DNA from: Candidatus Bathyarchaeota archaeon
Lineage (GTDB): Archaea > Thermoproteota > Bathyarchaeia > RBG-16-48-13 > JAGTRE01
Assembly (NCBI GenBank): GCA_018396415.1
Contig: JAGTRE010000005.1
Span: forward strand, 1,994 to 35,377
Direction: 5' to 3'
DNA length: 33,384 nt
Position 1 is the stretch's first letter; the number at the start of each line of letters is the position of its first letter. Of this stretch, positions 1 through 33,384 are shown piece after piece. Position numbers and translations under genes: made by a program. Below the pieces are notes generated by a model. The model made no database searches, had not been told where the DNA came from, and saw only the letters and a list, made by a program, of their open reading frames with translations.

Positions 1-2
1 TA

Positions 3-155
3 TATCAAGATATCCATAGGATAGCAGAATATATTCTGCCAGCCGTAGTGGGCAAAGAATTCTAAGGTCAGATGAGAATTGGGAAAAGGCTACCTGAATG
101 CGTGAATAAATCAGCGATAAGCCGCGCCAAGAAACTGCTGAAATCCTTGGAATAA
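3..155 (+). other. Possible 3' end of an upstream reading frame, with an in-frame stop
   Basis: From base 3 an open frame runs to TAA at 63-65. The same frame then continues through an ATG at 72 for 27 codons to TAA at 153-155. The first piece could be the last 20 codons of a gene that begins outside the window; the second could be a tiny ORF or the continuation of that gene after a premature stop. I recognise no family in either piece, so this is only a description of open frame. Confidence 0.2.
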
Positions 156-169
156 GTTAAGTCGGTCAG

Positions 170-177
170 TTAAATAA
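170..177 (+). promoter_or_regulatory. Probable TATA box for the regulator gene at 211
   Basis: The AT-only run TTAAATAA lies about 37 bases before the TTG start at 211, so the expected transcription start (about 25 bases downstream) falls close to the start codon. This is position and composition evidence only. Confidence 0.3.
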
Positions 178-210
178 TAGTGTGACCTTAAGGTTTGGGG
201 TCGCCGAATC

Positions 211-654
211 TTGGAGCCTTCCCGTATAGATGAGGAGAAAATTGAAAGCGAACTAAAAGGTAATACTCTCAGAGTTTATTGGATGCTTCTGAGGTCTTCT
301 ACCGGTCTTGTCGGGGTTAGGGAGGTTCAAAGATCACTTGGTTTCTCAAGCCCGGCATTAGCGGCTTATCACCTCGAGAAGCTCAAAGAATTAGGATTAG
401 TGAGAAAAGATAACGGTGAATATCGCCTAGTCCGAGAAGTAAAGGTTGGCGTCCTCAAACAATTTACAAAAATTGGGGCCTTTATGCTTCCCAGATACGT
501 CTTTTACGCAGCTATGTTTACAACGCTTCTCCTTTACTATGTTTCACAGTTTGAACAAGTTGGTTTCTATAGCGTCTTTGCTTTGATTTTCGGTGTTCTA
601 GCAACTGCAATTTTTTGGTATGAAACGATCAGAGCTTGGCGTCAGAGGCCGTAG
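211..654 (+). CDS. Membrane-anchored winged-helix transcription regulator
   Basis: The 147-residue protein has an ArsR/MarR-like winged helix at about residues 15-75: a helix, then a recognition segment with SPALAAYHLEKLKELGLV, then a wing with the basic GEYRLV strand. Two hydrophobic segments at about 93-115 and 119-140 would anchor it in the membrane with the DNA-binding domain in the cytoplasm. The start is TTG; no better start lies nearby. It is followed in the same direction by two exported proteins, so it may control them in response to an envelope or membrane signal; that is inference. The family (winged-helix plus C-terminal TM pair) is common in archaea but its ligands are mostly unknown. 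Confidence 0.7.
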   Translation: MEPSRIDEEKIESELKGNTLRVYWMLLRSSTGLVGVREVQRSLGFSSPALAAYHLEKLKELGLVRKDNGEYRLVREVKVGVLKQFTKIGAFMLPRYVFYAAMFTTLLLYYVSQFEQVGFYSVFALIFGVLATAIFWYETIRAWRQRP

Positions 655-738
655 TGTTCAAAAAGTTGAACGACCTGTTCAAAAGTATTGCATTTTATTC
701 GTGGCTTTCCTTCATATCTTTTAGAGGTGATGAGAATT

Positions 739-1374
739 ATGAAGAAACTTTTTCCGCTCATAACAGTGATGACCATATTCATGGGAGTACTCCTAGTTTC
801 AACACAAACTGCCTACGCCGCTAGTCTAATGCTCAATACCCCATCAATCGAAGGCAAGAAGCCGACAAAAACCCAAACCCGACCTGTACTAGTAATCGGT
901 GATCTAAGCATCATGATTACAGGAAACCTGAATTATGCCAACGCAACTCCAAAAGCTGCTAGCGGTGCGGCAACGACGCTAACTTTGACTGGAACATACC
1001 AATTCAAGTCTAAAGACAATAAGCCAATCAGCAAAACAGTGAGGCTGAATGTCACCGGCTTAAAAATAAGCATCGCCAATACCACTATTCCGAGTAATTT
1101 AACTTGGACCGGAAAAGGAACGTATAGCCTAAATAAAGGAATAATCCAGATTCACTGCTCCGCAACAAGTGGGAATACAAAATACAACCTAATCCTACAT
1201 GGCAGAGTCGCTCAACCAATCATTTCACTCCCTAGCGGAGGTCAAGGAACAGTGAAATTTACGTCACCCCAGAGCAAACTAGTCATCACGCCAACAAATG
1301 GTAGCGCTACAACATACTTCCTCACGTTGACAGATAGCGGCAACACAATTACTTTGACTCCCAGATCTGTTTGA
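739..1374 (+). CDS. Secreted beta-rich protein of unknown function
   Basis: The 211-residue protein opens with a clear Sec signal peptide: Lys-Lys, a hydrophobic core of about 18 residues, and a TAYA-A type cleavage site near residue 26. The mature part is rich in Thr, Ser, Asn and alternating hydrophobics, as in beta-sandwich surface proteins, and has no obvious catalytic motif. The ATG at 739 is chosen because GAGGTG at 724-729 sits nine bases upstream; an in-frame TTG at 688 and ATG at 730 would extend the reading frame but fit the ribosome site less well. The gene ends within four bases of the next open frame, so the two are probably cotranscribed. I recognise no family. Confidence 0.6.
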   Translation: MKKLFPLITVMTIFMGVLLVSTQTAYAASLMLNTPSIEGKKPTKTQTRPVLVIGDLSIMITGNLNYANATPKAASGAATTLTLTGTYQFKSKDNKPISKTVRLNVTGLKISIANTTIPSNLTWTGKGTYSLNKGIIQIHCSATSGNTKYNLILHGRVAQPIISLPSGGQGTVKFTSPQSKLVITPTNGSATTYFLTLTDSGNTITLTPRSV

Positions 1375-1403
1375 TGAAACACGACATTAATGGGTGTGTA
1401 GGG

Positions 1404-1967
1404 ATGGCCTTTGAAGCCAGAAAATTAGTCTACTTCGGAGTAGCTGGTGTTCTCCTGGCCAGCTTAATAATCGCGGCGGTAGTGGTTACACCTGTAACCG
1501 CCAAAACTGGTATTCTAATTGTAAAAGTAACAGACAAGCCTCCACAACGTCAGAATCTACAGAAACTGTTGGTCATCATTGATCAACTTACAGCCCATAG
1601 GAAGGGAGCTGGGATTACAGGCGATACTTGGGTAACCTTACAATTCAAAGAAGGTGCCACGCAGGTAGAGATCGATTTGCTTGAGCTTGAAAACGTCATT
1701 AAGGATTTTTCAATAACCGAGATCCCTGAAGGAAACTATACGATGCTCAAAATGCGCGTCGTATCAGCTACAGCAGTATATAGTTCCGGCGAAGTGCCGT
1801 TAAAAGTACCTGGGGAACACGTAATGATGCCAATCCATTTCCGAATAAAACCCGGAAAAGCCACCACTGTGCTTTTAGACATAAACTACGATAAGGTAGT
1901 CGTTAGCAAAGCTAACACCCTTAAACCTGTGGTGAAGGCAACAGTCCTTAGCGAACCACAGTCGTAA
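1404..1967 (+). CDS. DUF4382-family exported protein
   Basis: A signal-anchor segment at about residues 8-30 is followed by a DUF4382-type domain. Visible family hallmarks are an early strand with VKVTDKPP, a later strand VIIDQLTAHR, a tryptophan strand DTWVTLQF, a leucine-rich IDLLELENV segment, IPEGNYTMLKMRV, and a late TTVLLDINYDKVVV strand. The family is widespread in archaeal and bacterial surface proteins, with a beta-sandwich fold and no known activity. I take the ATG at 1404 as start because GGTG lies about eight bases upstream and the signal segment then begins at the N terminus; an in-frame TTG at 1371 overlaps the preceding gene. The stop is only four bases from the stop of the convergent transporter. 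Confidence 0.75.
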   Translation: MAFEARKLVYFGVAGVLLASLIIAAVVVTPVTAKTGILIVKVTDKPPQRQNLQKLLVIIDQLTAHRKGAGITGDTWVTLQFKEGATQVEIDLLELENVIKDFSITEIPEGNYTMLKMRVVSATAVYSSGEVPLKVPGEHVMMPIHFRIKPGKATTVLLDINYDKVVVSKANTLKPVVKATVLSEPQS

Positions 1968-1971
1968 TTTT

Positions 1972-2874
1972 TTATGCTTTAACGTTCCTCTGGTGTTTTT
2001 CTTTCCTTTGCGACGGTTTTGAAAGCGTTACGGTGATTGCCGCCGAGAGAATTAATAAGCCGCCAATCCATTGAATAGGGGTAAGGGTTTCTTTGAAGAG
2101 GATGAATGAGGCAATAATGGATGCGATAGGCTCCGTTAAGCTGAGGATCGAAGCTCTCGATGGTCCAATCAATCTTAACCCTTGGAAGAATGTCGTTGCA
2201 GCAAGAGCAGTGCTGATTACAGAGATCATTATCACCCAAAACCATCCTGCTAGGTTCCACGCAATATAAAGTCTGCCCGCGAGTAAACTTGCTATCCCGA
2301 AGCTCAGGCTCGCTGAAATCATAACGTAAAAGGATGCTACTTCACCACTTAGCTCCCTTAAGATTCGGCTACTCACTAAGATGTAGCCGGTATAGGTGAT
2401 CGCTGCGCCAAGAACCATTAACAGCCCGATAGCCGCCAAATTAAAAATTGGGTTAGCCACTAGGGCTAATCCTGTTAATGCAGTAAAAAGCGAAATGGCA
2501 ACAGGGATTGAAACTTTCTCCCAACCTAAAGCCAACGAACCAGCCATGACAAAGGCCGGATAGGTGTAGAGCACAAGCGCAACGACTGAAACTGGAATGT
2601 AAAGGAGTGAAGTGAAATATAGATAGGATTGGAGGAAATATCCAAACCCTCCTAGGGCTATCAAAACAAGGAATTGATTTCTTGAGGGAATGCTGGCTCT
2701 GCGGGCTGCGTAGAGAAATACACCAACTATAACGGATGCTAGAAGAAACCTGATCATTAAAAGCTCCTGAACCTTAATCCCACTAGAGTAGGCGAAGCGT
2801 GCAAAAATCGGCAAAAACCCAAATGAGATGGCTGAAACCAACACGAGAATACTGCCACGCCATTGATCGTTCAT
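1972..2874 (-). CDS. EamA/DMT-superfamily transporter
   Basis: The 300-residue protein has about ten hydrophobic segments in two repeated halves, the typical EamA (drug/metabolite transporter) layout and length. The second half carries the family-like stretch LSLTEPIASIIASFILFKE followed by a GGLLILSA helix. The ATG at 2874 follows a GAGAGG ribosome site seven bases upstream. The C terminus is basic and cytoplasmic. Substrate cannot be inferred; members export amino acids, nucleotides or other small metabolites. The gene converges on the DUF4382 gene. Confidence 0.85.
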   Translation of the reverse strand: MNDQWRGSILVLVSAISFGFLPIFARFAYSSGIKVQELLMIRFLLASVIVGVFLYAARRASIPSRNQFLVLIALGGFGYFLQSYLYFTSLLYIPVSVVALVLYTYPAFVMAGSLALGWEKVSIPVAISLFTALTGLALVANPIFNLAAIGLLMVLGAAITYTGYILVSSRILRELSGEVASFYVMISASLSFGIASLLAGRLYIAWNLAGWFWVIMISVISTALAATTFFQGLRLIGPSRASILSLTEPIASIIASFILFKETLTPIQWIGGLLILSAAITVTLSKPSQRKEKHQRNVKA

Positions 2875-3022
2875 TAAGCAGCCTCTCGGTTGATTTACTT
2901 CTGGCCGTATATTTGATTTCGCATTATCCTAATACTTTGGAACTGAATACCTTCAGTAAATCACCTTCTCTACTAATGATGTAGCTAGGTTGCAAACGTC
3001 GCCGAAACTTCTCAAAATTAAG

Positions 3023-3126
3023 TGGTGCGGGGGGTGGGACTTGAACCCACGAAGGCCTTCGCCACAGCGGCCTCAGCGTTAGGCCCTTAAAGGTCTGCCC
3101 CTTAGACCTAGCTTGGGTACCCCCGC
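3023..3126 (-). tRNA. tRNA-Leu(GAG) with a 16-nt intron at 29/30
   Basis: The 5' end is at 3126, the discriminator A at 3026 and an encoded CCA at 3025-3023. Acceptor GCGGGGG pairs with CCCCCGC and the T arm is GTGGG-TTCAAGT-CCCAC. The anticodon stem is only complete if 3079-3094 is removed: CAG joins CG to give CAGCG, which pairs with CGCTG around the loop CTGAGGC (anticodon GAG). The variable arm TGGCGAAGGCCTTC (14 nt) is the usual class II form and the spliced length is 85 nt. The junction fits a bulge-helix-bulge, with bulges AG^A and AA^C and a GGGC/GCCT central helix. Reading the unspliced sequence as a UAA-anticodon tRNA fails because no 3' stem partner exists. Confidence 0.88.
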
Positions 3127-3181
3127 GGATGCCATAAGCGTCAAACGTTTCTCAGATTTAAAAGGTTTATTTGTATTCTGT

Positions 3182-3514
3182 TCAAATTGGAGTTACTTGA
3201 ATTACTCCATTTTTATCAACTTTAATTTCGTATTCTTCGCCGTAAGCGTATTTCCGGGTAAGTCGTTCCCACTCTTCTGGGGTGAAGTACAACACGAGAC
3301 GATTACTGTAGGCTTTTCCTTGTTGAAACATTTTTGGAATTTGACTGAGAATTGGCATAATTACTTGTGCTTCTGGTGGCGCACTTGTCGGCATGGCGGT
3401 AAAGCTTACCGGCTTGGTTTCAACTGCAAATTCCACGCATACATACTCATTTCCAAGCTGGTCGAAAGCTGGGTGTACAGCTGTTACTTTACATTCGATT
3501 GTAACTTCTGCCAT
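3182..3514 (-). CDS. Conserved-looking small protein of unknown function
   Basis: The 110-residue protein is soluble, with N-terminal strands (VTIECKVTAVHPA, EYVCVEFAVE), a proline-rich middle, and a C-terminal segment with YFTPEEWERL and a final short strand. ATG at 3514 follows AGGAGA seven bases upstream, a strong site, and codon use looks like that of a real gene. It sits between tRNA-Thr and tRNA-Leu in the same direction, so it may share their transcript. I do not recognise the family. A small OB-like or scaffold domain is possible, but this is a guess. Confidence 0.6.
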   Translation of the reverse strand: MAEVTIECKVTAVHPAFDQLGNEYVCVEFAVETKPVSFTAMPTSAPPEAQVIMPILSQIPKMFQQGKAYSNRLVLYFTPEEWERLTRKYAYGEEYEIKVDKNGVIQVTPI

Positions 3515-3546
3515 GTTCTTTCTCCTACTCGCTTCGCAGGTTGTTT

Positions 3547-3638
3547 TGGAGCCCCGGGCGAGATTTGAACTCGCGACCCGCGGTTTTTTCGGTTTGACTT
3601 ACGAAACCGCTGCTATAACCAAGCTTAGCTACCGGGGC
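3547..3638 (-). tRNA. tRNA-Thr(CGT) with a 14-nt canonical intron
   Basis: The 5' end is at 3638. Acceptor GCCCCGG pairs with CCGGGGC, the discriminator is U at 3550 (usual for archaeal tRNA-Thr) and CCA is encoded at 3549-3547. The D arm is closed by GCT/AGC, the anticodon stem is GCGGT/ACCGC around TTCGTAA, and the T arm is GCGAG-TTCAAAT-CTCGC. The intron at 3586-3599 lies at 37/38. Its 3' part has CGAA, which pairs with loop bases TTCG, leaving TA^A and AA^A bulges: a textbook bulge-helix-bulge. Spliced length is 75 nt. Confidence 0.93.
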
Positions 3639-3712
3639 TTTCTGAAATGTGGATTTAATCCCATGCTTTTAAAAAATTCGGACTATATGTTTCATTTGTA
3701 TGGAGGCTTCCC

Positions 3713-4702
3713 ATGTTATTTGCAGGTGAGCTTGGAGAACGAAAAATCATTGAAATAATCATCGAAAAACTAGAGAAAATGCCGAGCATGATTCTTCCCT
3801 TCGGGGACGACGCTTCGGCAGTTGAAATTGGCGGTGACAATGTAGCAATCATTAAGACGGATATGCTTGTTGGGAAGGTTGATGTTCCGCCCGGGATGAC
3901 TCCTTGGCATGCAGGTCGAAAGGCGGTGGTAATGAATGTTAGCGATCTCGCTGCTAAGGGCGCCAAACCAATCGCTATTTTAGTAGCACTTGGTTTTCCC
4001 TCAGATTACAAAATTACTGACATTGAACAGATCGGGCTGGGACTGAATGCGGGGGCGCGGGAGTATGGGGCTTATGTCATTGGAGGGGACACTAGTGAGG
4101 CTTCAGATTTGATAATTAGTTGCATGGTGTTTGGAGTTGCCCGAAAAAAAGAATTAATCCTCAGAAGTGGAGCAAAACCTGGAGACATACTAGCTGTCAC
4201 TAACTGGTTTGGAAAAACGGCAGCTGGATTAAAAATAATTTTGGAAGGCTTAAGTGTTCCAGAACAGCTTGAAAAAGAACTAACCCAATCAGTGTTCATG
4301 CCTAAAGCGCGGCTTAACGAGGGTATATCGCTCGCAAACTCACAAGCAGCTTCAGCGGCAATCGACTCAAGCGACGGTTTAGCCATATGCCTTCATGAGC
4401 TCTCCAAAAGAAGCAATGTAGGCTTCGTATTGGAGACCGTTCCTATTGCACCAGAGGTCAAACGATTTGCCGAATTCTTTCAATTCAATTCACGGGAATT
4501 AGCATTGTATGGGGGAGAGGAATACGAGTTAGTGGTGACCATAAAGCCAGGAAAATGGCAACAGGCGAAAGAGGCTGTTAAAAAAGCTGGGGGAGATCTC
4601 ATCAAAATTGGTTACGCAACCGATGAAAGACGAATCATTCTAAAAACAGAAAAAGAAGAAATCTCGATTGATGCGCGAGGCTGGGAACATTTTAAGCGCT
4701 AG
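3713..4702 (+). CDS. thiL: Thiamine-monophosphate kinase
   Basis: The 329-residue protein matches ThiL, which phosphorylates thiamine monophosphate to the active cofactor thiamine pyrophosphate using ATP. Visible ThiL/AIR-synthase superfamily features are the FGDDAS metal-binding motif at about 26-31, KTDMLV, the glycine-rich dimer segment MNVSDLAAKGAKP, IGGDTSEA, and the later AIDSSDGLA motif near 216-224, followed by GGEEYELV. Length is normal. ATG at 3713 has GGAGG six bases upstream. It stands alone, divergent from tRNA-Thr. Confidence 0.95.
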   Translation: MLFAGELGERKIIEIIIEKLEKMPSMILPFGDDASAVEIGGDNVAIIKTDMLVGKVDVPPGMTPWHAGRKAVVMNVSDLAAKGAKPIAILVALGFPSDYKITDIEQIGLGLNAGAREYGAYVIGGDTSEASDLIISCMVFGVARKKELILRSGAKPGDILAVTNWFGKTAAGLKIILEGLSVPEQLEKELTQSVFMPKARLNEGISLANSQAASAAIDSSDGLAICLHELSKRSNVGFVLETVPIAPEVKRFAEFFQFNSRELALYGGEEYELVVTIKPGKWQQAKEAVKKAGGDLIKIGYATDERRIILKTEKEEISIDARGWEHFKR

Positions 4703-4880
4703 ATAATAACCCAGTTAAGTAATCCTATGTTTCTTTGTTCACTAAAACAGAATGAAGTCGTCTGGACCTAACACCATATCTTAACCTTTGTATGTTTGAT
4801 TTCATGTTATAGAAGTAGTTCTTCAAGTGTCTTTGAATTTTCTATGGGACCATTATTACGTCTCTCCCAAGTTTTTTAGC
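4703..4880. other. Non-coding stretch after thiL
   Basis: AT-rich sequence with no supported gene. On the minus strand it contains the frame that would continue the nucleotidyltransferase remnant past its stop at 4881-4883, for about twelve more codons before another stop, which fits a decayed gene end. Confidence 0.4.
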
Positions 4881-5143
4881 TTAAAGTGCCTCAAGCATCC
4901 CCGCTTTTTCGCTTTTATACTCTTTTCCCTTTATTTTCGTTGCAACCATGTAGCCTTTTGCGACTATTTGGAGTTTCCTCTGGGTCTTTATTTCACCAAG
5001 TATTCTATGAGCTTTCTCTAACTCGCCGCCAGTTTCTGGATTATGTGGAACATCAAAAATTAGTAGTAAATCTATCTCCGAGTTTTCTGTTAGTTCTCCT
5101 TTTCGCCCCTGCAGAGTCTCTCAAATACTTGGAGAATTCGCAT
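4881..5143 (-). pseudogene. Decayed minimal nucleotidyltransferase
   Basis: On the minus strand an open frame from 5120 down to TAA at 4881 reads GELTENSEIDLLLIFDVP and onward to a KAHRILGEIKTQ helix. This resembles the GSxxxGxxxxxSDxDLLV core of the MNT/polymerase-beta-type nucleotidyltransferases (often the antitoxin half of HEPN-MNT pairs). It has no start codon: the frame opens after a TGA at 5121-5123. The upstream part, ATG at 5143 reading MRILQVFERL, is in another frame. The first Gly-Ser is lost, the first acidic residue of the pair is Glu instead of Asp, and the frame stops early. A frameshifted, degrading gene is the simplest reading. It lies ten bases from the 3' end of tRNA-Arg. 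Confidence 0.55.
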
Positions 5144-5153
5144 AAAACGATAG

Positions 5154-5258
5154 CGGGCCCGGCGGGATTCGAACCCGCGATCTCCGGCTGTCCTCTCGTC
5201 TTAGAGGGCTTACGCGCCATTTTAGGCTCGACGCCTTGTCCAGCTAGGCCACGGGCCC
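5154..5258 (-). tRNA. tRNA-Arg(TCT) with two introns and C33
   Basis: The 5' end is at 5258. Acceptor GGGCCCG pairs with CGGGCCC, the discriminator is G at 5154, and no CCA is encoded. The D arm is closed by GCC/GGC and the T arm is GCGGG-TTCGAAT-CCCGC. Intron 1 (5210-5228, 19 nt, position 29/30) interrupts the anticodon stem: TCG joins GC to pair with GCCGG. Its bulges are CG^A and AA^G, with an internal GCC/GGC hairpin. Intron 2 (5190-5201, 12 nt, position 37/38) has GAGG pairing with loop bases CCTC, and bulges TA^A and AC^A. The mature loop is CCTCTAA, anticodon TCT, with C instead of U at position 33. Spliced length is 74 nt. Confidence 0.82.
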
Positions 5259-5290
5259 GAGACTAAAGAATTACAGATTTTTGTGCTACA

Positions 5291-5947
5291 TTAAACTTCC
5301 GTCAATTTGAGGAGTTGCTTTGGTTGTTTTTTCTTGGCAATCTCTCCTGCTACATCTACGATTTTCGTTGCATGGTTTATAACGACGCAGTCGCTGCTTG
5401 CGGTAATTTCCCCTGTCATCGTGGAGGCTTTGTCTGCCATTTTCACGGTTTCCGCATCTCCTTTGAGATTATATTTTTTCAGCTCTTGTCTAAAGTAATT
5501 GGCAAGTTCTCCACTTTTGCTAATTGGCTCGTCGAAGAAGAAGTTAACTGAAGCTGGGAGGTGCATTTGAATTTCTTTTAAAATTAAATTTGCGGCTTGA
5601 AAAGTGACATCAGTTATTTGATATCCACGGAAGACTCCGGATATGTCTCGGATCAATCCGTCATCACAGTAGACTAATGGTAATCCCTTGATTAAACTCT
5701 CTACGGTTATGAGAACATTATATCCGTCAACTGCAAGTTTCTTTCCGTTTATAGCTTCGATTGGTAGCAATTTTCTTCGGTGCGCTTCAGCGCTTTGGTC
5801 GTCATAGATTGCGCGATAGAGTAGAAATCTTTCTTCTCGGTTTAGTTGATATCTGTCGCCTACAAAATTAACTGCAGCTTCACGGTTGTAGCCTCGGTTA
5901 AGTAAGTGTCGTAGGTCTTTGGCTGCCTCAATTAGTTCCTGTTTCAA
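5291..5947 (-). CDS. DUF434/DUF5616 (COG2454-like) protein
   Basis: The 218-residue protein matches an archaeal family of unknown function: an N-terminal helical DUF434-type region (AAKDLRHLLNRGYNREAAVNFVGDRYQL) followed by a PIN-like alpha/beta domain with an AVDGYNVLITVESL motif, a VNFFFDEPISKSGELA strand-turn and a late SDCVVINHA strand. The first motif (Asp-Gly-Tyr-Asn) looks like the acidic start of a NYN/PIN nuclease fold, so RNA cleavage is possible but unproven. The TTG at 5947 is chosen because GGAG at 5957-5960 sits nine bases upstream; an ATG at 6097 would lie inside leuS and its codons there do not resemble the family. It follows leuS by 22 bases and is probably cotranscribed. Confidence 0.75.
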   Translation of the reverse strand: MKQELIEAAKDLRHLLNRGYNREAAVNFVGDRYQLNREERFLLYRAIYDDQSAEAHRRKLLPIEAINGKKLAVDGYNVLITVESLIKGLPLVYCDDGLIRDISGVFRGYQITDVTFQAANLILKEIQMHLPASVNFFFDEPISKSGELANYFRQELKKYNLKGDAETVKMADKASTMTGEITASSDCVVINHATKIVDVAGEIAKKKQPKQLLKLTEV

Positions 5948-5969
5948 TTTTTGTTTCTCCGACGTTGGG

Positions 5970-8888
5970 CTATTCGATGTAGATTGCTGGGCGATATGGA
6001 ATGGCTTGCTGGGCTTTTTTCTGTGGGTCGTATTTGCTTGGGTTTTCCTCCTCGAAAACTTGTATTTCAGCGGAGAACTCATGTTGGAGGAATTCACGTG
6101 ACTCGTTTAGAATTTCTGTTTCATCGATGACTCCAATTTTTAGTCTGCAAGCACGCTGGTCTTCTGGCATCCGGTTTATTTCCTCAACAGTTTTTTGAAG
6201 GTAGGAAGCTAATTGTTTTGCTTGTTTTTTCATCTCTGGGTCAGCCGTTAAAGACTTCATAAGGTTGCTAATGGTTAGAGGGGCTTTTTCAGCGAATTCT
6301 AGTGCTGTTATGTAGGCCTTCCACTTCCATTTTGCCGGGGTATAATAATAGATCTTCTTGGGGGTTATTCCAGTTGCACGAAGAATATTGGTTGTATCCT
6401 CCATCGTAGCTTCAATCAATTTTTCAGCTTCTTCTGCTACAAGGTCAACTTTTGCGGCGTTATATATGGGCCACGGAGCTGTCGCTACAAAATCTTTGTG
6501 GCCCATGTTATGCCAGATTTCCTCGCAAATGAAAGGTGCGAAGGGCGCGAGAAGTCGAACCCATGCGTCCAAGACCTCGTAAAGAACTTTTGCGACAGCG
6601 CCTTTTCTGGGAAGCTCGAGTTTAGTCAAGTTTCGGCGTAGATACCACTGGACATCTTGATCTAGCTTGTAGAGTACATCTTGGATTGCTTCCCGGGTGC
6701 GTAGTACCTCCATAGCTTCGGTAACGGTTTTTATATGTTTTTGTAAACGGCTTAACATCCACTTATCAATTGTCCTTAAGGATTCTTCGGCAAGGTTTTT
6801 CTGCATACCTATAATTTCATGGCTGAAGGTGTAGAAGCGTTCTAAGCGACTGTTAATCGCTTTAGCCAAGCTGGTGCTGAAGTCGGCATCTGCAAGTAGC
6901 TCTGCTGTCGATAGAACTGCTAGGCGAATTGTGTCTGCACCAAACATTTTGACTGCGTCTCTTAGTGGAATGATGTTTCCGAAGGACTTTGACATTTTTT
7001 TCCCTTCCATTAAAACGCTTCCGTTAACAACGATTTGGCGTGGCCATAGTTCTCTTGGGAATATGGCTGCATGGTTAAAAATGAAGAAGGTGAGGTGGTT
7101 TGGAACTAGGTCTCGACCTGAGTGACGGCAATCTAAAGGATAAAAGTAAAGAAATTCTGCTCGCATTCTCTTTAAGACTTCGGCATCAAGATTCACTTCG
7201 TCCGCAATTTCATCCGGTTTTCCTTGACCTAGAAAGATGTAGTTGAAGACCTTATCGTTTAGTTGGTTTGCATTAATCTGGTGGTGTTTCATGAAATTTG
7301 ATATCGTGTAATAGCACATGTAAATAACAGAGTCGGAGAGACTTTCAATAATCCACTCTGGATCCCATGGAAGTTTTGTGCCAAGTCCAGCTTTTCGGGC
7401 ACATGCCTTCTTCTTTAACCAACCGATAACATATTCATATTCTGGCAGTAATTCTTCAGGCACTATGCGCATTTTGTGGAGGCATTCACGGGCGAGCGCC
7501 TTCCACTCGGGGTTGCCATAGTCAATAAACCACTGATTTTCAAAAATCTTGACTACACATTCTGCGCCACATCGACAGACTACTGGCTTATTAATTATTT
7601 CATACATTACATCTGCCTTACCCTCTCGGAGCATGTCCGCTTTAACTTCTTCTTTAGCCTTGGATACGGGCATTCCAGAGTATTTGCCCAAGTTATCTTT
7701 CATTTGACCAGCGTGAAACTCTCGGCTGTATATTTCTTTAGTTGCTTCCTCGGTTTTTGGGTCCGCTTGTGACGTGATTCCCATACGTTTAACAACGTCT
7801 ACAGCCGGGAATTCGGAGTAACCTTCCACGGTAATTAGTGAAATTGGGTGAACAGCTTGGAGGATCTTTGGGTCTACTCCATATTTCAGTAGTTCCGCCG
7901 GGGCTCTTTTCAAATCTTCAAGGGCGACGTAGTCGTAGGGTGCATGTCCTGGGACAGACATTACAACGCCAGTTCCATTATTTGGATCGACAAAAGCAGC
8001 TGGGAAAATTGGAATTTTTTCTTCCGTCATGGGGTTTATGGCATATTTCCCAATCAGATCTTTGCCGTGAACAGTTCCCTCAACGGTGACCTTACGGTTT
8101 AAAAATCGGAGTTTTTCCACACACTCGGAGCTAATAATCCAGCTCTCTCCGTCAACTCGTGCCTTTACGTATTCAACGTCGGGCCTTAGCCACATATTCG
8201 TAACGCCGAAAACGGTTTCAGGCCGTAGGGTTGCGGCTGGTAAAACATGTTCATCGAAAATAAACTTGATAAGGGTAAATTCATCGATTTCCGGTTCAAC
8301 GTCTCCTTTAGTGTCATGCTGCCCTACGGGGTTACCGCAGTTTGGACACCAGCCCACAGGATGGCTTCCTTGGGTTATGAGGTTTTTCGCTTGAAGTTGC
8401 CGAAATTGCCATTCGATGAACTTACTGTATTGTGGGTCGATAGTCGTGAATTCGCGGCGCCAGTCAATTGAGTATCCAATATCCCTCATGCCCTGTTTGA
8501 TTTCTCGATGGAAATATTGTGCAATCTTAATTGGTTCTACAAACTCTTTCAACTCTTCTTTGGGGACTTTGTAAATGGCTGTGAAGGTTTCCTCTAAATC
8601 CTTGTCTCCGGCTGCGAGCCTCTTTGACATCGCGAGGATAGGGGTGCCAGTGTAATGGAATGCCATTGGAAATAACACGTTAAAGCCGCGCATCCGCTTG
8701 TAACGTGCGTGTACGTCGGTTAAAGTGAAGGTTCGACCATGACCTACGTGCTGGGGTGAATTTGGGTAGGGATAAGCAACGGTTAGAAAGAATTTTTCTC
8801 TACTGGGGTCTACATTTGCCTCAAAGATTCTTCCATCTTCCCAAGCCCTCCGCCATTTTTCCTCAATGCTCTTCCAGTCGATTGGCAT
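5970..8888 (-). CDS. leuS: Leucyl-tRNA synthetase, archaeal type
   Basis: The 972-residue class I synthetase charges tRNA-Leu. The HIGH signature appears as HVGH at residues 47-50, after PYPNSPQ. The CP1 editing domain contains the TLRPETVFGVTNMW and VPGHAPYDYVAL stretches. A zinc-ribbon pair (CPNCG) follows GSHPVGW. The KMSKS loop is intact (EGKKMSKSFGN) and is followed by the anticodon-binding helices (DKWMLSRLQKH) and an archaeal C-terminal domain. I use the ATG at 8888 (GGTG a few bases upstream); a GTG at 8900 would add four residues. A cognate tRNA-Leu(GAG) lies in this window at 3023-3126. Confidence 0.97.
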   Translation of the reverse strand: MPIDWKSIEEKWRRAWEDGRIFEANVDPSREKFFLTVAYPYPNSPQHVGHGRTFTLTDVHARYKRMRGFNVLFPMAFHYTGTPILAMSKRLAAGDKDLEETFTAIYKVPKEELKEFVEPIKIAQYFHREIKQGMRDIGYSIDWRREFTTIDPQYSKFIEWQFRQLQAKNLITQGSHPVGWCPNCGNPVGQHDTKGDVEPEIDEFTLIKFIFDEHVLPAATLRPETVFGVTNMWLRPDVEYVKARVDGESWIISSECVEKLRFLNRKVTVEGTVHGKDLIGKYAINPMTEEKIPIFPAAFVDPNNGTGVVMSVPGHAPYDYVALEDLKRAPAELLKYGVDPKILQAVHPISLITVEGYSEFPAVDVVKRMGITSQADPKTEEATKEIYSREFHAGQMKDNLGKYSGMPVSKAKEEVKADMLREGKADVMYEIINKPVVCRCGAECVVKIFENQWFIDYGNPEWKALARECLHKMRIVPEELLPEYEYVIGWLKKKACARKAGLGTKLPWDPEWIIESLSDSVIYMCYYTISNFMKHHQINANQLNDKVFNYIFLGQGKPDEIADEVNLDAEVLKRMRAEFLYFYPLDCRHSGRDLVPNHLTFFIFNHAAIFPRELWPRQIVVNGSVLMEGKKMSKSFGNIIPLRDAVKMFGADTIRLAVLSTAELLADADFSTSLAKAINSRLERFYTFSHEIIGMQKNLAEESLRTIDKWMLSRLQKHIKTVTEAMEVLRTREAIQDVLYKLDQDVQWYLRRNLTKLELPRKGAVAKVLYEVLDAWVRLLAPFAPFICEEIWHNMGHKDFVATAPWPIYNAAKVDLVAEEAEKLIEATMEDTTNILRATGITPKKIYYYTPAKWKWKAYITALEFAEKAPLTISNLMKSLTADPEMKKQAKQLASYLQKTVEEINRMPEDQRACRLKIGVIDETEILNESREFLQHEFSAEIQVFEEENPSKYDPQKKAQQAIPYRPAIYIE

Positions 8889-9054
8889 TTTTCGCACCAC
8901 ACACAGTTATATTCCTAGGGAAGGTTTTTGCTTTTGAATCCATTCATTTACAATAAAACTTTCGCTAGGTCTCTATTTACCTCTTTAAGAATGTCAGTGA
9001 GACATAATACCCTTGCTCTTCTTAAGGGTGTTATAACGGGTTTAACTGGTTTCC

Positions 9055-11820
9055 TTAATGCCTGCTCTGCGTTAGCATCGCCTCCACTAGGCTTTCAACA
9101 GCTTCTAGAGCCATGTCGGCCTTGTTAACTTGTTCTCCTCCACCTTGTCCAAAGTTCGGTTTGCCGCTACCTCCACCGCCTAGGATTTTGGCCAGAGCGC
9201 TTGCTAACTCGCCTGAGTGAACGCCTGCTTTAACACCTTCAGTTCCAGCCATAACAACTACTCTTGCAGTTTCATTAGCGCTACAGAAAACCACAACAAG
9301 TTTTGAATCCATTTTTATCAATTCGGCTGCTAATTTGATCATTCGGTCGGGTTCTACATTTTTCATCAATTTTTTAATAAGCTTGAGTTTTCCAATGGCT
9401 TTTGCATGGGCAATTATCTGTTTCGCCTCATATCGAGCTAGTTCTTGTTTAAGTTGGTCGATTTGTTTTCGGCTTTCCTTCCAACCTGAAACCGCTACCC
9501 GGGTTGCCTCTTCAACTTTCTCTATAGGAGTTTCCAGTACTTCTGCAGTTTTAGAGAGGATCCTTTCCCTCTCTTGTATAAGCCTAATCGCTGGGACTCC
9601 TGCGGCAAAGACTAGTCGTTCCACTCCATCTTGGATTCGTTCGGTTTTTGCAATTTTGATTAACCCGATTTCCCCGGTTGTTTGGCAGTGGCTTCCTCCG
9701 CAGGCTTCAACGTCCCACTCGCCGATTTTAACAACTCGAATCTCTCGACCTGGGACAACTCCGCCTTCATACAATCTAAACCCATAGAGAGATTCTGCTT
9801 TTTCCCTCGGCATCCAGGTAACTTCTACCAGTAGGTTGTTCATTACAATGTTGTTAGCAAGTCGCTCAATTTCGGCAATTTCACTTGGAGTAATTCGCTT
9901 ATAATGCGAGAGGTCTAAGCGTGCACGGTCAACCTCCTTTTCTGCACCGCTTTGCCAGACATGTTCTCCGAGCACGCGGCGGGCTGCACCAAGTAAAATG
10001 TGAGTAGCTGTGTGGTGCCGCATTAAACTGATGCGGCGGTTCCAATCAATTTTTCCCTTCACGGTTTCTCCCATATTGGGCGCTGGGCCTTCGATTACAT
10101 GGATGATGATATTCTCAACTTTTTGAACATCTATGACCTTGGTTCTATTTTTCTTGAAGGTGATGTAGCCGTGGTCAGGGAGCTGTCCTCCCCCTTCTGG
10201 GTAGAAGGCGGTTTGATCGAGTACGAGATATTTTCCCTCTATAAGGCGAAGAACCTTAGCTCTGAAAGCCTGGAGATAGGCATTTTCATAGTAGAGTGCG
10301 CGTGTAGGGGGCAGGTCGGAGATTTTATCTCGCATTTTCTTAATGAATGGGGCTTCTTCGGTAAGTGGGGCTACCGCATGTCTTGCGGCGATCATTGCGT
10401 AAAAGTTGTCAGGGATAACGACCTTAATTCCTTCCCTTTCAGCAATTTCTTGGACTGCGTTTGGGGGGAGTCCATGGGAGTCATAGAATTCGGCTAGAGT
10501 TTCAATTGGAAGTTCGGTTTGTCCCTTCGCTTTAAGTTCCCTACTGAAGCGTTTAACTAGTTCTGTCCCACGTTCTAATGTACGTTGATATTTCTCCTCT
10601 TCCACCGATAATGCCTCAAGTATTTCGTTTCGCATTGCTTTTAGATGTGGGTAATCCACACCCCAATAATTAACCTGAAGATCAACAATATCATGCAATC
10701 TATCCTCGATTCCGAGGATTTTCAGGAAGCGATAAGCTCGACGGAAAAGAAGGCGAGTTAGGTAGCCTTCTCGGACATTCGAGGGAACTACCCCCTCGGC
10801 AAGCATGAATATTAATGTCTTTACATGATCAGCTACGGCAAACATACCTTCGATTGGAATCATAATCTTGTCAAGTTCCTTTGGGTCCATGCCAACTCGC
10901 TGGGCAACTCTCTGTCTGAGGGCTATCCTGTTTGCGGTCTTCTCAAGGCTCATCATTCCAGAGAGCTTAGCGTTTTCAAGGAGAAGTTTCTCATCGAGTT
11001 TTAGATCTGCCATCTTAGTGAGTTTGTCGATAACTGGACCATAGACTGCTTGAAACGCACTAGGTGTGCCCTGTGAAAGCCAGGTATATCGCTCGATGCC
11101 GTAGCCCGTGTCAACAGTCTTCACGGGCAATTCGGTTAACTGATTATCGCTAACCTTGTACATCATAAAGACTAGGGTTGCAACTTCAAGTCCCTTGACT
11201 ATACTTTCCAAGTCTGGTCCAGCGTTTCCACCGCCAGCCCAAACCCCTTCCTTATACACTACTAGATCTGACTTAATTCCCAGCTCTTCTGTGACGAATT
11301 GATGGTGGTAGCGGACTGTCTGGTCTTTCCAGTAAATTTGTTTGTCTAGATAGTTGAAGGCGTGGGCTCCACCCATTTCAAAGATGGTAAGGTGTCGACC
11401 AAAGGTCGGTCCTACGTTATCGATATCCTCAAATCGAATGCATGGTTGGCTGATGACGAGGGGGTTAGCGGGTGGGGGGATTATCCCATTTGTAACATAA
11501 GGCTGAAAATCGACGATGCTAGCAATAGTTACGTAAAGATCATCTCGCCATCTAGCGACCACCGGGTAAGGCTTAATCCTCACGTGGCCATTCCTTTCGA
11601 AAAATGAAAGGAATGCCTCTCGCATTTCTCGAAAAGTATATTCTCGACGTGTTGGAGGCTCTCCAATAAATGCGTATTCTTGACAAGGTGACTCTCCACA
11701 GATCTCTTGATCCGAAACCTGTGTCCAAAAGTAACCACCACAAATCGGGCATTTTTTTCGGATGAAACCATTCTCCACAAAAAATGGAACTTTATAAGCT
11801 TCCTCCGGAAACTGTTTCAT
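9055..11820 (-). CDS. alaS: Alanyl-tRNA synthetase, archaeal type
   Basis: The 921-residue class II synthetase charges tRNA-Ala. It has the archaeal N-terminal zinc-knuckle region (CPICGGYF then CGESPC), the class II catalytic core (EMGGAHAFNYLD, YTWLSQGTPSAF), an editing domain with the zinc-site histidines HHTATH at about 605 and the matching CGGSHC motif further on, and a C-terminal dimerisation/DHHA1-like region ending in a glycine-rich GGGGSGKPNFGQGGG segment. ATG at 11820 has GGAGG upstream (in GGAGGCTC). It follows L12 in the same direction with a 172-base gap and probably has its own promoter. A cognate tRNA-Ala(GGC) lies at 24289-24391. Confidence 0.97.
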   Translation of the reverse strand: MKQFPEEAYKVPFFVENGFIRKKCPICGGYFWTQVSDQEICGESPCQEYAFIGEPPTRREYTFREMREAFLSFFERNGHVRIKPYPVVARWRDDLYVTIASIVDFQPYVTNGIIPPPANPLVISQPCIRFEDIDNVGPTFGRHLTIFEMGGAHAFNYLDKQIYWKDQTVRYHHQFVTEELGIKSDLVVYKEGVWAGGGNAGPDLESIVKGLEVATLVFMMYKVSDNQLTELPVKTVDTGYGIERYTWLSQGTPSAFQAVYGPVIDKLTKMADLKLDEKLLLENAKLSGMMSLEKTANRIALRQRVAQRVGMDPKELDKIMIPIEGMFAVADHVKTLIFMLAEGVVPSNVREGYLTRLLFRRAYRFLKILGIEDRLHDIVDLQVNYWGVDYPHLKAMRNEILEALSVEEEKYQRTLERGTELVKRFSRELKAKGQTELPIETLAEFYDSHGLPPNAVQEIAEREGIKVVIPDNFYAMIAARHAVAPLTEEAPFIKKMRDKISDLPPTRALYYENAYLQAFRAKVLRLIEGKYLVLDQTAFYPEGGGQLPDHGYITFKKNRTKVIDVQKVENIIIHVIEGPAPNMGETVKGKIDWNRRISLMRHHTATHILLGAARRVLGEHVWQSGAEKEVDRARLDLSHYKRITPSEIAEIERLANNIVMNNLLVEVTWMPREKAESLYGFRLYEGGVVPGREIRVVKIGEWDVEACGGSHCQTTGEIGLIKIAKTERIQDGVERLVFAAGVPAIRLIQERERILSKTAEVLETPIEKVEEATRVAVSGWKESRKQIDQLKQELARYEAKQIIAHAKAIGKLKLIKKLMKNVEPDRMIKLAAELIKMDSKLVVVFCSANETARVVVMAGTEGVKAGVHSGELASALAKILGGGGSGKPNFGQGGGEQVNKADMALEAVESLVEAMLTQSRH

Positions 11821-11992
11821 TCTAGTTTGAGCCTCCGTTCTGAAACCACGCTAAAGAAAAAGGTTTAATCAACATTTAAAGTAAAGTGTTGCATACATTT
11901 GCGTTTTCATAGGCGCTACTGTCAAAGAAATAAGGTATAGAATAAAATGACTTTTCTCCTAGGTTTGTGCGATGGAAGTGGTAGGGAATAAA

Positions 11993-12307
11993 CTATCCGA
12001 ATAGGGCGCCTAATCCCTGAATTGCGGCTTCTTCGGTCTTCTTTTCTTCCTCTGGGGGCTTCTTTTTCTCTTCTTTCTTTTCAGGCGTGGGTGCAGGTGC
12101 CGTTGGGGCTGCTAGTGGTACAGCGATGCTTGGAGCTGTTTTAATTGCCTCATCGATGTTTACTTCGGATAGGGCTGCTACAAGAGCCTTAACTCTAGCT
12201 TCATCGACGTTAATGCCAGCTGCTTTAAGGACTTTCTTCACATTTTCCTCGTCTATTTGTTGCTTTGCCTCGTGAAGCAGTAACGCGGCGTGAACATAGG
12301 CAGACAT
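11993..12307 (-). CDS. rpl12: Large ribosomal subunit protein L12 (P1)
   Basis: The 104-residue acidic stalk protein recruits translation GTPases. Hallmarks are the N-terminal dimer domain ([23 protein letters not shown], then a [14 protein letters not shown] repeat), an Ala/Pro hinge, a charged Lys/Glu stretch and the C-terminal GLGALFG peptide that contacts GTPases. It is the last gene of the L11-L1-L10-L12 block, 37 bases after L10, and has a GAGGTGA ribosome site. Confidence 0.96.
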
Positions 12308-12344
12308 TCTTATTCACCTCATGATTGTTAGTTAGGCGGAGTTT

Positions 12345-13310
12345 TTATTTCTTCTCCGCGGTGGTCTCCTTCTTTTGTTTGGGCTCTTCCTTTTGAACTT
12401 TTTCTTCTGAATTGGAAGTTTTCTCAGCCGCAGCGGATTGCTTAGTGACTGTTGTAAGATAGGTTTCTAAGCTAAGCGCTTCGGAATAGGCTTTGGAGAT
12501 GATTAACTTACTGATAGTTGGGCTGTCAAAAACCACAGCATTTAGTGCCAAGTTGAAAGCCTCGGATTGCGCTATATGTAGGAGGGGGATGGCGGTCTCG
12601 GGGCATGGATAAGCCGCGTTTACAGCCACATTAAAGGCACATGTATGGGCTTCTTGTATTTGCTGTATGATTTTCTGGAGGTCAATTCGTAGGTCGTTTT
12701 CAGTTAAAATTGTTCCTTCATCGTAGGCTGCTTTAATACTGAGCCCCACTTCTATTGGCTTTATTCCGAGCCTAGAGAGGACGCTGGCAAGCTTTGGGGA
12801 GATTGTTTCACCCTTTTTCGCCACAACTGTGTCTCGGGCGATCCATACACTTCCTGTTTCAATCTTGGTTAAAAGGCCTACCTCGTTTAATTCACTAATA
12901 ACTGGTCCAGGGGCGAGGCCTGTGTTTCCTGATGGAACTACGATATCAGTTTGGGCGATATCTCCTGCCTTTGCGGTGGTTTTCACCTTGTTTCTTTCCA
13001 GAAAGAGTGATAGCTTAAATGGGTTCATGTTTGTGAATAAGAAAATATTTGATCCGGTAAGAAATTCGCTGAGTTTATTGATGTTAGGTCTAATTTTTTC
13101 ACATCTTTCAAACGCTCGTTGCATTATGGTGTTTTTCGTAACGCGAATTTCAACATTACCTCTTAATTTCTTCTTTAGTTCTTGCAGTTGTGCAGCTCTA
13201 ACTTTGTAGAGGTTGGCTATGCTGACAACCGCGTAGGCTTTGAGCATTTCAGCTAGTTCTTCAGCTTCTCTGACCTTCCTCTCTGGGATGTTTTTGTTTC
13301 TTGAAACCAT
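12345..13310 (-). CDS. rpl10: Large ribosomal subunit protein L10 (P0)
   Basis: The 321-residue stalk base protein binds 23S rRNA and carries L12 dimers. The rRNA-binding domain (VVSIANLYKVRAAQLQELKKKLRG, VTKNTIMQRAFE) is followed by the archaeal insertion (VPSGNTGLAPGPVISELNEVGL) and then helical spine segments that bind L12. The Lys/Glu tail lacks an obvious GTPase-binding GFG peptide, as in several archaea. ATG at 13310 is preceded by GGAGG, which overlaps the end of the L1 gene, so L1 and L10 are translationally coupled. Confidence 0.96.
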   Translation of the reverse strand: MVSRNKNIPERKVREAEELAEMLKAYAVVSIANLYKVRAAQLQELKKKLRGNVEIRVTKNTIMQRAFERCEKIRPNINKLSEFLTGSNIFLFTNMNPFKLSLFLERNKVKTTAKAGDIAQTDIVVPSGNTGLAPGPVISELNEVGLLTKIETGSVWIARDTVVAKKGETISPKLASVLSRLGIKPIEVGLSIKAAYDEGTILTENDLRIDLQKIIQQIQEAHTCAFNVAVNAAYPCPETAIPLLHIAQSEAFNLALNAVVFDSPTISKLIISKAYSEALSLETYLTTVTKQSAAAEKTSNSEEKVQKEEPKQKKETTAEKK

Positions 13311-13321
13311 TTCCGGCCCTC

Positions 13322-13972
13322 CTAGAGTTCTGCAGGAACAGGCGGACCCATGGTTGTCTTGACCTGTATTTGATGGATGTTTTTCAAGCCCTTTTCTAAT
13401 CGGTTTTCCAATCTCGCTAGTACCGCTTGTATATTTTCCACGACCTTTTCGGTTGGCATATCTTCACTTCCGACCCGGCATTGAATCACTGGTTGGTCTT
13501 TCATACGAAGCCGAATCATTCTCCGGTGTTTTTCAAGGATGGGATCGATTGGAGCATTAGGCGGAACAGGTGTCGGCATTTTTCCGTGGGGACCAAGAAT
13601 CGAGCCTATCGTTTTCCCGACAAGTGGCATAAGTGGGGCTTCAGCGATGAAAAAGTCAAATTTTTTCACCAGTTTTTTCGCTGCTTTTTTATCTCCACCG
13701 AGTTTTTCAAGGGTTTCTTTATCTATAACTTCGTCTGCTCCTGCTTTCTTAGCGTTAACTGCCATGGCACCTGAGGCTATTACGCATACTTTGACGGGTT
13801 TGGGTGGGGGGTTAGGAAGTTCAAAAAGTTCATTAATTCGATTCTCCGGCTTCTTTAGATCTAAATTCCGTAGGGTTATAACTAAGTCTATGGACTGTGT
13901 AAAGTTCCGCTTTTTTGAATCCTTTTTAGCTTTTTCCAATGCGGCTGCGATTTGCTGGGTATTTACCGGCAA
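13322..13972 (-). CDS. rpl1: Large ribosomal subunit protein L1
   Basis: The 216-residue protein forms the L1 stalk on 23S rRNA and in archaea often represses its own operon. It matches L1 throughout: QQIAAALEKAKKDSKKRNFTQ, SIDLVITLRNLDLKKPENR, VCVIASGAMAVNAKKAG, and the LGPHGKMPTPVPP motif in the second domain. The TTG at 13972 is preferred: GAGGT lies about nine bases before it, whereas the TTG at 13987 overlaps that ribosome site. A TATA-like element at 14015-14022 suggests its own promoter. Confidence 0.95.
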   Translation of the reverse strand: MPVNTQQIAAALEKAKKDSKKRNFTQSIDLVITLRNLDLKKPENRINELFELPNPPPKPVKVCVIASGAMAVNAKKAGADEVIDKETLEKLGGDKKAAKKLVKKFDFFIAEAPLMPLVGKTIGSILGPHGKMPTPVPPNAPIDPILEKHRRMIRLRMKDQPVIQCRVGSEDMPTEKVVENIQAVLARLENRLEKGLKNIHQIQVKTTMGPPVPAEL

Positions 13973-14014
13973 AGGAAGAGACCTCAATAATAGCAGAAGG
14001 CACTATGGATATGA

Positions 14015-14022
14015 TTTATAAA
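14015..14022 (-). promoter_or_regulatory. Probable internal promoter (TATA box) before rpl1
   Basis: TTTATAAA in the 75-base gap between L11 and L1 has its centre about 47 bases before the L1 start, giving a predicted transcription start near 13992 and a leader of about 20 bases. Together with the separate promoter before secE this would let L1-L10-L12 be transcribed on their own. Sequence match only. Confidence 0.5.
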
Positions 14023-14047
14023 AAGCTTATTATTAATTCAACCTGAA

Positions 14048-14536
14048 TTAATCTTCCTTAAAATAATCATCAAACTTTTTCTCATCGATTTGTTTGAGTA
14101 TTTCACGTGGCTCACTATTTTCTATTAAGACGCCCATGCTTACACATGTGCCAATAACCTCTTTTGCAGCTGCTTTTAATGTTCCTGACAAAAGTTCGGC
14201 GCGTTTAAGTTTCGCTATTTTAACTACTTGTTCCATTGTGAGGTTGCCAACTTTTTGAGCCTTCGGGTTGCCTGATCCTTTTTCGATGCGAAGTTCTTTA
14301 ACGATTAGTGCAGCAGTTGTTGGGGTTCCAACTTGAACTTCAAACTCTTTTGTTTCCGTGTCAACAATTATTTTCACCGGAACCTTCATTCCCGCGTAAT
14401 CTTTGGTCGCTTCATTAATTTTATTCACAATTGCTAGGACATTAACTCCCATCGGTCCAAGGGCTGGTCCCAACGGGGGACCTGCTGTGGCTGCACCCCC
14501 AGCAATTAATGCTTCAACTGTCTTTTTTTCTCCCAT
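14048..14536 (-). CDS. rpl11: Large ribosomal subunit protein L11
   Basis: The 162-residue protein forms the base of the GTPase-associated centre with 23S rRNA. The N-terminal domain has the hallmark GGAATAGPPLGPALGPMGVNV; the C-terminal rRNA-binding domain carries GNLTMEQVVKIA. The ATG at 14536 (MGEKK) matches family N termini and has GAGGT about ten bases upstream; the longer open frame to 14674 is overlap with the nusG gene in another frame. It starts 13 bases after nusG stops. Confidence 0.96.
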   Translation of the reverse strand: MGEKKTVEALIAGGAATAGPPLGPALGPMGVNVLAIVNKINEATKDYAGMKVPVKIIVDTETKEFEVQVGTPTTAALIVKELRIEKGSGNPKAQKVGNLTMEQVVKIAKLKRAELLSGTLKAAAKEVIGTCVSMGVLIENSEPREILKQIDEKKFDDYFKED

Positions 14537-14549
14537 TCCAAGGTTAACC

Positions 14550-15053
14550 TCACTTTGGAGTTTCTGTTCCGCTGGTTCCAGCTCTTGAAGCTTTCTCCAC
14601 AAGTTTAACGTAGTCTGCGTGAACTGTAATCGGTAATGTGAATGTAGCTTCAAGTAGTTCAAGTGTAATGTCATGTTTTACTTTATCGATTCTCGTGATT
14701 TTTGCTCGCATTCCTTTGAAGGGACCCCCGATTATCTCAACTGTATCGCCAATGTTTAGATCTTCGATCACCGGTTTGCTTACGATGTAGCGCTCCACAT
14801 CGCTTAGGTTTACAATGCCAGGAACCCGGGACTTTACATGCTTAATCCCAGCGATTGCGTCTTCAACATAATGCGCCCCAGGGGATTCGATGAAAATATA
14901 CCCGCGGAGCGTTTCAGGAGCTAGAATTGACTTAATTGGGAGTTTATCGGCTGCTGCGCGGGCAGAGATGATGTCGGCAACATTTCTCTCTTGACCTGCG
15001 GTAGTTCGAATGGCGTAGATTACCGCTGAAACTTTACTTTTTTCTTCGGTCAA
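14550..15053 (-). CDS. nusG: Transcription elongation factor NusG/Spt5
   Basis: The 167-residue protein has an NGN domain (AVIYAIRTTAGQERNVADII, then APETLRGYIFIES, AGIKHVKSRVPG) that binds the RNA polymerase clamp, and a KOW domain (LNIGDTVEIIGGPFKGMRAKI) that contacts ribosome or other partners. Start is TTG at 15053 with GGAGG seven bases upstream, directly after the secE stop. The secE-nusG-L11 order is conserved in archaea. Confidence 0.95.
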   Translation of the reverse strand: MTEEKSKVSAVIYAIRTTAGQERNVADIISARAAADKLPIKSILAPETLRGYIFIESPGAHYVEDAIAGIKHVKSRVPGIVNLSDVERYIVSKPVIEDLNIGDTVEIIGGPFKGMRAKITRIDKVKHDITLELLEATFTLPITVHADYVKLVEKASRAGTSGTETPK

Positions 15054-15065
15054 TACATTTCCTCC

Positions 15066-15245
15066 TTAGGGTGTTGTGAAGCCTTGGAGCATCGCTGATA
15101 TGAAACGAATAATAAATCCGATAAGCCCGATTATCGTTACGCCGATAGCGCAGATCTTAAGTGAGAGAGTAAGCTCTTCCCTGCCGGGCTTCGTCGCAAG
15201 CTTCAAGAGTCTTCGGCAATTTTCAAGGAATGAGTGTAGGCTCAA
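15066..15245 (-). CDS. secE: Preprotein translocase subunit SecE (Sec61 gamma)
   Basis: The 59-residue protein is short enough to escape routine ORF cut-offs. It has a cytoplasmic amphipathic helix with the conserved CRRLLKLATKPGREEL stretch, followed by one membrane segment at about 31-53 with the family's IGLIGFIIRFI pattern. This clamps SecY together in the plasma membrane. Start is TTG at 15245 with GGAG about ten bases upstream. It is the first gene of the secE-nusG-L11-L1-L10-L12 block. Confidence 0.88.
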   Translation of the reverse strand: MSLHSFLENCRRLLKLATKPGREELTLSLKICAIGVTIIGLIGFIIRFISAMLQGFTTP

Positions 15246-15293
15246 CTTTAATATGCTCCAAATACTTGTTTCTCACACAACTAAAAGAGATGT

Positions 15294-15307
15294 CTTTTAA
15301 CTTTTCG
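15294..15307 (-). promoter_or_regulatory. Probable BRE/TATA promoter of the secE-nusG-ribosomal operon
   Basis: Read on the minus strand, CGAAAAG is followed directly by TTAAAAG, a purine-rich BRE followed by an AT-rich TATA-like element. The predicted transcription start near 15271 lies about 26 bases before the secE start. Sequence match only. Confidence 0.4.
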
Positions 15308-15425
15308 CTTCGCTTGAATAATATAGCTTCTTCTCCTTATTCTTATGTTTATAGCTTAATCGCAAGATTATAGGCAGTTATTTCAAAATATTTTGATTAT
15401 AAAGCAACGGTTACGCCTTGAAAGT

Positions 15426-16355
15426 TTAAAGAATAAGCGTTAAGATGGCTTTCTGAACATGGAGTCTGTTTTCGGCTTGGTCGAAAACAATTGAGCGGGG
15501 GCCGTCGATAACCTCAGCGGTTACCTCCTCACCGCGATGGCATGGAAGACAATGCATAAAAATAGCTTCTGGTCGCGCATATTGGAATAACTTGGAGGTA
15601 ACTTGGTATTTTGGAATAAACGTCTTTAATCGCTTTGCTCTTTCAGCTTCCATTCCCATTGAAACAAACGTATCTGTATAGATTACGTCTGCATTTTTAG
15701 CTGCTTTCTTGGGATCTCGGACTATTTCTACAACTGCGCCCGTTTCCCCTGCGTTTTTCTTCGCCCAGTTTATAATTGTCTTGTCTGGTTCATAACCCTT
15801 GGGGCAGGCAACGCTAATATTAACTCCTAATTTCGTACATCCAATGAGGAGGGAATTGCATACATTATTTCCATCGCCGATCCATGCCAGTTTCACCTCT
15901 TCTAGGCACCTCTTTTTCTCCCATATTGTAAATAGGTCGGAAAGTCCTTGGCATGGATGGTGAAGATCGGATAAACCGTTCACTACGGGAATATCCGCAT
16001 ACTTCGCTAACTCCTCGATATCTTTATGTGAGTAAACCCTTGCCAATATCCCATTTGCATAGCGACTCAGGACTTTCGCTGTGTCAGCAATGGTTTCGCC
16101 TCGACCGAGTTGAAGCTCATTCCAATTTAAGTAGATAGCGTACCCACCCAGTTGCCTCATACCGACCTCGAATGAAACTCTAGTTCTTGTGGATGGTTTC
16201 TGAAAAATCATGGCAAGGATTTTTCCAGCGAGGGGCTCTTTTTTTAATGCGCCTTTTTTCTCTTTCATTCGTTGTGCAAGTTTAAGTATCTGCCACAACT
16301 CCTCCTTTGTGTATTCTTGCATCGTTAAAAAGTCACGACCGCGAAGGGACAACAA
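15426..16355 (-). CDS. argF: Ornithine carbamoyltransferase
   Basis: The 309-residue enzyme joins carbamoyl phosphate and ornithine to citrulline in arginine synthesis. Catalytic motifs are complete: the carbamoyl-phosphate loop QKPSTRTRVSFE near residues 53-64, the HPCQGLSDL motif, the ornithine-side SMGMEAE loop and the C-terminal HCLPCHRGEEV. Two TTG codons are adjacent (16355 and 16352); GAGGTG just upstream fits the second slightly better. The gene is 61 bases beyond ftsY in the same direction. No other arginine gene is nearby. Confidence 0.96.
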   Translation of the reverse strand: MLSLRGRDFLTMQEYTKEELWQILKLAQRMKEKKGALKKEPLAGKILAMIFQKPSTRTRVSFEVGMRQLGGYAIYLNWNELQLGRGETIADTAKVLSRYANGILARVYSHKDIEELAKYADIPVVNGLSDLHHPCQGLSDLFTIWEKKRCLEEVKLAWIGDGNNVCNSLLIGCTKLGVNISVACPKGYEPDKTIINWAKKNAGETGAVVEIVRDPKKAAKNADVIYTDTFVSMGMEAERAKRLKTFIPKYQVTSKLFQYARPEAIFMHCLPCHRGEEVTAEVIDGPRSIVFDQAENRLHVQKAILTLIL

Positions 16356-16416
16356 TTACACCTCAAGGCTTAGCACGAATAGTTTGGGGGATAGTTTCAA
16401 AAATCTTGTGGAGGGG

Positions 16417-17325
16417 CTATTTGCCAAGGATTTTGTCAACAAATACGTTTGGGTCAAATGGTATAAGGTCTTCGTAGTTTTGTCCGGTGCCTAAGTAGAT
16501 AATGGGTTTTTTGGTTATGAAGGTAATTGAAATAGCGGCACCACCCTTAGCGTCAGCGTCGATTTTAGTTAGGATTGAAGCATCGATACGTACGTGGCGA
16601 TTAAATTCCTCGGCTTGTGTAACTGCCGCATTTCCAGCTAACGCGTCTCCTACAAAGATTATGCAGTCTGGTTCGCATACCCGTGCAATTTTTTCCATTT
16701 CTAATAGCAGATTTTTGTTTGTTTCAATTCTTCCAGCGGTATCTACTAGTACAGCATTAATTCCATGTGCTTTGGCATGATTAATTGCGTCGAAAGCGAC
16801 TGATGCGGCATCTGCCCCGTAGGGGCGTTGAATCATTTTAACTCCCAGGCGTTTGGCGTGCTCTTCTAACTGTTCAATCGCACCTGCGCGGTATGTATCG
16901 CTACATGCTAACACTACACTGTAGCCATGGTTCATAAGGAGTTTGGCAACTTTAGCGATGCTTGTCGTTTTTCCTGAGCCATTAATTCCGACAAATAGGA
17001 GGACTGCCGGTTTTCTCTCAGCCCGGTTTTTTTCTATTATATTAATTATATCAACCCGGTTTTCAGGGACCAGAATGGATAGAAGGGTTTCTCGGAGGGT
17101 TTTTTCAATAAGCTCCCGTTTATCTTCAAATTTTCCAACTTGTCTACCCTCGAGACTTTTTTTAATATGATCGCAGATCCTATCAGCGACAGAAACAGCG
17201 ACATCGTTCTCAATTAGGGTAAGTTTAAACTCCCAAAGTAATGAGTCAAAACTTTCACCTTTTAGCTCAGTTTTTACGACTTTAGTGAAGAGGTCCTCAA
17301 CGCATTTCCTTAACCTCTCAAACAC
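16417..17325 (-). CDS. ftsY: Signal recognition particle receptor FtsY
   Basis: The 302-residue SRP-type GTPase docks ribosome-nascent-chain complexes at the membrane. It has an N domain (helical, residues 1-95) and a G domain with GINGSGKTTSIAK (G1), DTYRAGAIEQL (G2 insertion-box region), DTAGR (G3), TKIDADAKGG (G4) and GTGQNYEDLIPFD (C-terminal). The N-terminal acidic A domain is short, as in many archaea. I prefer the GTG at 17325, with AAGGGA upstream, giving MFERLRK; a GTG at 17340 would add five residues. It overlaps the end of the prefoldin gene by eight bases. Confidence 0.94.
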   Translation of the reverse strand: MFERLRKCVEDLFTKVVKTELKGESFDSLLWEFKLTLIENDVAVSVADRICDHIKKSLEGRQVGKFEDKRELIEKTLRETLLSILVPENRVDIINIIEKNRAERKPAVLLFVGINGSGKTTSIAKVAKLLMNHGYSVVLACSDTYRAGAIEQLEEHAKRLGVKMIQRPYGADAASVAFDAINHAKAHGINAVLVDTAGRIETNKNLLLEMEKIARVCEPDCIIFVGDALAGNAAVTQAEEFNRHVRIDASILTKIDADAKGGAAISITFITKKPIIYLGTGQNYEDLIPFDPNVFVDKILGK

Positions 17326-17755
17326 GCCTTGTCCCTTCACTTATTTTTCTTGAGAGTTCGTTGATCTTAGACCTTGTTTCATTAATTTTCTGGGCTACTT
17401 GGACGAATTGTTGTTGCAGTGACTGCCGCACTTTCTCTAGTTCAGCTAGTTGGTTGGCAACACTAGTTTTAGCTTCATCTATAGTTTTTTCTACGGAGAT
17501 TCCGGCACCGATTCCAATAATTACCTTGTCTGGTTCAACTATGCCTGCTTTAATATATGATCCGGCACCGATCGGTATGAGGAGTTGCGTGTCTTTCTCC
17601 TTATTTTTAAGTCCATCTAAGGTCAGTCCAGCTATCTGAGAGTCTGCGATAGCTGAGTCAATTATGTTTAATCGTGCTTGAAGTTCTTCTGCTGTCCCCT
17701 CTAAAAGCCGCAACTCAATAATCATTCTTCTAAGTGTTTCTTCTTCATTTGTCAA
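17318..17755 (-). CDS. pfdA: Prefoldin subunit alpha
   Basis: The 145-residue subunit of the jellyfish-shaped chaperone passes unfolded proteins to the thermosome. It has two long coiled-coil helices (residues 3-45 and 95-140) flanking a beta-hairpin body with the family's LLIPIGAGSYIKAGIVEPDKVIIGIGAGISVEK pattern. Start is TTG at 17755 with GAGGTGA upstream. It lies between L18a and ftsY, the usual archaeal arrangement. Confidence 0.94.
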   Translation of the reverse strand: MTNEEETLRRMIIELRLLEGTAEELQARLNIIDSAIADSQIAGLTLDGLKNKEKDTQLLIPIGAGSYIKAGIVEPDKVIIGIGAGISVEKTIDEAKTSVANQLAELEKVRQSLQQQFVQVAQKINETRSKINELSRKISEGTRRV

Positions 17756-17770
17756 GTTTTCACCTCAGCC

Positions 17771-17998
17771 TCAAGCAAGTTTGCGGATGAGTTCAGTAGT
17801 TGCTTCTTCTGGTTTAATTTCTTTGATTTCCAGTATCTTTATCTGAAAACGTTTGGCTTTGTGTCGGCTGCCGATTTCCGCGTAAATAGTTTCCACAGCG
17901 TCTTCCGGTTTTATCGCTCTAACTTCCCTTGTAAAAGCGGTTCGAAGGTTTGGTTTCCGAATTTCTCCCTTTACTTGAAAGATCTTAACTTCAGACAA
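17771..17998 (-). CDS. rpl18a: Large ribosomal subunit protein L18a (LX)
   Basis: The 75-residue protein matches archaeal LX/L18a: VKIFQVKGEIRKP at the N terminus, FTREVRAIKPEDAVETIYAEIGSRHKAKR in the middle, and an IKEIKPEE C-terminal strand. I choose TTG at 17998 because GAGGTGG ends five bases upstream and MSEVKIF is the family start; a GTG at 18007 overlaps that ribosome site. Fourteen bases after aIF6. Confidence 0.92.
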   Translation of the reverse strand: MSEVKIFQVKGEIRKPNLRTAFTREVRAIKPEDAVETIYAEIGSRHKAKRFQIKILEIKEIKPEEATTELIRKLA

Positions 17999-18012
17999 TC
18001 GTTCCACCTCTA

Positions 18013-18681
18013 TTAGACAACGCCTAATGCTTGACCGATTATTACAATTTCTGGACCGGTGGTCACGGATCCAGCGATGGCTCCATGACGATTTGCAATT
18101 AAACCCGTTCCAACGAATGGTACGCCGCAGTTTACTGTACCTACATCAACTGGGACTTTTAAAACGTCTTGTAAAAGTTTTCGTTCTTCATCTCTTAGCA
18201 TTGGGTGAACTAATGCACCCTTATTTGTCGCAACTCCAAGGGATCCAACATAGGGGAGGCATGCAATTTCACCCGAAACTACTTCAACTCCTAAAATTTC
18301 CTCAATTTCGTGGACAACCTCCCTTGTTAATCGGGGGTCTGCGATGGCTCCATAGTCATTTGCCAGGATAAGATTGCCGAAAGCGGTTTTCTTTGATTTG
18401 ATGGGTTTGACGTTGATATCCGCAATAGCTCGGATAGTTTTTATGTCCTCTTCATGAGCGAAATGGGGAAGAATAACCCCGTTGGAGTTTGCAGCGACAA
18501 GTGCTCCAATCAGCCTCGATCCTCCGATATTTGTTTGTATAACTTCAACCTTGAGATAACTTCGGAGTTTTTCAACTTTTGTCTTCGGTATACCCGCTGG
18601 AACGATAGCGAATGAGTCGGTTACAAGGGAGTAAACACCTATGTTTGGGCTACCCCAGAGATTAAAGAGGAAGACGCCCAA
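18013..18681 (-). CDS. eif6: Translation initiation factor aIF6
   Basis: The 222-residue pentein-fold protein binds the 50S subunit (L14/L24e face) and blocks premature joining. The five-fold repeat is visible: PNIGVYS, NIGGSRLIGALVAANSNGVILP, LILANDYGAIADP, VGSLGVATNKGALVHP and VGTGLIANRHGAIAG. Length is normal. Start is TTG at 18681, four bases after the L31e stop. aIF6 next to L31e/L39e is conserved in archaea. Confidence 0.96.
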   Translation of the reverse strand: MGVFLFNLWGSPNIGVYSLVTDSFAIVPAGIPKTKVEKLRSYLKVEVIQTNIGGSRLIGALVAANSNGVILPHFAHEEDIKTIRAIADINVKPIKSKKTAFGNLILANDYGAIADPRLTREVVHEIEEILGVEVVSGEIACLPYVGSLGVATNKGALVHPMLRDEERKLLQDVLKVPVDVGTVNCGVPFVGTGLIANRHGAIAGSVTTGPEIVIIGQALGVV

Positions 18682-18685
18682 AGAT

Positions 18686-19072
18686 TTAGTCTCCCTCAGC
18701 TACATGAACTTTAACCACGCCCTCCTTATTTTTGGCGGCCCTTACACGGATTCTTCTTGGGGGCTTTTCAATGCCTCTACTCCAAATTAACTCGTTAACT
18801 TCGCGGCTAAGGATAATGGAATCAGTCTTCATATGTCTCTTTATGAAACTGCGAATAACCTTAATTGCTTTTGGGGTTCGTTCCTTTCTTGGAACAATCC
18901 ACGCTCGTCGGAGTGGTATAGTATAAATTCTTTCCTCAACTATTTCTTCAGGGGCTTCTTCCTTTTCACCTCTCTCTTCGACTTCTTCCTCCGTAACTTT
19001 CTCCGGTTCTGGCCCCTCTTCCATGGTCTTCTCTTCCTCTGGTTTATTCCCTTCTTCCGTTTCTTCAACCAT
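18686..19072 (-). CDS. rpl31e: Large ribosomal subunit protein L31e with acidic N-terminal extension
   Basis: Residues about 47-128 are an ordinary L31e (ERIYTIPLRRAWIVPRKERT, then KAIKVIRSFIKRHM, then VNELIWSRGIEKPPRRIRV). The first 46 residues are almost entirely Glu, Lys, Pro and Gly, mostly Glu, and are absent from typical 80-95-residue archaeal L31e. ATG at 19072 is a good start; no strong internal start is seen before the conserved domain. The tail is probably disordered and may project from the exit-tunnel rim, where L31e sits. Confidence 0.93.
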   Translation of the reverse strand: MVEETEEGNKPEEEKTMEEGPEPEKVTEEEVEERGEKEEAPEEIVEERIYTIPLRRAWIVPRKERTPKAIKVIRSFIKRHMKTDSIILSREVNELIWSRGIEKPPRRIRVRAAKNKEGVVKVHVAEGD

Positions 19073-19084
19073 TGAAAAACCCTC

Positions 19085-19240
19085 TTAAACCTTCAATTTG
19101 GTACGTCGCCAATGTCTTCGTGTTGGAGTGGCGCGGACATGCCCCATCGTTTTAGCTATTACCCATGTGGGAACGGGGCGGCTTTCTTTTCCAGCTTTCG
19201 CTAGTCTTCGCTTTCTAGCTGCTGGTTTGTTCCGTGCCAA
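19085..19240 (-). CDS. rpl39e: Large ribosomal subunit protein L39e
   Basis: The 51-residue protein is very basic and lines the peptide exit tunnel. It shows the family signature [18 protein letters not shown] followed by [12 protein letters not shown] and [14 protein letters not shown] at 19240 is the start, three bases after the PDCD5 stop. Its small size hides it from routine gene finding. Confidence 0.95.
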
Positions 19241-19243
19241 AGC

Positions 19244-19567
19244 CTAGATCCTCCGAATTCGGATATCCCTTCGCTGGGATTGAAGTTTAACTAAGATCGC
19301 TTTAAGTAGCTCATCGGTGATTGGCAGGTTAACTCGACCTGACTGAGCAATTTGAATAAGTTGGAGCTCGATCTGTTCTGCAAACTCTGGCTTAACCATC
19401 TTTATGTTTGTAAGTCGCTGTCTTGCTTCTGGAGTTAGAATCTGCCTGAGAACGGTTTGCTTCGCAGTTTCGATCTGAGCCCGCTTCTGCTCCTCCATCA
19501 GCCTCCGCTGCATTTCAATGAGTTTACGCCTTCGAATTTCCTCTAGCTCTATTTCCTCCGAGCTCAT
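19244..19567 (-). CDS. DNA-binding protein of the PDCD5/TFAR19 family
   Basis: The 107-residue protein matches the archaeal PDCD5-like family: a charged N-terminal helix ([20 protein letters not shown]), then a three-helix bundle with [31 protein letters not shown] and the basic C terminus RRDIRIRR. Archaeal members bind double-stranded DNA in vitro, but the biological role is unclear. It sits between S19e and L39e, the standard archaeal arrangement. Confidence 0.93.
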
Positions 19568-19592
19568 TTGGCGGCACAGTCCATTTTAAATT

Positions 19593-20036
19593 CTAACTTG
19601 GGAACTTCTTATCCAGTTCCCGTTTAACCTCACCAGCCAATCTATCTAACAGGCTTCTTCCTTCTTTTGTAATTATCCTTCCCCTTTTCTCAGCAGTCTT
19701 TACGAATCCGGCTTTTTCAAGTTGCTGTAGGGCTTTACGTATGATAGTTCCTCCACCTTTTCGGAAGTGTTCCGGCCTGTCCGTGTGCTTCTTTCTTCCT
19801 CCATAAAATTTTCTTAAATGTGACACGCCGATCGGCCCATTGATATAAATTTTCCGGAGGATAGAGGCGCATCGTGTATACCACCAATTAGAATTTTGAG
19901 GGGGTTTTTCTTTATGAGATCCGGTTTTTACGAACATGGCCCAAGTTGGTGGAGTGACCTCTGGGACATTTTCTTTTAGGTACTTTGCAAGCTTTTTTAT
20001 CAAGCAATCTGCTGGGACGTCATATACTGTAGGCAA
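19593..20036 (-). CDS. rps19e: Small ribosomal subunit protein S19e
   Basis: The 147-residue protein matches S19e, an archaeal/eukaryotic 40S-type protein of the head: VYDVPADCLIKKLAKYLKE, then WWYTRCASILRKIYINGPIGVSHLRKFYGGRK, and RKALQQLEKAGFV with a winged-helix fold. Length is normal. It follows the YhbY gene by about 47 bases. Confidence 0.96.
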   Translation of the reverse strand: MPTVYDVPADCLIKKLAKYLKENVPEVTPPTWAMFVKTGSHKEKPPQNSNWWYTRCASILRKIYINGPIGVSHLRKFYGGRKKHTDRPEHFRKGGGTIIRKALQQLEKAGFVKTAEKRGRIITKEGRSLLDRLAGEVKRELDKKFPS

Positions 20037-20083
20037 ACAGCTTTCCCCGGAAGGAGTTTTCCCTCACTAATTCACGAAGACCC

Positions 20084-20377
20084 CTATAAAGGCTTTTCAT
20101 GGGGATGTCGACGCCTATAAATGACGAATGTGTTTCCTCGGACTTCAATGAGCTCTGCTCCAGTCTTTTCAGCAATCAGGCGGGCAAGCACATCTCTTTT
20201 TCTCGCTTGGAGCGCGCTCTTTAGCATTCGAACTTTAACTACCTCATTTTGATCTAATTGCTTTGAAACTTCCTCTATAACTTCTTGTGTAATACCTTTT
20301 TTACCCATCCAAATTGTGGGGTGCTCCCTAGCCATCTCTTTTCTTAGTCTTAGTCTTTGTTTAGTCTTAATTGTCAT
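20084..20377 (-). CDS. YhbY-family (CRM domain) RNA-binding protein
   Basis: The 97-residue single CRM domain is expected to bind pre-ribosomal RNA. Visible are KQRLRLRKEM, the strand-loop IWMGKKGITQEVIEEV with the GxxG-type loop, and the final strand TFVIYRRR. ATG at 20377 (MTIKTK) has GGAG eight bases upstream and overlaps the RNase P gene by eleven bases; the open frame to 20440 is only overlap. Confidence 0.92.
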   Translation of the reverse strand: MTIKTKQRLRLRKEMAREHPTIWMGKKGITQEVIEEVSKQLDQNEVVKVRMLKSALQARKRDVLARLIAEKTGAELIEVRGNTFVIYRRRHPHEKPL

Positions 20378-20693
20378 GGTTTTTTCTCCGCAATGGTATC
20401 CGAGTTCTTCCTCCGCAATACAAGCAGGTGATAACGACATGTGGCTCTCTTTTTAGTTGAATGCGAACCCGGCAGCCAATTCCCGGAAGGATAAATTGTT
20501 TACAGTGCCGGCAGACAAGTCTCTTATACTCTGGAGGAATTCTAACCTTACATCGCATACTAATCCGCCGAGCAAGTTCCACGTATCGCTGAGCCAAAAT
20601 TCGGTTTCTATGGAAAACTTGGATTGCAAGGCGAAAAAGAATCTGAATGCGGTTAAGGGCGATCTGTTTCTCTAGCCCCTTCTGATAATTCAT
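20367..20693 (-). CDS. rnp4: Ribonuclease P protein component 4 (Rpp21/Rpr2)
   Basis: The 108-residue protein matches RNP4, a zinc-ribbon subunit of archaeal RNase P, which removes tRNA 5' leaders. N-terminal helices (ALNRIQILFRLAIQVF, LAQRYVELARRISM) bind Rpp29, then IPPEYKRLVCRHCKQFILPG supplies the first CxxC and VITCLYCGGRTRIPLR the second. Relevant to the heavily interrupted tRNAs in this window. It starts seven bases after the DUF1616 gene. Confidence 0.93.
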   Translation of the reverse strand: MNYQKGLEKQIALNRIQILFRLAIQVFHRNRILAQRYVELARRISMRCKVRIPPEYKRLVCRHCKQFILPGIGCRVRIQLKREPHVVITCLYCGGRTRIPLRRKNHDN

Positions 20694-20700
20694 GTGGATG

Positions 20701-21303
20701 TCACTTGTTTTTTCCTACTGCAAGTTGGAACTTGCGAGCAACCGCCACAAGAGCGCAAACTAATGTGACGCAAACTAGGCTGACAACAACTGGAATCAAT
20801 CTAATTCCCCAGGGAGTAAAATTAAGCACCAGTGCTGTCAAAGGGGAGATGGCGAGGCTAAGCCCGATGCCAAGTGCAACTCTTTCAATATCGTCAAGTT
20901 CCTCTCTCTTGGGGAATAAAGCTTCTACAAAACAGTAGCCTGGCAGGAAGAGAATAAAGATGAAGCCAAAGATCCATCTTATGTAGGCTAAGGAAGTGGC
21001 TTCACTTGGGATAAGAAACACTGACAGTATGGTTAGAGCAATTAATCCTACTACAATCCAAAACCATCTTGACCAGTGAACGGAAAGAAGATATTGGGAG
21101 AGGCTTGTCGGTGGTGGGATAGGTTCTTCTAGTATGATTTTGGCTTCATCTCGAAGTCTCGACACATGGTCAATAATCGTTTCTTTGGGAGCGGAAGTTT
21201 TCTGTTGAACAAGCCTCACTAGTTCCTCAACAGATGTGGGATGCTTTGTTCGGACTATTTCAACGATTATTTCATTGAGGCTTTGGGGCTTCTGCTCCGG
21301 CAT
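20701..21303 (-). CDS. DUF1616 membrane protein with N-terminal helical domain
   Basis: The 200-residue protein has an N-terminal winged-helix-like domain (residues 1-60, HPTSVEELVRLVQQKT, ETIIDHVSRLRDE) followed by four membrane segments at about 79-99, 107-130, 141-161 and 169-189. The FLPGYCFVEALFPKREELDDIERVALGIGLSLA stretch is typical of DUF1616. Function is unknown. It heads the cluster that runs to ftsY, so it may belong to the same transcript. Confidence 0.8.
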   Translation of the reverse strand: MPEQKPQSLNEIIVEIVRTKHPTSVEELVRLVQQKTSAPKETIIDHVSRLRDEAKIILEEPIPPPTSLSQYLLSVHWSRWFWIVVGLIALTILSVFLIPSEATSLAYIRWIFGFIFILFLPGYCFVEALFPKREELDDIERVALGIGLSLAISPLTALVLNFTPWGIRLIPVVVSLVCVTLVCALVAVARKFQLAVGKNK

Positions 21304-21699
21304 AGTTAGGCTTACGCTCCAAATTCTTTTGATTTTGTATAGTTTTTAACCTTTTATTAATTAGCTTTTGTTGGGATTTCGGGTTTTCCGTATTTGAAGT
21401 CAAATAGCTCTTCTTTCCTTTTCGTTGATGTGAAAGCAATCAAAGTAGTATGATTCTCATCGACCATCAGAAAAAGCTCTTGAGAGATCTTAGAGGCGGT
21501 GAATTATTGCGTTTACTTACACTCAAAGAAGAATCTAACTTCGATGCTCAGGTTATTAAGCGAAGTTCGCTATAAACTGATGAAGAATAGCTGCACACTT
21601 CGTAAATCTCCTCAGCAATCGAAGTTGTATATCCAACAGACGCAACAGAACTGTTGATAAGCTTTCGTTGCTATTTAAAATTGTGAGCAGGAAATCCTC
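21304..21699. other. Intergenic region between divergent DUF1616 and nep1, with a short ORF
   Basis: No convincing gene fills these 396 bases. On the minus strand an ATG at 21467 opens a 36-codon frame ending at 21357 that reads MVDENHTTLIAFTSTKRK and onward with protein-like composition; its frame is closed just upstream, so it may be the end of a decayed gene. A TATA-like TATTTAAA near 21672 fits nep1. Confidence 0.35.
21672..21679 (+). promoter_or_regulatory. Probable TATA box for nep1
   Basis: TATTTAAA has its centre about 25 bases before the GTG at 21700 and about 48 before the ATG at 21724. The predicted transcription start therefore falls at or just after the GTG, which implies either a leaderless message or use of the ATG. 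Confidence 0.45.
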
Positions 21700-22464
21700 G
21701 TGCTTCAGCGGTTGGTAGCTCGCATGGCGCCAAAGTTAACCCTCGTTGTTGCGGAATCGGCTTTAGAAGTGGTTCCTGAAGCTCTCTGGGGTCACCCTGC
21801 AATTTGGAAGCATGCAAAAAGGGAGGGGAAGGAGCCTAGTCAAGTTCTTCTAGATCGTTCTTATCATCACAGCGCCATGTTTAAGCTTGAAGGGGCTGAA
21901 AAGCGTGGTAGACCGGATATTATCCACGTTACGCTTTTAGAAGCCTTGGGTTCTCCCCTTAATAAAGAAGGGCTTCTACAAATTTTCGTTCATACTATTG
22001 GTGATTATGTTATTTGGGTAAACCCGAAGGTTCGCATCCCAAGAAATTATAATCGCTTTGTCGGCCTCATTGAACAATTATTTGAAAAGGGAAGAGTTCC
22101 GGTCGATGGGGAACCCCTTCTGGCATTAAAAAGGCAGTCGCTTAAGCAATTGTTTAAGGTGCTTAACCCCACTTTCATAGTAGCTTTCAGTCGCCTCGGA
22201 GAAAGAAAGTCAATATGTGAGGTCACCCAACAGCTAATTAAAAGGCTGAGACCCCTAGTTTTGGTAGGTGGCTTCCCGCGCGGTCACTTCGCGGATGAAA
22301 CGATTAGGCTTGCTGACGAAGTGGTTTGTGTGGATCCAGAAACCCTTGAAACCTGGATTATTGTTTCAAGAGTTATCTATGACTATGAACAAGCGATTAA
22401 CCTAACCTCTAAACGGTTAAAAATTATGTCCCAACCACCTACCTCCATAGAAAATATAAGTTAG
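21700..22464 (+). CDS. nep1: rRNA pseudouridine N1-methyltransferase Nep1
   Basis: The 254-residue SPOUT-class enzyme methylates a hypermodified pseudouridine of 16S rRNA and helps 30S assembly. Motifs are LTLVVAESALEVVPEAL near the N terminus, RGRPDIIHVTLLEALGSPLN, the WVNPKVRIPRNYNRFVGL motif, and the knotted AdoMet-site part LVGGFPRGHFAD. Two starts compete: GTG at 21700 with AGGA seven bases upstream, or ATG at 21724, which gives the family-like MAPKLTLVV and fits better with the TATA position. Confidence 0.95.
   Translation: MLQRLVARMAPKLTLVVAESALEVVPEALWGHPAIWKHAKREGKEPSQVLLDRSYHHSAMFKLEGAEKRGRPDIIHVTLLEALGSPLNKEGLLQIFVHTIGDYVIWVNPKVRIPRNYNRFVGLIEQLFEKGRVPVDGEPLLALKRQSLKQLFKVLNPTFIVAFSRLGERKSICEVTQQLIKRLRPLVLVGGFPRGHFADETIRLADEVVCVDPETLETWIIVSRVIYDYEQAINLTSKRLKIMSQPPTSIENIS
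22453..22460 (+). promoter_or_regulatory. Probable TATA box for tRNA-Gly(TCC)
   Basis: An AAATATAAG stretch is centred about 30 bases before the tRNA 5' end at 22487 and overlaps the last codons of nep1. Spacing suits archaeal TBP/TFB promoters. Confidence 0.45.
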
Positions 22465-22486
22465 GTTCTGTTCAGTGAATTTTGAG

Positions 22487-22617
22487 GCGAGGGTAGTCTA
22501 GCTAGGCTGGCAGAACCAGCCCTAGAGTGGACTAGGACGTCGATTAAGCCGGCAAGATCGGTCAAGCGTAAGCCTTCCAAGCCGATGACCCGGGTTCAAA
22601 TCCCGGCCCTCGCACCA
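22487..22617 (+). tRNA. tRNA-Gly(TCC) with D-loop and anticodon-stem introns
   Basis: Acceptor GCGAGGG pairs with CCCTCGC, the discriminator is A at 22614 and CCA is encoded at 22615-22617. The T arm is CCGGG-TTCAAAT-CCCGG. Intron 1 (22503-22527, 25 nt, in the D loop around 16/17, uncertain by one base) forms a hairpin CTAGG/CCTAG plus CTGG/CCAG; its removal leaves GTC-TAGCTGGACTAG-GAC, close to the D arm of the tRNA-Arg here. Intron 2 (22543-22571, 29 nt, at 29/30) splits the anticodon stem: TCG joins GC to pair with GCCGA around CTTCCAA. Its bulges are CG^A and AA^G with an ACGT/GCGT helix. Spliced length is 74 nt. Confidence 0.88.
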
Positions 22618-22620
22618 ATT

Positions 22621-23034
22621 TCACTGTTTCTGGCTGCAAATTTCTTGAACCTTTGAGAGATGTCTCGCAATTTCCACTGCATCTCTAGAAATTTCGATAA
22701 GTTTTCCCTTTTCCAAAACATAGTGTTTAATATTTGCATTTGATTTTGAAACACGCTTTACCTGCTCCGCCGTGAAATGAAGTTGGATGCAATGAGGCGA
22801 CCCATCCAGTGTAAGTACCACGATCTCCTTTGGCTTCGAAGTTTGAAGTATTGTTGCCAATTTAAATCCAACAACGTTCATATGAGCTTTTTCTAGACAT
22901 ACGTGAAGCGGAATTCTCCCTTTAGCCAACGTATTGAAAGTTTTTGGCGCATCCTTTTCTACGCAGGTTCCATGGATCAGCAATGCCGCCTCGCTTAACT
23001 GTCGATTTCTTACGTTTATGGTTAATAACTCCAT
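22621..23034 (-). CDS. Conserved-looking protein of unknown function
   Basis: The 137-residue soluble protein has no family I can name with confidence. Visible features are a Cys and His-rich first half (HGTCVEKDAPKTFNTLAKG), the striking AHMNVVGFKLATILQTSKPKEIVVLTLDGSPHCIQLHF core, and a helical end with RDAVEIARHLSKVQ. The alternation of a glycine helix, strand and HC motif suggests a small ligand- or metal-binding alpha/beta domain, which is inference. ATG at 23034 has GGTGA about six bases upstream; a GTG at 23067 would add eleven residues. The stop is three bases from the convergent tRNA-Gly(TCC). Confidence 0.65.
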   Translation of the reverse strand: MELLTINVRNRQLSEAALLIHGTCVEKDAPKTFNTLAKGRIPLHVCLEKAHMNVVGFKLATILQTSKPKEIVVLTLDGSPHCIQLHFTAEQVKRVSKSNANIKHYVLEKGKLIEISRDAVEIARHLSKVQEICSQKQ

Positions 23035-23067
23035 TTTAATCACCAAACCTGTTTCGGGGCTGTCCAC

Positions 23068-23548
23068 TTTAATTCGTTAGATTATTTTTATTATGGGTTG
23101 TGAGACGTCAGCTGCAACTGTGGTTTTTCGAAGTATGGTAACTAATCAAGCCGTCAAGGAATTTGTCAAGCATCTAGGAGAAAACACTGCCTATTTCAGC
23201 CTTCTGTCCTTGCTATCGAAATATATCTTCGTAGTCGTCCTCCCACGCAAGGCACAATGGAACCTAACTGACGATTTGCATTTCCTGCAGTTTTTCACGA
23301 TATTGGCCCTCAGAATACACATTTGCATTACCCCTAATGCTTGGAGTGCGTGGCTTATACACCCTCCTATTGTAGATGTCATCCAAACAGTTCCCGAATA
23401 CAGCTATTGATACGCGCTAGCCGTCAACTTGATAGCCGACAAGGATAACATGTCCGGGGTTTCCAAAATCATTCTTTAAATACCAAGCTATCTAATTCAA
23501 AAAGCCAGCTTCAAATTTCACGCCCGCTTACCCGAGTTCATGTCCAAA
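23068..23548. other. Gene-poor region before tRNA-Gly(GCC)
   Basis: Frames longer than 60 codons exist on both strands (23093-23410 plus; 23191-23382 minus). The minus one has an NCRKC motif and a basic CALRGRTTTK stretch, but neither has a ribosome site, family resemblance or typical codon use. I see no supported gene; a decayed zinc-binding ORF on the minus strand is possible. Confidence 0.35.
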
Positions 23549-23656
23549 TGGTGCTTACGGGGATCCGCCTGCTAGGCGAGTCCTGGCCGCCGGGATTTGA
23601 ACCCGGGTTAGGAGCGTGGCGGGCTCCCGTCTTAGACCAAGCTTGACCACGGCCGC
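23549..23656 (-). tRNA. tRNA-Gly(GCC) with a 30-nt intron in the 3' acceptor strand
   Basis: The 5' end is at 23656. Acceptor GCGGCCG finds only five partners (CGGCC) next to the T arm, followed by non-pairing bases. Thirty bases further on comes GCACCA, which supplies the missing C71-equivalent pairs, A73 and CCA. Removing 23555-23584 (position 70/71) restores CGGCCGC-A-CCA. The intron has bulges CC^A and AA^G, a GCGG/CCGT central helix, a GGA/TCC outer helix and a CGCC/GGCG hairpin. The anticodon stem is GGAGC/GCTCC around CCGCCAC, giving anticodon GCC and C33. The D arm is closed by GTC/GAC and the T arm is CCGGG-TTCAAAT-CCCGG. Spliced length is 75 nt. Confidence 0.85.
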
Positions 23657-23727
23657 CTCTATGAAGAAAAATACAAATCTCATTTAAGAATCTTAGCCTA
23701 CGCTTCCCTTTACCCTTCAGAACTAGT

Positions 23728-23917
23728 TGGTGCCGCGGGCCGGATTTTCACCAAGGTCGGCTTCCCTTCTACCTTGGTCTTGAACCGGCGACAACCCGGT
23801 CTTCAGCTTCGCCCACGAAGGAATTTCTCTTCATGTCGGGCGCTCTCCCACGCTGAGCTACCGTTCCGCACATCACTCCCATGAAGGAGTGACGCTCGGC
23901 GGGTCGATTTCCGCGGC
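23728..23917 (-). tRNA. tRNA-Phe(GAA) with three introns
   Basis: The 5' end is at 23917, the discriminator A at 23731 and CCA at 23730-23728. Intron 1 (23861-23910, 50 nt) follows GCCGCGG and precedes TAGCTC; because CGG is repeated at both ends its site could be anywhere from 4/5 to 7/8. It has a perfect TCACTCC/GGAGTGA hairpin. Intron 2 (23808-23836, 29 nt, at 30/31) has bulges CG^A and AA^G, a CGCC/GGCG helix and a seven-pair hairpin. Its removal gives CCCGG/CCGGG around CTGAAGA. Intron 3 (23747-23780, 34 nt, uncertain by one base) lies in the T loop and has an ACCAAGGT/ACCTTGGT stem. The spliced tRNA is 74 nt with acceptor GCCGCGG/CCGCGGC. Confidence 0.85.
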
Positions 23918-24032
23918 GCATGACAGTTGATGCTTTATTAATTCTTTAAGTTTTTCTCCTAATTGTTGTAGTATGTGTTTTTGAATTGATTATTGAAAGT
24001 CTTAGCGTTTCGCTAAAAATAAGATTGTATGA

Positions 24033-24142
24033 TGGGCCGGGAGGGACTTGAACCCTCGACCCTGCGGGTTCGCTGGCTTTCCGCGCGTCAGGCGGATTTT
24101 AGGCCATTCAAAGGAGTCCTAACCATGCTAGACTACCGGCCC
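24033..24142 (-). tRNA. tRNA-Val(GAC) with two non-canonical introns
   Basis: The 5' end is at 24142. Acceptor GGGCCGG pairs with CCGGCCC, the discriminator is A at 24033, and no CCA is encoded. The anticodon stem TCCGC/GCGGA surrounds CTGACGC, anticodon GAC. Intron 1 (24098-24115, 18 nt) lies at 25/26, with bulges AC^T and AA^A and a TAGG/CCTA helix. Intron 2 (24062-24078, 17 nt) lies at 44/45, with bulges AA^A and AG^G and a GCGG/CCGC helix, leaving the variable loop AGGTC. The T arm is GAGGG-TTCAAGT-CCCTC. Spliced length is 75 nt. Confidence 0.88.
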
Positions 24143-24288
24143 AAATTGACTCTTTAGGAAAGATATGATTCTATTTAATCTTTTAAGCTTGAAAATTGAA
24201 GGTTTCATCTGAACTTTATTGCTTAATATTTCGCGGTTTTTGTTAGTAAAGGATAGCGATGAAAACACGTTTGAATAACATTAAGGTA

Positions 24289-24391
24289 TGGTGGACCGGG
24301 CGGGATTCGAACCCGCGGCTTGCGGCTTGACTAACTTATCAAGTCTCCGCGATGCCAACGCGGCGCTCATACCAAGCTGAGCTACCGGCCC
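24289..24391 (-). tRNA. tRNA-Ala(GGC) with a 25-nt intron at 45/46
   Basis: The 5' end is at 24391, the discriminator A at 24292 and CCA at 24291-24289. Acceptor GGGCCGG pairs with CCGGTCC, including the G3-U70 wobble that defines tRNA-Ala. The anticodon stem CCGCG/CGCGG encloses TTGGCAT, anticodon GGC. The intron at 24320-24344 interrupts the variable loop; its removal gives AGGCC, the usual archaeal Ala sequence. Bulges are AG^A and AA^G around a perfect GCGG/CCGC helix, and the intron forms a CTTGA/TCAAG hairpin. Spliced length is 75 nt. Confidence 0.92.
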
Positions 24392-24403
24392 TCGAGAACA
24401 CGC

Positions 24404-24589
24404 CTAACGTGTGCGCAGTCTATTAACTTTTCGACTTTGCCAGTTGTAACGGCGAATCCGACTTGACTTTCCATAGCCACATGCTGCGCAAAATCTTTTG
24501 CGGACGTGATATGCTCGTCGTCCACAACGCCTACAAATAATATGTGTCTTTTTTTGAAATTTCCCAAAGGAAGGGGTTCCTTTAACCAA
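24404..24589 (-). CDS. rpl37e: Large ribosomal subunit protein L37e
   Basis: The 61-residue zinc-ribbon protein matches L37e: [41 protein letters not shown] with both CxxC pairs, then the RIRRYNWQ segment. TTG at 24589 is the start, with GGGTGA about nine bases upstream, overlapping the end of the LSm gene's 3' region. It ends 12 bases before the 5' end of tRNA-Ala in the same direction, so tRNA-Ala may be transcribed with it. Confidence 0.95.
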
Positions 24590-24596
24590 GAAGCTT

Positions 24597-24824
24597 TCAC
24601 CCGGGTGGAGGCGAGATTATGATTACATTGTCTCCTCGAACGATTATCGTTCCTAGAGGTTGAGTGTTTGTTCCATCGCTGATGTCCTCTGCTTCCTCTA
24701 AAACAAGGTTCATGTGTTGATCGAATCCCTGAAGCTTGCCTCTTAGGCTCTTTCCACCTTTTAGGCGGACCAAAACAACTTTGCCAAGGCTATTCTCAAG
24801 AATCTTAGTTGCCATTTCGGTCAA
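24597..24824 (-). CDS. Sm-like RNA-binding protein (SmAP/LSm)
   Basis: The 75-residue protein forms the ring-shaped archaeal Sm complex that binds U-rich RNA. Sm1 motif: [33 protein letters not shown], with the Asp-x-x-Met-Asn RNA-binding pocket. Sm2 motif: [18 protein letters not shown] take TTG at 24824 as start because AGGAG lies seven bases upstream; a TTG at 24842 precedes that site. LSm followed by L37e is a conserved archaeal pair. Confidence 0.93.
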
Positions 24825-24976
24825 GTTGATTCTCCTAATCAATTGCTTTGTTGGACGCCTTCTTATTGGGCGTTTGTGGATGATTTAAAGATATCGGGCT
24901 TTTCTCGGACGGTAAATTATGAGGTTATTTTTTACCTAAGTAAAATGAGAAAGCACCTAGCATTGGTTGTGGAGAG

Positions 24977-26341
24977 TCAACTAAGTACGTATACCATCCA
25001 GCGCTTTTCAACTATACTAGTTAGTCTGTATCCGTATGCTCGAAGGAAGGTTGCTAGCTTATTATTGACAAATGATCCAGCTAGAATTAGAACTTTAACT
25101 TTGTACTTAATGATGAGCTCTTTGACAGCGGTTTGGGTATAAACTCCGGCGTGAGATGAGGCGGGCGATGTATCGACAAGCGGCGGATAAGGTCTGTTGG
25201 CGAGAAATGGAATAAGGGATAATTGACTGAAAACCATTTCATTTATGTTGGAATGTTGCTGGGCGATTTCTACAAGTTTAGGAAGGTCTGTGTTTTGAGT
25301 GTATACAGCTAGGTTAATTGCATCGGATGTAAGGGGAATAGAATTTGAAAAGCTGTACAAAAGAAGGACGACGAGAAGGGTTATTGGGGCCTTGTTTTTG
25401 CTATGGATTGGGAAATGTATTACTTCGGAAAGAGTGATGCTGGAGAGCAAAACAAAGAATGGGATGGCTTCGAGGAGAAGATGAGGGCTGCCAATCGGTG
25501 ATTGGAGGTATGGACCTAATAATGAAAGTGATAGCGCTGCTAACAGAACAAAATTGGGTGAGCGATTGATTTTGAGGTAAACGAGGGAGCCGAAGCCAAG
25601 ACAAAGTAGCGGTATTCTCATTGGTACTATGCTGAAAACAAGTTTTTGCAGTCGGTATGTAGGTGTCATTCCCCCTTTAATGAAGTGAAAGGTTCCAAGA
25701 TTAAAGAATAACTTATCAAAAGGGAAAGAAAGTAGGGGCAAGAGCGGGATACTGTAGAGAATAACGCTAGTAGCGATGGTTCGCAGTGTTATTTGTTTCT
25801 TTTGGAACATCCAAAGTATATAGAATCCGAAAGCAGGGATAGTATAGAGCGCGGATAACCGAGTGTTTGTTGCCAGCCCTAACGTCAAGCCAACCAACGG
25901 GAGGGGTGCCCTGTAAACGATAAGGAACATGGCGGTAACTAACAATGCGGTTGCTAAAATGGATGGGGAGCAAATTATGGAATTATGGTAGGTAAACGAT
26001 TCAAATTGATAAAGTGCTGCGGCAATCAGACCACTATAACGATGAAATTTTCGGCCTATCAGGTAGATTAGAATTGTAGTTCCTAGGAATGAAATGATAC
26101 TAACGCTTTTCCCGATTGCCCACATTATAAACGTGTCATTCACGTTAAGGATACGCCATAAACCCACAACAATCCAGAAGTAAAGTGGGGGATGAGCGAG
26201 GAAAAAATCTACATAGGGGCGGTAGCCATGAAGTATTAATCCACAGGAAGCAAGGTATACGCTATCATCTGGATTGACGTACTGCAGCGCATATCCGTAA
26301 ATTCGAATTAGAGTTGCTACGAATAATATCCCTAATAACAC
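24977..26341 (-). CDS. GT-C superfamily membrane glycosyltransferase (ArnT/PMT-like)
   Basis: The 454-residue protein has about eleven hydrophobic segments and the GT-C signature of an acidic pair in the first outside loop (NPDDSVYLAS at about 23-32), followed by GYRPYVDFFLAHPPLYFW. A LGLATNTRLSALYTIPAF segment matches the membrane core of dolichyl-phosphate-sugar-dependent transferases. It probably moves a sugar from a lipid carrier to a protein or lipid on the outer face of the membrane. The GTG at 26341 is the only possible start; the frame stays open about 18 codons upstream without a start codon. Acceptor and sugar are unknown. Confidence 0.75.
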   Translation of the reverse strand: MLLGILFVATLIRIYGYALQYVNPDDSVYLASCGLILHGYRPYVDFFLAHPPLYFWIVVGLWRILNVNDTFIMWAIGKSVSIISFLGTTILIYLIGRKFHRYSGLIAAALYQFESFTYHNSIICSPSILATALLVTAMFLIVYRAPLPLVGLTLGLATNTRLSALYTIPAFGFYILWMFQKKQITLRTIATSVILYSIPLLPLLSFPFDKLFFNLGTFHFIKGGMTPTYRLQKLVFSIVPMRIPLLCLGFGSLVYLKINRSPNFVLLAALSLSLLGPYLQSPIGSPHLLLEAIPFFVLLSSITLSEVIHFPIHSKNKAPITLLVVLLLYSFSNSIPLTSDAINLAVYTQNTDLPKLVEIAQQHSNINEMVFSQLSLIPFLANRPYPPLVDTSPASSHAGVYTQTAVKELIIKYKVKVLILAGSFVNNKLATFLRAYGYRLTSIVEKRWMVYVLS

Positions 26342-26575
26342 GACTAGATCGAAAAGGTTTCTTCGTAACCTACCACTAAGTGTGAGCGTTTTTTCTCATC
26401 TCTATGTGCTTGATTTTAATAGGTTACACCGAAAAACGGTTTTTAACCTTAGCCTATAGAATTTCAACTCGTTTCTAGAGGTCTAATTATGCGGTGCTGA
26501 TTTCAATATATTTTAAAAGCCTTTTTGTTACATGGAGGTTATTCGGGGGTATTAACAGAATAGGGGAGGACCGAT
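26342..26575. other. Divergent intergenic region between the glycosyltransferase and the PUA gene
   Basis: AT-rich, with no supported gene. A GGGGAGG ribosome-like site at 26562-26569 lies just before the frame that encodes the expected N terminus of the PUA protein, which supports a start upstream of 26634. Confidence 0.4.
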
Positions 26576-26633
26576 CTGGTTCAGCGGCATTTTCTTAAGA
26601 GTCGCGAAGTGAAAATGTTTCCAAGCTTTTAAT

Positions 26634-27062
26634 GTGAACCTTTTGCCAAGTAAGATTGGGGTTGAACGCGTTGAAACTGAAAGGGCGACTATATATCTGG
26701 TAGATGGCGAACCAATCCTTGCGAAGGTTAACAATCGTCTTATCCCAACGCTTAGGTTTTCGCAGGCATTATCCTCCCTGCCCTCTGTGATCGTGAACAT
26801 GGGCGCTGTTCCCGCGATTTGTAATGGGGCTGACGTAATGGCTCCGGGGGTTGTTGCCACCGACGGAGATTTTCAAGAGGGTAAGCTAGTTGTAGTGCGG
26901 GATGAGCGGCACAGAAAACTACTTGCCTTGGGGATAGCATTAGTGAATAAAGCGCAAATTGCATCAAGTGACCGTGGCAAAGTAGTCATGAACATTCACT
27001 ATGTTGGTGACTGGCTTTGGAAATTGATGAAAGAGCTTGAGAAGAGTAGGTTTAGTAGGTAA
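26634..27062 (+). CDS. PUA-domain RNA-binding protein (COG2016/MCT-1-like), N terminus frameshifted
   Basis: The 142-residue open frame has most of a pre-PUA plus PUA protein: IGVERVETERATIYLVDGEPILAK, LIPTLRFSQALSSLPSVIVNMGAVPAICNGADVMAPGV, and VVVRDERHRKLLALGIA. Relatives act in translation or tRNA/rRNA recognition. The usual N-terminal motif is missing from this frame but is present just upstream in another frame (26579-26614, reading VQRHFLKSREVK, after a GGGGAGG site). Loss of one A from the AAAA run at 26612-26615 would join them. Either the sequence has a one-base error, or the gene is frameshifted, or translation begins at GTG 26634. Confidence 0.8.
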   Translation: MNLLPSKIGVERVETERATIYLVDGEPILAKVNNRLIPTLRFSQALSSLPSVIVNMGAVPAICNGADVMAPGVVATDGDFQEGKLVVVRDERHRKLLALGIALVNKAQIASSDRGKVVMNIHYVGDWLWKLMKELEKSRFSR

Positions 27063-27117
27063 AACGTTTAAAGTTGTAAGGGGCATATCACCATTATAAC
27101 GTAGAGAGGCATGGTAC

Positions 27118-27477
27118 TTGTCGAAACTCGATGTTAAGGGTAATTGCGAAGAGAAAACTCAGGCTCCCTCCGCATTGTCTGATATTTACGTAAAGGCACT
27201 ACCTTTACGGGATCTTGCTGATGTTAGTCTAATTAAGGATGAGGTAAGGGCTGGAAACGTGTTAATTGTCCGTGTAACTCCTTTAGCGAAGAAGAGTGTT
27301 GACGATGTGAAGCGAGCGATTAATGAATTGCACGAGTATGTTGGAACCCTTGGTGGTGATATAGCTAGATTAGGCGAAGAACGAATTGTTCTAACGCCTC
27401 CGCCTATTAAGATTTGGCGAAAGAAATCGGCTTCGGTCACAGCGGAAGGTCAGCCTGAGGAATCTACCTCAACTTAA
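27118..27477 (+). CDS. sepF: Cell division protein SepF
   Basis: The 119-residue protein matches archaeal SepF, the membrane anchor of FtsZ rings: VKALPLRDLADVSLIKDEVRAGNVLIVRVTPLAKKSVDDVKRAINELHEYV and GGDIARLGEERIVLTPP. TTG at 27118 is the start with GAGAGG about nine bases upstream; the first 20 residues are polar, and no clear amphipathic membrane helix is seen. Its presence implies FtsZ elsewhere. Its 3' end overlaps the convergent aCPSF1 gene by 14 bases. Confidence 0.93.
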   Translation: MSKLDVKGNCEEKTQAPSALSDIYVKALPLRDLADVSLIKDEVRAGNVLIVRVTPLAKKSVDDVKRAINELHEYVGTLGGDIARLGEERIVLTPPPIKIWRKKSASVTAEGQPEESTST

Positions 27478-29383
27478 TTGTTTCGAGATTTTCTGGGGCG
27501 ATACTATCGATTCTAGTTATTTTATATAGCGCGTTTGCAAGTCCGATGCATTTTGCTCTTTCGCCATGGTAGATGATGGCACGTTCAGGTTTTGGGGCTA
27601 CGCGGCGAACATAATTGATGATTTGATTTCGGTCGGAATGCCCTGAAAGCCCTTCAACTGATTCTACTCTCATCGCCCTCTTCAAAATCTCCATTTTCCC
27701 CTCGCTATTTATCATCGAAACTTCAGTTAACCCATGCTGAATTCTCCGCCCTAAGGTTCCCTCAATTTGATAGCTAACAAAGATCAGCGTGTTTCTAGGA
27801 TCCTCGGCTAGTCTTTTGAAGTAGTCGAGAACCGGTCCGCCCTCTAGCATGCCAGATGTTGCGAGGATTACGCAGGGTCCACCGTTAACGATTTCATCTC
27901 TTTCATCCGGGCTCTTCACTATAGTGAAATATTCGGATTGGAATGGGTTAATATCTTGATGGAGGATTTGATCGCGGAGTTCGCGGGAAAGGTACTCCGG
28001 ATAGGCTGTGTGGATTGCTGTTACTTCGTTAATCATTCCCTCAATAAATATTGGGACTTCTCGTAACAACCCTGTCCGCATATAGTTGTCAAGAATGAGC
28101 ATAACTTCTTGTGCTCTTCCTACAGCTAATACTGGAATTAGGACTTTCCCTCCTCCTTCAATCGTTTGGTTAACAATTGTGACTAAGTGTTCTTCAACTT
28201 CTTTTCGACTGGGCATGACGTCTTCAGGTGCGCCGTAAGTACACTCTGTAATCAAGGTCTCTACTCTAGGGAACATTGTAGCCGCTGGTTCGAGAAGCAT
28301 GGTTCGGGCATATTTGTAGTCTCCGGTGTAGACTATGTTATGTAATCCCTCGCCGATGTGAAGGTGTATGATAGAGGATCCTAGTATATGACCAGCGTTA
28401 TGGAGGGTTAGACGCATGTCTGGTGCGATATCGGTTACAATCCCATATTTGGTTGGGATTGTATGCAAAACCATGTCTCTAACATCTTTCTGGTCATAAG
28501 GCGGGGTTTGCCCCTCTTTAGTTAGGACATCAAGGTAATCAAGTTGGAGGAGGGTCATTAGGCTTAAAGTAGGCTCAGAACAGTATACTGGGCCGTCATA
28601 ACCGTACTTATAGAGAAATGGTAGAAAACCGCAATGATCGAGGTGGCTGTGAGAGATCACCACCGCATCTAAGTTTTCAATGTCAAATTCATCGATGTTT
28701 AGCCTTGGGTACGCTTCAACTGGATTGGTTGCACCCGGATTCAGTCCACAGTCTAAAAGAACCGAACTTTCCTTGGTGCGAATTAAGGTTGCTGATCGTC
28801 CCACTTGTTGGAATCCGCCAAGGGTTGTAATGCGGACCCCTTCATTATGTAATACGATTGGACGGAAGATTCTCTCTCCGACGGAGCGGAGTATTGTTTC
28901 CCGGGTTTTTGCCTCAGCATGGAGGTAGTGGCGGATGTGAGCGATGATTTTTGAAGGTATAGGGGGGGCACGTAGAACCCTTGGTCGCCATTTTGTGGCT
29001 TTAATTATTTCCTGCAGGGCTTCTCCATTTTTTCCAATGACCAAGCCTGGCTTCTTGGCTTCGATTATCACTTCGCCGACTGTTGGATCAAATGTAACAT
29101 TGGTGATCTCCGATTCGGGGGGTGCCATTTTCCGGATGGTATTCTCTGTTTCAGCTTCTGAGAGACGGACTGTGGGGTCAGAGCGGACTACAATCCGCTT
29201 TCTGATTAAATTCACGATGTCGGTGATGATGAAACTTTGTTCGACTAGGATTTCGGGTTTTTTTGTATATATTGCCAGTCTTGGGCCTTCAAACTCAATT
29301 CGAGTGATTTCCGCTTCCTTTGGTACGTGCGAGAGTATACACTCGCGGATTTTCGCTTGCGCTTCATCGAATACCGAAGTCAA
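27464..29383 (-). CDS. fttA: aCPSF1/FttA beta-CASP ribonuclease
   Basis: The 639-residue protein matches the archaeal CPSF73-like family, which is a 3'-end-forming transcription termination factor in studied archaea. Two KH-like domains occupy residues 1-150 (the second with VIGKNGEALQEI), then the metallo-beta-lactamase domain with the zinc motif VVISHSHLDHCGFLP near 240-255, TGDYKYART and ECTYGAPE, and the beta-CASP domain with LIPVLAVGRAQEVM, SGMLEGGPVL and GLSGHSDRNQI. Length is normal. TTG at 29383 has GGGAGAG upstream. It follows the proteasome gene by 15 bases. Confidence 0.96.
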   Translation of the reverse strand: MTSVFDEAQAKIRECILSHVPKEAEITRIEFEGPRLAIYTKKPEILVEQSFIITDIVNLIRKRIVVRSDPTVRLSEAETENTIRKMAPPESEITNVTFDPTVGEVIIEAKKPGLVIGKNGEALQEIIKATKWRPRVLRAPPIPSKIIAHIRHYLHAEAKTRETILRSVGERIFRPIVLHNEGVRITTLGGFQQVGRSATLIRTKESSVLLDCGLNPGATNPVEAYPRLNIDEFDIENLDAVVISHSHLDHCGFLPFLYKYGYDGPVYCSEPTLSLMTLLQLDYLDVLTKEGQTPPYDQKDVRDMVLHTIPTKYGIVTDIAPDMRLTLHNAGHILGSSIIHLHIGEGLHNIVYTGDYKYARTMLLEPAATMFPRVETLITECTYGAPEDVMPSRKEVEEHLVTIVNQTIEGGGKVLIPVLAVGRAQEVMLILDNYMRTGLLREVPIFIEGMINEVTAIHTAYPEYLSRELRDQILHQDINPFQSEYFTIVKSPDERDEIVNGGPCVILATSGMLEGGPVLDYFKRLAEDPRNTLIFVSYQIEGTLGRRIQHGLTEVSMINSEGKMEILKRAMRVESVEGLSGHSDRNQIINYVRRVAPKPERAIIYHGERAKCIGLANALYKITRIDSIAPENLETIKLR

Positions 29384-29398
29384 TGAAGCTCTCCCAAC

Positions 29399-30067
29399 TT
29401 AAATAACCGTGGACCTAAGCTTTTTCTCAAGAATTTGTTTCTTTTCCTCCGCAGTCAATTCTTGGTAGCCTTCGCGGGATACAATAGCGACATCAAAGCT
29501 ATCGCCGCTTCCCGCATCCCTTTTCATTGCGGAATCAACAGCTCGAACCACAAGTGGAATAGCTTCCTTAATCGACATTCTCTCGCGATACTCGCTTTCT
29601 AGAACTCCAAAGGCCACGGGGGAGCCTGAGCCTGTTGAGAAACATTTTTCTTCAGTCAAACTTCCGAATGGGTCTAGAGCAAATAAATGTGGGCCGGTCG
29701 GATCAATTCCGCCGATGATTGCTTGCAATTCTAAGGGGGCTACCCGTGCTGAGAAAAGAATGTTTGCCGTTAATCTTGCGGCAGCACTAACGGGCATCGG
29801 TCTTCCTTTATCTAAGCGGAAGAGTCGTGCGTTCGCTTTAAGAACGTCAACTACTGTCTGCGCATCCGCAACGGTTCCAGCGATGGTCATAGCCAGATGG
29901 TCATCGAGTTGAAAAACTTTCTTTCCTCGTTTATGTGCTACAAAAAATCCAGAAATTACACGTGTGTCGGTTGCTAAAACAACTCCATCACTGCATACAA
30001 CACCTATGGTAGTCGTACCTCTAAGAATTAAATCCGAGTGTTTCGGCCTGAATTGATTACTTATCAT
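29399..30067 (-). CDS. psmB: Proteasome subunit beta
   Basis: The 222-residue 20S proteasome beta subunit is the peptidase ring. A 17-residue propeptide ends in ILRG, then the catalytic Thr18 begins the TTTIGVVC strand. The Asp of ATDTRVISG and the Lys of AHKRGKKVFQ complete the active site, and the STGSGSPVAFGVLESEY and GSGDSFDVAIVSR segments are typical. ATG at 30067 has GGGAGGAA about twelve bases upstream. Cotranscription with fttA is likely. Confidence 0.96.
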   Translation of the reverse strand: MISNQFRPKHSDLILRGTTTIGVVCSDGVVLATDTRVISGFFVAHKRGKKVFQLDDHLAMTIAGTVADAQTVVDVLKANARLFRLDKGRPMPVSAAARLTANILFSARVAPLELQAIIGGIDPTGPHLFALDPFGSLTEEKCFSTGSGSPVAFGVLESEYRERMSIKEAIPLVVRAVDSAMKRDAGSGDSFDVAIVSREGYQELTAEEKKQILEKKLRSTVI

Positions 30068-30389
30068 GATTTACACATTTCCTCCCGAAAACCTGTTGAA
30101 AACTCTTAATTTGGTCGGTTTGCCCTGGGAGAAAGGGTGAAATGCCAAGTATCCATGAATTTATCACGCTTAAAAATATTTCCGTTAGATACTCCGTTTA
30201 ATCCTGAGGACTTAAACTTAAAATTAGGGAAAATGATGCTTAGTTTTGTGGGAATACAAAAACAGCTATGGTTAGAAGAAATAAAACTTTCATGATGGAG
30301 TGCTTATATTTACGTCCTTTAGCCGTAACATGGTCTCTCGAGTCATTGAGACCTCACAGAACCTACTTTAGGTAAAGGATGATAATTAA
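30068..30389. promoter_or_regulatory. Divergent promoter region of psmB and egsA
   Basis: No gene is seen in these 322 bases. For psmB a minus-strand CGGAAATATTTTTAAGC at about 30169-30185 is a good BRE/TATA match. For egsA a plus-strand CTTATATTTACG near 30303-30314 is a weaker TATA candidate. A perfect six-base inverted repeat, GGTCTC and GAGACC (30332-30337 and 30348-30353), lies between that TATA and the egsA start and could be an operator or leader hairpin. Confidence 0.4.
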
Positions 30390-31460
30390 GTGGTAGTGGT
30401 TGGGGTGTCTTCAAGTTTCCATAGGATGGAACTTCCGAGAGAGGTTATTGTTGGAAGTCGAATACTTCCATTAGTCGGGGAGACTTGTCGTCGACTCGGT
30501 TTTACATCGTCCTCTCTGGTTCTTATAGGTCCATCCACCTATGATGTTGCTGGAAAAGTTGTAATCGAATCCTTGCAGGATGCCGGCTTCAAAGTTGCTG
30601 AATTAATCGTTGAAAAATCTGGTATCGCTACTGTTGAATCGGTGAGGAAGGGAATTCGTGAGTCGAAGCCTTCTGTGGTGCTTGGGGTTGGGGGTGGAAA
30701 AGTAATTGATGTGGCTAAGCTTGGTTCCGCGGAGGAGGGAGTTCCATTTGTTAGTGTTCCCACGGCTGCGTCGCATGATGGGATTGCAAGTCCGCGGGCA
30801 TCTATTTTCGATAGCGACAAATCGCTTTCAGTGGAGGCACAGGCTCCAGTGGCGATAATCGCCGATACCCATGTGATTATTCGGTCTCCATATCGGCTCA
30901 CAGCAAGTGGCTGCGGGGACATTATCGCGAAGTATACTTCAGTTCGCGATTGGAGGCTTGCCCATAAACTTAAAGGTGAATACTATGGGGAATATGCGGC
31001 TAGCTTGGCTTTGATGTGTGCCAGGTTAGTGATGCGGAATGCTGAGCTTATCCGGAGAAATGACGAGGAAGGTCTGCGCACAGTTCTGGAAGCATTAATC
31101 AGTTGTGGGGTAGCTATGGGTATCGCAGGAAGTAGCCGGCCGTGTAGTGGATCTGAGCATCTCTTTAGTCACGCGTTGGATAGGATAGCACCTAAATCTG
31201 CGCTTCACGGGGAGCAATGCGGGGTAGGCGCAATTATGATGGCTTATCTTCATGGGGCAAACTGGAAATTGGTTCGGGATTCCCTACGAACTATTGGTGC
31301 ACCTACAACAGCAAAGGAGCTTGGAATTGAGCCGAGTTACGTGATAGAAGCTCTTACATTAGCTCATAAGATCAGACCTGAGCGATATACGATTTTGGGT
31401 GAAAATGGACTAACTCGCAGTGCTGCGGAGAGGCTTGCGTCAGCTACGGCAGTGATTTAG
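30390..31460 (+). CDS. egsA: sn-Glycerol-1-phosphate dehydrogenase
   Basis: The 356-residue enzyme reduces dihydroxyacetone phosphate with NAD(P)H to make the glycerol backbone of archaeal lipids. Motifs of the iron/zinc dehydrogenase superfamily are clear: GVGGGKVIDVAKLG (nucleotide site), SVPTAASHDGIASP, TASGCGDIIAKYT, and the metal ligands in SGSEHLFSHALD and ALHGEQCGVG. Length is normal. GTG at 30390 has an AAGGATGA site about eight bases upstream. It is followed 13 bases later by the UPF0179 gene, so the two are probably cotranscribed. Confidence 0.95.
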   Translation: MVVVGVSSSFHRMELPREVIVGSRILPLVGETCRRLGFTSSSLVLIGPSTYDVAGKVVIESLQDAGFKVAELIVEKSGIATVESVRKGIRESKPSVVLGVGGGKVIDVAKLGSAEEGVPFVSVPTAASHDGIASPRASIFDSDKSLSVEAQAPVAIIADTHVIIRSPYRLTASGCGDIIAKYTSVRDWRLAHKLKGEYYGEYAASLALMCARLVMRNAELIRRNDEEGLRTVLEALISCGVAMGIAGSSRPCSGSEHLFSHALDRIAPKSALHGEQCGVGAIMMAYLHGANWKLVRDSLRTIGAPTTAKELGIEPSYVIEALTLAHKIRPERYTILGENGLTRSAAERLASATAVI

Positions 31461-31473
31461 TGGGAGGCTCCGA

Positions 31474-31932
31474 ATGGAGCGGGAGAGGTCTAGGCCTACC
31501 ATCACAATGGTAGGTGTGAAGCAAGCTCGAGAAGGTTTCAAATTTATTCATGAGGGAGCAAGCCAATTATGTGAAGGTTGCCAATATAGAGGGGTTTGTA
31601 TCGATAACTTGGTGAGAGGTCGATTATATAGCGTGGTGAAAACTCGAGCCCGAGTGTTTCCATGTAGGCTTCACGAGGAAGGTGTGCAAGTGGTTGAGGT
31701 TGTTGAAGCGGAAACCGAAGCTTCAATTGATCAAAAATATGCGTTTGAGGGCGCCACTATCGAATTTCATCCTCAGGACTGTGAATTGGTTAACTGTGCA
31801 AACTATGAACGTTGCGTCCCCTACGGTCTAAAAAGGGGTGACAGATGCCAAATTATAAAATTGGTGGAGGCTGTTACTTGTCCTGCTTCTCGGCAACTGG
31901 TTGCGGTTGTTCTGAGGCGCTTTCCTGAGTAG
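31474..31932 (+). CDS. UPF0179 cysteine-rich protein
   Basis: The 152-residue protein matches archaeal family UPF0179 of unknown function. Its cysteines form two clusters, LCEGCQYRGVCID near 32-44 and DCELVNCANYERCVPYGLKRGDRC near 105-128, with a single FPCRLH between, suggesting an Fe-S or zinc site. ATG at 31474 has GGAGG upstream. Its last 59 bases overlap the end of the convergent FKBP gene. Confidence 0.88.
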   Translation: MERERSRPTITMVGVKQAREGFKFIHEGASQLCEGCQYRGVCIDNLVRGRLYSVVKTRARVFPCRLHEEGVQVVEVVEAETEASIDQKYAFEGATIEFHPQDCELVNCANYERCVPYGLKRGDRCQIIKLVEAVTCPASRQLVAVVLRRFPE

Positions 31933-32662
31933 GTGCCGCTGTGGTAGGCGTTGCTGTCGAGGTTAACTCTCGTTTCTTGAAGGTTTCAATGAAAACTATA
32001 TTTTCTATCTCTGGGAAAAACTTCTGAACCTCAATTGCAATTCCACGTTTAGCATATTGAAGTCCATCGATGAAAAATGCCTCCTCTGGAACTTCTATGG
32101 TTACAGTTTTCTCGGTTAGATTTAGGCCGAATTTCTGTGAATCGATAGCTTGAATTCTGCGGTGAATAAGCGCACGGATCTTCTCCTCCATTCCTTCGAG
32201 AATCTTTTTTAAGGTAACTTCGTAAATGAGCGTTTTACCTGCAAGTGGTGGGTTGAAATCGACTTGCACTCTCCCTGCTCCTACTGTACGGACAAGCGCT
32301 AATTTTCCTTCGAGTTCAACTCGCAAGCCTGGATATGGTGTTATTCCCTGTTCACGGAAGCGGCGTATTGGAACTAACTTAACCTTGTTTGGATCTCGCA
32401 TCCCGAAACCTTTCTCTGGTTGAATCTCGATTGTCGTGGGCTTTTCGAGTTCAAGGTTAATTAATCCCTCATCCAATCCCTTTACAACCCAACCTTCCCC
32501 GACGACAACCAAGACAGGCTCATAATTCGCGTCTTTGCGATAAATACGCTCCTTCTTGGCTATATCCTCAATCGTAGTGTCAAAAGTTTCTCCGGTTTCT
32601 TTTATTTTACCAATGTAATCTATGAGGATGAAATCGCCCTTTTTCACCGCCAAGGTTTCCAT
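31874..32662 (-). CDS. FKBP-type peptidyl-prolyl isomerase, long archaeal type
   Basis: The 262-residue protein folds and assists other proteins in the cytoplasm. The FKBP domain is split by an insert-in-flap chaperone domain: VKKGDFILIDYIGKIKETGETFDTT, then VVVGEGWVVKGLDEGLINLELEKPTTIEIQPEKGFG, the IF domain with KVKLVPIRRFREQG and VQVDFNPPLAGKTLIYEV, and a C-terminal extension of about 100 residues with helices and a strand pair. The last 30 residues are Thr/Ala/Pro/Gln-rich and probably disordered. The tail is the part that overlaps UPF0179. Confidence 0.93.
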   Translation of the reverse strand: METLAVKKGDFILIDYIGKIKETGETFDTTIEDIAKKERIYRKDANYEPVLVVVGEGWVVKGLDEGLINLELEKPTTIEIQPEKGFGMRDPNKVKLVPIRRFREQGITPYPGLRVELEGKLALVRTVGAGRVQVDFNPPLAGKTLIYEVTLKKILEGMEEKIRALIHRRIQAIDSQKFGLNLTEKTVTIEVPEEAFFIDGLQYAKRGIAIEVQKFFPEIENIVFIETFKKRELTSTATPTTAAPTQESASEQPQPVAEKQDK

Positions 32663-32786
32663 CCCTGTTTGGAACCATACGTTAACAAGACCAACCTTTA
32701 ACCTTTTTTACACTTTGGTGCTGCCCTTAGGCAGGTAAAGTTGTATTCAAAGTTGTTAGATTGCTTAAACCCTCTGATGGAAACGC

Positions 32787-33384
32787 TTAGCCGAGCGATG
32801 TTAGTTGCACATTTGCCGAATGTTGGTCTAGGTTAACGATTGCGCAAAATCCCTTGCTGGCTGGACCTGGATTAACAACAGTTGTTTTACCAATTTTATC
32901 AACTCCAGAAGACTCGTGAACGTGTCCACAGAGGGCGAGGATCGGCTCTCTTTCCTCTATGAACATTCGCACAGACTTGCTTCCGATATGTTTCCCTCCA
33001 CGTGCAACATCCACATTACTATTATGAGGAGGCATATGCGACACTAAAACTAGGTGTTGAGGATTGGAGGCTAATCGAAAGGCTTTTTCTAAAAGATTCT
33101 GTTTCTCTTCTTCCGTTAATTCAAAGGGTGTTTTAAAGGGACCGGGTGCTCCACCGCCAATGCCAAGGAAACAAATGCCATTGATTACAACATAAGTCCC
33201 GTGAATACAAGAGGTTCCTTTTACTTTAGATTTAGCTAATTCTGGGTCATCGCAATTCCCGGGGACAAATAAAATTGGAAGTCCAGTTTTCGTAAGGATT
33301 TCTAAAAATTTTTCAGCTTGTTCAACTGGTCCGAAATGTGTGAAGTCTCCGCAAATAATTATGCTTTTAACCTTATTTGATACG
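32787..33384 (-). CDS. Metallophosphoesterase, 5' end outside the window
   Basis: The frame stays open to the window edge, so at least 199 codons are present and the start is missing. Metal-binding motifs of the calcineurin-like superfamily are visible: IIICGDFTHFG, VPGNCDDPE, VLVSHMPPHNSN and LCGHVHESSGVDKIGKTTVVNPGPAS. The first DxH motif is expected upstream. The family includes archaeal YfcE-like phosphodiesterases; substrate is unknown. An ATG at 33044 would give only the last 85 residues and is an internal Met. Confidence 0.9.
   Translation of the reverse strand, partial: VSNKVKSIIICGDFTHFGPVEQAEKFLEILTKTGLPILFVPGNCDDPELAKSKVKGTSCIHGTYVVINGICFLGIGGGAPGPFKTPFELTEEEKQNLLEKAFRLASNPQHLVLVSHMPPHNSNVDVARGGKHIGSKSVRMFIEEREPILALCGHVHESSGVDKIGKTTVVNPGPASKGFCAIVNLDQHSANVQLTSLG

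Follow-up and report, generated by a model that had tools for sequence, protein, structure and literature searches.

Archaeal tRNA genes with more than one intron are known from the Thermoproteales, the tRNA-Glu and tRNA-Pro genes of Pyrobaculum having three introns (PMC4390854, PMC4033280, PMC8450103), and three per tRNA gene is the maximum given in reviews (PMC8450103, PMC4033280). In the Asgard Atabeyarchaeia and Freyarchaeia, introns are present in 92-95% of tRNA genes, more than half with several, often at non-canonical positions (PMC11291895). Introns in the acceptor stem of archaeal tRNAs have also been mentioned (PMC12397907), and in the split tRNAs of Nanoarchaeum and Caldivirga, as in the gene described here, leader or trailer RNA helps to form the bulge-helix-bulge (BHB) motif (PMC4090602, PMC3218864).

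The present gene, for tRNA-Phe(GAA), lies in a 33,384-nt stretch (the window) of the genome of a Candidatus Bathyarchaeota archaeon. It is like the genes of the Thermoproteales in having several BHB introns, at canonical and non-canonical sites, in a genome with a two-subunit splicing endonuclease. It differs in belonging to the class Bathyarchaeia, in which up to four introns were found (in tRNA-Ser(GCU) of the same genome and tRNA-Phe of a relative, G002), and in having a copy of the 5' acceptor strand in its leader, an element not mentioned for the Thermoproteales in the accessible parts of those papers. The intron-rich Asgard tRNAs are from a different phylum, and no leader element is mentioned in the accessible text (PMC11291895); four-intron genes may occur there too. 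Unlike the split tRNAs, the present gene is transcribed as a single RNA with its parts in normal order, and its leader copy has the 3' acceptor strand as pairing partner instead of a second transcript. Like the acceptor-stem introns already mentioned (PMC12397907), its first intron is inside the stem; here the site is specified as 4/5, with leader bases in the BHB and a leader copy. No description of leader-acceptor pairing or of four-intron tRNA genes was found in the open literature. Archaeal tRNAs with several introns are a known kind; as far as that literature shows, the four-intron genes and the association of a leader copy with 5'-proximal introns are new.

The tRNA-Phe gene and its introns

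The genome (G000) is a draft of 1.39 Mb in 30 contigs and 96% complete. A search with its FttA protein gave 70% identity to the FttA of Candidatus Hecatella orcuttiae, and Bathyarchaeia accounted for nearly all of the named matches. BHB motifs were sought by a strict rule (4-bp central helix, 3-nt bulges, cut past the second bulge base, A as the last base of the intron) over 1,367,376 of the 1,385,562 bases, taken in stretches. This blind scan gave 19,866 candidates, 79 with a score of at least 29 and five with a score of at least 38. Three of these 79, scoring 38, 30 and 29, lie in register within the tRNA-Phe gene, which argues that the introns are more than chance. Blind excision of the candidates followed by ARAGORN gave a single tRNA-Phe(GAA) in the genome, on the minus strand at 23728-23900 with the CCA encoded in the gene, whereas both ARAGORN and the Rfam tRNA model missed it in the raw, unspliced sequence. 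Folding of the 190-nt precursor gave a z of -5.9.

All three introns have, by sequence, the two 3-nt bulges and 4-bp helix of the archaeal motif, and excising them yields a regular tRNA, GCCGCGGTAGCTCAGCGTGGGAGAGCGCCCGGCTGAAGACCGGGTTGTCGCCGGTTCAAGTCCGGCCCGCGGCACCA, of 77 nt and with the right anticodon (ARAGORN tRNA-Phe(gaa), score 125.5). An earlier note on this DNA had proposed a tRNA-Phe(GAA) with introns in the acceptor, anticodon and T arms and with perfect acceptor, anticodon and T stems after their removal; locus, strand and isotype agree with the present results, and the stems are indeed perfect in the spliced sequence. The amount removed is 96 nt (33 + 29 + 34) rather than the 113 proposed, since the first intron is 33 nt long and not 50. 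The exons are contiguous, in order and on one strand, which sets the gene apart from split or permuted genes. Feature coordinates are collected in Table 1.

Table 1. Features of the tRNA-Phe gene and other interrupted tRNA genes. Positions are those of the window unless a contig of the genome (G000) is given. A slash within a bulge marks the cut.
Feature	Position	Strand	Remarks
Exon 1, GCCG, tRNA nt 1-4	23897..23900	-	BHB rule, comparison with G002 and G233
Intron 1, 33 nt, at 4/5	23864..23896	-	BHB score 38, among the best 5 of the genome
Exon 2, CGG and D arm up to nt 30	23837..23863	-	
Intron 2, 29 nt, at 30/31	23808..23836	-	central helix CGCC/GGCG, bulges CG/A, AA/G
Exon 3, anticodon loop (GAA), variable region, T stem 5' strand, T loop to nt 59	23779..23807	-	
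Intron 3, 34 nt, T loop 59/60	23745..23778	-	central helix TTCA/TGAA, bulges AG/A, AA/T
Exon 4, T stem 3' strand, acceptor 3' strand, discriminator A, encoded CCA	23728..23744	-	
Leader 7-mer GCCGCGG, exact copy of acceptor 5' strand, complements 3' acceptor strand	23911..23917	-	
Candidate TATA element CTTAAA	23945..23950	-	consensus match only
tRNA-Gly(GCC), 30-nt intron in 3' acceptor strand, 70/71 (23555-23584)	23549-23656	-	strict BHB GCGG/CCGT
tRNA-Val(GAC), two introns: 18 nt after nt 28, one in variable region	24031-24142	-	
tRNA-Ala(GGC), 25-nt variable-region intron (about 24320-24345)	24289-24391	-	
tRNA-Leu(GAG), 16-nt intron after nt 32	3023-3126	-	
tRNA-Thr(CGT), 14-nt intron in anticodon loop	3547-3638	-	
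tRNA-Arg(TCT), two introns	5151-5258	-	
tRNA-Ser(GCU), four introns (31, 18, 15, 15 nt): two in D loop, 30/31, 37/38	G000:C4:88564-88733	-	
tRNA-Trp(CCA), three introns (37, 70, 30 nt)	G000:C4:109425-109638	-	
tRNA-Pro(GGG), 34-nt intron near 3' acceptor strand end	G000:C3:115921-116033	-	very strong BHB (score 36)

A pseudogene or the remnant of a split gene, with a working tRNA-Phe elsewhere, is hardly credible. The draft state of the genome leaves some room for it, but the stems are perfect, the BHBs good and the exons ordered on a single strand. A normal tRNA-Phe elsewhere, which the earlier note had named as the finding that would tell against it, was looked for across the genome with the BHB scan and ARAGORN and with a 73-nt spliced query; none was found in this 96%-complete assembly. 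The same query found uninterrupted orthologues 99% identical in one relative (G026) and 97% in another (G027). A 'tRNA-Phe' reported by ARAGORN at C2:142159-142306 is a tRNA-His(GUG) with introns.

The second intron is exactly where it had been proposed, with a perfect BHB. The third, proposed for the T arm, is there too and can now be placed: the cut past the second bulge nucleotide gives 59/60 and a mature T loop of TTCAAGT, while a cut one base upstream would yield TTCAAAT. Its central helix is thermodynamically weak in folding (probability 0.04). The 30/31 position is shared with seven relatives, four of which (G016, G035, G043, G050) have this intron alone and three of which (G004, G006, G028) have three introns, in the D loop, at 30/31 and in the T loop. 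T-loop introns of like arrangement occur in the latter three and in G002. The tRNA-Phe of another relative (G056) has an intron at 37/38, and in many (e.g. G008, G011, G014, G015, G026) the gene is uninterrupted. The gene of G002 (L092 307-468) has four introns, at 4/5 (25 nt), in the D loop (17), at 37/38 (14) and at 59/60 (29), and is perfect after their removal (ARAGORN 124.0). These varied sets imply repeated gain and loss of tRNA-Phe introns.

The first intron and the mature 5' end

By the strict rule, the first intron is placed as GCCG/AGCGTCACTCCTTCATGGGAGTGATGTGCGGAA/CGGTAGC. Its BHB has the central helix CCGC/GCGG, bulges CG/A and AA/C and a 10-bp intron helix, and the central helix includes leader nucleotides -2 and -1. 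This placement puts the mature 5' end at 23900, 17 nt downstream of the start of the leader 7-mer at 23917. The earlier note was right to put this intron in the 5' acceptor strand; the 50-nt length and the site after nt 7 do not stand, and the GCCGCGG it had taken for exon 1 is the leader copy. The 3' border, CGGAACGGTAGCTCAG, occurs in only three of 257 genomes of the class. A relative of the same order (G002) and one from another family of the class (G233) have an intron at 4/5 with the same central helix and with bulges CGA or CGT, and AAC. Placing the intron between GCCG and CGG gives perfect pairing in all three genomes.

The reading with the mature 5' end at 23917 and a 50-nt intron after nt 7 (GCCGCGG/.../TAGC) leads to the same mature sequence, because CGG is repeated and the 5' sequence GCCGCGGUAGC is therefore identical under either placement. 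It would also put the candidate CTTAAA element 33 nt upstream of the gene, a spacing common among tRNA genes here, rather than 50 nt upstream as for 23900. The borders of the 50-nt intron, however, do not form a BHB with 3-nt bulges, and the counterparts of the 7-mer in the two relatives have drifted in ways that would mispair if they were mature ends: GCCGCGA in G233 would give an A.C mismatch at 7:66, and GCTGCGG in G002 a U.G at 3:70. An extra acceptor copy outside the gene is, moreover, also found in Gln and Gly genes. We consider this reading very unlikely, and take 23900 as the mature end. As the BHB of the first intron uses leader nucleotides -2 and -1, its removal must precede trimming of the leader by RNase P; from this anatomy, the intron is likely to be spliced before RNase P acts.

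Occurrence of the leader copy

Among the 29 tRNA genes of the genome with a defined start, the leader 7-mer pairs 7/7 with the gene's own 3' acceptor strand in exactly four, those for Phe, Gln(UUG), Gln(CUG) and Gly(CCC), and these same four are the only ones with an intron at or before about nt 10. The chance of such a split is 1 in 23,751. When leaders were swapped among the genes, a 7-nt match occurred in 2 of 870 pairs, consistent with the relatedness of the two Gln genes. No mirror copy was found in the trailers of the two genes of this genome with introns in the 3' acceptor strand, Gly-GCC and Pro-GGG.

The pattern AGCCCGG-N0..16-AGCCCGGTNG occurs at 28 sites in 22 of the 257 class genomes, compared with 3 for reversed-pattern controls. 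Fifteen of the 16 loci read were tRNA-Gln, every one with an intron directly after nt 10, and the other was coding sequence. The reverse search gave 31 intron-bearing Gln sites in 22 genomes. All 30 loci read of tRNA-Gln with the intron after nt 10 carry, in the leader, 6 or more consecutive nt of the acceptor strand. Uninterrupted tRNA-Gln was found in 169 genomes, and the 30 loci compared had no full copy and one run of at least 6 nt (30/30 vs 1/30, Fisher 5e-16, without correction for shared ancestry, which the Fisher and Wilcoxon tests both ignore). Two families (f18, f20) have both kinds of Gln gene. Ten of the 30 Gln leader copies are not 7/7; all ten begin with G, which still pairs with U72. 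The upstream copy was rejected as the true 5' end of Gln, as it has no BHB and the G1 copies would presumably change the A1-U72 pair.

In tRNA-Gly, an intron after nt 10 occurs in five genomes (G025, G238, G240, G042, G034). The leaders GCGGCCG, GCGGCTG and GCGGTTG show C-to-U changes alone, with pairing kept via G.U; the search pattern had Y at two positions, which limited the matches there to C or T. The five remaining matches to the Gly pattern are not tRNA genes; the loci dropped because they matched the patterns without being tRNA genes are L236, L325 and L331-L335. Outside the class but within the phylum, ten Gln loci (L316-L324, L326; families f32, f41 and f58) have the intron after nt 10 and the leader copy, one (L319) with T at the first position of the copy.

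In many families, the leader copy goes with introns that engage the acceptor strand, at 4/5 in Phe and after nt 10 in Gln and Gly, and in every case it can pair with the 3' acceptor strand over at least 6 of 7 nt. A leader 7-mer pairing with the gene's own 3' strand was found only with such 5'-proximal introns. That the element occurs is well supported, and its function is put forward below as a hypothesis.

Proposed role of the leader copy

In Gln, the central helix CGGT/GCCG is formed with acceptor nucleotides 5-8, and the splice motif can therefore not coexist with the real acceptor stem. In 30 Gln precursors, the median predicted probability of the central helix was 0.77 with the copy, 0.00 when it was replaced by A7 and 0.06 when it was shuffled. 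The predicted BHB probability was higher with the copy than without in all 30, and the copy itself was paired with the 3' strand at a median of 0.98. These medians led to the idea of a placeholder and suggest that, in Gln, the copy holds the 3' strand so that the BHB can form. The Phe genes are mixed. In G002, the central helix is at 0.90 with the copy and 0.04 without, as the placeholder idea predicts, while in G233 it is at 0.01 with and 0.21 without, against the prediction. For the gene in the window, the central helix of the first intron is at 0.05 with the copy and 0.73 with A7 in its place, and after splicing the copy is predicted to outcompete the true acceptor strand (-48.9 vs -37.0 kcal/mol), so that folding does not support a placeholder role in this gene. 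In the Phe genes of all three genomes, the copy is predicted to pair with the 3' strand at about 1.0, in G233 over 6 of 7 nt. As evidence, folding of a protein-free RNA of 190 nt at 37°C carries little weight.

In the mechanism we propose, the copy would act as a placeholder, occupying the 3' acceptor strand for as long as the true 5' strand is engaged in the BHB. A splicing endonuclease of the (alpha-beta)2 type would cut out the three introns, and RtcB would join the exons to give the 77-nt tRNA with its CCA; the true 5' strand would then displace the copy, after which RNase P would take off the leader. For the whole explanation, a functional tRNA-Phe gene with three BHB introns and a leader copy with this putative role, we estimate a probability of about 0.85. 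The more general proposal is that archaea of this phylum use a wobble-tolerant leader copy as a temporary partner of the 3' strand, so that the BHB of a 5' intron forms, the strands exchange and RNase P acts; we regard it as an even bet.

There are two other accounts of the copy. It may be a relic that no longer has a role, left by a duplication of the acceptor strand when the 5'-proximal intron was gained. An exact copy beside the gene does resemble a duplication, and the Phe fold does not require it, but a relic should decay, whereas nearly all the changes observed preserve pairing with the 3' strand, and the copy persists across many families and in no fewer than three isotypes, at spacings of 2-20 nt, in leaders that otherwise drift. 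This origin seems to us possible though rather unlikely. We give no more and no less credence to a copy that is functional in some other way, such as delaying RNase P or guarding the 3' end. The near-complete predicted pairing with the 3' strand, in Phe of three genomes and in most Gln genes, and the mixed effect on the Phe BHB would fit such a function; the increase in predicted BHB probability in every one of the Gln precursors speaks for the placeholder instead.

Splicing machinery and other interrupted tRNA genes

The genome encodes two splicing endonuclease paralogues. One, of 193 aa (L105), has retained two residues of the catalytic triad, His and Lys, and matches the crenarchaeal alpha subunits 2cv8 and 3p1z; the other, of 178 aa (L106), has Ala in place of the His. 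Judged by sequence, the pair fits the (alpha-beta)2 type and would assemble as a heterotetramer. Endonucleases of this type have been linked to a broad substrate range (PMC6379350; PMC12397907). The ligase RtcB is present alongside the pair, in a frame of 1032 aa (G000:C2:90883-93678, minus strand) with about 1.45 kb between model positions 56 and 49; this in-frame insert is probably an intein in the tRNA ligase.

Most tRNA genes of this genome have introns (Table 1). The Gly, Phe, Val and Ala genes form a cluster of four in which every gene is interrupted. In tRNA-Gly(GCC), ARAGORN and Rfam put the gene end wrongly at 23582, the CCA being encoded past the intron. tRNA-Lys(UUU) has three introns (20, 16 and 29 nt). 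The spliced 87-mer of tRNA-Ser(GCU) is up to 89% identical to full-length uninterrupted orthologues, and 100% over nt 1-43 in one genome (G031). The 70-nt anticodon-loop intron of tRNA-Trp has C-box (TGATGA) and D-box (CTGA) motifs, as does the known guide-RNA intron of archaeal tRNA-Trp.

Implications

With these genes, the Bathyarchaeia join the intron-rich archaea, and the number of introns per tRNA gene is raised to four. Their structure explains why such genes are missed or given wrong ends by ARAGORN and the Rfam tRNA model. The tRNA-Phe gene shows how a tRNA can survive an intron in the acceptor strand, at a site that breaks the stem needed by RNase P and the synthetase. The leader copy offers a sequence-level and easily tested answer, common to several isotypes across the phylum. 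If its proposed role is true, it would be a previously undescribed step of tRNA maturation, permitting introns at sites where splicing would otherwise be blocked.
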